Shown here: in pieces, positions 1 to 64,000 of the stretch | Layout of the letters: every line of letters begins with the position of its first letter | How positions within the stretch are numbered: the first letter of the stretch is position 1 | From: Histomonas meleagridis | Lineage: Eukaryota > Parabasalia > Tritrichomonadida > Dientamoebidae | DNA length: 64,000 bases | Reading direction: 5' to 3' | NCBI GenBank assembly: GCA_020186115.1 | Contig: WSYJ01000092.1 | Location: 656,001 to 720,000 of the forward strand | Position numbers and translations under genes: made by a program | Notes under the pieces: model-generated | What the model saw: only the letters and a program-made list of their open reading frames with translations | Told to the model about the DNA's origin: nothing | Databases searched by the model: none

Positions 1-2358
1 CCGCTTCCGGTGTGGTCGACTGTGAATTATCCATTTAAGCCATTTATTAATCCAAAATTAAAATATCGAATTCCAACAGGTTATTTAGGCCCTGAGAATC
101 ATCTCCAGCTCGAAGCCATTATCATTAACAAGGAGCCGTTTGACGAAAGTAGTGTTTTTGGTGAAAAAGGTCGATTCCAGAAAGATGTCCCAATTAAAGA
201 CCATATTTCCCTTGGCAAAAGCACATTAATTCCACCAGAGCCAGACCCCGAATATTACGACGACTATGAAAGTTATCTTCAAGCAGTTAATAATTGGACA
301 CAAATATGTTCCAATTGCACATTAATCCCACATCATCCCTCCGAATTCAAAGAGAAGGACTGTCCTGAGCTCGAACCTAATCCTAATAGTGGCCATTCAT
401 TACCACCAGAATTTCAATATGATTATGATTCAATATATCAACCAGATCTAGAGTCGACATGCTCCAGACAAAAGTTCATTCGCGGGCCATCAAGTGGCAA
501 ACTCAAACTCAAGAAGACCAAAGTTAAGAACAGGAGCAAAACCTTCAAAGTCAAGACTAAGATTGTCAAGAAGAAAGTCAAAATTGCGAAGCCGAAAACT
601 TTTTCAAAGAAGATGGTCAAAGTAATTTCGAAGCTTTTCAAAGCTTTACAGCGCGCCGATTATAACCAACAGACCCCTATCGCTCCACATAAGATGACAT
701 TTCCATACATATCGTTTCCATTTTATCCAGGTAATTTGTTATCGACCATGCAATCACATGGCAACGATAGCCTCGATACTAAGTCGTATTCAATTTTGAG
801 GGTGTTTAAGTTGGTTGCATATTCATTTAACGCCGCCAGTCAATATGGCTTTATCTCAAATTTTGAGTTTAAGACATTTCCATCGTTTAACGAGATTATT
901 CATGCACTTAATTATGCATATTCATCAAGTTCATCGTTCTATTCATTGTATATGTTTTACTTTTTGTTCCATGTCTTCGATACGAATCCTACGATTTCGA
1001 AAATGTTAATATCGAATACGTCATCAATGTATGTAACGCTTCGAATATTAATACGTTTTTCACATGTCTCTGATTGTATATATGATCCAATGGTTGGTAA
1101 GTTTAATGAATTATCGAAAGAAGAGAACGATCCGATGTATGAATTATTTTATCAATCACTTACAGGCGTATATACGACTAAAGTATTAAAGAAGACATTA
1201 GTTCAATTAATTCGACGTAATGAAGTCATTTCAGATATCATCGAAACAAATTATATGACTTCTACTGAAGGTTTAAGTAATTTGTTATCGAATGAATTCT
1301 CGATGTTATTTGTAAATTGGATGTATAAGATATCAGAGAAAGAGCCTATTTTCTTAGCGACATTATTTTTATATTTATTATCTTCTGACATAACAAATTT
1401 GGAAAGTTTCTTCATGTGTTTTAATACTAATAATCGATCGATATTTAAACTTTTTAAGTTAATATCAGAAGCAGATTTAAATATGTTTTATACAATTACT
1501 ATTTTAACTATTTATAATAAGACAAATGCTTTGATTATATATAAAATGTTGGAAAAAAGAGAAAATTGTAAGGCGTTGTTCGATTGCTTGAATGAGCCAT
1601 TAATTAATTTTGTTTCTTCTTTGTTTAATATTAAAGTTGAAGTTTATAGTTTACCACTTGATTCGATATTTTATATGATTGAATTAATACCGAATTTATC
1701 ACAAAATAATAATATAACAAATTTGTTACAATCGTTGTTATTAAGTTCATTAAATAATTTAATGATACGAACATTAAATAATCCAATTTTATTACGGAGA
1801 CAATCGAAAGATTTAACTTATCTAAATAGAACTTTAATTATTACTGGTAATATGTTTAAGGAATCATTTGAATCGAAAACTTTATATATTATATTAGAAA
1901 GTATACAATTAATTACAAAACAATTAAATAATAATTCTTTGATTAATGATAATGAAATTATGAAGTTGTTGTTCATTTGTATGATATCAGATTCCGATTT
2001 AATATCATCATCAGCTTGGAAATTATTCGCAACTTCTTTGACATTAAGTAAATTCGAAATGCAAAACTTCGTACATCAAGAAAATTATATGCAGAAATTC
2101 GAAGATACTTTAAGGAAAATTACACCAATGCACTTCCTGCCTTTCGTAGAAGCGTTGGGGAAAATAGTTAAGGCTGACGCAAAACAAAATGATATATTGT
2201 TGTTCATGAAAACTGTGAACAAATGTATCGATTGTCAAATGGTGTATAAAACTTTGGTAAACTTGATGAAGGATAATAGAATAGTGTATAGAAATGATTA
2301 CCTACAGAAGTTTAGAAAGATGATGAAGACACATAAGGAACTATTTAAGACAACTTAA
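1..2358 (+). CDS. Large helical protein of unknown function, 5' end outside the window
   Basis: The frame is open from the first base and has no ATG start before the window edge, so the N-terminus is missing. About 780 residues are visible. The first 150 are rich in Pro, Tyr and acidic residues. A strongly basic stretch follows at about 165-215, with many Lys-x-Lys patterns that could bind nucleic acid or acidic lipid or act as a nuclear signal. The remaining 550 residues are Leu/Ile/Asn-rich and look like an all-helical ARM/HEAT-type solenoid with no TM segment. I do not recognise a named family. It ends at TAA and is followed by a 0.5-kb non-coding gap. The coding call is firm; the function is unknown. 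Confidence 0.8.
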   Translation, partial: PLPVWSTVNYPFKPFINPKLKYRIPTGYLGPENHLQLEAIIINKEPFDESSVFGEKGRFQKDVPIKDHISLGKSTLIPPEPDPEYYDDYESYLQAVNNWTQICSNCTLIPHHPSEFKEKDCPELEPNPNSGHSLPPEFQYDYDSIYQPDLESTCSRQKFIRGPSSGKLKLKKTKVKNRSKTFKVKTKIVKKKVKIAKPKTFSKKMVKVISKLFKALQRADYNQQTPIAPHKMTFPYISFPFYPGNLLSTMQSHGNDSLDTKSYSILRVFKLVAYSFNAASQYGFISNFEFKTFPSFNEIIHALNYAYSSSSSFYSLYMFYFLFHVFDTNPTISKMLISNTSSMYVTLRILIRFSHVSDCIYDPMVGKFNELSKEENDPMYELFYQSLTGVYTTKVLKKTLVQLIRRNEVISDIIETNYMTSTEGLSNLLSNEFSMLFVNWMYKISEKEPIFLATLFLYLLSSDITNLESFFMCFNTNNRSIFKLFKLISEADLNMFYTITILTIYNKTNALIIYKMLEKRENCKALFDCLNEPLINFVSSLFNIKVEVYSLPLDSIFYMIELIPNLSQNNNITNLLQSLLLSSLNNLMIRTLNNPILLRRQSKDLTYLNRTLIITGNMFKESFESKTLYIILESIQLITKQLNNNSLINDNEIMKLLFICMISDSDLISSSAWKLFATSLTLSKFEMQNFVHQENYMQKFEDTLRKITPMHFLPFVEALGKIVKADAKQNDILLFMKTVNKCIDCQMVYKTLVNLMKDNRIVYRNDYLQKFRKMMKTHKELFKTT

Positions 2359-2853
2359 ACCTTTGAGGATTAAGCAAATAAAATGTACTTTTATAAGTTA
2401 ATTTCAACATCATTTTTTGATTTAGAGGTTTACTCTTGAATATCTTTTTACATTACCAAAATCATTGTGGAATTTCATGTAAAAAATTTGCAAATCAGTT
2501 ACTTTTAATGGAAAGTTAAATTGTTATATATTAGGAAATAAGTTTTCTTCTGACAAAATTCATTTAAGGATTTAGGGTGCCCCATTAAGTATGTACGATC
2601 ATTTTGCTCTCAAAAAAATATTTTGCAAAAAATGGCTTTATTGGAGTAGAATTAGAGCATTTGCATCATTTGAGCAAATTAAAATCGATGTGAAAATGGT
2701 TCGCGACAAAAACAATATTTATTTAATAACAAAAAAAATTATAAGTTAATTTTTTGGAGATACATTATTCAAAGCAAGACCGATATTTTTAAATTTAAAT
2801 TTGTGTGTTGTAAATAAAAATCAATTGATTGAAATTTAACGTTCAACAATGAT
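2359..2853. other. Intergenic, no feature seen
   Basis: AT-rich spacer with many stops in all frames. I see no gene, repeat or RNA in it. Confidence 0.6.
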
Positions 2854-3357
2854 ATGACCACTTTGCAAATGGCCGAAGAACCAAATCGCATCAAGCAGAT
2901 GATGCCTTTTTTATTCCCAGGAGGTCGCGAAGAGGAAGACGTTGTTGAACCTCCTTTCCACCCTGAATTGGAACAATATGGCTTTTTCGAACTTTATGGT
3001 TTTATTTTTGATAAAATGATTCCTGGTGAAAAAGTGGTTGACACAATGAAGAGAATTGACAAAAGCGATGAACCTATTGATGAGATGGCAAAATGGGTTT
3101 CGGAATTATTTGTGAGAGGTGAAATTGAAATTGTTGAAACAGACTGGGTAATGACTGGAATTCGCGCAGGAAGAGTTGGGCAACTTCAAGAGATGAAATG
3201 GGATTTGAAAGAAAATGGTGTTGAAACATCTGGAAATACATATGAAAAACTTGCACCACGACTTCGTGTTTTAATCGCAGAGGATTCACTTGTTCGTCCA
3301 GAGGGAACTCAAGAATGGATTCCTATTGACAAAATACATTTTGATTATCTTGTATAA
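2854..3357 (+). CDS. Small protein with a SAP-like motif
   Basis: A 167-residue acidic protein with no signal peptide or TM segment. Residues about 108-142 (QLQEMKWDLKENGVETSG...LAPRL) resemble the SAP motif, which has two helices around a Gly-x-x-x-Ser-Gly turn and binds DNA or RNA in many nuclear proteins. The N-terminal half (FHPELEQYGFFELYGF...) is unrecognised. Translation begins at the ATG at 2854, because an ATG 5 bases upstream runs straight into TGA; an in-frame Met at codon 6 is an alternative start. A nuclear role is inferred only from the SAP resemblance. Confidence 0.7.
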   Translation: MTTLQMAEEPNRIKQMMPFLFPGGREEEDVVEPPFHPELEQYGFFELYGFIFDKMIPGEKVVDTMKRIDKSDEPIDEMAKWVSELFVRGEIEIVETDWVMTGIRAGRVGQLQEMKWDLKENGVETSGNTYEKLAPRLRVLIAEDSLVRPEGTQEWIPIDKIHFDYLV

Positions 3358-3607
3358 TTTCAATAAAATTATTATATTTCATAAAAGAACTGTTAAACAA
3401 CGAGCGTTTTTTCTTCCTTGTGATTTTAATTTTTTGCAATAATTAATATTTGCTTCTTATTGAAGATGATAAACAAAATCAAAAGAAAATCATTTTTATC
3501 AGTCAGCTATTCTAAAAACAGATGCCAATGAATTCAAGAAGCCAATAAAATATTGTCTTTACATATTTTTAATGGAATTGGTTTTATGTAAAGAAAATAC
3601 GTTTAAA

Positions 3608-3612
3608 TCACA
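3608..3612 (+). promoter_or_regulatory. Inr-type initiator TCACA
   Basis: TCACA lies 10 bases before the ATG at 3618 and matches the trichomonad initiator consensus TCA-Py-(T/A), where transcription starts at the A. It supports that ATG and implies a very short 5' UTR. Confidence 0.5.
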
Positions 3613-3617
3613 AACAA

Positions 3618-5813
3618 ATGGAAACAATACCCGAACTTAAAACAAACTCTTCTGAGTTAACAACTGAAAGAGAAAAGACAATAGCACTACAAAATACATT
3701 ATTCAACTTAACAAGCGATATTTTTGAACAAACTAAAAATTCATTATTCCAAAACATCAATCCAAAAACTTTAATTCAAAACATTTTATTTGCTGCAGAA
3801 TATCGTCCAAAATCAATACCTTTATACATTAATATGTGTAAATTAATTCCAAACTCGAAAGAAATATTATGAAAGACATTATCAAATTCAACTTTTCTAA
3901 ATATTGAACAAAAATATTTTTTATATCAATGTTTAAAACATTGCATATTTAATGAAGAAGAAGCATTTAAAGCAATTTCCAAAACTGATATTAAAGATCA
4001 AGTAACATATTCCTTATTTAAAGATATTATCAATAAATATATAACAAATGAAAAAACATTAAAAACATTTGAAACTATTAACACAATTAATTTAAATTCC
4101 GAATTATTCGAACAATATATTATAGATGATAATGTTGATGAATTTAAGCAATTATTTAATACTATTAATATTGATCCAAACCTTCGAATCACGCCAACAA
4201 TACAAAACGGATCTCATTTTTTACGTTCGAGGCCAACAATTCTTCAATTTTCTGCATTTTATGGATCCATAAATTGTTTTAAATTTTTACTTGAAAATAA
4301 TGCTAATTTAGATTGCGTTGATGAAAATAAAAGAACTTTAGCACAATTCGCTATTGCTGGTGGTAATATAGAAATTATAAATATCTGTAAAAATAAAAAA
4401 TGTGATTTTTCAAATACATTAAAAATAGCTGTAAGATTTCATCGGAATGATCTTATTAAAAATAATATAATAAATGATAATAATGATAATGATGAATCTT
4501 TTCCTATTTTTCATCATTGTGTTGTATCAAATAATGTTGAAATGATATTAAAATATGTTAATTTGGGTATAAATGTTAATCAATATGATTCAAGTGGTAA
4601 GGCGCCTATTCATATTTCTGCTTTATATAATTCTATTGATGCAATGAAAATATTAATTAATTTAAAAAATATTATTATTAACATTAAAACGAATGATACA
4701 TATCAACAAACTGCTTTACATATAGCTACAAAAAATGGGTATAAAGAAATAGTTAAACTTTTATTAAAAAACGAAATGATAAATCTTCGAGAAAGTGATA
4801 AAAAAGGAATTTTTTATATTAATTTTTTATGGCAATTCATTATGCTGCTGAAAATGGAAACATAAAAATTATTAAACTTATGTTAAATAATGGTAATGTG
4901 ACTGTAAATTCAAGAACTGATTACGGTGCTGCACCACTTCATATAGCTATAAAAGAAAATCAATTTGAAACTGTTAAATTTCTTTTATCTAGTGAAGCAA
5001 TTGATAAAAATGCTAAAACTCTTTCGGACGAAACTTTTTTGCATACATCTGCAAAGAATAATAATGTTGAAATTATGGAATATTTAATCTCTAAAGGTAT
5101 TAATGAAATAAACTCACATGACATTGATGGGATTTTCTTTTTTTATATTTTGGACACCTTTACATTATGCTACACAATATCAAAACGTTGATATTATTTC
5201 GTTTTTATTGTCTCAAGAAAAAATTGATATAAACTCTAAAAATAAATCTGGAATTTAATCATTTCTTTTTGGACATCGCTTCATTTAGCAGCTAAAATTG
5301 GAAATTGTGAAATAGTTAAAATGTTTATTTCAAATCCTAATTTAAATATTAATGAAATGAATGATGGAAATTGGACTGCTTTACATTTGGCTTGTAAATC
5401 AGGAAATATCGATGTGGTAAAACTACTTCTCTCTGTTGATGGTATTGATATAAATCTAAAAGATAAAGCTGGAATTTTTTGTTTTTTCATTGGACACCTT
5501 TACATAATGCTGTGAAATATCAAAATCATGACGTTATTAAAATGCTGTTAGAACGAAAAGAAATTAATGTTAATGCTGCAACTAATTGTGGTTGGGTTCC
5601 TCTTCATATTGCTTGTTTAAATCATGATTTCGAAACCGAAAACATGCTAAAAAATATAGAAGGAATAATAATTGATGCAAAGGATAACGAAGGATTTTAT
5701 TTTTGTTTTTTAGAACTCCAAATGATTTGCTTAATATTCCGTTCTTTGGAAGTCAGTTTATGTTTTCTGCTCAAAGACCTATTGAAGAAAATGTTTATTT
5801 CAACGGATTATGA
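3618..5813 (+). CDS. Ankyrin-repeat/DUF3447 protein, interrupted gene (ankyrin locus 1)
   Basis: One frame runs from 3618 to about 4808 with a single in-frame TGA at 3870-3872. It encodes the N-terminal domain of trichomonad DUF3447/ankyrin proteins (LQFSAFYGSINCFKFLLEN, then an IAGGNIEIINICKN block), parallel to the intact first exons at 41.1 and 22.1 kb. Ankyrin repeats follow to the TGA at 5811, but the frame changes five times. Each change falls just after the Gly of a D-x-x-G linker, where a T-rich insert of 17 or 19 nt separates it from an x-T-P-L-H motif. Without these inserts the repeats join into canonical ankyrin linkers. Other repeats in the array (at about 4600, 4710, 4920 and 5365) have no insert. 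The TGA suggests a pseudogene or an assembly error; the preserved repeat coding argues for function. The C-terminus reads about RTPNDLLN...NGL. Confidence 0.7.
4809..5711 (+). repeat. Five short T-rich inserts at one fixed point of the ankyrin repeat
   Basis: Inserts lie at 4809-4825, 5132-5150, 5253-5269, 5474-5490 and 5695-5711 (17, 19, 17, 17 and 17 nt). Four begin ATTT and all are runs of T broken by A, G or C, for example ATTTTTTGTTTTTTCAT. Each sits between the Gly codon of D-x-x-G and the codon (TGG in three cases) before Thr-Pro-Leu-His. Each shifts the frame, and its removal restores the expected spacing. None begins GT or ends AG. Confidence 0.75.
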
Positions 5814-6370
5814 ATCCTTAATAAAACTTATAATTTAATATATATATTTTTTTTAAAAAATTAAAATCATATTATTAAATAAACTTTATAATTTGTTTAA
5901 AATTTCTTCATGTTTTCATTTCATTCCAAGATTCCTGCAAAATTATCTTAAGTATTACTAAATGGGTATTTTTTAATAAATAAAGTGATAAAAAATATCT
6001 AATTTCATTAAATTAAGTTTATCAGTATAATTAATTTAAATAAAATTCGATCGAAAAGTTTAAAAAAAAATGCCTTTTTTTATTAAAAATAGGAAATTTA
6101 GAGTTGTTATAATGAAAATTCATTATTTTTTCAAAAAAAGAAAGATATTTCAATTTTTAAATAAATTTACCTTAAGTACTGCTTCTATCTATAGCAGTAC
6201 ATTATTATCTCCATGAGAATGGAAAAAATTGGAAAAATATTCGATTAAAGTACAAAAAAGACTTCTTGGCTTCAGTTTACTCATTCAGTATTATCCGCTC
6301 TCAAGATCTTCCAATTTAGAGGAGATCACCTGCTAAGAAGATGATTACCAGGCATTAAATTTCTCAGCGA
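5814..6370. other. Intergenic, no feature seen
   Basis: AT-rich spacer after ankyrin locus 1 with several A and T runs. I see no gene or structured RNA. Confidence 0.6.
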
Positions 6371-7039
6371 TCATTTTTCTTTGCGGAACAAATAAAATAT
6401 GAAGACAAAAAGTACTAAAATAAACAATTGAATTATCATCGACTTTTTGAATGAAGAACGTTTTAAAAAACGATCAATTTTATATTTCCTTGAAGTTACG
6501 ATTTGCTTGATTGTCGGTAATATTTTGTTAATTCCTTCACCTGTTTTTGCAGAACACTGAATGAAAGAATAAATTTTTTGTTGATTTGTAAACATGAAAG
6601 CTTCATTCTCTGAAACATGATTAGGATTCTCGGGTATATATAAATCAGATTTAGTTCCTATTAAAATAATAATAGCATCTTTGGCGTACCTTTTAATTTC
6701 TGGAATCCATTTTTTGGATAAATCAATAAAAGACTCCTTTAAATCAAGTTCAAAGCAAAGTAGGATAATATTAGCTGCACTATATGAAAGTGGTCGCAAG
6801 CGATCGTACTCATCTTGCCCTGCTGTATCCCAAGGATAAAAAAAGAAATCTTCATAAATTATTTTCGATGATTCATAAATAGTTGGAATATATTTAATAG
6901 GAAATGGTTTGCCATTGAGGACAAACAAGAGGCTTGTTTTCCCAACACCACCATTGCCAATTACAACAATTTTTACCCTCTTTTCTGTGTTCAGCTGATA
7001 TATCACTTTTTGAATAAAGCAAAAAAGTGACAGTTCCAT
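6371..7039 (-). CDS. Rho/Rac-like small GTPase with a C-terminal membrane anchor
   Basis: A 222-residue small GTPase. Visible motifs are the P-loop GNGGVGKTS at about 28-36, switch I Thr in YIPTIYE, switch II WDTAGQDEYDRLRPLSY, base-binding GTKSD, and SAKTGEG. The DRLRPLSY sequence after DTAGQ and the TKxD form are hallmarks of the Rho family. Instead of a CAAX box the protein ends in a hydrophobic helix of about 20 residues followed by RKEK. This suggests tail anchoring in a membrane with the GTPase domain in the cytosol. The ATG at 7039 is the only one upstream of the core; about 20 extra residues precede the G-domain. It likely regulates actin or membrane dynamics. A RhoGEF is encoded at 51.9 kb, but partnership is only a guess. 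Confidence 0.88.
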   Translation of the reverse strand: MELSLFCFIQKVIYQLNTEKRVKIVVIGNGGVGKTSLLFVLNGKPFPIKYIPTIYESSKIIYEDFFFYPWDTAGQDEYDRLRPLSYSAANIILLCFELDLKESFIDLSKKWIPEIKRYAKDAIIILIGTKSDLYIPENPNHVSENEAFMFTNQQKIYSFIQCSAKTGEGINKILPTIKQIVTSRKYKIDRFLKRSSFKKSMIIQLFILVLFVFIFYLFRKEK

Positions 7040-7230
7040 CAGCAAAAAAATATTTTTTTTTTAAAATTATATACTGATCCTGAAACTAGTTTGTAAAACC
7101 AGATTTGCTTTAAAAAACCATTGCTTTTTCACTATGAAGATAGGTTGGAATTTGTGTTTAATTTACTATTTTGCCCGAAGATCAATAAAATTTTAATTGA
7201 ACGTTTAAAATTTTTAGTTGAAGAAAAGGA

Positions 7231-9504
7231 ATGTATCAAATGCAAGGAAGTTTTTCTCCTTTTCTTCCACCACATGGATTCCCTGCAAATCCTACATTTC
7301 AAGCGCAAAGCAGTCATCATATTCCAATGTTATCAGAAGATCCAACAGATTTTCGAGCTTCAGAACCACCACTTCGTCCTATTCCACCAATACCCAATAA
7401 CACACTACCACCAGTTGATGGTGTTGATTGGTCATTAATTGCATCCTGTGACCCAGAACTCATATCAGAATCCAATGATATTGATACGCTCACCTCTGTA
7501 ATTCAAACCTTTGTCAAAGCCAAATTCACACAAACCGAAGCACAACTTATGCCCAATCCACTTACATCCAAACTTTTTCATCTTTTACAAATTGGTATTC
7601 AATATCTATTAGATTGTCAAGATCAACTTCAAAGCGACATATCGTCTTATAAAAAGACAATCCAAGCAGCCAAGACCAAGATCCATTCCCTTATGGAGGC
7701 CATTAAACGCTCCAAAGAAGCAAATTTGAAAAAAGAACGTTTCATCGAATCAACTGAAAAGTGTGTAATCTGCGGGCGTCGCTTTAAGAACATAACATAT
7801 CTTGATAGCCATGTTCAACGACGTCATAGCGCATTAGTTCCTGCGTGGCGCTCATTACGAAGTGGCGAATTACAATTTATGGACGACATAACTGATCAAA
7901 TCGAATTATTACGTAAAGAAATCGCTCGAACGAATCGGGAACTGTTGAAATATGCGACAGATGAAAACAAATCGAAACATGTTTCACATATAGTATCACA
8001 TTCGAATGAAACGCAACAATTAATGAACGAGTTACTTAAAAAACAAGAACAACTTTTCGAACAAACGAAAATTCAAGACGAAAAGCAACAAAACTTTCGA
8101 AGAGAAATTAGAAATCAACTTGATGATGCTGTTTATGCGTTACAAGAGTCATGTAGTAAACATGCGAAACAAATGGAATTAGAAAATCAACAAAAATTAT
8201 CAAATGAAAATGTCGAAATGAATCAAAATATAATAAACGAAAATGAAATCGAAAATATGAATAAAAATGAAAAAAATATAAATAAAAGACAAAGAGTTCG
8301 TTTCGAAGAAATTCCGCCGCCGCCGTTTTTGAAACTAAATAAAAATGATTCGAGCGAAGAACCAATTAAACTTCAGACGAACGAAAACATAAACATAAAT
8401 GCACCTAAATATAATATAAACAAATTCGATAATAACTTAAATGAAACAGATAATAATGTAAATAAAACAGATAAAATCAATATTAATAATAATGTAGATA
8501 AAGCTAATGATAAAATCAACAATAATAATAATGTAAATAAAACAGATAAAATTATTAATAATAACAAAGATTCGGATATTATAGTTTCGGAAGCGCTGAA
8601 GAATGAAATGCGCCATAACCAAATATTGACTCTTCTCGATGACTCCGATTCATCTGAAGAAGCCAACAAACCAACGAAACAAATGCCGAATGAAAGCATT
8701 AAAAATGAAAATGTAACGAACGACAACATGAATGAAATTGACACTGTCGTACAAAGTGCATATAAATTATATGATCATCAAATCGAATTAGACAATTTCC
8801 ATGATAAAGAATTGGAACTTAAAGACGAAATTGTAAATAACGTAAATGAGAAATACGCGAAATTAAAGAAACAACGTTCTGTTCCTATTTCTTCAACGTA
8901 TGTTAAGAAGAAACTTCAACAAAACACAGAAGAATATAACATCGCAAACGAAAAACTCCGAAAATATATATCAACAAAAGTTCCCAACGAAAATAACATT
9001 CGAAACGAATTATTTAAAGAGAAACAAATTCATTTTCCACAAATTACTGAAACATTAACTTCAACTCAAACGAATTCGAATATAAATAATAACAAAAACG
9101 AAATTAATGAAATTTCATCAAAGCGAATTCCATTTAACCAAAGATTTAAGAACGCAAAACCATTCGATGATGAAGTCGAAATCGTTGATATGTTCAGTAG
9201 CGAAATTAACTCTTCGGAATCAATTGCGTTCTCCGATGATCCGTTTTTGTATGTGCGGAACAAGAAGAAGCAACAAGAGAAAAGTCTAAAAATCGAAGAA
9301 ATTGTGAATAATGAAAATGAAAACGAAAACGAAAATAAAATTGTTCCCCTCGAATTGAACGAAAATGAAAACGCAATGAAATTCGATGAGTTCGCAACGG
9401 AAAGTGATGAAGAAGAAGAAAATGTTAAAGTGTCAACAATTATTTCATTTGCAACAGATAGCAAAGAAATCGAAATATCAGATGAAGAAGATAATGAAAT
9501 ATAA
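7231..9504 (+). CDS. DZIP1/Iguana-like ciliary zinc-finger protein
   Basis: A 757-residue protein. After a Pro-rich N-terminus, residues about 64-135 (VDWSLIASCDPELI...LFHLLQIGIQYLLDCQDQL) match the DZIP1 N-terminal domain. A coiled coil then leads into one C2H2 zinc finger with C178, C181, H194 and H199. DZIP1 proteins act at the basal body and transition zone of cilia. The C-terminal 450 residues are Asn/Glu/Lys-rich, with NNNV-type tandem runs around 8450-8560, and are probably disordered or coiled. It is convergent with the IFT25 gene, 189 bases away, so two flagellar genes are adjacent. The family call is good; the low-complexity tail is typical of the genome rather than of DZIP1. Confidence 0.85.
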   Translation: MYQMQGSFSPFLPPHGFPANPTFQAQSSHHIPMLSEDPTDFRASEPPLRPIPPIPNNTLPPVDGVDWSLIASCDPELISESNDIDTLTSVIQTFVKAKFTQTEAQLMPNPLTSKLFHLLQIGIQYLLDCQDQLQSDISSYKKTIQAAKTKIHSLMEAIKRSKEANLKKERFIESTEKCVICGRRFKNITYLDSHVQRRHSALVPAWRSLRSGELQFMDDITDQIELLRKEIARTNRELLKYATDENKSKHVSHIVSHSNETQQLMNELLKKQEQLFEQTKIQDEKQQNFRREIRNQLDDAVYALQESCSKHAKQMELENQQKLSNENVEMNQNIINENEIENMNKNEKNINKRQRVRFEEIPPPPFLKLNKNDSSEEPIKLQTNENININAPKYNINKFDNNLNETDNNVNKTDKININNNVDKANDKINNNNNVNKTDKIINNNKDSDIIVSEALKNEMRHNQILTLLDDSDSSEEANKPTKQMPNESIKNENVTNDNMNEIDTVVQSAYKLYDHQIELDNFHDKELELKDEIVNNVNEKYAKLKKQRSVPISSTYVKKKLQQNTEEYNIANEKLRKYISTKVPNENNIRNELFKEKQIHFPQITETLTSTQTNSNINNNKNEINEISSKRIPFNQRFKNAKPFDDEVEIVDMFSSEINSSESIAFSDDPFLYVRNKKKQQEKSLKIEEIVNNENENENENKIVPLELNENENAMKFDEFATESDEEEENVKVSTIISFATDSKEIEISDEEDNEI

Positions 9505-9693
9505 AACGTTTATTTTTGTTTGTTTATAATAAAATTTGTTTTGTATCATTATATGTTTTTGTTTTGCTGCTTCGAACTAGTTGAAATATGAAATCAATTG
9601 TCTAATTTCAATTAATTAATTTAAACGATATCATATAAAAGTTTTGCCTTTGCTCCAAGCGCTTAGAGATATTAAAAATGATTACAATGATTT

Positions 9694-10125
9694 TTATTTA
9701 TTTTCTTTTTCTTCTTCTTCTTCTTGAACAATTGGGCCTTCAACTCGTACCATATAAAGTGCTGAGAATTGATCCCAACCCTTTGTGATAACAACCTTTA
9801 CTCCATAGGCTGTACGTTGGTAGTTAAGTTGGTGCGTTTCTGGTTGCTTAATGGGATTTGCAGGGAGATTGGTTGAATCGATTTTTGCCCATTCAGTTAA
9901 ATCTTTATTTGTCGCAGCATAAACAACAAAGCTTTTTACTTTGCCTGTAACTGTTGTTATTCGAGTTATTTGAGCTGGTTTTGTAAACTTAAATGCAATT
10001 TCTTGGGGATATAGACCTGTTGTTGTCCAAAATGTTGTTTCATCGTTATCAATAACATTTGTATCGGGGTGATCAATGTCCAGTGATGTTGAGTAGAATA
10101 CTTCAAGAGGAATTGGTGTTACCAT
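9694..10125 (-). CDS. IFT25: Intraflagellar transport protein IFT25 (HSPB11-like)
   Basis: A 143-residue protein with a galactose-binding/discoidin-like jelly-roll fold. The segment DNDETTFWTTTGLYPQE at about 26-42 closely matches the IFT25 signature, and the C-terminal FSALYMVRVEGPIV fits its last strand. A Glu/Lys tail follows. IFT25 pairs with IFT27 in the IFT-B complex, which carries cargo along flagella. The usual family length is about 140-150 residues, so this copy looks complete. The ATG is preceded by ATCAA, a context also seen at 16137, 22107 and 22530. Confidence 0.9.
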   Translation of the reverse strand: MVTPIPLEVFYSTSLDIDHPDTNVIDNDETTFWTTTGLYPQEIAFKFTKPAQITRITTVTGKVKSFVVYAATNKDLTEWAKIDSTNLPANPIKQPETHQLNYQRTAYGVKVVITKGWDQFSALYMVRVEGPIVQEEEEEKENK

Positions 10126-10202
10126 TTGATGACTGTGTTATTCAAAAAACGTTTTTTTTGGGGTATACTAAGACGATAATAACGATAGACAAGAAAAGTC
10201 TT

Positions 10203-11186
10203 TTACTCAGAAGGGAAATAAGGCGGACCAAAAACACGTGGAGTCAAATCGAATACTTTTGGTAACTTTAACTTGTGAACAGAAGAAAAAGGACCTTTCG
10301 GGGAACAAATATAATTGCCAAGACCTTTCGAGGAACAAATATAATTGCCAAGACCTTTCGAATATAATGTGCACTCTTGTATACATTTTCGGTGATGATT
10401 CACAGATGGCTTTGATAATGACTTCGGCATCAGGGCATGTCATTTCTTCAAGAAATCAATGAATTACTCGGCCTGAAAGATGCTTCATTGATGTGATTAT
10501 GCATACTCAATCATTGCGTGGAATGTGGACTTGGACATATTGTCTTTAGACCTTGGAAAGAAGTGAAATTTCTTTCTCGACTTTAGTGAGATGAGGAAAT
10601 GGCTGAAGAAAATTGAGAAAAAATTTATCAAGATCAACGTTTGGTACAGCTTTATCCCGGCAATATTTATCAAGGAGTTTAAGAAACTGTTCGCATGTTT
10701 GAATGTTGTATAGATGTGATGATTTTGGAACAGCGATTGATGTTCTTTGAGAACAAAGTTCCGACGAATGTAACGTATAACGTTTTTTTAATTGGAAATG
10801 AGATTGCAAAGTTCATTGATGGAATTCATGTTTGGACGTCTGTTATCTGATAAAAAATCATCAATATCATCAAGCAAAACCTTGATGATAGAATTTATGG
10901 ATGGCTTAATAGAATTAAGTGGAATAAAGATACTTGGGCTTTTTGAGGTTGATATGAATGAAAATCTGGAACATTTCAATTTTTTTCCGAACTCGCGCTA
11001 AATGTGGATTGGCTTGCTTTGGTGCTTCTTGAAGAATTTAAATCCGAATTGATTATGTTTTTTAACGTAATTTGAATCAAACTATTTGAAATATCTTCTG
11101 AATTCGATGTTATATTTTCTGTATTATCAAGAGGATCTTGAACTGAGGCATCATCTGAAATATCAATGAAGAATTCGTCTTTTTAA
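10203..11186 (-). pseudogene. Degenerate coding remnant with several frameshifts, family unknown
   Basis: Protein-like stretches appear one after another on the minus strand in changing frames. DEFFIDISDDASVQDPLDN begins near 11180. SINSIIKVLLDDIDDFLSDN lies near 10870. NIQTCEQFLKLLDKYCRDK lies near 10700. MTCPDAEVIIKAICESSPK lies near 10430, and LPKVFDLTPRVFGPPYFPSE ends at TAA at 10203. At least four frame changes and no N-terminal ATG point to a dead gene. I do not recognise the family. A 30-bp tandem duplication lies within it. Confidence 0.5.
10292..10360. repeat. 30-bp direct tandem repeat, two copies plus 9 bases
   Basis: Units at 10292-10321 and 10322-10351 each begin GACCTTTCG and contain ACAAATATAATTGCC; the first nine bases recur at 10352-10360. 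The copies differ at one base. It is an in-frame duplication inside the remnant above. Confidence 0.85.
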
Positions 11187-11277
11187 TTAAAAAATTTGTA
11201 TTTATCAAAGACAGACTTATTTTGTGAAATTAAAATTATTTGAATTTGTAAAGAACACCACTGTAAATTCATTGACG

Positions 11278-11925
11278 TCAATCAAGTTTTTCATTTAAAA
11301 TAGAACATACAAATTTGTGAATAGCTTGATTTATTTCTGGATGCTCTCGCGAATATTTTTCATTCTCTATTCTGATTTCATCGAGTCCTTTCTGTGAATT
11401 TTGATACAGAACTTGGAATATGAGCAAATGTTAAATTGCAACATTCTGCAAATATTACAGAACCAATTGATGTCAAACCCTCATCAAGTATTACTGTTTG
11501 AAGATCATAACAACCGTAAAATGCGCCTTTGCCAAGAGATTTAACTGAACTTGGAATCGTGAGATTCTTTAATGAAATGCAATAGTAAAATGCATATTCT
11601 TCAATTATTTCTAAATCTTTCCCAAACTCAATATTCTCTAATTTATAACATTCTGAAAATGCATAACGCATGATTTTATTAACAAAATCTCCAATTTGTA
11701 ATGTAGATAACAGTGGCCATAATGTGAATGCATATGAATTAATTTTTTTCAACATTTGAAATTACAATATGTTCTGTAAAATCCATAGTTTGATTTGTAA
11801 TTTAATTTATGTTTGTAATTGTAGAAGTTTTCGTTGTATCATTGAATACTTCAAATGAATTATTGAAAAATATTATAAATATAAATGCGAGGAATTGTTT
11901 ATCTTGGCGGTGAATGTGATTATTT
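11278..11925 (-). pseudogene. BspA-like leucine-rich repeat pseudogene
   Basis: The middle (11378-11755) is a clean set of LRR_5/BspA-type repeats (CYKLENIEFG, IPSSVKSLGKGAFYGC, AECCNLTFAHIPSSV). Upstream, a hydrophobic segment and FNDTTKTSTITN match the start of the mature protein of the 44985-45641 copy, but a TAA and a frame change separate it from HIVISNVEKINSYAF. Downstream the frame changes again near 11398 and reads DEIRIENEKYSREHPEINQ to a TGA at 11278. No ATG is found for the signal peptide. Intact relatives are adhesin-like surface proteins; this copy is dead or needs corrected sequence. Confidence 0.65.
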
Positions 11926-12395
11926 ATGAGATAATTTGTGAAAAAATATTTTATTTTATCGAAAACATAATAATATTAATGATAAATAATTCGATAATTG
12001 CTGAATAAAAAATGCAAATATAGAAATGAAAGAAATTAAATATATTAGAAAAAAAATACATTTTTGTTTTTGAATGTTGAAGAATTCTGAGATTAGATGC
12101 GATTGAATTCAGTGGCTTACCATTAATTGATGCCATTTTATACTTTTCTGTTTTAAACATAAATGCTCTAATTTCCTGAATAAAATTTCACGATATTTGT
12201 TGGAGGTTTCAAATATCGACAACAACAACAGAATGTCTCAAATATCGACTCCCTTATGAAAAATTGAAGACGTCTCTTGAATTTTGAATAATTTAATAGC
12301 CAAAATATCCAAGAACTTGAAACTCATTAAAATAAGTCTTTAAGGTTATTATATAAGATTTTTATTCAAAAGTATTTCATTCATCATAAACACTT
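11926..12395. other. Intergenic, no feature seen
   Basis: AT-rich spacer between the BspA pseudogene and the intact BspA gene. A 69-codon minus-strand ORF at 11951-12160 has no family resemblance and is not called. Confidence 0.55.
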
Positions 12396-14912
12396 TTACG
12401 AATCATCTTCTGATTTATTACTTTCATCGAGGAGTCGTAAACTTTCATCCTCGTTAAAGTCGTCTGCGAATGGGTCCTCTTTGACGTTCGAAAACTGCGG
12501 CCCGGTCAGTGAGAAGTCGCGAATTGTCTCCACGCCATTATCTTCCAAACTTTCTATTTTCTCTTCAACGAGTATTGCGTTTTTGTTACGATTTCTGATT
12601 AATATCACAGCGACAATTACAATGACCATAACAACAGCAACGGAAGCGCAAACTGCAATGATTATGAAGAGGTTATTCCCTTCTTTATTCTCTTGATTTT
12701 GAATGTTGATTGTGAAGAAATTGGAATAATAACTGTATAAGAAAGTGTAATCAAATACAGTGTATTCGTAATATATAAACATTGTTTTAATGTGCGTATA
12801 TGATGAATTGATCATGGAAATTGTAAATGAATTTATGAAAGTCATTGTATGCACCGAAATTGTTTGGCTTCGAATTAATGTATATGTAAGTGTTGTTTGA
12901 GAAATTTGTTCAATGTCATTTGAAGTTTCGATTTTATATGTATTGGACTTAGTGAATGTAACAAAATATGTATTTGATTTTGTATATGTTTTAGAATTAT
13001 AAAATGTGTTTGACATTGTAAACGAATTTGATTTAGTGAATGTATTCGTTTGTGAATATGTATTTGTACCAGTGAATGAACTTGTTGGCGAATATGTACA
13101 TGATGACGTAAATGGAAATGTTGACATAGTATTACATCCATCTATTGCTGTTTTACTTATTTGCTTATTACCAAATGTGGTATCACCTTCATATCTATCT
13201 AACACCATAACTTTTGTTGCTGGAACACTTTGGAATACATTCTCTTCCATTGTTGGCTTTGTTTTACCATAATAATAAATACATTTCAATGATTTGCATG
13301 AATAAAATGCGTAACTTTTAATTGTTATCACATTTTCACCAATTGAAATCGATTCTATTTTACTTGATTGGAATGAATAACTTTCAATGTTTGTTACTGA
13401 GTTTGGTATTACATAAGTTTTATGAGGAGAATTAATAGGAAATACTAAAAGAGTTGTGAATACATTATTATATAATACGCCATCATCATTATAATTGGAA
13501 TAAGCAGTGTTTCCTTTGGTTACTTTAATTGATTCAAGTGATGAACATTCGAAAAATGGATTTGTTGATATTAATGAAACTGTTGTTGGTATTGTAACAG
13601 ATTTTAATTTGACACATAATTGGAATACGAGATCTTGAATATGTTTTACTCCTTCTTCAAGTATAATTGTTTCTAAATTAGAACAAGAAGCAAACGCATT
13701 ATTATTAATTGTAACAGTTGGAATTGATATTGACTTTAATGATGTACATTGACAAAATGCTTCTTTACCAATTGTTACAACACCTTTTTCGATAATTAAT
13801 TGTGAAATTTGTTTACATCCATAAAATGCGCCTTCATTAATTGTGTTAATTGATGATGGAATTGTTACTGATGTTAATTTAACACATGAATGAAATGCAA
13901 ATGCATTAATATTACCAACACCATTATTAATTGTTAAAGAAGAAATTGTTCCACATTGATAAAACGCACTTTTACCAATTTCTTTAACTGTTGCTGGAAT
14001 TGTAACTGATGTTAACGAAGTACATAATTGGAATGATGATTCACTAAGTGTCTCTAATGAATTACTAAATGTTACTGTTTGTATACCTGTACATGAATAA
14101 AATGCAAATGAACCAATTGATTTAATGCTTGAAAGTGTTAATGTATTGATATTATTACATGACGAAAATACATAGCTTCCAATCGATATTATTGTTTCAG
14201 GAATTACAATTGATGTAATCAAATTTCCTTTTGGATAAATAATGATGTTTTTTATTGCTTTATCATATAAAATTCCATCGTTTTTATAATTCGCAAAATT
14301 TTGGTTTCCTTCAGTAACTGTAATAGATTGAAGTTGATTACAATTATAAAATGCAGTCGCATCTAATGATGTAACTGTTGATGGAATTATAATCTGAATT
14401 ATTACACTATTTTGGAATGCATATGTTTCTATTGTCTTCAATCCTTCGTTAAATATTATCTCATTAAGTTGACTACAACCATCAAATGAATACATTCCAA
14501 TTGTACCAACTGACTTTGGAATTGTTATAGTTGTTAATGATGAACATTTTTCAAATGCATTTCCATTGATCATATTGACGGATTGTCCAATGCTTACTGC
14601 GTTTAAACTTGTGCACCCAGAAAACGTGAAATTGCCAATTGCTGTAACTGAATTACCAATTTCAAGAGTCGTGATTGATGTCCAACCCGAAAAGACTTTA
14701 TCTGATATTCGAGCAGAAATTAAAATAACGACATTCTGTGCTTGACCTCTGTATGGTAAATAATCTGATATGAATTGGGTGGCACTTGTAATTGTGAGTG
14801 TTTTTGTTTCCTCATTATAAATTTCTTGTGCTGAACATGTAAAAATTAACAAAATAAAAAAGAAATATATTTTCTTTAGAACAAATTGGTGGAAATTTCC
14901 TATGTTACTCAT
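12396..14912 (-). CDS. BspA-like leucine-rich repeat membrane protein
   Basis: An 838-residue type I membrane protein. A signal peptide spans residues about 12-28 (KKIYFFFILLIFTCSAQ). LRR_5 repeats of about 23 residues (x-I-P-x-S-V-x-x-I-G-x-x-A-F-x-x-C-x-x-L) fill about 65-560. A Ser/Thr-rich stalk with repeated TFTKSNTF-type units covers about 570-720 and is a likely O-glycosylation zone. A TM helix follows at about 748-772. The 66-residue cytosolic tail is acidic and has DPFADDF and ESLRLLDE, which resemble endocytic sorting signals. Members of this family are abundant trichomonad surface proteins proposed as adhesins. Architecture and length are complete. Confidence 0.92.
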   Translation of the reverse strand: MSNIGNFHQFVLKKIYFFFILLIFTCSAQEIYNEETKTLTITSATQFISDYLPYRGQAQNVVILISARISDKVFSGWTSITTLEIGNSVTAIGNFTFSGCTSLNAVSIGQSVNMINGNAFEKCSSLTTITIPKSVGTIGMYSFDGCSQLNEIIFNEGLKTIETYAFQNSVIIQIIIPSTVTSLDATAFYNCNQLQSITVTEGNQNFANYKNDGILYDKAIKNIIIYPKGNLITSIVIPETIISIGSYVFSSCNNINTLTLSSIKSIGSFAFYSCTGIQTVTFSNSLETLSESSFQLCTSLTSVTIPATVKEIGKSAFYQCGTISSLTINNGVGNINAFAFHSCVKLTSVTIPSSINTINEGAFYGCKQISQLIIEKGVVTIGKEAFCQCTSLKSISIPTVTINNNAFASCSNLETIILEEGVKHIQDLVFQLCVKLKSVTIPTTVSLISTNPFFECSSLESIKVTKGNTAYSNYNDDGVLYNNVFTTLLVFPINSPHKTYVIPNSVTNIESYSFQSSKIESISIGENVITIKSYAFYSCKSLKCIYYYGKTKPTMEENVFQSVPATKVMVLDRYEGDTTFGNKQISKTAIDGCNTMSTFPFTSSCTYSPTSSFTGTNTYSQTNTFTKSNSFTMSNTFYNSKTYTKSNTYFVTFTKSNTYKIETSNDIEQISQTTLTYTLIRSQTISVHTMTFINSFTISMINSSYTHIKTMFIYYEYTVFDYTFLYSYYSNFFTINIQNQENKEGNNLFIIIAVCASVAVVMVIVIVAVILIRNRNKNAILVEEKIESLEDNGVETIRDFSLTGPQFSNVKEDPFADDFNEDESLRLLDESNKSEDDS

Positions 14913-15611
14913 AATGAAAAATGTTTATGACGGCGTCCAAATTTGAATACAATATTTTTATAGAATGAACTTTTTGTGTATGAAATTCAGCGGCTAATCC
15001 AGAAAAAATGTCAAAAAGTATGATGCATTGAATATTGAATGCTGCCAATTGAGAGAGATTATTTTAGCGTTGGAATAACTTGGCAGTTAACGATTAAATG
15101 CACTTCAACTTTTACCGTTAACAGTGATAAATGAACAACAAACGATCAAACTGGATTGAATAAATTTAAAAAGTTCTATCTGTCTTTTTGAGGTAAAAAG
15201 GATTCGGATACGAAATGTGACTGAAGCATCAAACTTAAGTAACTTTTTAAAAACTATTTGATAAATAAGCAAACAAATTTATATTAGAAACAGTTTAAAA
15301 TCTGATCAGTTAAATTTTTGCAAAAATTGATCTTTTATGAATGTAACTTTTAACATCAACAAAAAAATCTTTGGATATTTTGTTATCAAACATTTTCTTG
15401 TTTTCATGAAAATATGCTTCTCTCATTATTTGTTGAATATAATTGAATTTATGTTTCAATAATATAAAAATCTACATTTAGTATTTTTATATATTTATTG
15501 AAACCGGTGTTTGACTGAAAGTCTTTCATTTTACTGATATAACCAAAGAATTGAAATCCTTTTCTTCGAAGGAAATTCACTTTAATATAAACGTTCTCCA
15601 CTTCATCAGCA
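14913..15611. other. Intergenic, no feature seen
   Basis: Upstream region of the divergent BspA gene and the small gene at 15612. No conserved ORF or repeat is visible. Confidence 0.55.
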
Positions 15612-15830
15612 ATGAAAGGATCAAAAAATAAAGAACGAGATACATTCACTATTGTTCATGACGATGAATTTGCATCAATAAACACTGAAGAACTCAATGA
15701 TGAAAAGTTTGAAAATGATTATGAAGAATGGAAAGATAGTTGGAATGGAAGAGAACTTGATATTTTCCAAACACAATACAGAATCGGATTCCCCCATACA
15801 TCAAATCCTCAATCAGAGTCTGAGATCTAA
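15612..15830 (+). CDS. Small acidic protein, possible DSS1/Sem1-type proteasome subunit
   Basis: A 72-residue acidic protein with a basic N-terminus. The order of features resembles DSS1/Sem1: DDEF early, an acidic stretch, then Trp-rich YEEWKDSWNGRELDIF followed by a short helix. DSS1 is about 70 residues and sits in the 26S proteasome lid and in TREX-2 and BRCA2 assemblies. The match rests on short acidic-aromatic motifs only, so it is tentative; the alternative is an unrelated small acidic protein. Confidence 0.5.
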   Translation: MKGSKNKERDTFTIVHDDEFASINTEELNDEKFENDYEEWKDSWNGRELDIFQTQYRIGFPHTSNPQSESEI

Positions 15831-16136
15831 ATTTTGTATTCGTATTAAAATCAAAAAATAATTTTTTCGGAATAAATGCAACGCATTGATACAAATTATA
15901 CCTAGAGTTAGCTTTTTTTCAAGAAATTACGAAAGAAATTTTATAATATTAAAAAGAAAATCGTATTTAATATGTATTTTTTTTGGAAAAAATTTTGTCT
16001 TTTAATCGAATGCACGTACATGATAAAAATAATGAATTGTTGATATGTGTTACATGAAACAACGCGCTGATTTTTTTGATTTGCTACCGATAAAAATTCA
16101 CAAGCTGTGTTTGTCAAAATTCTTGGATCACATCAA
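15831..16136. other. Intergenic with the Inr of the next gene
   Basis: AT-rich spacer. The only site I can name is the TCACA at 16128-16132. Confidence 0.5.
16128..16132 (+). promoter_or_regulatory. Inr-type initiator TCACA
   Basis: TCACA sits 9 bases before the ATG at 16137. It supports that ATG over the in-frame non-ATG codons further upstream. Confidence 0.5.
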
Positions 16137-17609
16137 ATGATTTCGAATTTTAAAACAAAATCAGTTCTCCCAACTAAAAATACAAGATTTATAAATTTTT
16201 TAAGTAGTGATGAATATATTACTGAAAAACTTACTCTAAATGAATTTTATTCTTATTTAAATCAATATAGCTTATGCCTTATACAACACAATGATTCATT
16301 GAAAAATATATCACTACTTAGTGAGCTATTGAAGGAAGTTAAAAATGATTCAATAATTATCAGGATTGTAGATTATTTAATATCATTAAAAATTTTATCT
16401 CATATTCAACAACTCCTTATTGAAATCAAAGATTACCCTCACCTTTTTATTCTATCTGAATTTTGCACTCAATACACTCGTGGCAATAAAGATCAAATTT
16501 ATCAATTATTTACATATGAAATTCTTGATAAAGTTCTCAAAAACATTGACTTTGAGCTTAGCCACTACACTACCGTCCCTTATGATCCAGCTACTCCTAC
16601 ATTTTTAACACCAATTTACAACATCAGTATTGAATGTGATTTTCCACCTGATTATGTTCATAATCTTCTTAGAGTTCTTCAATACTGGAGTAATGTTCTT
16701 CTAAGAGACCCCGAAAATCCCATTTTTTCACCAATCATAAGGGTTCTGAATTCAATTTCCTATAAATATCACGAATTTCTCAACGAAGATGAAGTCTCAT
16801 TTCTCGGTTATATTTTTTCCTACTTTGTGAACGAGGTTAATGCCTATTTAGTCGAATCGATCTTCGCTTACTGCGGATTCTTCGACTACTTCACTGCTCT
16901 CCAAACCGCTTATTTCTCAGAAAAATTTGTGACCGAAAGGATACCGTTTTTTTTGTTGGACGGACAACCAGATGTAAGGGAACAAGCGTTTAATCTTTTT
17001 ATGTTATACTGTAAGTATGCAAAAGAACTTATGCTGATTGCATTTAACTTTGAGCATTTGGTTGATGGAATAAAATATCAAAACGATAAAGTAAAACATA
17101 AGTTTATTTCTTCAGTAGAAACAATTATCACGGACAGTGACTTTGCTATTAAATTACATGATGGCGGAATTTTACATGAGCTAATTGCAATGACAAGTGA
17201 TGAAGAACATTTCGATATTAGAAATGCGGCTGCTATCGCATTGCTAAAAGGGTTTGATGCCGACGCATTTAGTTATACTGAAATATCAAATTTGTTACAT
17301 GCTGGAATTATTAATGCTATTTCCCCATTTTTACTGACATTAAAGGGCGAAGAGCTGAATGTGTTGTTAAAGGGATTAATAAAAATGATGGAAAATGTAA
17401 TGGAAATGGATGAAATCGCGAGAAATAAAATTTCAAATACATTTATCGATGATGATTTGCCAAATTTGTTCGAAGAATTGTTAAGCTCAGATGAATTAGA
17501 TGAAAAAACAAGAGAATTGTCAGCAGGTGTCGAAAACGCTTATAAAGCTTTGTCTGACTTCTTGGCAGAGGGTCAAGAAGAAGAAATGGAAACTGAAAAC
17601 GGTTTTTGA
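16137..17609 (+). CDS. Armadillo-like helical repeat protein of unknown function
   Basis: A 490-residue, mostly helical soluble protein. Several segments have ARM/HEAT character, for example DVREQAFNLFMLYCKYAKELM at about 285-305 and DIRNAAAIALLKG at about 362-374. The C-terminus is acidic (EEEMETENGF). It has no TM, signal peptide or catalytic motif. It resembles the many anonymous ARM-like proteins of trichomonads, including in general style the gene at the left edge of this window. The start was chosen by the Inr immediately upstream. Function is unknown. Confidence 0.82.
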   Translation: MISNFKTKSVLPTKNTRFINFLSSDEYITEKLTLNEFYSYLNQYSLCLIQHNDSLKNISLLSELLKEVKNDSIIIRIVDYLISLKILSHIQQLLIEIKDYPHLFILSEFCTQYTRGNKDQIYQLFTYEILDKVLKNIDFELSHYTTVPYDPATPTFLTPIYNISIECDFPPDYVHNLLRVLQYWSNVLLRDPENPIFSPIIRVLNSISYKYHEFLNEDEVSFLGYIFSYFVNEVNAYLVESIFAYCGFFDYFTALQTAYFSEKFVTERIPFFLLDGQPDVREQAFNLFMLYCKYAKELMLIAFNFEHLVDGIKYQNDKVKHKFISSVETIITDSDFAIKLHDGGILHELIAMTSDEEHFDIRNAAAIALLKGFDADAFSYTEISNLLHAGIINAISPFLLTLKGEELNVLLKGLIKMMENVMEMDEIARNKISNTFIDDDLPNLFEELLSSDELDEKTRELSAGVENAYKALSDFLAEGQEEEMETENGF

Positions 17610-18033
17610 TGTTGCAATACGATCAAATTACACACAAAAAGTCAACTAAGCAATTCAAATTTTTTATGTTCTAAAATAACACTAAAACCCATGTTAATCG
17701 ATTAAGAAAAAAGAAACATGATCATTTATGCCTACGTGTCTCTTCTTTCTATTTTTTTCTATATAAAATATTCCTAATCAATAAATAAAAATTATTATTA
17801 ATAATTATTATTTTTAAACTACTACCCCAAGATAATAGCAAATAAGCATTGGGTTGACTTTTAGTGTAAAATTTGTTACCATAGGGCATTGCACTAAATT
17901 TCCTATCAAATAAATGTTCATATGATTAATATTACTAATACGTCACAATGTTTTAGGTTTCCCCTCCTATGTAAGTTTGAAATAAATAAATTTAAAGAGA
18001 AAATTTAATATTTAATGATTTGAAAACATTTGT
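17610..18033. other. Intergenic, no feature seen
   Basis: AT-rich region between convergent genes. It includes a T-rich stretch and a short ATTATTA repeat near 17790. Nothing else is seen. Confidence 0.55.
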
Positions 18034-18273
18034 TTAATTCGATGAGTCTTCATAGACAAATTTTGTCAACATTTTAACTGCTTCGTGGAACACTTCTTGT
18101 ACATATTTTGCTGTTTCAAGATATTTAATTGTACATCTATCAATTGCTTTTTTTTCAGGATCCGAAAGCTGAAGAGATGATGCTTTTGATGGTGGGATAA
18201 CACATTTATCATAAATTTCTTCCACCATTGTGGTCATTCTTTTCCTTAGAATTGGGTCCTTAGACAAGTTCAT
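18034..18273 (-). CDS. Small Tim (Tim9/Tim10-like) chaperone with only one Cys per motif
   Basis: A 79-residue helical protein. EIYDKCVIPPS at about 19-29 and AIDRCTIKYLET at about 43-54 align with the two helices around the twin CX3C motifs of Tim9/Tim10 proteins. The LS-x-x-E turn before the second motif and the spacing also fit. The first Cys of each CX3C is replaced (Ile20, Ala43), leaving Cys24 and Cys47. Small Tims escort hydrophobic proteins across the intermembrane space; here the site would be the hydrogenosome. Losing half the cysteines fits an organelle without an oxidative MIA relay, which is inference. It is divergent from the coiled-coil gene, 55 bases away. Confidence 0.72.
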   Translation of the reverse strand: MNLSKDPILRKRMTTMVEEIYDKCVIPPSKASSLQLSDPEKKAIDRCTIKYLETAKYVQEVFHEAVKMLTKFVYEDSSN

Positions 18274-18328
18274 ATCCTATTTTGACTAACTTTGTTCGAT
18301 TTTACATTTTCCGTTTTGAATATAAATT

Positions 18329-19234
18329 ATGGGATCCTATTTTTTTGATTCCCAATCGCAATCATATTCTGAAAGTGAATTTGAAAGTTCCTTAAGTATT
18401 TCATCAAATCAAAGTGATGAGAATAGTTTTGAAAAAGAATTAAAAAAATCAGAAATTGCATCAAAAAAATGGACACAAACTCAAATCAAAACAATTGCTG
18501 CCATAAAGGATGCAGAAGTATATGCTAAAAAATTTGAATTAGAAAGAATAAAAACAGAATATGAAAATAAATTAATGCAAAAAGATTCAGAAATGGATGC
18601 CCAAATTCGAGAGATCAATATGGAATGCAATGACCTTCGAGCGCAAGTACAATCTCTTGAAAATGAATTAAATGAGATCAATTTCCAAAGAAAAGAGAAT
18701 CTTCTCATGATCAGATCTCGTCTTCAAATTTCTATAAGTGATTTCAAGCAAAATGAAACACTTTATACCACCCAAATCCAAGAACTTCAAAATGAATTAA
18801 CAAAACTTACAACAGAACATAATGAGAAATTACAAATTATTTTTAACGACATGAAAAATTCCGAAAGTTTAATTGATGAAGAAATCGAAAAAATTAACAA
18901 CGATATTAATTCATATCGAAACAAATCGAAACAATCATTAACAACTTATAATCAGCGAATGAAAGAAGTAAATAACACTGAAACAGTTCTTCGAAATGAA
19001 ATTAAAGAATCAAATGAAGCAATAAATGAAATTCAAAATGAAATCGAAAGTTTTTATGAAGATTATTATGAACTCCAAAATGAATTAATGAAAGCGGATG
19101 AAGAAGCAAAAGTTCTTAGAGAACAATTGACGTATAACGAAGAACAGAAAAAAATAATGAGAGAAGAGTTATTAAAACTTGATAAAAGTTTGTGGAAAAT
19201 GAAAAAACAAAAACTTACAAATAGTTTTGAATAA
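18329..19234 (+). CDS. Coiled-coil protein of unknown function
   Basis: A 301-residue protein. A Ser/Gln-rich head of about 40 residues is followed by almost continuous coiled coil (about 45-295) with regular heptads of Leu, Ile and Met and high Glu/Lys/Asn. It has no globular domain or TM. It could be a cytoskeletal or basal-body structural protein, but nothing specific is visible. It shares a 55-bp divergent promoter region with the small Tim gene. Confidence 0.82.
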   Translation: MGSYFFDSQSQSYSESEFESSLSISSNQSDENSFEKELKKSEIASKKWTQTQIKTIAAIKDAEVYAKKFELERIKTEYENKLMQKDSEMDAQIREINMECNDLRAQVQSLENELNEINFQRKENLLMIRSRLQISISDFKQNETLYTTQIQELQNELTKLTTEHNEKLQIIFNDMKNSESLIDEEIEKINNDINSYRNKSKQSLTTYNQRMKEVNNTETVLRNEIKESNEAINEIQNEIESFYEDYYELQNELMKADEEAKVLREQLTYNEEQKKIMREELLKLDKSLWKMKKQKLTNSFE

Positions 19235-19466
19235 CATACAAAGAAAGTTTAATAAATTGTAATAATTTCGGTTTTCATGTTTTTTTGTTGTGTATCATGA
19301 GACAACCGATAAGTAAATTCTATGATCAAACAATCGTTTTTCTCAGAAAAATATCATCGTTATATAGAAACTTCTATCGTTTGTTACAGGCTTCATGAAA
19401 CTGTGTACCAAAAAATTTTTCTGAAATCAAATTACATTTTTACTTAATTAACGAGACATATTGGTT

Positions 19467-22107
19467 TTATTTTCTTTTAACCATCTTGGCGATTTCTTTA
19501 TAACCTATTTTATTTGCGATTTGATAAGCTGTTTGAAATAAAATTAATAAACGCCAAAACCAAATTTGAAATTTCAAATTTTTATAATAAATTTCAAATA
19601 AAAGGGAAAAATATTTTTAATATTAATATTAATTTTTTTACATTTAAGAAGTAATTTCACAATATTAGCATAACCTCTTGCACATGCAACCATCAAAGCT
19701 GAGTTAAACACTTTTAATAAATTCCAAATATTTATATGAAACATCGAAATATTTCAACAAACATTAAACAAAATAATAAAACATTAACAGCGTTATAATT
19801 AATACCTTTTTGTTTAAGTAATAATTTGACCACTTCCATATCATTATTATAAACAGCATATATAAGTGATGTATTAAATGATTTAAATGATTTCCAAATA
19901 TTATTTCGAAATATTAAACCCACAAAACATATAATAAATAAAACAAATATATATGTACAGCATTAATGTTTATTCCTTTTTGTTGAAGAAGTAATTTAAC
20001 TACTTCAAGATGACCTTTTTGAGATGCCCACATTAATGATGTCCAAAATACTTTAAACAATTTCCAAATATTATTTCGAAATTTCATTTTATTAAAATAA
20101 ATTTCAAACAAAACAAATAAATAATTTTTGCATTAACATCAATCTTTTTTTGTTCAAGTAAAAATTGTACAAGTTCGATTTGATTATTTAATGATGCTAA
20201 CATAAGTAATGTACAAAACAAATCAAATGATTTCCAAATTATATTATCAAACAAAAAATCATGAAAAGAAACACAAAACAAAATGAAAAAAACGTCTTGA
20301 AAATTAACATCAACCCCATGTTCGATAATGTATTTCACAATTTCTATATGGTTATTATAATATGCATGGAATAATGCTGAATCTTATCATTAAAATAAAT
20401 TTCAAATTTTAACTTAAAACATAAATTACATAAAATAAATTTCATCTCTGGCACTTAAGTCAATGCCATGTTGAACAAGTAATTTAACAATATCAAAATA
20501 ACCTTTTTTACAAGGCACATCAATAACAGTTTCACAAAAAACAAAACAATAAACCTTGTTATATGAAAACAAAAATCACTTATTTCATTAATATTAATAT
20601 GTTTATCAATTAGAAACTGAACAGCCTTTATTTTATTATAAGCGCAAGCAAAGAATAGTGGTGTATAATGTTTTCTAAACAAATTCCAAATCATTAATAA
20701 TAACATGAAAAAAATTCAATTAATATGAAACATACGAAACAAACATTTTTCGCTGAATAATCAAAATTCTTATGATTAAGAAGTAACTCAATAATATTAT
20801 CATAACCTTTTTGAGCTGCTATTGAAAAAGCAGTATCAAATATTTATGTAAGACACCAAAAATAAGCAAAAAACATAAAATTATTAAAAAATTAACTTGA
20901 AACAAACACAAAAAATAGTTTCAGAATTAATATCAACTGAATTTTCATTTAATAAATAATTAACAAGTTCCATATTATTCATATATGTAGAAGCTAAAAT
21001 TCCCTTTGGGAATATTTTTAAATATTTTATTATGAATAAATTACCTTTTTTTGCCATTATGTTAATACAAACATCATTCACAAGTATATACCCTTCATCT
21101 AAAAGGAATCCTAAAATTTCATAGTTATCATTAAGCAAACATTCATCTATTAAATCCTTTGTATTCGGTCTAAATTTTGTTTTATTCTCATAAAAATATT
21201 TAAAGACATCGTTTCGATGGAACTCAATAGCAACTATAAGTGCATTATCGAAAGATGAATGATTTTGTTCACACAAATGAATGATTTCATGGTTTCCGCC
21301 TGCCACAGCGTAATTTCCTGTGTCAGAAACTTTTGCATTATTCATTAATAAATATTTAAAACAATTAATAGACCCAAAATAAGCAGCAAAATTAACTAAT
21401 GTCTTTCTCTTTGGGCCATATATTTCATTAACATATGAACATCGCTCATACATTGATGATTCAATGAGTTGATCATAATTAAAATCTTGTTGCGATGTAA
21501 TCCCTTGAAGTGCTTCAATGTCATCATTTCGTAAAACTTTCGATAATTCATTTGGATTAACACCTTCGGATATTAAGCGCTTATGAGTTTCAAAGTTTTC
21601 TTTAGAATATTCATCGAATTTGGATAAAAAGGAACCGGTAAACTTTGAGTCTTGTTGTATTTTTTGATTTTCTTCAATAGTTCGTAAGTGTCCGAAGTAA
21701 TATGTTTGTTTGCCTATCACAAATTTCTCATCAATAATTTTGTTTTCAAGCAACTTTTCAAGAAGATAATTAGATTCATCTGAACAAGAATCAAGAAGAA
21801 TTTGAGCAAATATTTTGAGAATATTACTTTGGTTTTCTTTGATTGATCGTTCTTGAGATTCAATCGCTTGCAAAAAACGAATACATATATCATCGTTTTT
21901 GCTATTTGCTATGAAATATGAATATGTTAAATAACAAATGATATGATTGAAGGAAATTTGTATATTGGGTTGATAATATTTCATTATTGTTAGAGCAATT
22001 TCTTGTATGTTATCGCTTTGTAAATCAAAAATTGCCTCTTCAATTTTTTGAAGATATTCTAATTCGGATAACTCTTGTTTCTCAGTGGAATTTTTCTCTT
22101 GTTCCAT
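19467..22107 (-). CDS. Ankyrin-repeat/DUF3447 protein, gene interrupted by regular inserts (ankyrin locus 2)
   Basis: The first segment (22107 to about 20920) is an intact ORF encoding the DUF3447-type N-terminal region (KTLVNFAAYFGSINCFKYLL, then AVAGGNHEIIHLCEQNH and AIEFHRNDVFKYF) and one ankyrin repeat. Nine more ankyrin segments follow on the same strand, for example TSLMWASQKGHLEVVKLLL and TSLIYAVYNNDMEVVKLLL. They end in QTAYQIANKIGYKEIAKMVK and a TAA at 19467. Each segment is about 28 codons and is separated from the next by an AT-rich insert that breaks the frame or carries stops. Every ankyrin segment keeps its consensus residues, which argues against simple decay. Ankyrin proteins of this family are presumed protein-binding scaffolds. 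The start follows ATCAA. Confidence 0.72.
19533..20922 (-). repeat. Nine phase-locked inserts between ankyrin repeats, mostly 86 nt
   Basis: Measured from the residue after the Asn of D-I-N-A to the next conserved Thr codon, the inserts are 20835-20922, 20665-20750, 20531-20583, 20381-20449, 20213-20299, 20043-20128, 19873-19958, 19703-19788 and 19533-19618. Their lengths are 88, 86, 53, 69, 87, 86, 86, 86 and 86 nt. The last five end exactly 170 nt apart. Most begin with a T-rich tract, commonly after GTT or ATT. Most carry TGGAA(A/T)T near the 3' end on the coding strand, with TGG exactly 24 nt before coding resumes in seven of nine. Confidence 0.8.
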
Positions 22108-22529
22108 TTGATATATATATCGACATGTCGGTCAGTAAAAAAGTGGCCGTTGTAAGTTACAGAAAATGAGGCGCCCCAAATTTTGTTGTCGATAATAATC
22201 AATATCTTGTGACCTTGATGAGTCAAGATGGCTTCTATGCCCTATTAAAATGTATTCATATCTTTCGTCTAAAAAAATAAAATGAAATAAAATATTTTTA
22301 TTGACTGATACACTAAATTGAAGTTCAATCTAAAAATGAATTATACGCCAAATTTACTCTTTTATTCAGTATTGTTGGCATTATGATAATATGCAAATTA
22401 TATGTAAAAATTTATTCCCATCAAAAAACATTTTCCCACAGGTAACCGTTTATTGTTTTCAAACAGAGATTCACAATGCAAACACGTTATTTTTCTATAA
22501 CCGCTAATTGAAGTTCAACTTAAAATCAA
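22108..22529. other. Intergenic between divergent genes
   Basis: AT-rich spacer holding the upstream regions of ankyrin locus 2 and the three-TM gene. I see nothing else. Confidence 0.55.
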
Positions 22530-23558
22530 ATGAGCAAGAACGAAATAATCGAATTCGACGATTTAGATCTTCCCCCACCTCCTCCTCCAGCAACCAAAGA
22601 AGATAGTTCAGAAGATCTAAAAGTTCCTTGGGCAGCAATTATCATAAGTGCATTCTTCATTATTTTTTTCACGTTACTATTCTTTTGTTCGTTCTTTATT
22701 CCTCGAAGCAAATACATTAAAGCTAAAGAAGAACATCCAGATCTAGATTTTTATGATATTTCAACAACTCCACTTGCCTTATATTGGACATATTATTGCG
22801 TTCTTCTTATCTTTTTTGTTGTTTTGCCCTTATTTTTATATTATTGCAATCTTCTTTTAGTTGAAATATTTACATTCACATGTTTGGCAGTCTTTATTTT
22901 TGGTATTTTGAGTCCCATATATATTCGCCTAGATGAAGTAGTTGACAATGCATTAAGTAATTCTTATGATTATTCATCATATGAAGATGATATTAATGAA
23001 ATGATTAATGGCCTTCCATATCTTGAAATTGGTTATACAGGTGTCTCCAAAACTAAAACTGGCAAAAGAACATTTTATTACTATTGTAACCCCCCAACGG
23101 TTGTAAATTATTCAACAAATGCAACAACGTCATATTATCTACCCGAATTTGGTGACTACGCATGGGTGCAGGTCGAGTTAAACGCGACTTTTTCGCCAGA
23201 AGTTTTAGAATATTTTAACAAATACCGTGAAATATATCGGCTTGCTTTACCAGAAAATGATCAAAACGGAAGAAAAATCACGTGGACAGATATCAGTGGA
23301 TATAAAATGAAAACTTATAACCCGAATCCTATTTTTGTCAAGAAAAAAGAATTATCTGGTCAATTGAACCCAGACGTTGGTAAGACAATGATAGCGTTCT
23401 GGGCAGGGTTTGGTTACGTTTATGAGCTCCTGTCAATACCTATATATCGCCCTGTGATTACAAAATCAAATATTGAAATTAATCTTTCAGTTGATGACGT
23501 ACCAAAGGAAGGCGCGTACTTCTATGAAATATTGAGTTTGACACACTGTACAAGTTAA
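22530..23558 (+). CDS. Three-TM membrane protein, lineage-specific family, member 1
   Basis: A 342-residue protein. A cytosolic acidic/poly-Pro head (DLPPPPPP) is followed by TM1 at about 35-57, the conserved FIPRSKYIKAKEEHPDLDF, the block TTPLALYWTYYC leading into TM2, and TM3 to about 135. A large polar domain of about 200 residues then carries several N-x-T/S sites and the conserved blocks YLEIGYTGVS, YYYCNPP, GDYAWVQVELNAT and KITWTDISG. It is homologous to the minus-strand genes at 30248 and 33241 and to broken copies at 28497 and 34531. It is the most diverged of the intact copies and lies apart from the tandem cluster. I do not recognise the family. Confidence 0.88.
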   Translation: MSKNEIIEFDDLDLPPPPPPATKEDSSEDLKVPWAAIIISAFFIIFFTLLFFCSFFIPRSKYIKAKEEHPDLDFYDISTTPLALYWTYYCVLLIFFVVLPLFLYYCNLLLVEIFTFTCLAVFIFGILSPIYIRLDEVVDNALSNSYDYSSYEDDINEMINGLPYLEIGYTGVSKTKTGKRTFYYYCNPPTVVNYSTNATTSYYLPEFGDYAWVQVELNATFSPEVLEYFNKYREIYRLALPENDQNGRKITWTDISGYKMKTYNPNPIFVKKKELSGQLNPDVGKTMIAFWAGFGYVYELLSIPIYRPVITKSNIEINLSVDDVPKEGAYFYEILSLTHCTS

Positions 23559-24318
23559 TTTATGTCTTCAATAAAATGCCGTTTTGAAAATTTTTGATTC
23601 TTGCAGAAATATTTCTACCCAAAATTATATCTTTGCTTGCTAGTTTGTGATTTCATAATAATATTTGGTTCAAGCTTAAGGATTTTTTTTATGAGGTTTT
23701 CATTGATGAGTATTTAGAATTACATTTAATGATCTACTTGGACAAACTTTGTGAAATCCATTGGTTTGCTTCTAATTATTTGTATAAATTGACACCTCTT
23801 TTAATTAAATTTTTTTCAAATATGATACTAAAAATCCCAAATTCAAGACTTGGCGAACGTTTACTTTTCAGCCAAATAAAGTTAAATGTGCAAAAGGAAA
23901 AGAAGAAATTTTCATTTGTCTGAACAATATCGTTCATCATTTGGAAATGTATATAAAACAACAATTGAATTTCATCGAATTAATATTTTTAAATATCTTT
24001 ATGAGAATATGCGAAATTAATTTAAAATATAAAAATATGATATAGAAGAATTCGGGAAATTTTGTGTTCCATATCATAATCTTGCTGATGAAATATAATA
24101 TCGGCGGATATTATTATTGTGTTCACAGTCACCAAACCCAGTGCCAACTAGAGAGTGGCTGCATAAACACAATGTTATCACCTAGCGCCTTTATCCGTTA
24201 CTTTTGCTATCGTCGGCCATATATTTTTAGATAAAATGCCACAAGTAAACGAAAAAGTGACCCGACCACTCAACGCTGAAATTGAATGAAAATTTAAGTG
24301 TTCACCTCATTTTTCATT
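23559..24318. other. Intergenic, upstream region of the ubiquitin gene
   Basis: The last 200 bases (about 24110-24300) are less AT-rich than most spacers here, which may reflect promoter elements. I cannot identify an RNA gene in it. A 64-codon ORF at 23729 has no support. Confidence 0.5.
24307..24311 (+). promoter_or_regulatory. Inr-type initiator TCATT
   Basis: TCATT lies 12 bases before the ubiquitin ATG at 24319; a second TCATT overlaps the bases just before the ATG. Both fit the trichomonad initiator. Confidence 0.45.
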
Positions 24319-24780
24319 ATGCAAATCTTCGTCAAGACCCTCACAGGCAAGCACATCACACTTGAAGTTGAACCAACTGATCGTATTGAAGATGTCAAGT
24401 CCAAGATCCAAGATAAGGAAGGCATCCCACCAGATCAACAACGTCTTATCTTTGCTGGTAAGCAACTTGAAGATGGCAACACACTTCAAGATTACTCCAT
24501 CCAAAAGGATTCCACCCTTCACTTAGTTCTTCGTCTTCGTGGTGGTATGCAAATCTTCGTCAAGACCCTCACAGGAAAGCACATCACACTTGAAGTTGAA
24601 CCAACTGATCGTATCGAAGATGTCAAGTCCAAGATTCAAGACAAGGAAGGTATCCCACCAGATCAACAACGTTTAATTTTCGCTGGTAAGCAACTTGAAG
24701 ATGGCAACACACTTCAAGATTACTCCATCCAAAAGGATTCCACCCTTCACTTAGTTCTTCGTCTTCGTGGTGGCTTTTAA
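24319..24780 (+). CDS. Polyubiquitin, two head-to-tail units
   Basis: Two 76-residue ubiquitin units are fused head to tail, and the second ends in a single extra Phe after Gly-Gly. A non-Gly C-terminal extension is usual in polyubiquitin and must be cleaved by a deubiquitinase. The seven Lys used for chains (6, 11, 27, 29, 33, 48, 63) and the LRLRGG tail are kept. Against human ubiquitin I count nine changes: T12H, S20T, T22R, N25D, A28S, R54N, S57Q, N60S and E64D. The two units are identical in protein and almost identical in DNA. Codon choice is visibly richer in C-ending codons than neighbouring genes, as in highly expressed genes. The ATG follows an Inr. Confidence 0.97.
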
Positions 24781-24934
24781 GTAAGAAGAACATTCTTAGA
24801 ACTAAACAATTGACATAAAAAACTTTTTTTGTTTTTCAACTTCTTTCTATTTCCGAGAAAATGCAAAAGTAAAATTACGAAAACAAGAAATTTTAAACAC
24901 AAATTTATGTTTCTTCTGCATTACGAATTCGTTA

Positions 24935-27457
24935 TCATTGCTCCAGTGATATGATGTCTCCCAAAATTGACGATTCGGACACCATTGGATCAGGTGTCAA
25001 ATCGACGACATCGTTTAGCAACTCCATTTGCGACATTTCGAAGTTCATTACGTCTTCTCTATGATGCTTCCATATGAATCCTTCTGTAATTTTAATGTTT
25101 TCCACTTTTCCCAGTGCCTCTTTCAAACTTTGGGCCCCCCCAATAGTCTTTTCAAATTTAATTCTGAATATCCAACCGTCGCCCCAGTTGGGGTGCTCCA
25201 GGTTCAAGTTCTCTAACGTTCTCTTTGCCAAGTCGATGTTGCCCAACTTCCAGTACGTCAGCGCCAGCTCCAGTACGACTTCCTTCATGTTCCCCATTTT
25301 TTCGACAGTTTCCTTGGCAAACGATAGCCTGCTTTCCAGTTCTGTTAGTTCTATTTGCTTAGCCCAAATTAAGCCCACGTCGTTTCGACAATACTTTTTC
25401 GCCTCCTCCAAAACAATGAACTTGTTCGAAGCAGGCTCAAACTCAGCGGAATATAACCAAATTATCGACTGGTCGCCGCAATTTCGTTTCGCATGTTCAA
25501 ACAATGCTCTAATTCGTGGCTTAGTTAATCCCAAATTTATTGACTTTTTAATTAATTCGATAAATAATTCACTAGAATTAGGACACGCATTAATGCCTTT
25601 TTGTAAGACATTTAATGGAGAATCTGAATGTAATGATAATAAAAGATAAAATTTTGGCTCTTTGGGAAATGTTTGGATTGACCTCTCTAAGAAATTGACA
25701 TCGCCCCCAAATTGTTCGTTAATTGTGGCAGTTTTGATGTAAACCTCTGGAGTGATGATTGTGTCACAGATGAAATTCGAAAAATTATGCGCTTCTTCTA
25801 ATTGATGTGACTCGATGTAGAGGTCAATGAGCTTTAAAGATAACGTTTCGGAGTTTGGGCGAAGTTGTAATATACTTTTGATGATTTCAATGGATTGAGA
25901 TATGTTTGGTAAGAAGTCACAGATCTCACATACAACTTGGTCATTGTCTTTCTCGAGCTTTAACGCAAGCTCAACTGCATTTTCGATGTTGCCATTTTCT
26001 CGTTCGAATTTGAGAAATGGTATAAAATCATTCGTTTCGGTGGAATACCTTAGATATAACGCTCTGGATGTATATATGTGTGAACGACGTTGAATAGCGG
26101 AGGCTTGAATTAAAAAATTATCATTAAATGGAATTATTTCGATGATTGAAATGGCTGTCTTAGGAAACCCTTCGATTTCGCTTGCTTCTGCATCACTGAT
26201 TAAATCTCTTTTTTCATCAGGGATAATTCTTTGACAAATTTCACTGCATTTGTCCGTGTTACCATACTTCTCTTCGATTTGTGACCAACTGATTAAAATA
26301 TCTGTATCTTCACCAAGTTGTTTTAATGAGTTCTCAATAAAGTATTGAGAATCTTCATATGAATTTGATGTTTTAATACCTTCAATCCAAAGCCTTTTGC
26401 TATAGGGGAGAATTTCTAATGCCCTTTTTATCATTTCTATATGCTTATCACCTTCTTCTAAAGTTGATGCAACAAGCCATAAAGTTTCACTTTTGGGTAA
26501 AGCTCTCAAAGCACTTTCGAGTGTCACTTTTTTTGAGTTACTGTTTGTTTGATATGCGATAAGTTGTAACCAGATCTTCTCTGAATTAGAGTGGTTAACC
26601 TTTAGCGCTGACTGTAGTATTGATATTGCGTCAGGTCGTGATGACAACCGCGCACATTCCAAGACTAATAATTCGGATTGGGGACAATGTAACATTCCAT
26701 CTCGAGCAGCTTTTCGCGCCTTGTCTAATCGGCCACGTTTTTCTTCTACACGTGCTCGCAATAACCATCCTTGTGGATTATCTTTGTTTGCATGCGTTAA
26801 TGATCTATATAATGATGCGGCTCGATCTAAATCATCAAATTGTTGGATGACAGTGGAAGCTTGTTGATCAAGCTCTCGCATAAAACTGGTAACATCTATA
26901 CTTTGTTGATGCGGACCTACAATTTTGGATAATTGAATATTAAGAACAGATTGTTGAGCACGTGAAACAGCCATAATACGCTTATCAGAGTCAATATTAC
27001 CATCTGTTTCTTTGTCAAGCCTATTAAGTGCTGAATCATCAAAATCATTTGTAATCATTCTATCTGATGCATGTGTGAAAAGTTCCCATTTAGGGCGATG
27101 GTATGTGGTAGCACCTATTTCAGGCAGGTTTTCCCATTCACTTGCTGAAATTGTTTTCAAACCTTCTTTGAGATCAGCATATTTATCTCTGACTTCATCA
27201 AAAATGGTTTTTTCTGGTGGAGGCGGTGCTTTGTTCTTTTTTTTATTCCTTTCTTTCATTTTGCGATCTATTTCTTCATAAAATTCATCGGCTTTGTCGT
27301 TTTCTTCTTTGATTCGCCTGGCTAGTTTAGGCGATTTAATATCATATTCAATATCAACTTTAGCACTTTCAATGGTATCAATAAATCCAACAGCACCTCG
27401 TCCAAGTCCTGGAATATATCCTGGAGGCGGTGGACCCCAAGGAAATGGATATGACAT
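24935..27457 (-). CDS. PRPF6: U5 snRNP / tri-snRNP splicing factor PRPF6 (Prp6-like)
   Basis: An 840-residue protein. The start GPPPPGYIPGLGRGAVGF matches the PRP1_N domain signature of Prp6/PRPF6. It continues through about residue 150 with ENDKADEFYEEID and the SEWENLPEIG block. Residues about 190-820 are tandem HAT/TPR-type helical hairpins (SLYRSLTHANKDNPQGWLLRA, LESALRALPKSETLWLVAS). PRPF6 bridges U5 with U4/U6 in the tri-snRNP. Family length is about 900-940 residues, so this one is slightly compact but complete. Its presence means the genome keeps a spliceosome. Confidence 0.93.
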   Translation of the reverse strand: MSYPFPWGPPPPGYIPGLGRGAVGFIDTIESAKVDIEYDIKSPKLARRIKEENDKADEFYEEIDRKMKERNKKKNKAPPPPEKTIFDEVRDKYADLKEGLKTISASEWENLPEIGATTYHRPKWELFTHASDRMITNDFDDSALNRLDKETDGNIDSDKRIMAVSRAQQSVLNIQLSKIVGPHQQSIDVTSFMRELDQQASTVIQQFDDLDRAASLYRSLTHANKDNPQGWLLRARVEEKRGRLDKARKAARDGMLHCPQSELLVLECARLSSRPDAISILQSALKVNHSNSEKIWLQLIAYQTNSNSKKVTLESALRALPKSETLWLVASTLEEGDKHIEMIKRALEILPYSKRLWIEGIKTSNSYEDSQYFIENSLKQLGEDTDILISWSQIEEKYGNTDKCSEICQRIIPDEKRDLISDAEASEIEGFPKTAISIIEIIPFNDNFLIQASAIQRRSHIYTSRALYLRYSTETNDFIPFLKFERENGNIENAVELALKLEKDNDQVVCEICDFLPNISQSIEIIKSILQLRPNSETLSLKLIDLYIESHQLEEAHNFSNFICDTIITPEVYIKTATINEQFGGDVNFLERSIQTFPKEPKFYLLLSLHSDSPLNVLQKGINACPNSSELFIELIKKSINLGLTKPRIRALFEHAKRNCGDQSIIWLYSAEFEPASNKFIVLEEAKKYCRNDVGLIWAKQIELTELESRLSFAKETVEKMGNMKEVVLELALTYWKLGNIDLAKRTLENLNLEHPNWGDGWIFRIKFEKTIGGAQSLKEALGKVENIKITEGFIWKHHREDVMNFEMSQMELLNDVVDLTPDPMVSESSILGDIISLEQ

Positions 27458-28496
27458 CCAATTGGGTTTTCACTTGCTCTGTTTAGACTCGGGGGTGGTC
27501 CATAATATTTTTTCCCTTTAATAAACGGTCATCGCTTCATGTGAATATTCCTACAATTTAAATTTTTTTTAATACTGCTTAACTGTTATCTAGAATGCGT
27601 TCTAAAAGGAAATTAAATGTATCTATTATGGAAACAAGTGAACAAGGTCAACCAAAAAGAAATTGTTAACACAATGGTAACTTTGACGTAACATGAAAAC
27701 TGTGGACGATTTCCAGTGCATTTTATATTCTAAAAATAAAATTTGTTTGTTTTAGGTATTGTCTAATTTTGGAAATACTCGCTAAGTGCATTGTATCGAT
27801 CTCAAACTTTGAAATAATGGAGTACTTTCTTTTGCATGTTGTTGTTAATTTTTATTCGAATTTAGCACGCAATGGTTAATGAATGTGAACTATTATTATT
27901 ATGGAAGAATGATCATTTAAATAAACTCAATTGCCTTCCTAAGTTATTTGTTTTCTTAAAATCTGATTCAAATTAATTTACAAAAAATTTCACAATAAGC
28001 AGGTACAGAGTGTGAAGTAGTTTGATATGAAAGTTCATGATTCAATAAAATCAAATTATATATCATATATAATGTTTATAAAGAAATAACATTAAATACA
28101 ACGTTGATCATACGCGGTTATTAAAAAGAGGTTGATTATTTGTCGCAATTGTGCCAACATTGCTCGTTCATCTACATTTTGTCGAACTTTTTTAATCCAT
28201 TAATGGATGAATTTTTCATTTGCACCAATGAATCTGTCATTCGATTATTAAATTACCTCCAACAAATTGTTTTTCATAGGTATTGAGATGTATGCATTAT
28301 ATAATGTAAATAAGATAAATCAATTTTAAAAAAATATCCATATATAGTTTTGTAATTGAAAATTATAAAATTTCATAACCAAACAATAACATTTCTTGAA
28401 ACAATTAATTTTCAAAGAAGGCTGATAACATTATTATTATAATTACATAATAAAAAAACAAATATAATATAAAATCAAATGTTTATATAAAAATGA
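27458..28496. other. Intergenic, no feature seen
   Basis: One kilobase of AT-rich DNA between PRPF6 and the three-TM cluster. I see no ORF with family resemblance, no long repeat and no RNA structure I can name. Confidence 0.55.
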
Positions 28497-29599
28497 TTAA
28501 TCACATCTTACCGAACTCACAAGTTGGAAGAATTCGTCACCTTCTTCTGGAATATATTCCACTGATGCATTCGAGATCTCGATATCAAACTTATTTATCA
28601 CTGGTCGATAGAAAGGAATTGTCATCAATCGATATATGTATCCGAGTCCTGCCCAAAACGCAATCATAGTTTGGCCAACTGCTGGACTCATTCCGCCTTC
28701 CAATTTCTTTCTTGTAATGAGTCGGAGACTTGAATCATATGATTTTGTTTTAAATCCGCTGATGTCTGTCCACGTGATTTTTAATCCAGCTTGATCTTTC
28801 GATGGTAAATATTTTCGATATCTTTCTCGAAATGTGTTCACATATTCTTCGACTCCTTCTGGATATGTCGCATTTAAATAGATTTGTGTCCATGCATAGT
28901 CACCAAGTTCTGGTAAGTTATATGATGTTGAAGCATTTGTTACATTAATACGGACTCTTGGTGGATCACAATAGTAGTAATATGTGAACTTCTTCTTTTT
29001 TTGTGAAGAAAAACCAAAAAAACCAACTTCAAGATATGGGAGCTCATTAATTGTGGCGTTAATATCGCTTTCATATGTCGAATATGGTGTTTGGTAAGAA
29101 ATTGCTTTGTCGACATAAGAATCATTACGAATATACATAGGGCTTACGATGCAAAAAACTAAAACGGCTGACCCGAAAAAAACAACGGCCACTAACAGAA
29201 TTGGAAATTCACATTCAAAATAAAATAGGAATGGAAGTGAGAATAGAAGAACCATTATGCAACAGTAATAGGTCCAATACAATGCAAGAGGAGTGGTTTG
29301 CATTTCCAAGAAATCATGATCAGGATTTTTGTTTTTTGGCATCAAGATATTCACTGCGTGGAATAAAATATGAACAAAAGAAAAGGATTGTGAAGAAAGC
29401 TATGCAAAGGCCGCATATTACAAAACCTATTACATTACACTTTGTGACTTCAGGCCATACAAATTCTTTTTTTTCTGGCTCTGTTGGAAATCATATCTGG
29501 TGGAAGATCTTCATCATCACAAGGTAGGTCATTTTTAGTGTCGTTGGCATCTTCGTTGAGAATATCTTCCATTTCTAGTTTAATTTCAACATTGCTCAT
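28497..29599 (-). pseudogene. Three-TM family, member 2, two frameshifts
   Basis: The 3' part (28497 to about 29330) is an open frame close to the 30248 gene. The N-terminus starts at an ATG at 29599 (MSNVEIKLEMEDILNED...) but leaves the family frame near 29485. A second frame carries KEFVWPEVTKCNVIGFV and TM1 to SEYLDAKKQ, then the frame breaks again in an A-rich tract near 29320. Two frameshifts in homopolymers could be sequencing errors or inactivating mutations. Surrounding bases and the 3' flank (ATGATTAAT after the stop) are shared with the neighbouring copies, so duplication was recent. Confidence 0.75.
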
Positions 29600-30155
29600 T
29601 AACCAAGAAAAATGATAAAAATTTGCACGTAGAGGCCGATCTTCTTCAGAATTTTTCTTTGGGTGTTGTGGAGGTTTCTCTTAAAAAGCTTTATAACCGT
29701 AGAGACGTTCAAAATTGAAATTTTATCTCAAGCGCCCAAAACAAGTGGAACTAACTGATTTTGAAGCAATTTCTGCAGACCCTTTTGTGGTTTTTAAAAC
29801 TTCTTAAGAAGTTGTTGTCTGTTATTATTCGTTTTTTGGGAAACAAATAATAATAAAGTAACCAAAAATATATTTATTTGTAAAAAGCATTTATTACAAC
29901 TCCTTTGTCTTTGATTCCATTATATTCAGGCATGTTTTTTTATGTTGGATATATTATTTCATTTGATAAAACTCTACGTAGAGTCCAACCCTAATGTGCA
30001 CTTATGTGCATTATTTCATTTAATTTTTACGTAGATGTTGATTGATTTATGTGTTGAAATATTTGAAAATATCTCTGCACCAAAATTATTGATATTTCAA
30101 AACTGTTCATTCCAGCAAAATTGGGGAGCACTCATGTGCAATCCGTATAATTTCA

Positions 30156-30193
<38 letters not shown>

Positions 30194-30247
30194 AAAAAAA
30201 AAAAAAAAAAAGAATGTTTATAAGATCAAACATTTATATAAAAATGA
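29600..30247. other. Intergenic with a long A tract
   Basis: Spacer between two three-TM copies. It contains a tract of 32 A, one C and 18 A at 30161-30211. No gene is seen. Confidence 0.6.
30161..30211. repeat. Homopolymer A32-C-A18
   Basis: The tract ends 36 bases beyond the stop codon of the 30248 gene. On that gene's sense strand it reads as poly-T, so it is not a retroposed poly-A tail. Confidence 0.9.
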
Positions 30248-31336
30248 TTAATAGCAATGCGTCAAACTCACAATTTGGAAGAATTCGTCACTTTCAGGTG
30301 GAATATATTCAACTGATGTATTGATCTCAATATTGTACTTATTTATCACTGGTCGATATACTGGAATCGCAATCAATCGATATATGTATCCGAGTCCTGC
30401 CCAAAATGCCATCATAGTTTGGCCAACTGCTGGACTCAACTTACCTTCCAATTTCTTTCGTCCAATTATACGAAGATCCGAATTATATGAATCTGTCTTG
30501 AATCCGCTGATGTCTGTCCACGTGATTTTTCTTCCATTTTGATCTTTCTCTGGCAAAAACACTCGATATCTTTCTCGAAATGTGTTCACATATTCTTCGA
30601 CTCCTTCTGGATATGTCGCATTTAAATTGATTTGTGTCCATGCATAGTCACCAAGTTCTGGTATGTTATATGATGTTGAGGCATTTGTTGCATTAACACG
30701 GAATGTTGGTGGATTACAATAGTAATAAGTTGTGCCACCTTTACCCTTGAATTCAGAAACACCTGTAAAACCAATTTCAAGATATGGAAGCTCATTAATT
30801 GTTCCATTAATATCGCTTTCATATGATGAATATGACACTTGGTGACTGATTGCTTTATCAACTGTTGTATCATTTCGAATTTTTATTGGTGTTATGATAC
30901 CTAAAGAAAAAGCGCCAGCAAGAAAAAGGATGGACAAGATGAAAAGTATGAGACTGAATCGAAATTCTATATAGAAATAAAATGGAAATGAGACCAAAAA
31001 AATTATTAAGCAACAATAATAGGTCCAATATAATGCAAGAGGTGTGGTTGCCATTTCTAAGAAATCAAGTTGAGGATTTTGTTTTTTGGCTTCAAGATAT
31101 TCACTGCGTGGAATAAAAAACGAACAAAAGAAAAGTATTGTGAAGAAAACTATTAAAATGCCACATACTACAAAACCTATTATATTGCACTTTGTGGGTT
31201 TAGGCCATTCAAATTCTTTTTTTGGAGTTGGTTCTGGAGGACTATAAGGTGGAGTATCAGCATCATCACAATAATCTTGTTTATATTCAACATCTTCTTT
31301 GTAAAGATCTTGCATTTCGAGCTTATTTTCATTCAT
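30248..31336 (-). CDS. Three-TM membrane protein family, member 3
   Basis: A 362-residue intact member with the same plan as the 22530 gene. It has an acidic head with PPYSPPEPTPKKEFEWPKPTKC, TM1 at about 52-75, FIPRSEYLEAKKQNPQLDF, TM2 and TM3 to about 158. A large polar domain follows with ELPYLEIGFTGVS, YYYCNPP, N-glycosylation sites (NATNAS, NAT), ITWTDISGFK and a conserved end (SLTHCY). It is very similar to the 33241 copy and probably a tandem duplicate. Its ATG context GTTCCATG is shared with that copy. The family function is unknown; a surface or endomembrane receptor-like role is a guess from topology. Confidence 0.88.
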   Translation of the reverse strand: MNENKLEMQDLYKEDVEYKQDYCDDADTPPYSPPEPTPKKEFEWPKPTKCNIIGFVVCGILIVFFTILFFCSFFIPRSEYLEAKKQNPQLDFLEMATTPLALYWTYYCCLIIFLVSFPFYFYIEFRFSLILFILSILFLAGAFSLGIITPIKIRNDTTVDKAISHQVSYSSYESDINGTINELPYLEIGFTGVSEFKGKGGTTYYYCNPPTFRVNATNASTSYNIPELGDYAWTQINLNATYPEGVEEYVNTFRERYRVFLPEKDQNGRKITWTDISGFKTDSYNSDLRIIGRKKLEGKLSPAVGQTMMAFWAGLGYIYRLIAIPVYRPVINKYNIEINTSVEYIPPESDEFFQIVSLTHCY

Positions 31337-32410
31337 GGAACAAAAAAATTATGGAGAACAACTCAACTATTCAAACAACGGCAAACCTTCTCAACCATTC
31401 AAATAACGACAATTGTCATTAGTTATTATCATCAGAACTCTTCAGAATTTTTCAGAAATTTGTGAAGTTTTTCATACTTATTGAACAAACATGTTTGCGT
31501 GCTTTTGAGTGAGGTTAATTTAACGTTATCGAAACCATCGCCATTTCTTTTGTGATTTTCTGGTCGGCTCATTACAATTATATTTTAACATGCTTAACAA
31601 ACTTCAAACAATTTTATTTTAAATCATGAAAAATGTGTGAAATTAACTTCCTCAAAAAACTTTTCTTAATTAATTAAAATGTGCTGCAAATCGAAAACAT
31701 TATAATATGTAATATGATAAGGGAACATTTTGGTGACATATTTATTAATAAAATATCAATAAGAATAATCATAAAAAATAAATTTAATTATTATGAATAA
31801 CAATAATAATAAATTCAAAATAATGTTAATATGAATGCAATTTCATAAAATTTTCACGATAAAAATGATTAAAATTTAAACATGATGGATGATATAGTTT
31901 TGTAAGCTTCATAAAAATTTGAGTTGATTCAAGTTCACGTATAGAACTGATTTTTTGTCACACATTAAATTAAGGTGATTACACTTCTGTCATTAAAAAA
32001 ATAATATATATAATTATACTTTAATTCGATTAAAATTTATTTTAAGCAAGATATTATGATTTTATTTTGAAATGTAACCCTTTTTTTTGAAATTGTTTAT
32101 TAAATATTAAATGACCATTTATTCAAACATATCGGTTATTCCTCCAATTTCACTATGGTTTTTTGAATGAAAACGGGTTGTTCGGCTCTTTGTGTGTAAA
32201 AACGAACGTTTACAGTTGGGATTCGAACGCTCCCATAGATTAAAGCGGTTCCATACGTTAACTGATTGAGTTAGTTGATCAATCCATCATTAATATATTC
32301 ATTGAATAACTCAGAATTGATGTAAGGTGGATTTCGAACTCGAATCATTAAATCCTCGTCTTGTTGTAAACCGTTTTTCTGTAAATCGTCACTAAATAGG
32401 TGTTTTGTTA
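31337..32410. other. Intergenic, no gene seen
   Basis: AT-rich spacer. Around 32200-32240 there is a short GC-richer stretch with a GATTCGAA core that recalls a tRNA T-loop, but no tRNA fold can be built. No ORF is supported. Confidence 0.5.
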
Positions 32411-32935
32411 TTAACATGGAGTAAGGGCATCACCTGCTGCTGAAACACATGTAAGGAGTGTCAGATGAATTTCTTTTCTAGTTGAAAAATGGTGAACATT
32501 GTTTAAGTTAATTTTGGCATCAACAAAAACTTTCTTCGGTTTTCGATCTTCCCAAGATGAAGCTCCTACTTCATTATAATTCTGTTAAATTTCATCAACA
32601 TGTTTATACATGTTTTGGAAGTGATATCTTAAATATTCTCTAGGAACTGCAATTCTTGTGTCTTCTTGAGGAAAAGATCTGTATTTTTTAATTTTATCTC
32701 TATTTCGAAGATAAAATGATTTATTCATCCCTTTGTTATGTACAAATTAAACTTCTCTTTGATAAAAGATAATATCTGCCTATGGGGTGTCATTGCATTT
32801 CCCTCACTAGATGCTTCTATAATAGTAACGGTTTGAACAATTATTTTTTCTTTATCTTCTTCTAAACTCTGTGCCGACCTAAAGGTTATGGTTTATGTGG
32901 GCCATTTGATATACTTCTAGAAACCGTTTTATGGC
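32411..32935 (-). pseudogene. Remnant of a pogo-like DDE transposase
   Basis: Fragments in changing frames read in transposase order. NGPHKP lies near 32900. SLEEDKEKIIVQTVTIIEAS lies near 32830. A block ending in FPQEDTRIAVPREYLRYHFQNMYKHVDEI lies near 32640. Then VGASSWEDRKPKKVFVDAKI and RKEIHLTLLTCVSAAGDAL end at TAA near 32411. The E-V-G-x-S-x-W-E-D-R-K-P-K block resembles CENP-B/pogo-type transposases, around the first catalytic Asp region. Several stops and frameshifts show that it is dead. I see no flanking inverted repeats. Confidence 0.6.
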
Positions 32936-33240
32936 ACATGTTAAAGATGAATGCTAGTTAATTATAAGTGAAAGTAACAAAATCGAATTCAGATGCATAT
33001 TTGTGGAGAAAACAAAGTTGGTGATTTTTATATTATAAATTCTTGAAATCAGGATCCCTTAATAACGACCTAGTAAATCTCTGGGAAATACCAATAGCAT
33101 CTAATTTTGTTTGTTTCCTCTAGTGGCATTGCTTGAGTTAATGTTGACATCGAGAAAAACGAAGTTTACACATAAAGAATTTATTAACGTATTACAACGT
33201 ATGGGACCACTTTAAATCCCTAACTTGTATATAAAAATGA
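32936..33240. other. Intergenic, no feature seen
   Basis: Short AT-rich spacer between the transposase remnant and a three-TM gene. It may contain further eroded transposase sequence, but I cannot read it. Confidence 0.45.
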
Positions 33241-34344
33241 TTAATTACAATGCGTCAAACTCACAATTTGGAAGAATTCGTCACTTTCGGGTAGAATGTT
33301 TTCAACTGATGTATTGATCTCAATATTGTACTTATTTATCACTGGATGATAGAAAGGAATCGCAATCAATCGGTATATGTATCCGAGTCCTGCCCAAAAT
33401 GCCATCATAGTTTGGCCAACTGCTGGACTCAACTTACCTTCCAATTTCTTTCGTCCAATTATACGAAGATCCGAATTATATGAATCTGTCTTGAATCCGC
33501 TGATGTCTGTCCACGTGATTTTTCTTCCATTTTGATCTTTCTCTGGCAAAAACGCTCGATATCTTTCTCGATATTGATTGACAAATTCTTCAGCTCCTTC
33601 TGGATATGTCGCATTTAATTTGATTTGTGTCCATGCATAGTCACCAAGTTCTGGTGTGTTATATAATGTTGAGGCATTTGTTGCATTAATACGTATTGTT
33701 GGTGGATAACAATAGTAATAAGTTGTCTTCTTTTTCCTACTTTTTATAGAAACACCTGTAAAACCAATTTCAAGATATGGAAGCTCATTAATTGTTCCAT
33801 TAATATCGCTTTCATATGATGAATATGACACTTGGTGACTGATTGCTTTATCAACAAGAGAATCTATACGAATATATACTGGGCTCAAGATACCAAAAAC
33901 TAAAATGCCTGCGCCAGAAATAATTGTGCATACTATAAGAAATATAGAAGGTGTTTCAATATGATCAAGAAAGAAAAATAGTGGAAGTGAAACCAGAAAA
34001 ATTATTATGCAACAATAATATGTCCAATATAATGCAAGAGGTGTGGTTGCAACTTCTAAGAAATCAAGTTGAGGATTTTGTTTTTTGGCTTCAAGATATT
34101 CACTGCGTGGAATAAAATAAGAACAAAAGAATACCAGGGTGAAGAAAACAATACCAATGCCGCATGCTACAAAACTTAGTATATTTTCTGGGAAGCATGT
34201 AGGCCATTCAAATTCTTTTTTTGGAGTTGGTTCTGGAGGTTTATAAGGTGGAAGATCTGCTTCATCAAAATAGGTTTGCTTTTTTTCAGTGTCATTGTCA
34301 TCTTCTTGAAAAAGATCCTGCATTTCGTGGTTATTTTCGTCCAT
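33241..34344 (-). CDS. Three-TM membrane protein family, member 4
   Basis: A 367-residue intact member from the ATG at 34344 (MDENNHEMQDL). Order: acidic head with PPYKPPEPTPKKEFEWP, TM1, FIPRSEYLEAKKQNPQLDF, TM2 and TM3, then the polar domain with YLEIGFTGVS, YYYCYPP, NATNAS, ITWTDISGFK and a conserved SLTHCN end. Long blocks are identical to the 30248 copy, while the TM2-TM3 loop and the stretch around VNQYRERYR differ. This patchwork suggests gene conversion between neighbours. Function is unknown. Confidence 0.87.
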   Translation of the reverse strand: MDENNHEMQDLFQEDDNDTEKKQTYFDEADLPPYKPPEPTPKKEFEWPTCFPENILSFVACGIGIVFFTLVFFCSYFIPRSEYLEAKKQNPQLDFLEVATTPLALYWTYYCCIIIFLVSLPLFFFLDHIETPSIFLIVCTIISGAGILVFGILSPVYIRIDSLVDKAISHQVSYSSYESDINGTINELPYLEIGFTGVSIKSRKKKTTYYYCYPPTIRINATNASTLYNTPELGDYAWTQIKLNATYPEGAEEFVNQYRERYRAFLPEKDQNGRKITWTDISGFKTDSYNSDLRIIGRKKLEGKLSPAVGQTMMAFWAGLGYIYRLIAIPFYHPVINKYNIEINTSVENILPESDEFFQIVSLTHCN

Positions 34345-34530
34345 GGAACAAAAAATTATGGGATGAATCAATTAACCACCAAAGTCACAGAATTTTTCTT
34401 TGAACGTTTGGGCAAGAAATTTCTTAAAAAGGTCCTTTCAAAAAGTTTTTGGTTAATGTGGGCTTTTGTGAATTATCTTCGGTTATCATTAACCGTCATA
34501 CTTGTTCGTCACGTTCTTCAGGAATATAAT

Positions 34531-34698
34531 TCATATAAAATATGAACAAAAAAAAAGCACCGTGAAAAAACCTATAAAAATGGCACATATGACACAAGCT
34601 ATTTTAACCCCATCTGTGCATATATCATAAGAAATATTCTCCTCTATTGTTGAAGTAGTCGGATTTCGTGATTTGTGAAAGCTTTCGCAAATACTCAT
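34531..34698 (-). pseudogene. Three-TM family, member 5, N-terminal fragment only
   Basis: A 55-codon ORF begins at an ATG at 34698 and ends at TGA inside the family motif. Its GFFTVLFFCSYFI matches TM1 of the other copies (FFTILFFCSYFIPRSEY), and the stop falls where PRSEY should follow. No later family blocks are found upstream or downstream, so this is a truncated copy. Confidence 0.6.
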
Positions 34699-35491
34699 AA
34701 AAATTCAAAAATATTATTTGAACTTTTGAGAAGGATATCTACATGGTGTATTCAAATCATTAAATTCATGCAATTGTCCAACTTCTAAAAATGTTTTTTG
34801 GTGTTCTGTTATGAAATGTCATTCATGAGTGTTCTTACTTTTTTTAAGTTCTTATAACTTTTTTACAGAATTGATTCAATTATCTGTTTTTTAAAATAAA
34901 CACTATTTAAATCCCTTTACTAAAAATAACAAAATCATGTTGATTAAAAAAATGACTTAAAATACATTTGAGTAATTCAAAAAATCAATATAATTTAGAT
35001 TATCATTTCATAACTGATAAAATGAAATAAATAAAGAGAACATAGTGCTTCTTGTTTGCTAGTATTTAGTGCGCAAGTTGAAGAAATGAAATTAATGATT
35101 GTGCAAAAAATCAAATTTAAATCATTTTGTTTTTGTTTCATGTAGTACTTTAATTACCTTACTTACATTTATAAATGTATCAATATAATTTCCTTTTTCA
35201 CATTAGGTAACGCTTACAATGATTTTCTTTTCTTAAACAAGGAAAATGCTCATAACAAATTTGCATCATTGCTTTAAATAAAGTTAATCATAATTTGATT
35301 TACCGATCTGCAGATCTAAATGCATTTTCACCAATTTTAATACACAAAATGCAATGAATGATGTATGAAAGCAACCAACGAAGGTAAAATGGTTTTTACA
35401 TTATCAATTATTTATTAAATGACTAAAAAGAAAAAAATTGACTCAAAATACATTTATTTGAGTAAATCGCAAAAGTATCAACACAAAAAAT
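34699..35491. other. Intergenic, no feature seen
   Basis: AT-rich spacer with no supported ORF, RNA or long repeat. Confidence 0.55.
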
Positions 35492-37546
35492 CTATTGCAA
35501 CTCCTTCATCTTTGTCTCCAAGTATTTATATGTCATTGCAAATTGTGTGATACTATATTCTTCTTGAGGTTCCAACACACCAGCAAATGGTTGTACGTAC
35601 TCATTCATGAACTTATAAGTTGGTGCTAAGAACTTTGCATTTGATAAAACAGTTGCATATAATGCAAATGGAACAATTTGATCTGCGCCAACTTCGTCAA
35701 TGTCTTGAGTTTGTAACAAACCAACAAGCACTAGGTAAGCTTGATGTAAATGGAAGATACAAGACATTGGCATATTGCAATCGAGGGCGCTCTTGAACTC
35801 ATTCGCGAACAGCCTCAGCTTGTCAGGGTTTTTCTGATAAGCTTTCAAAAAGTCGTTTTGAGAGATGTCCAAAAGTGCGCTTTTCTTATCGTCGAAGAAT
35901 TTGTTGATTTTCGTGTCCAGCTCGAGCATTTCTTTTGATGTTTTAATATGCTCAAGGACGCGATAATGGTGTGACAAAATGATATACAAATTCTTAGGTA
36001 AGTTTTCAAATGATAAGTTAGACGAAGAAATATAATCAATGATTTTCTTGTGTAAATCAAGAAAACTCCGTGGATTAGTATAAACGTCATTGTCACTAGG
36101 ACAATTGTTAGATGGATCCTTAAGATATTGTTGTACGACTATCGAAAGTGTGTTTAGATCAATTTCGTTGTTAACGTTCTTCGGTATTTTACTTGACAAT
36201 TCTTTGAGTTTGCTGATGTAAGCGTATTGCGGGCTATATGTTGAGATATCTTGGAGAAGACCATTAGACGCAGAGTCCCCAGTGTCACAAAACACGGCTT
36301 CTTCAATAGATTTACATAATTTCGGAATTGTCCATTTTGACAAATCAAGATGATAAAGTCGCTCTATCTCTAGCTCGAGATCTGGATCACCATATAGAGA
36401 TGAAATCGATGCGATTTTATGGAAATAATCAATGAAATTGGGCTGATTTTCAGATAACTTAATAAGATCGGCTTTCATCAAAAAGTTATGGGCTATGAAG
36501 GGAACACTGCTTAGTTTGGATGAGCTACGTGATTGTGTCGCAGTATATGATGATAATTGAAGAAAACATAAACTTCCAGCAATCTTTATATCATTATCAA
36601 TTTCATGAAGCCAGCAAGGATTCACAAGAGTGAAAGATTGAAAATCTTTATAAATGCTTTTGAGTCGTTTTTCTGATGGAATTATACAAACAATCGGATT
36701 AGAGTCACTAGGTGATTCAGTGATCTTGTTGAGGAGTTCTTCAGCTTTGCTGCTATTGAAATAGCGTGAAAGTGAGTCAATAAGAAGTGAAATTTCCTCT
36801 TTGGCAAATATGTCAATATCAACTTGGGAAATTCCAAAAGAAGTGTGATGAAGAATGAACGGCTTAAGGAAGGCGTTGAAGAAGAGGGATTTTTTGGATG
36901 AGTTGTATCGAATAATAAATCGGAAAAATTCTGGAATAAGTGGTTGAAGCTTCTTTAGGAGTTTAATAATCTTTGCCTTAAGGATGTGAACGGATTTTTT
37001 GATATCTGAATGGTGATTTTCCTGAGTATTTTGGAGATAAAGAAATGCTTTTGATATAACAATAGAAAAATAATTCTGAATTAATGGATGAACTAAAAGG
37101 CATTGACAAAGTTTTTCTACTATTGAATCATCATCCACATGAGAAATAAATTCTGCAAATGATTCACAACTTTCTACTGACCATAAAAAATTATATACAG
37201 ACAAAAGACAAAGAAAGGCATTGAGTGTAAGTGGGCCACTCATTTTAGAAAATTTTTCAGCAAACGCTGATGAATCATTTTGAAACTTTTGTAGTTGGTT
37301 TAATAATTTTGCTTTGCTTACAACATTTGAAGGCTGTGAATCTACGGCAGAAATTAACTCTTTTTGGTTTGGCTTATTCAAAACTGTCCATATACTCACA
37401 GCAGAAACATATAATGAGTACATATAATCTCTTAATTGAGTATCATATGAAATTTGAAGCCTTTTAACTTCTTCTTCCTTCCGTTGGTGGTCAACATGAT
37501 ATTTTTTAATTCTCATTTGTAGATCAAACAGCATATCAGCTTCCAT
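35492..37546 (-). CDS. VPS9-domain protein, likely Rab5-type guanine exchange factor
   Basis: A 684-residue soluble helical protein. Near the C-terminus (about 600-680), VGADQIVPFALYATVLSNAKFLAPTYKFM followed by EEYSITQFAMTYKYLE matches the VPS9 core. The D-x-x-x-P-x-x-x-Y Asp and Tyr are present in the GADQIVPFALY stretch. VPS9 domains exchange nucleotide on Rab5-family GTPases at early endosomes. The N-terminus starts with a short coiled coil (KKYHVDHQRKEEEVKRLQ), and the middle is an unassigned helical region. Trichomonads have several proteins of this layout. A VPS16 gene lies elsewhere in the window. Confidence 0.85.
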   Translation of the reverse strand: MEADMLFDLQMRIKKYHVDHQRKEEEVKRLQISYDTQLRDYMYSLYVSAVSIWTVLNKPNQKELISAVDSQPSNVVSKAKLLNQLQKFQNDSSAFAEKFSKMSGPLTLNAFLCLLSVYNFLWSVESCESFAEFISHVDDDSIVEKLCQCLLVHPLIQNYFSIVISKAFLYLQNTQENHHSDIKKSVHILKAKIIKLLKKLQPLIPEFFRFIIRYNSSKKSLFFNAFLKPFILHHTSFGISQVDIDIFAKEEISLLIDSLSRYFNSSKAEELLNKITESPSDSNPIVCIIPSEKRLKSIYKDFQSFTLVNPCWLHEIDNDIKIAGSLCFLQLSSYTATQSRSSSKLSSVPFIAHNFLMKADLIKLSENQPNFIDYFHKIASISSLYGDPDLELEIERLYHLDLSKWTIPKLCKSIEEAVFCDTGDSASNGLLQDISTYSPQYAYISKLKELSSKIPKNVNNEIDLNTLSIVVQQYLKDPSNNCPSDNDVYTNPRSFLDLHKKIIDYISSSNLSFENLPKNLYIILSHHYRVLEHIKTSKEMLELDTKINKFFDDKKSALLDISQNDFLKAYQKNPDKLRLFANEFKSALDCNMPMSCIFHLHQAYLVLVGLLQTQDIDEVGADQIVPFALYATVLSNAKFLAPTYKFMNEYVQPFAGVLEPQEEYSITQFAMTYKYLETKMKELQ

Positions 37547-38133
37547 TAGTTGTATGATAACTTTTTCAATTTATATCAGATTATTTTGGATTCAATATTT
37601 GAGTTAAATTTGACAGGAAAAAATCATTTTTTTCTTTCTCAGTTTCAAAGTTTACAAAATAATTATTATCATTTTCTTATCACAAACAAGTATCAGGTCA
37701 TTTTGTAGTACTTTAATTTTAATCTTCAACCTTTTTCCAATGTAATCTTTGGAATTTTTAAAGTATTTTTATAATTTTGATAACAAAGCCATCCCGTTTA
37801 AGCAATTTTAGAGCATATTTCAATTAACTAAGTTTGCATATCAAGAAAAAACCAGTTTAAAAAACCCGTGCAATGCATTCAAAAAGTTGATTTTTTCATA
37901 GCGTTATCAAAAAATTGATGGAATAACGTATTGAAAAAATTATCGATAATTTGCTGTAACAAAAAACAGATTCCTTTTATAATAATGATTAATGAAATAA
38001 GTTGATACATATTAAATATTTTGAAATTTGATATTGAGTTTTTATTAATAATATTTTTCGCTAGTTATAGGAAAAAGTTGTTGGAAGTATCCAACAAAGA
38101 CTACATAAAATGTAATCAATAATTTTCCCTATT
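37547..38133. other. Intergenic, no feature seen
   Basis: AT-rich spacer between the VPS9 gene and the end of ankyrin locus 3. Confidence 0.55.
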
Positions 38134-41080
38134 TATAAAAGTAAATCTATCACTTCTGTTCTGCCATTCATAGAGGCAAGTAATATTGGAAATTCATTTA
38201 CAAAGAAATAATTCCAAAAAAAAAATTGAAACATATTTTTCTCAAAATAAACTTTCAATAATAAAAACAAATATTTGTATAAAATTCATCTATATCTTTT
38301 TGTTCTAGAAGTACTTTAACGATTTGAGCATAACCTTTTTCACATGCCCATAACAATGCAGTTCTTTATCATAAAAATAAACATCGAATAATATTATGAA
38401 ATGTTAAAAATTTAAAATTTAACATTAAAAATAATGAATTAATATCTGTTGCATTAACATTAATACCATCTTGTTTAAGAAGTATTTTAACTATTTCTGT
38501 AGTACCAATTATAGAAGCCCAAATTAATGGAGTCCGATATTATTTTAAAAAAAATTCCAAATATATTATTGATATATTAAATCATAAAATTCAACATGAA
38601 ATTTATATAATAAATATCATATGTATTAATATTTTTTATTCCTAATGATAGAATCAATTCAACAATTTTCGAACGATCATTTGAAATTGCATAAAATAAA
38701 ACTGCTGTATAAAAATTTAAATAAATTTTAATATTTTTGTATGAACAATAAATAAAATTTATTAATTTCATTTATATTAGGATCATTATCTTGCTGTTGA
38801 AGTATCATTTTCACAATATCTATATGATTATTAATTGTTGCTTTAATTATTGCTGACCCAAATAATTTCATTATATTCCAAAAATTATAACAAAACATTA
38901 AATAATTAAAAATTAACATTAAACAAAATATTTAAATATTACATGTATTTATATCAATTCCTTTCTGTTTAAGAAGTATTTTTACACAAATAACACTTCC
39001 ATATTCAGATGCTATCATAAGTGCTGTATTCTATAATTTGAATTATTTCCAAATATTTTTTTGGAACATTAAATTTTTTATATAAATTTTAAGCCCATTA
39101 AATAAACATCTTTCTTATTGATATCAATTCCCTTTTGTTTAAGAAATAAATCAACTAATTCAATGTTGTTATTTTTTGATGCTAACATAAGTGGTGTTTG
39201 ATATTATTCAAATAAATTCCAAATATTTTGTTAAAACAACACTTCCACTTACATTTATATTAAATTCTTTTTGTTCTATTAAAGTTTTTACTATTTCATT
39301 TTTACTATATTGAGAAGCCCAAATTAATAATATATTAAATAATATAAATAAATTGTATACAATATTTAGAAACTTTAAGTTATTTAAATAAACTTTAAAT
39401 ATAATTTTAAAACATTTTCTACTTCATTATCTATTTCTTCATTATCTAATAAAAGATTAAAAATTTCTTTAAATTCTTTTTGATATGAAATCGTAAGTGC
39501 TGTTTCATTTATTATAATGAAAAACTAAATTGTCTAATAAAACATTATAAAAATTTATATAAACATTAAACAATCACAAAAAATATTCTCAATATTAATA
39601 TCAAGATTTTTATTTTCAAGTAATAATTTTACAATTTCCATATTACCATTTCTACATGCAAAAATTAATGCTGTATCAAATCATTTAAACAAATGCCAAA
39701 TATAATTTTTAAACATTCTTTTATAAAAACAAACATTATAAAATACAAAAATAACATTTTTAACATTTAAATCAATTTTTTTATTCATTAAGAGCATTTT
39801 TATTACATCAATTTGTTGATATTTCGATGCATTTATTAACGCTGTATTATAAATTACAAATAAACTCCAAAAGTATAAAATAAATATTAAATAAGAAAAC
39901 AAAACTTCAAATAAAAATATGAAATATCTTTTGCATTTATATCAATATTTTTATGTTGAAGTAAATATTTAATGAGTTCAAAGTTTAAAGGTGTTATTGA
40001 ATATGGTAAAATATTTATTGGAATTCTATCATCAGATTTTATTAAATGTTTAAAAACATAAAAATTACCATATAATACTGAAGTGATAATAAGTTTCCGA
40101 TTTGGTTTAAGTCCTTCACCTTCTAAAAATGATAAAATTTCATAATTACTATATTGTATACATTTAACACCATAAGTTGTTAATTCCATTTGTGTTTTTT
40201 TCTTTTTTTCTTTATTCGCATTTTGTTTATTTATAGAATTATCATAAAGATAATGAAAAATATCATTTCGATGAAATTCAATTGCTGTTTCGAATGATTC
40301 TTTAAATGTCGAATGATTTTGTTCACATAAATGAATGATTTCAAGGTTTCCACCTGCAATAGCATATTTGCCTGTTGCTCTTATATTAGAACCATTTAAT
40401 AATAAAAATTTAAAACATTTAATTGATCCAAAAAACGCCGCATAATCAATTAATGTTAAACTTTCTTCAGCAATAAAAGAATATATATCTAAAAATGATT
40501 GTCCTATGTTTTGATTAAAATCAAAATTCCTTCGTGTTGATATTTTTTGGAGTTTTTCGATTTCATCATTTCGAATTATCTCTGTAATTTGTAAAGAAGA
40601 ATTCAAATTTGAATTTTCATTTTCTTTTGATGAAAAAATAGTTTTTGTTTCACTCGAATTTATTTGATTTATTATATAAGGAAAATGAGATTGGATTTTA
40701 TTAAAAAGTAGATTTTTATTGATTTTTGTCATTTTCGCAAAAATATAGAGAGATTCATTCTTATTTAAATATAGAAGAAATTGAATAAATACTGTTAACG
40801 CTTTTGGTTCTTTAGAATTGATTTGATTTTCCATTTCTTCTATTTTATTTAAATAATCAAAATATAAACTTACATCTTTTCTTTGAGAAAGAAATGATGC
40901 ATAGATGCAATGACAAAGAACAACATTAAAAGAATAAGGTATATTTCTATCATAATTTTTCATTGTTAGATGTACTGCTTCAAGTAAATTTTTTTGTTCC
41001 AATCCGAATATTGTCTGGAGCAGTTGTAGTAAACTTTGCATATCTAATAGTTTTGGTAAAAAATTGTTTTCTTGCTGCAT
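38134..41080 (-). CDS. Ankyrin-repeat/DUF3447 protein, gene interrupted by regular inserts (ankyrin locus 3)
   Basis: The first segment (41080 to about 39930) is an intact ORF with the DUF3447-type region (TLIDYAAFFGSIKCFKFLLLN, AIAGGNLEIIHLCEQNH, AIEFHRNDIFHYLYDN) and a first ankyrin repeat. It is clearly paralogous to the 22107 gene. Eleven further ankyrin segments follow, for example TALINASKYQQIDVIKMLL, TALIFACRNGNMEIVKLLL and TALLWACEKGYAQIVKVLL. The last reads FPILLASMNGRTEVIDLLL and stops at TAA at 38134. All are separated by AT-rich inserts that break the frame. The segments differ strongly from one another but keep the ankyrin consensus. The start ATG has no clear Inr. Confidence 0.72.
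38193..39931 (-). repeat. Eleven phase-locked inserts between ankyrin repeats, mostly 86-88 nt
   Basis: On the same definition as locus 2 the inserts are 39846-39931, 39675-39761, 39504-39590, 39334-39419, 39198-39249, 39028-39113, 38857-38943, 38709-38766, 38534-38621, 38363-38449 and 38193-38284. Their lengths are 86, 87, 87, 86, 52, 86, 87, 58, 88, 87 and 92 nt. Most begin with a T-rich tract after A-K-D or its equivalent and carry TTTGGAATTTATTT-like sequence near the end. TGG lies exactly 24 nt before coding resumes in six of eleven. Several contain in-frame TAA or TAG. Confidence 0.8.
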
Positions 41081-41722
41081 TTAGAAGAATATTAATGTTG
41101 AATCGATAACCGTTACATTGTCAGAATATCAGCTTTATAAAATCTTGCGAAAATGATGCAAAACAAAAATTCCTTATACATATTTATCAATATACATGCA
41201 CATTTACAACAATATATATATACTCCCAAATGTATTTCAATTTACAAATGCAATGTGCTATTTTATAAAATATATTTGCGATATTTCTCATCTCTAATTT
41301 CCAATGTATTTTGCCACAATATCACAAAATTCATTATTCAGAAAAAAATTCAAAAAAAAATGCCAATTACATTCAAACTTATCCAATGAAGTGACACACA
41401 TTCAACTCTCTCTCTTCTTATAACACTCATCATATAATTTCATTCAATAGTCAGCATTCATTATTAATCTGAATTCTATGAGTATTGAGAACGAATTAAA
41501 CAGACAATACCCAATACAAACGCACGAATTTGCAAAATTTGCGTCGTCACTTCATTTTCCTTAACGTATGTAACATTTCAAACTTTGTTGCCACATCAAA
41601 CATTATTTTACGGTTTACCGCTCACACATTTAAAAAGTTCTGCATTTTGAATATGATTTTACGGTTACGGAAGTTGAAGATTACAGATGTTAATTTTATT
41701 TATGAGATAAATATCAATCGCA
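41081..41722. other. Intergenic, no gene seen
   Basis: AT-rich spacer. ORFs of 73-78 codons at 41153 and 41530 have no family resemblance and are not called. Confidence 0.55.
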
Positions 41723-43483
41723 TCACACATTGGTTATTGCGTTTCCATTAAAGAAGTTCATTAAGAACGTTCCTATGTTCCACCCGACCGCTGAGTAATT
41801 ACTCTTATTTTGTGTTACCTCATCATATCTATTCTTAAATTTCACGTTATTCACGCTAATTTTCTCTAGTACATATTCCAATGATTGTCTTAACACTTCT
41901 GGAGGAGGAGGATCATACTTCGGTTGTTCATTTAACTCTGCAACTGAGAACACGAAATTCATTAACTTCGGGAATATGTCATTAAATAGCTCATCATCCC
42001 ATTTTGCCATTTCTGCATGTCTTCCACTTAATGGCATCATGTTAAAAGGCATTTGTAACAACTGTGAGAATGGTATAAATACATCTGATATACCATTCTT
42101 CAAATTTAGAGATTCATCAAAAGTTTGTGGGCTCGCCATTATAGCAGTAATAAATCTTAAGCAAAAGAATCCACTTAAGGTATTAAACGATGCTTGCTTT
42201 TGGTTGAACCTTGCGCCAGATATAGACTTTAAGATGGATGCTAAATGACGGATTTGTGTCGGAACATATTTCGAACTATTAATAATCTTATGTAATGACC
42301 AAAACAATAGTTCATGAATTTCATCCATTCGCATTGTTTCTGGATTCTTAATCCCTAAGTCTCCTTTCTCATCGACTTTAAGCGCAATCTCTTTTAACAC
42401 GTTATTGAAATATTTGTCCCCAAATCGCTTATAAAACGTCTTGAACATGCTGGTTAAATGGGAATTACCTCTTAAGACAGTTGTCGGAGTTAATGATTCG
42501 ATTTCAAATTCTAACCCAACCATTACTGTCAACAATGCGCTGACTTTCCCTGCGTATGAAAATATGTCCAAAAGAGCTGAAGTGAACTCGGGTCCATCTG
42601 TGATTTTGATCACTGTATAATGTAAAATAGTTTGAAGGACATATAAATCGTCAGATGTAACCGCTTCGTATAACGACGATATCAATGGGTTCGGAATTGG
42701 GCGTCCAATACCTGCAATTGTTAATGGAAATGGAACTTTTTCATCGCTAATCAATTTCCGCCATATGTTAATTTGAACGGGATCAGTTGGCGTGAAGCTG
42801 GTGACCATTTGATTTTTTTGGTCATAGATTGAAACGGATTTGTTATTTTCATCGACTTCGATTTTGCCGCAATTTGCCTTCTTGATAAGACGAAGAAGTC
42901 CAGTGTCGACTGAGTAATACTTGAAGACATTGTGGCTGTTCAGTAATGCCCAGAAGAACGAATTATCGACAAATTGTTTCCCTTTGATACATGCGCAACA
43001 TGCCTTAATGGTATTTGTGTCATCACCAAACCAATTTGGAGGTGCGAAGTTGGCCATTGCCCACATTAGGATGTTCATTGGCTTTTGAGATGATTGGATT
43101 AATGTGACGTAATAGAAGACGAATGAACGAAGCGGATCCGCGTTAGGTATTGCCGGCGGCCAATTGTAGTTAAGGCTTTGTAAGATTTCCTTTGAAAAGA
43201 ATGAGTGGACATATTTTGCAAATTCGGTCAGGAATGGAGTCGCATCGACAAACGAGTCTTTCGGGTCGATTGCCTCCATGTCATGCAGGAGATTTGTGAG
43301 ATGTGCTTGTAATGGTTTTCCTTGGAATTCAGGTAACTCTGAGAAGTCGAAGTTGGATATGATTTTTTCGACTATTGGGTTGAAGGTATCGAAAGAGAAG
43401 AGGTCTTCATGCGTTTCATACGGTGCTGGGTATTCTTCTTCACCCATTTGATTTGGAAAAAGTGCTACTTTTTCACAATGCAT
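41723..43483 (-). CDS. RasGAP-domain protein
   Basis: A 586-residue soluble protein. VLRGNSHLTSMFKTFYKRFG at about 350-370 matches the arginine-finger region of RasGAP domains. FNTLSGFFCLRFITAIMASP at about 455-475 matches the conserved FLR...P-A-I-x-x-P block, and PFSQLLQMPFNM follows as usual. RasGAPs accelerate GTP hydrolysis on Ras-type GTPases. The N-terminal 340 residues carry no known domain. The longest ATG start is at 43483; a second ATG at 43447, preceded by ATCAA, is equally plausible and would shorten the protein by 12 residues. Confidence 0.83.
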   Translation of the reverse strand: MHCEKVALFPNQMGEEEYPAPYETHEDLFSFDTFNPIVEKIISNFDFSELPEFQGKPLQAHLTNLLHDMEAIDPKDSFVDATPFLTEFAKYVHSFFSKEILQSLNYNWPPAIPNADPLRSFVFYYVTLIQSSQKPMNILMWAMANFAPPNWFGDDTNTIKACCACIKGKQFVDNSFFWALLNSHNVFKYYSVDTGLLRLIKKANCGKIEVDENNKSVSIYDQKNQMVTSFTPTDPVQINIWRKLISDEKVPFPLTIAGIGRPIPNPLISSLYEAVTSDDLYVLQTILHYTVIKITDGPEFTSALLDIFSYAGKVSALLTVMVGLEFEIESLTPTTVLRGNSHLTSMFKTFYKRFGDKYFNNVLKEIALKVDEKGDLGIKNPETMRMDEIHELLFWSLHKIINSSKYVPTQIRHLASILKSISGARFNQKQASFNTLSGFFCLRFITAIMASPQTFDESLNLKNGISDVFIPFSQLLQMPFNMMPLSGRHAEMAKWDDELFNDIFPKLMNFVFSVAELNEQPKYDPPPPEVLRQSLEYVLEKISVNNVKFKNRYDEVTQNKSNYSAVGWNIGTFLMNFFNGNAITNV

Positions 43484-43748
43484 TGAATAAGAAATGTAAA
43501 CTTTTCTTTTACGGGTATCAGCGTTCAATTTTCAATAATTTCTTTGTGGATTATATTCGTAATAAAATTTTTTTTCTTTTTTTTCTCTTTTCTAAACAAT
43601 GAAAAATGTTTTCACGAACGAATACAAAAAGAAATCTGCAAATTAAAGAAATGGCAAATTTTTGGATATTTATTGTATTAGATATCAAATGTGTAAAAAT
43701 TTCGAAAAATCGGTATGTAAAACTTTTAAGGGTATTAAAACTTATTGT

Positions 43749-44600
43749 TTATTGCATCATCGTCCGAAATGTGCCTAATGGATATAATTGGCCGGCAAGA
43801 CTTCTCACCTTGGAAATGTTGTCAAGAGCTTTCTTGACAAATTTGGAGGCGCTTTCATTCTTGGATGAAAACTTACGGAGATAATGATCAATTTGACCAT
43901 AGACCCAATTGTGTGGTGGCATCATTACTAATGCAAAGAGAATGAAGAGGAAGAAATAGGCAATAAATGCAATGAATACCATTCCTTTAAGTGTAAATAA
44001 TGCATAGAAGAATAAATATGGACAAAGAAGAATCTCAAGAGCAGCAATTGTGCGCTTGATAATGGTGGAACGGATGAATGGATCAGTGATGGCATCAACA
44101 GAGGATTTCAAATCATCTCCAACACGTGGACGAAGTTCCTTCTTGATGACCTTCATTGAAAGAACAAATGAAATTAAGACATAGTCCAAGTAATAAAGAA
44201 GTGATTGAACATTAGCAACTCTGAAAATAATTGCAATGAGCATATAGTGGAAATGCTTTCCAAGCCATACACGTTTGATGAGTGGCTCATTGGTAAGCTT
44301 TGAAGAAAGGTTGTTGACAAATCCATTGATGTACATTTTGAATGCTTCGGAAATAAGAACACAAATGAAAGCAAGTTCATTGACGAGATTTGGTTCCTTG
44401 AAAACATTAAAGAGGCAAATCAAAGATAAAATGAAGATTGGGAATTGGATAATTTGACATGTTAAGTTCATGTACTTAATAACTTGATTTTTGCTTGGAG
44501 CCTTCATCTTTTTCTTTGATTCCTTATCAGATTTTGTCTTTGGCTTTGACTTTGATTTGGACTTATGTGGGTCCGTAAACTCGAGGACAACCTCTGGCAT
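43749..44600 (-). CDS. TMEM33/Pom33-like multi-TM protein
   Basis: A 283-residue membrane protein. A short Lys/Ser-rich cytosolic head precedes about five hydrophobic segments between residues 50 and 235 and a soluble amphipathic tail (VYGQIDHYLRKFSSKNESASK...). The spacing of TM segments, the YYLDY loop and a helical tail after the last TM resemble TMEM33/Pom33 proteins, which shape ER tubules and associate with nuclear pores. No single signature residue proves it, so the family call is moderate. Translation starts at the ATG at 44600 because an Inr lies directly upstream. Confidence 0.62.
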   Translation of the reverse strand: MPEVVLEFTDPHKSKSKSKPKTKSDKESKKKMKAPSKNQVIKYMNLTCQIIQFPIFILSLICLFNVFKEPNLVNELAFICVLISEAFKMYINGFVNNLSSKLTNEPLIKRVWLGKHFHYMLIAIIFRVANVQSLLYYLDYVLISFVLSMKVIKKELRPRVGDDLKSSVDAITDPFIRSTIIKRTIAALEILLCPYLFFYALFTLKGMVFIAFIAYFFLFILFALVMMPPHNWVYGQIDHYLRKFSSKNESASKFVKKALDNISKVRSLAGQLYPLGTFRTMMQ

Positions 44601-44604
44601 TTGA

Positions 44605-44609
44605 AATGA
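44605..44609 (-). promoter_or_regulatory. Inr-type initiator TCATT
   Basis: On the minus strand TCATT lies a few bases before the ATG at 44600, matching the trichomonad initiator. Confidence 0.5.
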
Positions 44610-44984
44610 AGAGAAAATTGTAATTCTGTCAAAATTGAGTCGGCCATTCAAAAGTTGTGAACACCCCAAAGACCTTGTGATGTGACAATTTTTTGAGAAA
44701 AAAGTGTCGGCGTGAGACGATAATTGATACAGTGGAGGTTTAAACGGACTTCTGTCAAAAAGTGGGATTTTTTTTTACAGTTTCATGTGATTTCCTTTCA
44801 ACGCGAAATGTTTAAAATCAATTTGCTTTACGTATACTTAAATGAAACTCCTTCAATCTTATATGGTTAACTCATTTTTTTTAGAGAGAATCAAATAATA
44901 ACTTTGTTTTTTTATATACAAATTTTATCAAAATTTTGATCCAATTGATACAATTTATTTTAGTGATTTGTATTAATATTGGAA
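44610..44984. other. Intergenic, no feature seen
   Basis: AT-rich spacer between the TMEM33-like gene and the short BspA gene, with a run of nine T near 44770. Confidence 0.5.
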
Positions 44985-45641
44985 TTATAATTTTGACGGA
45001 TAACAAATAAGATTTGAAATGCTTATATCATATAAAACGCCATCATTATCATAATTTGCATAATATGAATTTCCTTTGGAAACTTTAATGTACTCAAGAT
45101 TTTTGCACCTTACAAATGGATTACTGGCTATTGAAGTAACAGAACTTGGAATATATATGTTTGTTAGATTATAACAATTTTGGAATGCAAAACTCCCAAT
45201 TGTTAACAAACCTTCTTCTAGAATTACAGTTTTAAGATTATTACATCCACTAAATGCACTTGAGCCTATTTTTGTGACTGAACTATTAATATGTGCAGTA
45301 GTTAATAATAACCAATTTAAGAAAGCATTTGATTTGATTTCGTCAACATTGGAAATTATAACATGTACAGTTGAACTCTTATTATCATTTGTAAATTCAT
45401 TTGAATTGGTTATTATGAGAGTTTTCGTTGTTTCATTAAATGTTTGATTTGTATTAATGAAAAACATGATGATGAATGTAAATGATATAATATTTTTATT
45501 ATGAGTTTTACGAATTAAATTACCTATAGTAAATTTTTTAATTTGATTATTAAATAATAAATTAAACATGGAAATTAATAAAATGAAGGACAGATACAAT
45601 TTAACATATGATGAATTATAAATGTTTGAAATATTTATCAT
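44985..45641 (-). CDS. Short BspA-like leucine-rich repeat protein, possibly degenerate
   Basis: A hydrophobic segment (SFTFIIMFFINTNQ) and FNETTKTLIITNSNEF match the mature start of the 14912 gene. Only about four LRR_5 repeats follow (SSAFSGCNNLKTVILEEG, IPSSVTSIASNPF) before a stop after VLYDISISNLICYPSKL, so stalk, TM and tail are missing. The signal peptide is preceded by about 60 unusual residues. The IGN that begins the 838-residue relative occurs here as FTIGNL without a nearby ATG, so the original start codon may have been lost. It could encode a secreted LRR fragment or be a pseudogene. Confidence 0.6.
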   Translation of the reverse strand: MINISNIYNSSYVKLYLSFILLISMFNLLFNNQIKKFTIGNLIRKTHNKNIISFTFIIMFFINTNQTFNETTKTLIITNSNEFTNDNKSSTVHVIISNVDEIKSNAFLNWLLLTTAHINSSVTKIGSSAFSGCNNLKTVILEEGLLTIGSFAFQNCYNLTNIYIPSSVTSIASNPFVRCKNLEYIKVSKGNSYYANYDNDGVLYDISISNLICYPSKL

Positions 45642-45728
45642 AAAAGATTGAAGAGCAATGCTCAATATAAATGAAGATTTGAAAATCTACTCTGACTGAT
45701 TATTAACAGATACAAAATTTTTGATGTT

Positions 45729-45950
45729 CTAAAATGAAATTGAAGTATTACTATGATATATATGATTAAGCATCATTGAATATATGTTGGCATTCTGTTT
45801 ATATGTATTTTTAATTATATTTTGAAATTGAATATAAGAATTATTTTTTTGAGTAAAAAATATATATTTATCACATATTTTCTCATGTATGAATGTCTCT
45901 GCGCAACACGATGCCAATGCAAAAATCAAGAGAATGTCATTGCTCTTCAT
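45729..45950 (-). CDS. Small putative secreted peptide, possible cathepsin L-like propeptide remnant
   Basis: A 73-residue ORF from the ATG at 45950. It starts MKSNDILLIFALASCCAETF, a plausible signal peptide. The next 40 residues (HEKICDKYIFFTQKNNSYIQFQN) resemble the beginning of the I29 propeptide of trichomonad cathepsin L-like cysteine proteases, but the catalytic domain is absent. It may be a truncated protease gene or an unrelated small secreted peptide. Support is weak. Confidence 0.35.
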   Translation of the reverse strand: MKSNDILLIFALASCCAETFIHEKICDKYIFFTQKNNSYIQFQNIIKNTYKQNANIYSMMLNHIYHSNTSISF

Positions 45951-46542
45951 AGATTGACTGATGAAAGTGTTCAGCACTTAAAACTGAATTGAATACATTC
46001 AAATTCAAATTTATTGAATTAATTCAAAACTGTAACTGTCAAGTTATGACTGATTGAGAAATAAATCGTTAGATAAACGTTCACTTCATAACTTGGTAAT
46101 CATTAGAAATTCAGTCATAATCTATATTTGATACTTATATATTACATCATCAAAATTTCAAGAAAAAAATGAAAATTTTCAAGGTCCGAATGTCATTTTG
46201 GTATGTAATTTAAAAAAAACTGCATGTTCAAACAATCCAATTATAGATAAAATAGTTTTAATAAAATGTGAATATGCTAGGAAAGGTTGATATCAAAACT
46301 AAATTTCTGAAGGAGTTCAAAACTTCAAACTGGCTCAATTATGTCTTTATTATTGTATTTGACCCCAAATTTTAAGGCGCCAATATTAAGTTTCTCATGA
46401 AATTATCATAAAAGCAACAATTTCTATTTAGAATTGTGAAATTCGCCAAAAGAATTTCATATACATCCATTTTTATTATATTTACATTCGCGACATGCGC
46501 TGTATAGATTTTATATAATTATAAATTGAGATTAAAATCCAT
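45951..46542. other. Intergenic, no feature seen
   Basis: AT-rich spacer between the small ORF and Hsp70. Confidence 0.55.
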
Positions 46543-48081
46543 TTATTGTATATGCTGTATATCGCAGTGCGCCGAACCCTCCTTCTCCATTTTTGCATCT
46601 TCGTCCTTTACGACTATGTTTAGTAAACCTTCTTCGTTTACATCAAAATGTATTATAATTTCAGGTTTTATTCTTCCTTCTAATCCACCGTGTAAATATT
46701 CCCAAAGCAACACGTTATCACATGTGTACTTGTTATCACCCATAAACACTCTAATGCGTGCATTATATTGTTGTTGCTTTTCTGTTGTAACTTTGATTTC
46801 TTTTGATACCGGAATTTTTGTGTTCTTATCAAACACACTGAACATTTCACACCCTTTAATTTCTATTCCAATTTCATGTGTTAATACGTTTTCTATCTTG
46901 ACGATTTCCCCATGACTACTTGCTATGATTGCAGCGCCCTTAACAACTGTTAATGATGGATCAACATCTAATGCAATGATATCATTCGTGAAGAATTTCC
47001 CTAATAAATCTTTGACATATGGAATTCGTGATGATCCGCCAACTAGAAGAACAATGTCGACCTCCGACTTTTCGACATTATTTTCACTAAGAATCGACTT
47101 AACGGGCTCCAGTGTGCGCTGGAAGAGATCGTGGTTGATCTCCTCGAATTTGGAGCGTGTAAGCTTGTAGCTGAATTCAGGCTTGTGTTGGAAACATGGA
47201 CGGATGGTTGCTTTTTGAGTTCGGCTAAAAGAAAGTGTAATTTTCGCTGATTCACATTGCGACTTGAGTTGAAATTGACAATGCTGATCTTTAATTGGGT
47301 CATAGCCATACTCTATTTGGAAACGCTTTCTAACATGTTCAAAAAGATTATTATCAATATCTTGACCGCCTAGATTTTGGTCACCTTTCGTACCTTTGAC
47401 AACAAACTTTTTCCTAAAAACATCGAGGAGTGATATATCAAGTGTTCCACCACCAAAATCAAAAACAAGAATTCTCTTAGCACTTTCAAAAGCGTTTTTA
47501 AAACTATAAGCAACTGCTGCAGCAGTGGGCTCTTCTATTAAAGAAATACATTCAAATCCTGCATTTTTACCAGCTTCTTTGGTTGCTCTACGTTGATTAT
47601 CATCAAAATCGGCAGGAATAGTAATAACTGCTTTCGTAACCGATTTATTTAAATGGGTATCTTCTGCAACCAGCTTTAATTCATTTAAAATATATGAAGA
47701 TATATCAATTGGGGAATAATACTTTGTTCCATTTTGGCCTTTTACTTTATAAAGCAGTCCTCCATCTTCTCCTTTAACAACTGTGAACGGCCACGACCTC
47801 ATTTTGCTTTGAACTTGAGGATCATCAAAATTCCTACCAATCATACGTTTAGAATCATAAACCAATTGCATTTTTGTTTGAGGATTTTGGAGCATTTCAT
47901 TGTCTGCTTGTTCTCCGGTAATAATTTGATCATCTATAAAGCCAACAACAGAGGGAATTGATGCATTTCCATGATTACTTTTAATAACTTCTGGTTCACC
48001 ACTTAAAGAACATACAGCAACTGAACTGAATGTAGTTCCAAGATCAATTCCGATTATTGGCTCTTTTTGACTCCGCCTCAT
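46543..48081 (-). CDS. Divergent Hsp70-family protein lacking the C-terminal lid
   Basis: A 512-residue protein. ATPase motifs are IGIDLGTTFSSVAV at about 10-23, VFDFGGGTLDISLL near 205, and VLLVGGSSRIPYVKDLL near 340. A recognisable beta-sandwich substrate-binding domain follows (ENVLTHEIGIEI... to NEEGLLNIVVKDEDAK). The chain then ends within 15 residues, so the helical lid and EEVD-type tail of a normal 640-residue Hsp70 are missing. There is no organelle presequence or ER signal. The segment around residues 280-320 is unusually basic and aromatic. It probably acts in the cytosol or nucleus; without a lid, substrate cycling would be fast or altered. Confidence 0.88.
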   Translation of the reverse strand: MRRSQKEPIIGIDLGTTFSSVAVCSLSGEPEVIKSNHGNASIPSVVGFIDDQIITGEQADNEMLQNPQTKMQLVYDSKRMIGRNFDDPQVQSKMRSWPFTVVKGEDGGLLYKVKGQNGTKYYSPIDISSYILNELKLVAEDTHLNKSVTKAVITIPADFDDNQRRATKEAGKNAGFECISLIEEPTAAAVAYSFKNAFESAKRILVFDFGGGTLDISLLDVFRKKFVVKGTKGDQNLGGQDIDNNLFEHVRKRFQIEYGYDPIKDQHCQFQLKSQCESAKITLSFSRTQKATIRPCFQHKPEFSYKLTRSKFEEINHDLFQRTLEPVKSILSENNVEKSEVDIVLLVGGSSRIPYVKDLLGKFFTNDIIALDVDPSLTVVKGAAIIASSHGEIVKIENVLTHEIGIEIKGCEMFSVFDKNTKIPVSKEIKVTTEKQQQYNARIRVFMGDNKYTCDNVLLWEYLHGGLEGRIKPEIIIHFDVNEEGLLNIVVKDEDAKMEKEGSAHCDIQHIQ

Positions 48082-48291
48082 TAAGCCCAATATTTGCTAA
48101 AAAATGCCAGAAATAATCGGAATTGTACAATTGAAAAAGTTATTGTTGAAATTTAGCGCCATTGAAGAATGCGGAGCAACATTTACAACATCTCTAACAC
48201 CACTAATCTCATAATTAATAAAATTTTTTATTTACAAAAACCATATATTGACTATTATTGCTTTGTTTCCCTTTCATTATACAATTAAATA

Positions 48292-48323
48292 CCCATTTTT
48301 ACCTTTTATTCGTACAAACGATA
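48292..48323 (+). repeat. Left terminal inverted repeat (32 bp)
   Basis: Begins CCCATTTTTACCTTTTATTC and matches the reverse complement of the right end at all 32 positions. Confidence 0.93.
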
Positions 48324-48970
48324 CGAAAATTGAGTAAAATTTACAACAAAGAAATTTGAGACATTTTATTTTTGGCAAAAAATTGAGTTAAAATGAAAAC
48401 AGCCATTCGATCGTAAATCAAACCGTTACTTTTGTGTGGAAAATTATTCAAAAAAATATTTTCACTTCATTTTATTTTTGTCATGACGTTCTTCTTGTTT
48501 CGAAACTCGAAAACAGTTAGTTGGGGCTCGAATCCCAAATCTCAGTTTGAGATCGAGAACGTTCATGTTTGATAATTTCCAATAATTTCAAAAAATGTCG
48601 TTTTTAGGAACTCAAAGTGCGACAGTAATTAGCTACAGGAGATTCACAATTTTGCGTCAAAGCAGCGATTATCATGAAATTGTTGAATTTAAAAAAAAAT
48701 TTTATCATTATAAAAATTCTATTTTTGGCTTTTTACATATGAGAATCTAAAATTATCATTTGTTGAGCTATATTCATTAATAAAAATGATTTATCTAATT
48801 TTTAAATTTTTTGTAGTAATTTTTTCATATTTACATCCAATTGTTGCGAAAGATTTAAATAATGATAACCTTAAATTTGCATTAATTATTAAAAATATTA
48901 TAATAAATTTTATTTTCTCTCATTTTTTTTATTGATTTTTTCATATTTGGCGCCAAAATCACTAACTTTA

Positions 48971-50163
48971 ATGATATTCGACGAAGAACCAAAAAGCTTT
49001 ATTCAGGAAATGGAAGAAAAACTGAATAAACTCAAGAAAATCAAATCCAATCGCCACGATACCTACGCGCCAAAAGATATTCAACCCGTTTTGGATATTT
49101 TAACTGAATCGGAATTGCCTCGTGGTTCATTAACTCGAATTCAAAAAGCCACTGGCATTCCTGAATCAACACTCAGTTATTGGCACCAGAAAAGGAATGA
49201 AAATAAAAACTGGTTTCCAAATTGTGAAGGGCATCCAAATCGTAGGGTATTTTCGAAAGAAACCGAAGCGAGTATGGCAGAAGAAATTATACAACAAGCC
49301 GACTCTGGTTTTGGACCTACGACATTATCACTTAAGATGAAAGCTCTCAATGAGTTTTCATTAATTGGTAATTTAAAATATGAACGATTTTGCGCGTCTA
49401 CTACATTTATAAGCGATTTCATGAAGCGCAATAAACTATCATATCGGAAACCACATGCAGAAAGGCGAACAAATATCAATAATGAATATGTTCAAACTTT
49501 TCAAAATAAGCTTAAATTAATATTTCAGAAATATCCGAAAAAAAAATTTTCAACATGGATGAAACATGTTGGAAAATTTCGAACACCCCAGCAAAAGTAT
49601 TACACAAGATTGGAGTGCCAACGGTTAAGATCCAATCAATCCGAAACGAGAAATTAACTTTGACGGCCATCGCAACAATTAATGCAAATGGGTCAAAGTT
49701 GCCGCTTTGGATTATTGCCAAAGGCAAAACGAATAGGTCCGAGAAGAAATTTGGGAAATCAAACGAAAATTTGATTTTTACCCATACTGAACGTGGATGG
49801 GCTAATGATGATATTCTGATTTTCTATTTAGAATGAATTCATAATAAAGCCAATGGTGAACCATGTGCCTTAGTTTGGGACATTTTTCCTGCTCATCAAG
49901 CAGAAAATGTTAAGTTGAAAGCTCAAGAGCTTCAAATTGAGCTATTATTTGTTCCAGCCGGGGGAACATCAAAATATCAACCTCTTGATGTTAAGGTATT
50001 TGGGGAACTTAAATCAAGAGCTCGAAAAAAATTTGAGCATTTGGCTATTATAAACCAAACAAGAAACATAACATATCAAGAATCGATCGAAATTCTTGTT
50101 GAATCATGGCTCTATATTTCTCAAGAAAATATCGAGGAATCTTGGAAATTAATTAAACAATAA
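48971..50163 (+). pseudogene. Pogo-superfamily DDE transposase, one frameshift and one in-frame TGA
   Basis: The ATG at 48971 lies just after an Inr-type TCACT (48959-48963). The N-terminal half holds a helix-turn-helix region (GSLTRIQKATGIPESTLSYWHQ) and a CENP-B-type second DNA-binding region (FSKETEASMAEEIIQQADSGFGPTTLSLKMK). In the catalytic core, NMDETCW has the first Asp, VWDIFPAHQAENVKL the second and QPLDVKVFGELK the third. There are 35 residues between the second and third, giving DD35D. The frame shifts in an A9 tract near 49540, and TGA at 49834-49836 lies between the first and second Asp. All three acidic residues survive. Closely related intact copies could mobilise it. Confidence 0.85.
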
Positions 50164-51191
50164 AAAATTAAAAAAAATCACAAATGTGAAGTCATAAGTT
50201 TGATGTGTTTTTTGAAATTATGAGCAATTCATCAGAAAAATTCAACTTTTTCAGAAGAAATATTTGAATTGATGAAATAAACCTCTGAAAAAATGGTATA
50301 TTTTTTTACATAATTTTTTGCGAAAGAATAAATGACAATTATAGTTTACGCTTCATCTCTCAATTATCATGAATAATAAATCAAAGAAAACATGAACTAG
50401 CATAAATTATCAATAACAAAATGAAATCATTGTCTAATTAAAGGAAAACGTTTAAACAAACATAGTCAAATAAGTTTCCATGCAATTTGTCACTTTTTGG
50501 TTTTTATAAAAATTATAATTTTATTTTCCCAGAAACTGAGTGAGTAAATAAATGCAAAAATATTAAAACTCGTACAATACCTATAACATTGGAATAAAAC
50601 GATATTGATTTCAATTTGTTTTTTGTCAGAAAAAAGTCGAAATGATCAATCACTTTTACACTTTTTTGAAGAATTTCATATTTTCACAATATTAATTGAT
50701 TGTGCTCATGATGTAGTTTCCAAAAATAATTTTCATTAAAAATATTATTGTTTGTGTGTTGAGTTATTCTCTATTTAAATTGAATGAAATATACGTTAAA
50801 AATATGGATCTGAATTTAACATGATATTTAACACAGTAGGCATTAGTATATTCTAACTTTTGAATATTGTTCAAAATGCATGTTTCTGTGTTGCCGATCT
50901 GATCGATGCGCAAATTTTTTTTTTTTGATTTTTCATTATTTCAGTGACACATGACATATAAATATTATTTACAATATATCTGTTTGATTTTTTCCAAATT
51001 TTATGCAAAAGAAACATAGATATTAACTCAGCTGAAATACAACAAAAAACGAATTCAATTATTTCAGTTTATTTTGATCTGATTTTTTGGATTTGTGGGA
51101 AAATATTCAATGCATTCAATTTTGAATGCATTCAATTTCCTACCGATCATTTTATTCACAAATAATAACAAACTATGTTTGATTCAAACCC
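50164..51191. other. Non-coding right part of the transposon
   Basis: One kilobase of AT-rich DNA inside the element, after the transposase. No ORF is seen; a duplicated TTCAATTTTGAATGCATTCAA-like stretch lies near 51110-51140. Confidence 0.55.
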
Positions 51192-51223
51192 TATCGTTTG
51201 TACGAATAAAAGGTAAAAATGGG
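51192..51223 (-). repeat. Right terminal inverted repeat (32 bp)
   Basis: Exact inverted copy of 48292-48323, followed by the TA duplication at 51224-51225. Confidence 0.93.
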
Positions 51224-51225
51224 TA

Positions 51226-51906
51226 TATTCAAAAATTGATTTTAAAGTTCTAAATATTTTTCATCATTTTATTATGAATTTTATAATCATAGTGAAATGA
51301 TTCATGATGTATCAGAAAAAACACACAAAGATTGCTTTATAACATTTTCTATTAGTCACCCACAATTTCAAAAATAAATAATTTTTAAATATATTATAAA
51401 TAATGATAACAATATATCTTTCGGAATTTGATTACTTTCGAAAAAATGTTTAATGAAAAATATGTTTCCAATCTTGCTGCTTATTTTATAATATTTTTGC
51501 TAATTGGAATCCCTTCTTTGTAAAAATATAAAAATTTCATAATTATGTGATGAAATACACTTTTTTCCTAAATCTTTTAATGATTTAATATGACATATTT
51601 TATTCTCATATTTATGTTTTCGCCTTGGGCAAGTTTGAATGCTATTCGTTCAAATTACTTCCTTTTTGACCACGGTTTTATTTGGGCATATTACTGAGGT
51701 AGAACGGGAAATCTGCAGAAGAAAAAAAGATAATTTAATATACACATTTTCTTGGTTTTTATTTAGCTAACCGAACCAAAATCTATTAAAAAAACAATTT
51801 TTATTATCACTTTTTGTTGAGAATAATTTATATTTTTGGAAACAAATTACATATTTGAGTGAGAAAAACAAAACATCGAAAAATAATTTATAACGTTTTA
51901 TTGTCA
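51226..51906. other. Intergenic, no feature seen
   Basis: AT-rich spacer between the transposon and the end of the RhoGEF gene. Confidence 0.55.
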
Positions 51907-54900
51907 CTAATTATTTATCACCACTTGTAAGTGCTGAATTACATTTTCTTTATATTGTTCTATTAACACATCGAAGTTCAGCTCATTCAATTCGACTGTT
52001 TCTCCTTCGAATTTCACAAACACATTTTCGACATTTCCACCACATTTCTCATTTATCATTTCCTTAATTTGATTTACATTCATTTTGTTATTAATTAGCA
52101 CAATGATAATTTTGTTATTCACACACAACTTCACATAAATATTAACAATATCATTCTCATCCTCATGACTCTTCTTCTCTCGAATGTTCTCAATCTCTTT
52201 CGCCATTTGCTCCTCCATCCAGATCCGCTTCTCGCGCTTAACATGTAACGTTGTAAGTTTACGCTCAAGAACGCGGACTTGGAACGGCGCAAGTTTCGTG
52301 CTGTCGATGTTGAACTCTTTGTACAGCTCTTCGAAGTTCGGCTTCGACGTCGACTTGAATTTCGATGTGTAACTTTGCTTCGGCGCAACTTTCTGCTGCT
52401 GCTGCTGTTGCTGTTGTGGCTGTTGCTGTTGCTGCGCCGACTGTAATGATGCAGTGCGAGTGCGGATGATGTCGCTGACAGATGTGCTGCCAAGAGAAAT
52501 GCGGCTGCGGACACTCGGATGCGCCTTCTCGTCCTCCTCCTCCTGCTTGCGGTCGGAGATGAGCTGCTGGAAGAAGCGGAAAGAGCTGTTCGCGCTCGAT
52601 GAGAGCTGCTTGGGCGCCGTCTGCTGCCTGGAGATGGTCTTCGGGATGGAGAAGTCGGCGGGAATGGACTTGCGCATTTGCTCCTGTGGCTTGGCTTCTT
52701 TGGGCGCTGGCTCTTCTGCTTTAGCTTCTTTGGTTGCTGGCTCTTCTGCTTTGGCTTCTTTAGGCGCTGGCTCTTCTGATTTGGCTTCTTTGGTTGCTGG
52801 CTCTTCTGCTTTGGCTTCTTTAGGCGCTGGCTTGGATTTCGACTTCTTGACTTTGCGCCTGAATGATTTGGACTTCTTCGGTTTGTGCTTCTCTTCTTTG
52901 GCATTTTCGTCGGACTGATCTGAAGCGGATGCGCCTGATTCAGACTCTTCTTTGACGATTTCCTCGGATTTCTCTTCTGGCGCTTTTCTAACTTCATCTG
53001 ATGATGATTCGTCGGAGTGTTTAGCGCTTTCTTCTGATTTATCTGATTCGGATTTCTCTGATTTCTCTTCTGACGTCGATTCCTCTTCCGATTTTTCGGA
53101 TTTCTCAGAAGTTGACTCTTCCGATTTCTCTGACTCTGTTGAAGACTTCGATTCTTCCGACTTCTCTGATGCTTCTGCCACCGATTTCTTTTCTTCATCA
53201 GATTTCTCTGATTTAGTTTCTTCTTCCGACTTCTCTGATGCTTCTGCCACCGATTTCTTTTCTTCTGAAGATTCTTCTGATTTCTTTTCTTCCTCCGATG
53301 ACTTCTTTTCTTCTGTCGATTCTTCTGACTTCTTTTCTTCCTCAGATTTCTCTTCTTTATCTGAAATTGATTCATCCGATTTCTTCTTTTCATCAGATTT
53401 CTCTTCTTTAACTTCCTCCGACTTCTCTGACGATGATTTCTCTTCTTTATCTGATATTGATTCTTCTGATTTCTTTTCTTCGTCAGATTTATCAGAGACA
53501 CATTCCACAGACTTCGATTTCTTTACGATTTTCTTTTCACTTACTACGTCTGATGCATTTGAATCGTTATCATTATTACTTGATTTCATTTCGTTTTCAT
53601 GAAACATCGCGAGTATAGTTTCTTCATTATTTTGTCCAACATTTCGTTTATTGCTATAGTTTACACTTGAGAACTTTAACTTTTGTTTTCCGACTTTCCT
53701 TCGAATGCTTCCTTCACCATTATCTTTATTTCTAGTTCTTAAAGTACTTTCTTTATTTCTTTTATGATGTCTAATAACTTTTCTTGAGATTGGTTTCGGT
53801 GCGATAATTGCAGCTTCAGAAGTTTGAGGAATTTGCATTTTATTTTTCATAGGTAAAACTTTTCTTTTATTTGTATGACTTAAAATCTTTAGTATATATT
53901 CAGGTATATCAACTAAATAACAAGAAGAAGAATGTAATTTTGTAATAGGATTAGAACCACCATAAATTAACAAAGATTTTTTATCTTGTAACTTAATTAT
54001 ATCTAAAGAGAAATGATTTAACCAAATTGGATCATTAATACCACTTAAACAATTTGTATATTTCATTACAGTCGTATCCAAAATTCCCGGATTTGTAATT
54101 TCATTAGTACCAAATGAGCCACCAATATATATAATGAATTGTTTTAATTTAATTGAACAATGATTACTTCTAAGAGGAGATCTATCGCCAATAATATTTG
54201 GCTTTTCCCATTCATTATTATTAGTATTAAATATATTAAAATCTAAACAATAATTAGTTCGACCATTCATACCTCCATGGATTATAATTTTATCATTAAT
54301 TAAATTCGCTGTATGATATATACAACTCGATGGTGAATTTTCTCCTTTAATGATTGACCAAATTCCAATATCAATATCATATATACATACTTCATCTAAT
54401 ATCCGATTTTTCTTATTAATTCCTCCAATTAAATATAATCGGGAATTATAATATGTTAATGTATGTCCTGATCGAGCTTCAGGTGTATTTGTCGATTTCA
54501 TTTGTTGATATTTATTAGTAAGAATATCAAATTCCCAAATGTCATTAAAATATTCCGATTCAGTTGTTCCACCAAAGATATATATAGTTTTATCATGATA
54601 AGTCATTGAGAAATTCATTCTTCCGGGAATTTTTGTGGGTATAGTTTTAATGTTTGGTGTAGATTCATTATCAAATGTTATCACAATGAAATCTGTTGGA
54701 AATGTATTATTAGATTTCCCTCCAAATATATATATGTTATTATCAATGTTAACTGAACAATGCCCATGTAATTGTGGTAATGGTTTCGTTGGTAATAATA
54801 AATTAAATCGAAACATTTTGGAGACATCAATTCCTTTCTTAGTATAAAATTCATCTTTTAATTCATTTAGATTCTTAATGAAATCATTCATTTGTGTATT

Positions 54901-56337
54901 ATCTGGAAAATCAAATATTAATTGTTGGATTTTATCCGAGCTCTTCTTAACTGGCATATATATTGTAAATTCTAATGTCCCATGTTTAACAACATAACGA
55001 AATGTATTTGGTAAATCATCATATACATATGATTGTGTATTATTACGTGATTCTTTTGTAAATAAGATTAAGTCATTAAATAAATATAAGAGACCATTCA
55101 TTGACTTAGGCTTCTTATAAGTAATGGGTATACTCATCTTGAAAATTCGTGATGGATGAATAACAGAAAAGTGGTCACGTAAACTGTTCTGTATCGTTAG
55201 CAGTTTGGCGTTGTTCTCAGCGGCGGTTGACGCTTGGTCTATTTGGCCGGTGACTTCCTCGAGTTTTGATGCGGCCGATGCTAACATGGCGAAGTCTGGG
55301 TGCGAAGGTGGCGTAGCTTTAAGGAGCTCTCGTAAAAATAAAATATACCGAGGCATACGTTGAACTGGTGTAATTAAATAGGATGTAAGTTCACCTTTTG
55401 GTCCATCTCCTTTGGTGTTCTTTTGTGTAAGCTCTTTAAGCTTTTCTTCAAACGCTTTGTTTTTAGATTTCTCTAATATGATTTTGATGATATTTGAATA
55501 ATTTGATATGTATAATAAGGAAACTTTAAAGAAGGATGAAAAATCTAAAAAGACATCGGAAAGCATGGCACCATATGTAACACCTCGTTGTTGAAGGTTA
55601 TTAAGAAATTGTTTATGACAATTAATAATGATTGGAAAATCATGAAAAACTTGAATTGATTCATCTTCTGTGAAAAGCTTGTTGGATTCCATGTTTGGTT
55701 TCCAATAATCCATAAGAGTTTCAAGACCCTTTAAATATGTGATTTCAGTTATTTGAATTTCATTAATAATGTTAACACGATGTCTAATTTTGGTTAATTC
55801 TTTGTCAACAAGTGAGCATTTAAAGGTTAATTGTTTTGATTTAAGACAACCAATTATTTCAGTTGCAGTCATTGATTCAGAAACTTCATTTTCACCAAAA
55901 AATAATGATGGTTCTGTCATTGCAAATGGAAATTTGGATTTAATAAAGTCAAAGAAATCTTGGAATGATTTTCCTTCAAAATCACTTGGGACAAAACTAA
56001 CTTCAAAAGGTGGAATGTTTGGAACTGCGCTTTCTTGCACTAAAACAAAAGCGGTAAATAACTTCTTTTCACTTTCTGGTAAAATAGAAATAAAATATTT
56101 TGGACGAAGAAATTTTGCAGGACGTTCTGGATTTGCAATTTCTGGATACCTCTCAAAAGGAATTATTCCCAAAGGAATTGCCTCGCGATAAAGTGGTGTA
56201 GAAATTGCTAATATTTCTTTATCTAATTTAAGGTCTTCAGCAAGTTCACTTGTTGATTTATCTTCAACATCCTTAAGTTCCTTTATAATTGTTGGTTGAG
56301 AAGGTCTCCCAAAAGCTATGAAAAGGCTTGCGTCCAT
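51907..56337 (-). CDS. DH-PH RhoGEF with kelch propeller and long charged repeat tail
   Basis: A 1476-residue protein. A RhoGEF (DH) domain covers about 185-385, with INEIQITEITYLKGLETLMDYW as its first conserved region and SYLITPVQRMPRYILFLREL as the third. A PH domain follows at about 400-500 (GLLYLFNDLILFTKE). About six kelch repeats (IYIFGG, LYLIGG, IIIHGG, IIYIGG, LLIYGG) fill about 525-830 and should form a beta-propeller. The next 500 residues are disordered: Glu/Ser/Lys repeats of SEEKKSEES type, then tandem EEPA-x-KEAK units of about 9 residues and a poly-Gln stretch. The last 80 residues look like a small alpha/beta fold (IVNIYVKLCVNNKIIIVLIN). It should activate Rho/Rac GTPases at a membrane or cytoskeletal scaffold. 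Confidence 0.9.
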   Translation of the reverse strand: MDASLFIAFGRPSQPTIIKELKDVEDKSTSELAEDLKLDKEILAISTPLYREAIPLGIIPFERYPEIANPERPAKFLRPKYFISILPESEKKLFTAFVLVQESAVPNIPPFEVSFVPSDFEGKSFQDFFDFIKSKFPFAMTEPSLFFGENEVSESMTATEIIGCLKSKQLTFKCSLVDKELTKIRHRVNIINEIQITEITYLKGLETLMDYWKPNMESNKLFTEDESIQVFHDFPIIINCHKQFLNNLQQRGVTYGAMLSDVFLDFSSFFKVSLLYISNYSNIIKIILEKSKNKAFEEKLKELTQKNTKGDGPKGELTSYLITPVQRMPRYILFLRELLKATPPSHPDFAMLASAASKLEEVTGQIDQASTAAENNAKLLTIQNSLRDHFSVIHPSRIFKMSIPITYKKPKSMNGLLYLFNDLILFTKESRNNTQSYVYDDLPNTFRYVVKHGTLEFTIYMPVKKSSDKIQQLIFDFPDNTQMNDFIKNLNELKDEFYTKKGIDVSKMFRFNLLLPTKPLPQLHGHCSVNIDNNIYIFGGKSNNTFPTDFIVITFDNESTPNIKTIPTKIPGRMNFSMTYHDKTIYIFGGTTESEYFNDIWEFDILTNKYQQMKSTNTPEARSGHTLTYYNSRLYLIGGINKKNRILDEVCIYDIDIGIWSIIKGENSPSSCIYHTANLINDKIIIHGGMNGRTNYCLDFNIFNTNNNEWEKPNIIGDRSPLRSNHCSIKLKQFIIYIGGSFGTNEITNPGILDTTVMKYTNCLSGINDPIWLNHFSLDIIKLQDKKSLLIYGGSNPITKLHSSSCYLVDIPEYILKILSHTNKRKVLPMKNKMQIPQTSEAAIIAPKPISRKVIRHHKRNKESTLRTRNKDNGEGSIRRKVGKQKLKFSSVNYSNKRNVGQNNEETILAMFHENEMKSSNNDNDSNASDVVSEKKIVKKSKSVECVSDKSDEEKKSEESISDKEEKSSSEKSEEVKEEKSDEKKKSDESISDKEEKSEEEKKSEESTEEKKSSEEEKKSEESSEEKKSVAEASEKSEEETKSEKSDEEKKSVAEASEKSEESKSSTESEKSEESTSEKSEKSEEESTSEEKSEKSESDKSEESAKHSDESSSDEVRKAPEEKSEEIVKEESESGASASDQSDENAKEEKHKPKKSKSFRRKVKKSKSKPAPKEAKAEEPATKEAKSEEPAPKEAKAEEPATKEAKAEEPAPKEAKPQEQMRKSIPADFSIPKTISRQQTAPKQLSSSANSSFRFFQQLISDRKQEEEDEKAHPSVRSRISLGSTSVSDIIRTRTASLQSAQQQQQPQQQQQQQQKVAPKQSYTSKFKSTSKPNFEELYKEFNIDSTKLAPFQVRVLERKLTTLHVKREKRIWMEEQMAKEIENIREKKSHEDENDIVNIYVKLCVNNKIIIVLINNKMNVNQIKEMINEKCGGNVENVFVKFEGETVELNELNFDVLIEQYKENVIQHLQVVINN

Positions 56338-58288
56338 TTTTTGTCAATAAATATTTGAATAACTTTGTTTAAATTATAATTCAATACCTGCAGGTTTAAC
56401 ACAAATTATCATCCAAAGTTACAAGGATATAAAAAAAATTTATCGAAGCGATGAAAACTAATGTAATGTTGAAACAGACTTTAAAAAAAAGATTTTTGCA
56501 AAAAAAAAGATCTATGGGTGTTTTCCTTGTGTCTCAGTTGTGAAAAATATTTTAAATTAAAAATAATCGTTATGATACCTGAATTATTTCTATCGTATGT
56601 AGGTACTTTATTGGAAATTCCTCAAGGAAATCATAATATTGTACTTGTGTGAAGTACTACTCACTGGCGTTGTTGATAGTATTCTGATAATGGCACAAGC
56701 GAAAGTGTTTTGAGACCTCACAATATTAATATAACTCCAAATTCAAAATAGAAACATGAGTTTTAAAATTATATTTGATTGGGAAAAAAATATGTTTGAT
56801 AAATTTTCATACATAAAATATGACTTTTTAGTAATAAACCAAACAAATGATATAAATATATTTTTAGTCCTCATATAATATGCATATTATCGAAATCTAA
56901 GAAGGGTTATATTTTATTTTTTCATCAAAACATATTCAACTTAATATAAACTCAAGGAAAAAATGATTTTCAGACATGTCTATATCTTGATCGTTTTTTA
57001 TTCAATTTAACAAATAAATTGACCATTTATAAATTCAAATTACTATGATGTATAGCGAGTTTGTGTCTCAAGATATTTTGATTTTTTAACCTGTCAAATT
57101 CAGAATTTTTACATTTTAATATGATCTAATGATTTTTAAGAATTTTGAATAAAAAATTAACAAGCACAACAAAAATTAGAAAAATTAAAATCTTTAACAA
57201 TTCTGAATTATTCGTTTTTCCATCAACCAAAGAAATTTAATTTTCAATTATTTCATTTACTTACATGATAAAATGTATAATATATTATATATTCGATTGA
57301 ACTGTTATTGAAAAAATTATGAACGACTCTTCCTTCAAAAAAATGACATACTCCTTTTCGAGACAAAACAGAATTGCTTTTTATCATATACTTTTAGTAT
57401 CTAATATATTTTTATATATGAGTGATTGAAATCGTTTCACAATTAATTCACAATTAATGACTCTGACACTGAGTTATGAATGAATTCTGGATAGTGCTTT
57501 AGCTTCTTAATTTTGTTTAGTTTACATATAGTTTGGTCAAAGATGTATTTTCATTTTATAAAAAAGTCTAAAATTTTTATGATGATAACAAGTGTGTGTA
57601 AGCAGAACGAACTCGATAGCAAATATTTCCAATATGAGAAAGAAATATTTCTCAATAATTTCGCAAATATATATTTCCCAATTTTTTGAATTTTTCATCA
57701 AAATTTAACATGTGTCCCATAAACTGAGCAATTGCTGCCTTTTAATAATTTGCTTTTATCAAAATTTTAAGATATTGATATTGATTGGATTTTCAATTAA
57801 CTTGAAAATTTCTTAATTCAGGTTGCACAATCGAATGAACTGTAGGCCTCTAATAATCTATAGGAATGCAATTTTAATACTTTAATGTCAAGCATTTAAG
57901 GAGGTTTCAAAATACCTTCATTCAATTACCAAATATTGACCAATGTTTTCAATATGTAACCTTACTTGATTCAAAATTGAATATATCAAAAGGGGTTATT
58001 ATACAAAATAAATTTTCGTTAGCGATAATTATCACGCATCATATATCAAAAAGTTTCATTCAACTTCTTTTTTTGGCTAATGATGTTAAGAATTTTCTGT
58101 ATATTCAAATTTGGAAAAATAGAACGGTTATATTGAATCTATTGAAAGGTATTTAATCCCTTTTTCAATTATTCTATACGTTCTTATCGTTTTCTTCCAC
58201 TCACCTCTCCTTGTGATGTGGCATTTGACATAGAAGTTTCAAAATTGTGAGACTGGTGTCATCTGCCTTATTTTGATATCACAAAATT
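56338..58288. other. Long intergenic region, no gene seen
   Basis: Nearly 2 kb of AT-rich DNA with stops in every frame. I see no transposon ends, RNA or conserved ORF. Confidence 0.55.
58279..58283 (+). promoter_or_regulatory. Inr-type initiator TCACA
   Basis: TCACA lies 10 bases before the ATG at 58289. It points to that ATG as the original start of the frameshifted gene that follows. Confidence 0.5.
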
Positions 58289-58841
58289 ATGTTTCTCCTT
58301 TTACTTGCACTCCGCGCAATAAAGAAGCCATATTATCATTAAGCCATCTGAGATCCCAGTCAAACGTAGGGAACATAAAAAAGAAAAAAATGGATCTGTT
58401 TGGGAAGGTATTTGGAAAGGTATCCAAACTGCAGTCTCTGTTATCACAACTGCGCTTAAAGTTATTTCTTGGTTCGCCGATGATGAAGATGGTTCTATTT
58501 ATATAAATGGATACAAAGTTACCGATGTTACTGCTGGTGAAGATGGACGACCAAAGGAAATTACACTTAATAATGGTGTTAATAAGATTGTTATTCAAGC
58601 TGATATTAAAGAATTAGCCCATAAATTCTCATGGGGTAAATTCTGGGAAGGAATCAAAGAGCATATCAATTACATTTCTAAAATATTCCAAGCAAATGAA
58701 CTCTCCCTTGATGGTCAAAAGATTTCATTTGGAGACTACACTATCACTGATGTTACAAATGATGATGGTTATGCTGAAGACATCACACTTGTTTCCCCAG
58801 AAGGAAACAAGTTCAAATTCCATCTTGATATTGAATTCTAA
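58289..58841 (+). pseudogene. Secreted protein with a duplicated Trp-rich module, one frameshift
   Basis: The ATG at 58289 opens MFLLLLALRAIKK, a short signal peptide, and stops after 17 codons. One frame over, a long frame runs to TAA at 58841. It begins IIIKPSEIPVKRREHKK and then has two similar modules of about 65 residues: VWEGIWKGIQ...IYINGYKVTDVTAGEDG and FWEGIKEHIN...ISFGDYTITDVTNDDG. Each has a Trp-rich amphipathic helix followed by beta strands. A single base change near 58320 would join them, so this is a recent pseudogene or a sequence error. Codons are richer in C and G at third positions than neighbours, as in highly expressed genes. The family is not recognised. Confidence 0.6.
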
Positions 58842-59487
58842 CTCTGACATCAGAGTGGGTCAAAAGGTTCAATAAAAAGGAGCCTAATCGAATCGTTTTT
58901 TTCTTAAATGTTGAGAAGTCTTGTTATTTCATTTCATTTAAGTAATGTTATAATATTAATCAACCTCCCATTGCAAACATTTGAATAACTCGAGAGAACC
59001 TTTGAGAATAACTATCAATTCCATTTATTAGTTAGGAAAAATTGTGGTGAAAGAATTATTAAAATTGTAGGTAGTGACACTCACAAATAAATTGAAATAT
59101 CTTGTCAAACATTAACATATAATAAATTATCGAAGGGATTTATCAATAAATTAAAGTTTGCAGGCATAAAAAAAAATTCAAATGTCCGATAATTTTTTCG
59201 ATTTTCGAAAATCGACCAAATGACGATTGAATTTCAAATTTTAAGTAAATCAAAAATATCGAAAAATCGAGTTAATATAGATAAACACTCCATATATACT
59301 TTTCAATCAAAAGATGTATCAGATATTTTTTTTATATATTGAATCTATTCATTAAAAAAATAATGAGCCTAATAACTCTGCGTCATTATGTTTTTCTAAA
59401 CAATTCAATTCGAGCAGGTAATATCATTCAAATTTTCTTAAGAAAATTTCTGTTAAAAAAAAAGAGTTTGATTTAGGACATTTGTAA
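58842..59487. other. Intergenic, no feature seen
   Basis: AT-rich spacer. A short ORF from the ATG at 59363 (MSLITLRHYVF...) precedes the next gene. It could be an upstream exon, but no splice consensus supports this. Confidence 0.45.
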
Positions 59488-60041
59488 ATGCTTTTTCTCC
59501 TTATATTGATTACGAAGGGATCTACTCATAGGAACCCCGAAGGTACATGGATTAATGTTAAGCCACAACGTTTTGGAAATAAAAAAAATATTAATTCAAT
59601 TAAAAAAAATATTGATTTTAATTCCGATGATACCATTAAACCATTATTTTCTGCAGGAACAAGGAAGCCCATAACTAGGGAATCAAGATTAATACCAACT
59701 TTTAATAATGAAAAACAATCTTTATTCAAAACAAAAAATCTTTTGGTGCACGAATCAATCCCTAAAATAGAAACAATAAAAGGAGGTGCTGACTCAAGCA
59801 CCGTCTCAACTGATAACCCATGGGTAGTCCCAACTGGAGTTGATATCAAAGAAGAATTTGTGGAGGATAAATCTTTTGGGATATATAGAATTAATCCTTC
59901 AAAAAAAATGTTTTGAATTCGGAGGCGAAAAATACCGTCAATGCATATGGGATGAATTCACCTACTTCCCATGGATATTTACTTCAGAAACAAAAAAGCT
60001 TTGATGAGATAATGGAAGAGTTGAGTTCTCAGACAAAATGA
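59488..60041 (+). CDS. Unknown protein, probable frameshift in an A8 tract
   Basis: A frame from the ATG at 59488 encodes 142 residues (HRNPEGTWINVKPQRFG...NPWVVPTGVDIKEEF) and stops at 59914. One frame over, coding continues as NSEAKNTVNAYGMNSPTSHG...FDEIMEELSSQTK to TGA at 60041. The junction is a run of eight A at 59901-59908; one more A would fuse both into about 185 residues, so an assembly error or recent mutation is likely. The first 13 residues are hydrophobic and may be a weak signal sequence, or the true start may be elsewhere. No family is recognised. Confidence 0.55.
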
Positions 60042-60414
60042 TTCAAACACTAAACTTTCATTTTAATTTAATTTCTATAACTTTTAATAATTTTGTTTTC
60101 TTCCAAATTTAGCTGAAGTAATTAATCATTACACAAAATGTTGGAAACTTTTTACTATATATATGTGTATAATTTTCAAATGATACGAATTGTTCTCATG
60201 AAATGTTGGAACATTTTTCATGAAAATTTCCCATTTGTGTATAAATTAATTTATTGGTGTTACTTTATCTTTATTCAGAAGTTATATTGAAAGTTAAACA
60301 ATATATCATTTTATAAAACATCCAGGATGGCCCTTAGAGTTTACATGATGATTACTGAAATATAAAAGTGTCAAGTACCACGGATGTCAAACAAAGTTAT
60401 TCAAATTTTTGGGG
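60042..60414. other. Intergenic, no feature seen
   Basis: AT-rich spacer with no supported ORF. Confidence 0.55.
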
Positions 60415-61815
60415 ATGGACAAAAAAAAGAAGGATGTAATTGTTTTAAATAAAATTCTTGAATCTAATATATTAGCACAAGATGAACAGCATATGGTGCA
60501 AACATTGAAGCAACATTATTTAGAAAATCAAGAAATTTCACAGCAACTCGACAAAAATATCCAAGCTGTAACTAGAAACATTAAAAATGTTCAGTCTCTA
60601 TGCAATGGCGATTCAACTTATGAACAACAACTTACTACAGAACTTACCCAAGCCACTGCAATTTTATCAGAAATTCGCTCTCGAGTTGCTCCTCTCGATG
60701 AGCTCAAATCCAAATATTCCAATCTCAACAAGGAATTTGACAAACTCACTCATAAAGATCAAGACGAAGAAATGGAACTACGCAAAATCATCAATCAAAA
60801 TGATTCATTAAAAGAAGCCCTTCAAGAGCAGCATCAATCCATATACAAACTCAACGACACCACCAAGTTCAAAGGAACTCTTCGCAAGCATCTCAAACGG
60901 AATCTTGTTCTTCGCGAAGAAATGATTCAAAATCTTGAAACATCCTCATCTGACTTAAGTAAAAAGTTTACTTCCATAAATGAGAGCTTCAAAAAAGAAC
61001 AACATCTTCGCGGCCAACATCTTAATGATTTACGTCGGACTGCATCTAATGTTGAGCAACAATATAACGCAGCTGTTCAACGTTATGACTCCGAAAAGTT
61101 TGTTTTCGATGGCCAACTTCAACATTGGCGTGAGCAAGCACGACTTACGATCCAGCATCTAAACGATATTCGCGAAACTCTTCAAAAAGGCGAATTAAAG
61201 TCGAAGCTTCTTCAAAGTCAACTTGAGCGCCATATTGGAAAACATAAACTTCTTCGGAAACGTTTCGAAGAAGCGCGTGACGAACTCGACAAGACGAACT
61301 CCGAGATTGAAGACACGCGAAACAAGATTGATGAGTTTGCGCTGATTCCGCAGTCGCATCTAAACATCGTCAACTCGCTGAAGGAAGAAAATTCGGAACT
61401 TGAAAAAGAAATCGAAAACTTGACAAAGTTAGAAGAAGAGTCACGTGAACAAGCGGCAAAGTTAACATTAGAAATAAAGGAATTGGAATGCGTGGATGAG
61501 CAAACAAGAAGAAAAAACATCGATAAAAGATTGGCTGCGTTAAGAACTGCGTTGATAACAATCGATTCCGCTGTGAAAGCATCGGAATCGTCGTATACTT
61601 GTTTCGAATGCTTAAAATGTGTGAGGCAACCAATGACTTTTGTTCCTTGCGGTCATTCGGTGTGTAGGAAACACGGGAAACACGCAACAGATGTGTTGGT
61701 GTGCCCCGAATGTAAGGCAAGTTGCGATATTGTGTTCGCTAACACAATAATACCAGAAATGTTGTCCAAGCTACAGTACTTACATTCAATTATTGCCGCG
61801 GCGCTTGAAAATTAA
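60415..61815 (+). CDS. Coiled-coil protein with C-terminal RING-like zinc domain
   Basis: A 466-residue protein. Residues about 10-390 are almost continuous coiled coil. A cysteine/histidine domain follows near 400-435: CFECLKCVRQPMTFVPCGHS, then VCRKH and LVCPECKASC. The C-x2-C, C-x-H-x2-C and C-x2-C spacing is that of a C3HC4 RING. A long coiled coil with a terminal RING suggests an E3 ubiquitin ligase (BRE1-like layout) or a basal-body scaffold. The second Cys pair is close to consensus, so zinc binding is plausible. The start at 60415 is the first ATG in frame. Confidence 0.82.
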   Translation: MDKKKKDVIVLNKILESNILAQDEQHMVQTLKQHYLENQEISQQLDKNIQAVTRNIKNVQSLCNGDSTYEQQLTTELTQATAILSEIRSRVAPLDELKSKYSNLNKEFDKLTHKDQDEEMELRKIINQNDSLKEALQEQHQSIYKLNDTTKFKGTLRKHLKRNLVLREEMIQNLETSSSDLSKKFTSINESFKKEQHLRGQHLNDLRRTASNVEQQYNAAVQRYDSEKFVFDGQLQHWREQARLTIQHLNDIRETLQKGELKSKLLQSQLERHIGKHKLLRKRFEEARDELDKTNSEIEDTRNKIDEFALIPQSHLNIVNSLKEENSELEKEIENLTKLEEESREQAAKLTLEIKELECVDEQTRRKNIDKRLAALRTALITIDSAVKASESSYTCFECLKCVRQPMTFVPCGHSVCRKHGKHATDVLVCPECKASCDIVFANTIIPEMLSKLQYLHSIIAAALEN

Positions 61816-62138
61816 GTGTTTAATAGATAAAACATAAAAATCGCGAAATCACAATTAACGCAATAAATTTTTATAAAATAGAGTTTAGTAATTCGTTCAT
61901 GGTGATCGATCACATAGACGATGAATAGAGAATGCTGTAAGATTTTTTACTTATGATGGTGTAATGATATCAGCAATTATTAAAATAACATAAATTGGAA
62001 CCAAGCAGCAAATTTATTAATGTCAGAAATTTTACAAAATCTTGCGAACGTTAAAAAAACGTCGGATAAATGTAAAATGTAAAATATTCATTTTTGGCGG
62101 CGAAACCATTTGGATCGTTAATTTCCAAAAGAAATAAT
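61816..62138. other. Intergenic, no gene seen
   Basis: AT-rich spacer with a 12-bp palindrome GTGATCGATCAC near 61901-61912. Confidence 0.5.
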
Positions 62139-62477
62139 ATGTCTTTCGAGGGTTATACTTTTACTCCAGAACAGCCACCAAAGGAACTAACACCAGAGGA
62201 AAAAAAGGAAAGAGCAGTGTCACGACTTGATCAGGATTTAGATGAAATAATTAGAGAGACAAGAGAAGAAGAAAAAAGGATAAGACAACAAAAAGGTGAA
62301 AAAGATGATCACTATAAAAGACGTAACCGCAGAGACCGTGGCAGAAAACCTAATGAACATGCAAAAATTATCAACTTGGATTTAACAGATCGCGAAATCC
62401 AACGTTATTTGCGTTTTTCAAATATCGACACAACAAGGTATAATGTGAAGCTAAGGCTTGTATTGAAGAAAAAGTAG
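62139..62477 (+). CDS. Small basic protein, possible mRNA-export adaptor
   Basis: A 112-residue highly charged protein. SRLDQDLDEIIRETREEEKR resembles the UAP56-binding motif (L-D-x-x-L-D-x-I-I) found at the ends of Aly/REF and UIF export adaptors. An Arg/Lys-rich segment (KRRNRRDRGRKPN) follows, and the C-terminus RYLRFSNIDTTRYNVKLRL could form a short helix-strand. No RRM is present. Longer ORF versions upstream lack an ATG. The adaptor idea rests on one short motif and composition. Confidence 0.62.
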   Translation: MSFEGYTFTPEQPPKELTPEEKKERAVSRLDQDLDEIIRETREEEKRIRQQKGEKDDHYKRRNRRDRGRKPNEHAKIINLDLTDREIQRYLRFSNIDTTRYNVKLRLVLKKK

Positions 62478-62953
62478 TTTTTTTAATTAAAATATTAATG
62501 ACTATGAATTTATTAAAAAATTAAAATAGATAAAGATTATGGGTGTTTCAATAAGCCATGCATTAATGTATGTACTGGTGATGGTATATTTGGAGGAATT
62601 CATCTTTTTTGGTTTTACAAAACACAAAAAGAACAGGTTTTAGTTTTAAAAATGATTTAGATATGATCTAATATTAGATAAATTTTATTGTAACCTATAA
62701 GATTAAAGAGACACCCATGAGAAAATAAATTATTTTTGTGAAACTTAGGTATCGCGATACCTAAATAACCTTCATAAAGTGCTTCTAAGAATTACTGGCT
62801 ACGTACTGAAGGGCTGAGCACGAACGCCTGAGCTCACTAACGTTAGCCTTTTGCTTACACATGCAATATCAATTTACTTAATAAGAAAATGATATCATTT
62901 TACATTTCTAAAATTTGAATGACATATGAATGACACTTTTCGGTTTTATTAAA
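62478..62953. other. Intergenic, holds a perfect 20-bp palindrome
   Basis: AT-rich spacer with a GC-richer patch at about 62745-62860. I see no RNA gene I can name. Confidence 0.5.
62745..62764. repeat. Perfect 20-bp palindrome
   Basis: TTAGGTATCGCGATACCTAA is its own reverse complement. It lies 190 bases before the VPS16 start, with another palindrome CTAACGTTAG about 75 bases further on. It could be a binding site for a dimeric regulator. Confidence 0.7.
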
Positions 62954-64000
62954 ATGCAGGAGCTCATAGGGGAAAACCCACCAACACTTGAATCATTTTC
63001 TAAAATACGTGAAAGTTGGGATTCAACATCAGAATTAGAATATTCATGGAAAAATGTATGGGAACGACAAAACTACAACGAATTAACACCATCCTTCGAA
63101 ATAATATCAGGAGGAGTAAATGGGAATTTAATTGCATACCACAGACCAGACTTTGTAAGGGAATCCAACAGAAAACGAGTAACAGTCCATGACTATAAAA
63201 TGAATGAAATATATACGTATATAATTGCTTCCAAATGCGATGATATCTTCTTTTATATGTCACAAAGCGATCATCTTATAGTATTAACAAATCGCGGAGT
63301 GCTCTTGAAATTTTTCGGCGGAAGATTAATAAATCAATACCCATTAACATCAAGTATAATTCTAAAAGCCGACATCTGGGAGAACGGGCTTGTTTTTCTC
63401 ACAGACCAAAAAGAATTATATTATGCACCATTTTATGATAATCCAACATTATTAAATTCCTTTACAGAAGAAGATGGGGTTAATGTCTTTAAAGTCATTC
63501 CAGCAGAGTACACAAGTGATGGTTTACCAATTGTTCTTTTAAATTTTTTTGAATCAACATACATTCTTGCAATCACATCTACAGTATGTTCTCCAATTGA
63601 AGTTAATGAAAAGGTTAAATCATTTGCTTTTAGTTCCGACTATTCGCTTGTCTCCATTCTTACTGAAGAAGGCACATTAATTATTGCTCCATCTTCATTT
63701 GAGAATGTTATTCTTCGAACATGTGTAGTTATTGGAGAATTTAATCAAATTGCTTGGCTCGGCAAACATGTTCCTGTTATTTCATATGATAATCGTGTTG
63801 GAATGGTTACAGCCACTGGTGATTTTATTGAGCTAGAGAAAGGAAATTATACTGGCACTCCAGTTTTACTTCCATCCGAGGAATATATGTTGGTTCTATC
63901 TAACGAATCCTTGTTCAAACTGAACATTGTTAGTTCACAGCTCCATGACACGGCGGTTCCGACGGTTGACACTCCATCGTCGCGGTTAATTGATGCGTTT
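62954..64000 (+). CDS. VPS16: VPS16 (HOPS/CORVET core subunit), 3' end outside the window
   Basis: The first 349 codons are open to the window edge. The layout matches the N-terminal beta-propeller of VPS16. GNLIAYHRP corresponds to the GGPIAL strand region, then DHLIVLTNRGVLLKF, FSSDYSLVSILTEEGTL and AWLGKHVPVISYDNRVGMVTATGDFIEL. SNESLFKLNIVSSQ and TPSSRLIDAF follow at the start of the helical part. VPS16 is a core subunit of the tethering complexes HOPS and CORVET at late and early endosomes, and would work downstream of Rab5-type GTPases regulated by VPS9 proteins. Similarity is moderate but collinear over 350 residues. The ATG at 62954 is the first in frame. Confidence 0.78.
   Translation, partial: MQELIGENPPTLESFSKIRESWDSTSELEYSWKNVWERQNYNELTPSFEIISGGVNGNLIAYHRPDFVRESNRKRVTVHDYKMNEIYTYIIASKCDDIFFYMSQSDHLIVLTNRGVLLKFFGGRLINQYPLTSSIILKADIWENGLVFLTDQKELYYAPFYDNPTLLNSFTEEDGVNVFKVIPAEYTSDGLPIVLLNFFESTYILAITSTVCSPIEVNEKVKSFAFSSDYSLVSILTEEGTLIIAPSSFENVILRTCVVIGEFNQIAWLGKHVPVISYDNRVGMVTATGDFIELEKGNYTGTPVLLPSEEYMLVLSNESLFKLNIVSSQLHDTAVPTVDTPSSRLIDAF

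What the first reader, a model, noticed from the sequence alone, without database searches (positions are those of the whole stretch)
19533..20922. Ankyrin array split by inserts of constant length at one fixed position
In locus 2, nine inserts separate ankyrin segments of about 28 codons. Five are exactly 86 nt (others 88, 87, 69, 53), and five successive insert ends are exactly 170 nt apart. Each insert shifts the frame or carries stops, yet every ankyrin segment keeps its consensus and the segments differ strongly from one another. Random decay would not keep the length and the coding parts. A removed sequence (non-canonical intron), an introner-like element spread through the array, or an ancient scar multiplied with the repeat unit would each explain it. 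The 5' and 3' ends do not fit GT...AG or the trichomonad ACTAACACACAG 3' motif, which I did not find.
Basis: partly seen in the sequence, partly recalled or inferred. Interest (0 to 1): 0.88.

Follow-up and report, generated by a model that had tools for sequence, protein, structure and literature searches.

The report
Codons spaced apart by 17-letter inserts
In a poultry parasite, DNA for ankyrin repeat proteins is broken between repeats by up to four 17-letter inserts in a row with single codons standing between them, which points to an unknown way of cutting tiny pieces out of the message.

Summary
The window is from Histomonas meleagridis. Each "86-nt insert" is typically four 17-nt inserts separated by single codons: GCT AAA GAT [17] AAT [17] GAT [17] GGA [17] AAT ACA. 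The codons left over read A-K-D-N-D-G-N-T, the ankyrin consensus.

In 238 distinct 89-nt linkers none of the 7x238 codons is a stop. A model with no preset insert length, fitted to 322 linkers, puts 1179 of 1208 inserts at exactly 17 nt. Genome-wide, a pattern finds 3428 matches against 0 for its control; I extrapolate to roughly 37,000 inserts.

Ankyrin segments show purifying selection only in their own frame (ratio 0.37-0.47 against 1.08-1.56 shifted; inserts 0.75-1.40), though raw divergence is no lower than in the inserts. The inserts follow R-TTT...ATTT, not GT-AG (1 of 1179).

Best explanation: ultra-short introns removed by a process that holds length at 17 nt. Removal itself is inferred; I had no transcript data.

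The parts
20884..22107 (-). Locus A: ORF of 407 aa, DUF3447 plus degenerate ankyrin repeats; its stop lies inside the first linker
   Evidence: Pfam PF11929 and Ank families
19467..20925 (-). Locus A ankyrin array: 9 segments in changing frames and 9 interrupted linkers (4,4,2,3,4,4,4,4,4 inserts = 33), ending in a stop
   Evidence: 8 linkers with 29 inserts parsed; the ninth (19621-19533, 4 inserts) by eye
20043..20131 (-). Locus A linker 6, worked example (89 nt): codons 20131-20123 (A K I), insert 20122-20106, codon 20105-20103 (E), insert 20102-20086, codon 20085-20083 (E), insert 20082-20066, codon 20065-20063 (G), insert 20062-20046, codon 20045-20043 (W)
20835..20925 (-). Locus A linker 1, four inserts (17,19,17,17)
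20665..20753 (-). Locus A linker 2, four 17-nt inserts
20531..20586 (-). Locus A linker 3, two inserts (17,18); the least clean parse
20381..20452 (-). Locus A linker 4, three 17-nt inserts
20213..20302 (-). Locus A linker 5, four inserts (18,17,17,17)
19873..19961 (-). Locus A linker 7, four 17-nt inserts
19703..19791 (-). Locus A linker 8, four 17-nt inserts
19533..19621 (-). Locus A linker 9, four 17-nt inserts
   Evidence: sequence, parsed by eye
39887..41080 (-). Locus B: ORF of 397 aa, DUF3447 plus ankyrin; stop inside the first linker
38133..39934 (-). Locus B ankyrin array: 11 interrupted linkers (4,4,4,4,2,4,4,3,4,4,4 inserts = 41)
   Evidence: 9 linkers with 34 inserts parsed; linkers 38775-38709 (3, one of them about 15 nt) and 38624-38534 (4, one of 19 nt) by eye
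3618..5813 (+). Locus C: ankyrin gene resembling A and B (not Pfam-tested) in which several repeats have no insert and five have one, each just after the Gly codon of the turn
4809..4825 (+). Locus C insert, 17 nt, after GGA
5132..5150 (+). Locus C insert, 19 nt, after GGG
5253..5269 (+). Locus C insert, 17 nt, after GGA
5474..5490 (+). Locus C insert, 17 nt, after GGA
5695..5711 (+). Locus C insert, 17 nt, after GGA (starts T, not R; shifting it by one base also fits)
   Evidence: parsed by eye

Best explanation
The linkers between ankyrin repeats in this gene family carry ultra-short introns of 17 nt, in phase 0, up to four (rarely five) in a row, with single-codon exons of 3 nt between them. 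They follow R-TTT-N9-ATTT and are removed from the RNA one by one by a process that keeps their length at 17, so the protein is an ordinary ankyrin array. They reached their number in two ways: elements were added at successive codon boundaries, starting after the turn glycine and moving upstream, and whole interrupted 170-nt units were then duplicated in tandem and between genes. Shown here: the inserts, their length, positions, frame logic and frame-specific selection on the ankyrin segments. Inferred: that removal happens, that it happens at the RNA level, and the order of gain. Unknown: the machine. An adapted spliceosome is possible, but no canonical signal is present.
For: (1) Taking out 4 x 17 nt leaves no stop in 238 x 7 codons; the residues are A/K/(D,N)/(N,K,D,E)/(D,N,Y,E)/G(195 of 238)/(N,K,W,E,D), the ankyrin turn. 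One 68-nt removal leaves stops in at least 13 of 238 at each of 22 positions tried; the best two-insert model leaves 3. (2) A model fitted from random starts with a flat length prior finds 17 nt: 1179 of 1208 inserts. Of 14 starts, 5 ended at 17 and had the 5 best likelihoods; the next optimum (14 nt) is far worse. (3) 278 of 332 linkers have length 21 + 17n (21, 38, 55, 72, 89, 106). Slot use is nested: 4321 in 248, 321 in 17, 21 in 2, 1 in 3, none in 3 of 281 seven-codon linkers; 8 break the order. (4) Isolated codons avoid stops: at D1 41 TAT and 0 TAA/TAG against 11.2 expected. (5) Selection: dN/dS-like 0.37 (single-change codons) or 0.45-0.47 (all changes) in the exon frame, 1.08-1.56 in shifted frames, 0.75-1.40 in inserts. 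(6) Few units lost: 316 single spacings against 6 roughly double ones. (7) 3428 genome-wide matches against 0 control; of 100 listed, 99 have the spacing of a 17-nt insert although 8-38 nt were allowed. (8) Insert positions 2-3 and 15-17 differ at 0.09-0.12 per site, positions 5-13 at 0.18 on average.
Against: No transcript or peptide was seen. Raw divergence of ankyrin segments is not lower than that of inserts (0.167 against 0.155; closest pairs 0.106 against 0.071). The 3' end is TTT, not AG (5 of 1179 end in AG). The host has a U6 with ACAGAGA and a U2 with GTAGTA, for which the inserts offer no obvious partner. No such insert was found outside ankyrin arrays in 336 kb (1 candidate against 2 for the reversed motif; inside arrays 55 against 22). 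The single-codon exons show no purifying selection beyond stop avoidance and residue type (ratio 1.1-1.7). A stop-free codon start is not unique: 12 of 76 starts in the insert region have none. Locus C has an in-frame TGA at 3870-3872, so some members may be dead. Units share descent and gene conversion is likely, so counts are not independent.
Confidence: 0.67

Rival explanations
1. The arrays are not expressed as long proteins. The gene product is the ~400-aa DUF3447 part, and the ankyrin arrays downstream are a 170-bp satellite-like or pseudogene tail copied with its inserts.
For: The ~400-aa ORFs of A and B end in the first linker. NCBI's H. meleagridis models (P0017, P0018) and several metagenome relatives also end near or before there. 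Raw divergence is about equal in segments and inserts. 170-bp tandem units resemble satellites. Locus C has an in-frame TGA.
Against: Synonymous change is favoured only in the exon frame, between units that already share the inserts. Codons isolated by 17 nt on each side avoid stops. Few units are missing or frameshifted (6 against 316). Arrays A and B end in a stop at the end of a last, short repeat segment.
Confidence: 0.14
2. The mRNA keeps the inserts and ribosomes skip 17 nt after certain codons (programmed bypassing).
For: Fixed length and codon-boundary position; inserts lie in many places of one frame.
Against: Bypassing as known (recalled) re-pairs the tRNA with a matching landing codon. 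Here the codon before the insert equals its last three bases in only 21 of 1208. No RNA structure beyond shuffles in the 4 linkers folded (z -0.81 to 0.71). The 33 and 41 inserts of loci A and B would each need a skip.
Confidence: 0.06
3. One larger non-canonical intron per linker (68 nt, or 77 nt including the three single codons) is removed in one step; the apparent single codons are intronic.
For: Simpler for a splicing machine; a 77-nt removal would stay in frame; the inner codons show no purifying selection.
Against: A 68-nt block leaves stops in at least 13 of 238. The inner codons read as turn residues (0.87, 0.62 and 1.00 hydrophilic at 27, 47, 67, though some A-rich positions of the inserts score about as high as the first two), GG is the most conserved part of the insert region, and TAA/TAG are avoided. 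Repeats with a single insert have it right after the same Gly.
Confidence: 0.09

Closest known systems
Type B introns of Trichomonas vaginalis (23-25 nt; PMC12316389, passages read)
   Same: Trichomonad, uniformly short, T-rich middle
   Different: [quoted passage not shown] here 17 nt, no GT-AG, no such motif, dozens per array, single codons between
Shortest spliceosomal introns: Stentor 15 nt, Bigelowiella 18 nt (as cited in a passage of PMC12316389)
   Same: Similar length; removal of so short an intron is possible
   Different: Recalled to be GT-AG; not known to me in runs with one-codon exons
Micro-exons, e.g. a 1-nt exon in Fusarium CYP621A (PMC12940212, abstract and outline)
   Same: Shows that exons below 4 nt can be spliced in; also in a Gly codon
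   Different: One tiny exon; here series of 3-nt exons between 17-nt inserts, in thousands of units by extrapolation
Introners (recalled)
   Same: Many similar intron-like copies in one genome
   Different: Introners insert in many unrelated genes and carry splice sites; here confined, in what I sampled, to ankyrin linkers and spread with the repeat unit
byp elements and T4 gene 60 bypassing (recalled; start of the PMC11194080 abstract in a search listing)
   Same: Short non-coding inserts within reading frames
   Different: Matching take-off and landing codons not found here
HAC1/XBP1 unconventional splicing (recalled)
   Same: Short non-GT-AG introns removed outside the spliceosome
   Different: Those have stem-loops with fixed cleavage motifs; no unusual folding in the four linkers tested, and the cleavage motif was not searched for

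Membership tests
Spliceosomal GT-AG introns | GT at 5' and AG at 3' end | tested here: not met
   1 of 1179 17-nt inserts has both; 181 start GT, 5 end AG
Spliceosomal GT-AG introns | Removed from mRNA | not testable with these tools
   No transcript data; inferred from frame and selection
Trichomonad introns | Fused branch/3' motif ACTAACACACAG | tested here: not met
   3 in the genome against 2 control; GTATGT-N(8-38)-ACTAAC 31 against 236 control
Spliceosomal introns (host capacity) | Spliceosomal snRNAs present | tested here: met
   U2 80.5 bits, over cut-off; U6 43.7 bits, just under its cut-off of 44. U1 not found, but the control genomes were silent too
Programmed translational bypassing | Take-off and landing codons match | tested here: not met
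   21 of 1208
Introners | Copies in many unrelated genes | tested here: inconclusive
   1 non-ankyrin candidate against 2 for control in 336 kb centred on ankyrin loci; the rest of the genome was not tested for this
Ankyrin repeat proteins | 33-residue repeat with D-x-D-G-x-T-[AP]-L turn | tested here: met
   Pfam Ank_2/Ank_4/Ank and DUF3447 on the ORFs of A and B; linker codons
Pseudogene array | No selection on the coding frame | tested here: not met
   Frame-specific ratio 0.37-0.47 against 1.08-1.56
   0.167 against 0.155 per site

The most novel reading that the evidence does not exclude
A dedicated RNA-processing system outside the known spliceosome signals recognises and removes 17-nt elements by length, at tens of thousands of places. 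Because every exon between them is one whole codon, any codon can be skipped without losing frame, so one gene could make many variants of the ankyrin turn, a surface that can bind partners.
Probability: 0.25. Interest if true: 0.97.

Novelty: categorically new. Interest (0 to 1): 0.93.

Why it matters
If the inserts are removed, these would be among the shortest introns known, in series with one-codon exons, without GT-AG, in a genome reported to have few introns (573, at most one per gene; PMC8529796, passages). That would change the gene models and proteome of this parasite, press on the lower bound for what an intron can be, and give an unusually clean case of intron gain in steps (0, 1, 2, 3, 4 inserts). 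If they are not removed, frame-specific selection around codons set 20 nt apart would need another new explanation.

Tried and rejected
One 68-nt insert and a two-insert model of 51 + 17 nt (3 of 238 with stops) were my earlier readings; the four-insert model replaced both (0 of 238). Lag-17 similarity inside the insert was expected and absent; the peaks are at 20 and 40 = 17 + 3, with a smaller one at 13. RNA structure: nothing in 4 linkers. Column coupling was strongest between neighbouring bases of codons (87-89, 67-68); base pairing as such was not tested. A first scan for frame joins outside ankyrin arrays was uninformative because neighbouring ORFs overlap; the motif-based repeat gave 1 against 2 control. 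Two protein searches listed no long, insert-free H. meleagridis product; they see only proteins of 0.55-1.75 times the query length, and only the 7999 candidates sharing most words were scored.

On re-checking I recounted selection with all changes, not only codons with one change: the in-frame ratio rises from 0.37 to 0.45-0.47, shifted frames stay above 1.

Papers: ten searches (two returned none) listed no title or abstract start that reports such inserts. Beyond listings I saw passages of PMC12316389, PMC8529796, PMC10063853 and PMC12428144, and abstract and outline of PMC12940212. Most subscription papers are not in that library.

Limits: the sampled loci are 40 places I chose from the 150 listed DUF3447 hits (of 1695 candidates) plus 8 loci returned with that search (5 of these duplicates, dropped), with the window; not a random draw. 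Linkers were taken only where both neighbouring segments were recognised and at most 140 nt apart. Ten duplicates of 332 linkers were merged before the model fit. The genome-wide total is extrapolated.

Full report
WHERE IT IS. The window is contig C55:656001-720000 of a 43.28-Mb genome in 121 contigs. Contig C120 is 3,384,422 bp, the size of the largest contig of the published virulent-strain genome of Histomonas meleagridis (43.4 Mb, 187 contigs, 28.66% GC; PMC8529796, passages). A database protein labelled H. meleagridis sits on a contig of that length. That paper reports 573 introns and at most one per gene, and the word ankyrin does not occur in its main text.

The stated numbers hold: nine gaps, five of 86 nt, five successive starts at 170-nt steps. 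The ankyrin segments sit in changing frames, and the array ends in a stop after the last segment. The same design recurs in locus B (41080-38133).

HOW WIDE IT IS. A profile made from 17 segments of A and B (27-29 codons, linkers left out but for the N3 and sometimes the A30 codon) was run over 44 sequences, 320,597 bases. It found 332 linkers: 247 are 89 nt from N29 to T4, and 236 unit spacings are 170 nt. Of the 44, 43 hold at least one insert; L005 holds none. Among the 150 DUF3447 domain hits that were scored (of 1695 candidates) two have a stop inside the domain.

THE KEY CLUE. The 85 linkers that are not 89 nt are 72 (21), 90 (15), 69 (7), 92 (7), 75 (6), 21, 38, 55, 86 and 95 (3 each), 83 (2) and 12 single lengths, among them 106. 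Lengths 21 + 17n thus make up 278 of 332, with 21 nt (7 codons) being an uninterrupted linker. Locus C on the plus strand shows the simplest state: several repeats have no insert, and five have one of 17 or 19 nt, right after the Gly codon of the D-x-x-G-x-T-P-L turn. The common 89-nt linker then reads GCT AAA GAT [ATTTATTTGTTTTATTT] AAT [ATTTATTTTAATAATTT] GAT [ATTTCAAAATAATATTT] GGA [AATTATTTAAATTATTT] AAT ACA: one codon every 20 nt, spelling A K D N D G N T.

TESTS OF THE FOUR-INSERT READING. (a) Stops: 0 of 238 linkers have any in the 7 codons, against 3 of 238 for the best two-insert model and at least 13 of 238 for one 68-nt block. Stop-free starts alone are not unique: 12 of 76 triplet starts at positions 10-85 have none. 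(b) Residues fit the ankyrin turn at each slot. (c) Isolated codons avoid stops: at D1, 41 TAT and no TAA/TAG where 11.2 were expected; at N33, 13 TAT and none. Most other triplet positions tested show no such gap; position 53 (15 against 28.6) and, more weakly, 13 and 33 also have fewer than expected. (d) A model that knows only 'codons without stops, and inserts of any length 6-70 with unknown ends' was fitted from random starts. Its best solution has 1208 inserts, 1179 of 17 nt, with ends RTTT and ATTT. Ten further starts, with a minimum length of 10, reached the same optimum three times; worse optima had 14 nt or mixed lengths. The linkers read backwards gave far lower likelihoods and 93 unparsable linkers of 322, although 17 was also the commonest length in three of five backward runs. 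(e) Divergence between related units is high at codons D1 and N3 and low at the insert ends: 0.09-0.12 at insert positions 2-3 and 15-17, 0.18 on average at 5-13. (f) Self-similarity within the linker peaks at lags 20 and 40.

SELECTION. Between 78 disjoint pairs of related units, codons with one change give a dN/dS-like ratio of 0.37 in frame, 1.08 and 1.47 out of frame, and 0.95-1.29 for pseudo-codons in the inserts (0.36 with 79 pairs). Counting all changes by path averaging, the in-frame ratio is 0.47 (78 pairs), 0.46 (51 closer pairs) and 0.45 (36 closest); shifted frames give 1.28-1.56, inserts 0.75-1.40. Both members of a pair already carry the inserts, so selection acted on the protein while the inserts were there. 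Against this stands the raw rate: 0.167 differences per site in ankyrin segments and 0.155 in inserts, 0.106 and 0.071 in the closest pairs. The inserts are thus as conserved per site as the coding parts, which fits constraint on a recognised element, base-composition limits or gene conversion as well as it fits slow neutral change. The single codons change freely among turn residues (0.261 per site; ratio 1.1-1.7), as expected for a variable loop or relaxed constraint; this is not evidence of purifying selection on them. Six spacings suggest a missing unit, against 316 regular ones.

GENOME-WIDE. TTTGG-N(8-38)-ACAGCACTT occurs 3428 times (1758 + 1670), its reversed control 0 times. Of 100 places listed, 99 have the spacing of a 17-nt insert and one that of 18. 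In my sample 114 of 328 linkers match that pattern, and each linker holds 3.75 inserts (1208/322), so the genome would hold about 9,900 linkers and 37,000 inserts, if the sample is representative.

WHAT REMOVES THEM. I infer removal from RNA. Against ordinary splicing: 1 of 1179 inserts is GT-AG; the T. vaginalis motifs are near or below control frequency; the U6 candidate carries ACAGAGA and U2 GTAGTA, so the known machine looks standard. Rfam U1 was not found, but the controls did not ring either. Against bypassing: no matched codons (21 of 1208). Against structure-guided cleavage: no unusual folding in four linkers. What is conserved is length (1179 of 1208 exactly 17), mostly a purine followed by TTT at the start, and ATTT at the end. 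Uniform length is also a feature of the ~25-nt introns of T. vaginalis (PMC12316389, passage), so a spliceosome working at its lower size limit with loose ends remains possible. One-base exons have precedent (PMC12940212, abstract).

HOW IT GREW. Slot use is nested from the glycine upstream: in 281 seven-codon linkers, 248 have all four slots, 17 the last three, 2 the last two, 3 the last one, 3 none, and 8 break the order. Stepwise gain in the 3'-to-5' direction, or loss in the other, fits; the direction is inferred. Triplet changes in linker length seem to come from codons gained or lost between inserts, as read by eye in examples; by the fit 281 linkers have 7 codons and 41 have 5, 6, 8 or 9.

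VERDICT. The feature is real, recurs across the genome and, as far as my searches reach, is undescribed. It matches no known class in the features I could test. Removal is the most likely reading but is unproven.

Noticed in passing
window 3870-3872 (+): In-frame TGA in the N-terminal part of locus C; that gene may be decaying although its array is otherwise regular.
   Followed up: partly
window 46543-48090 (-): HSP70-like ORF matching Pfam positions 1-493 of 599; I saw no C-terminal part by eye in the ~640 nt downstream, so it looks truncated.
   Followed up: partly
window 48932-49657 (+): ORF with a Tc5 transposase DNA-binding domain.
   Followed up: no
G000:C36:377228-377335 (L052); G000:C40:1173955-1174137 (L054): Candidate U6 (43.7 bits, ACAGAGA box) and U2 (80.5 bits, GTAGTA) snRNA genes of this genome.
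   Followed up: partly
proteins P0001, P0002, P0007, P0013, P0014, P0016 (metagenome) and P0012, P0019 (Tritrichomonas foetus): Several predicted relatives end at or near an ankyrin linker, often in residues of T-rich codons (e.g. ...DINFKDV...LKDIKGVLLYYLSNSI), so the inserts may exist beyond this strain or species; no DNA was available to check.
   Followed up: partly
proteins P0017, P0018: NCBI models of H. meleagridis DUF3447 proteins, named 'cask-interacting protein (caskin) 1,2', are 428 and 421 aa and stop near or before the array, so annotation of this family is probably cut short.
   Followed up: no
L023 (-), about 2040-2436: Five ankyrin segments in one frame without 17-nt inserts, in a locus that also has interrupted repeats.
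   Followed up: no
89-nt linkers, codons D32, N33, D1, G2, N3: The single codons differ more between related units (0.261 per site) than the ankyrin segments (0.167) or the inserts (0.155), with N3 the most variable: a hint of a diversifying loop.
   Followed up: partly
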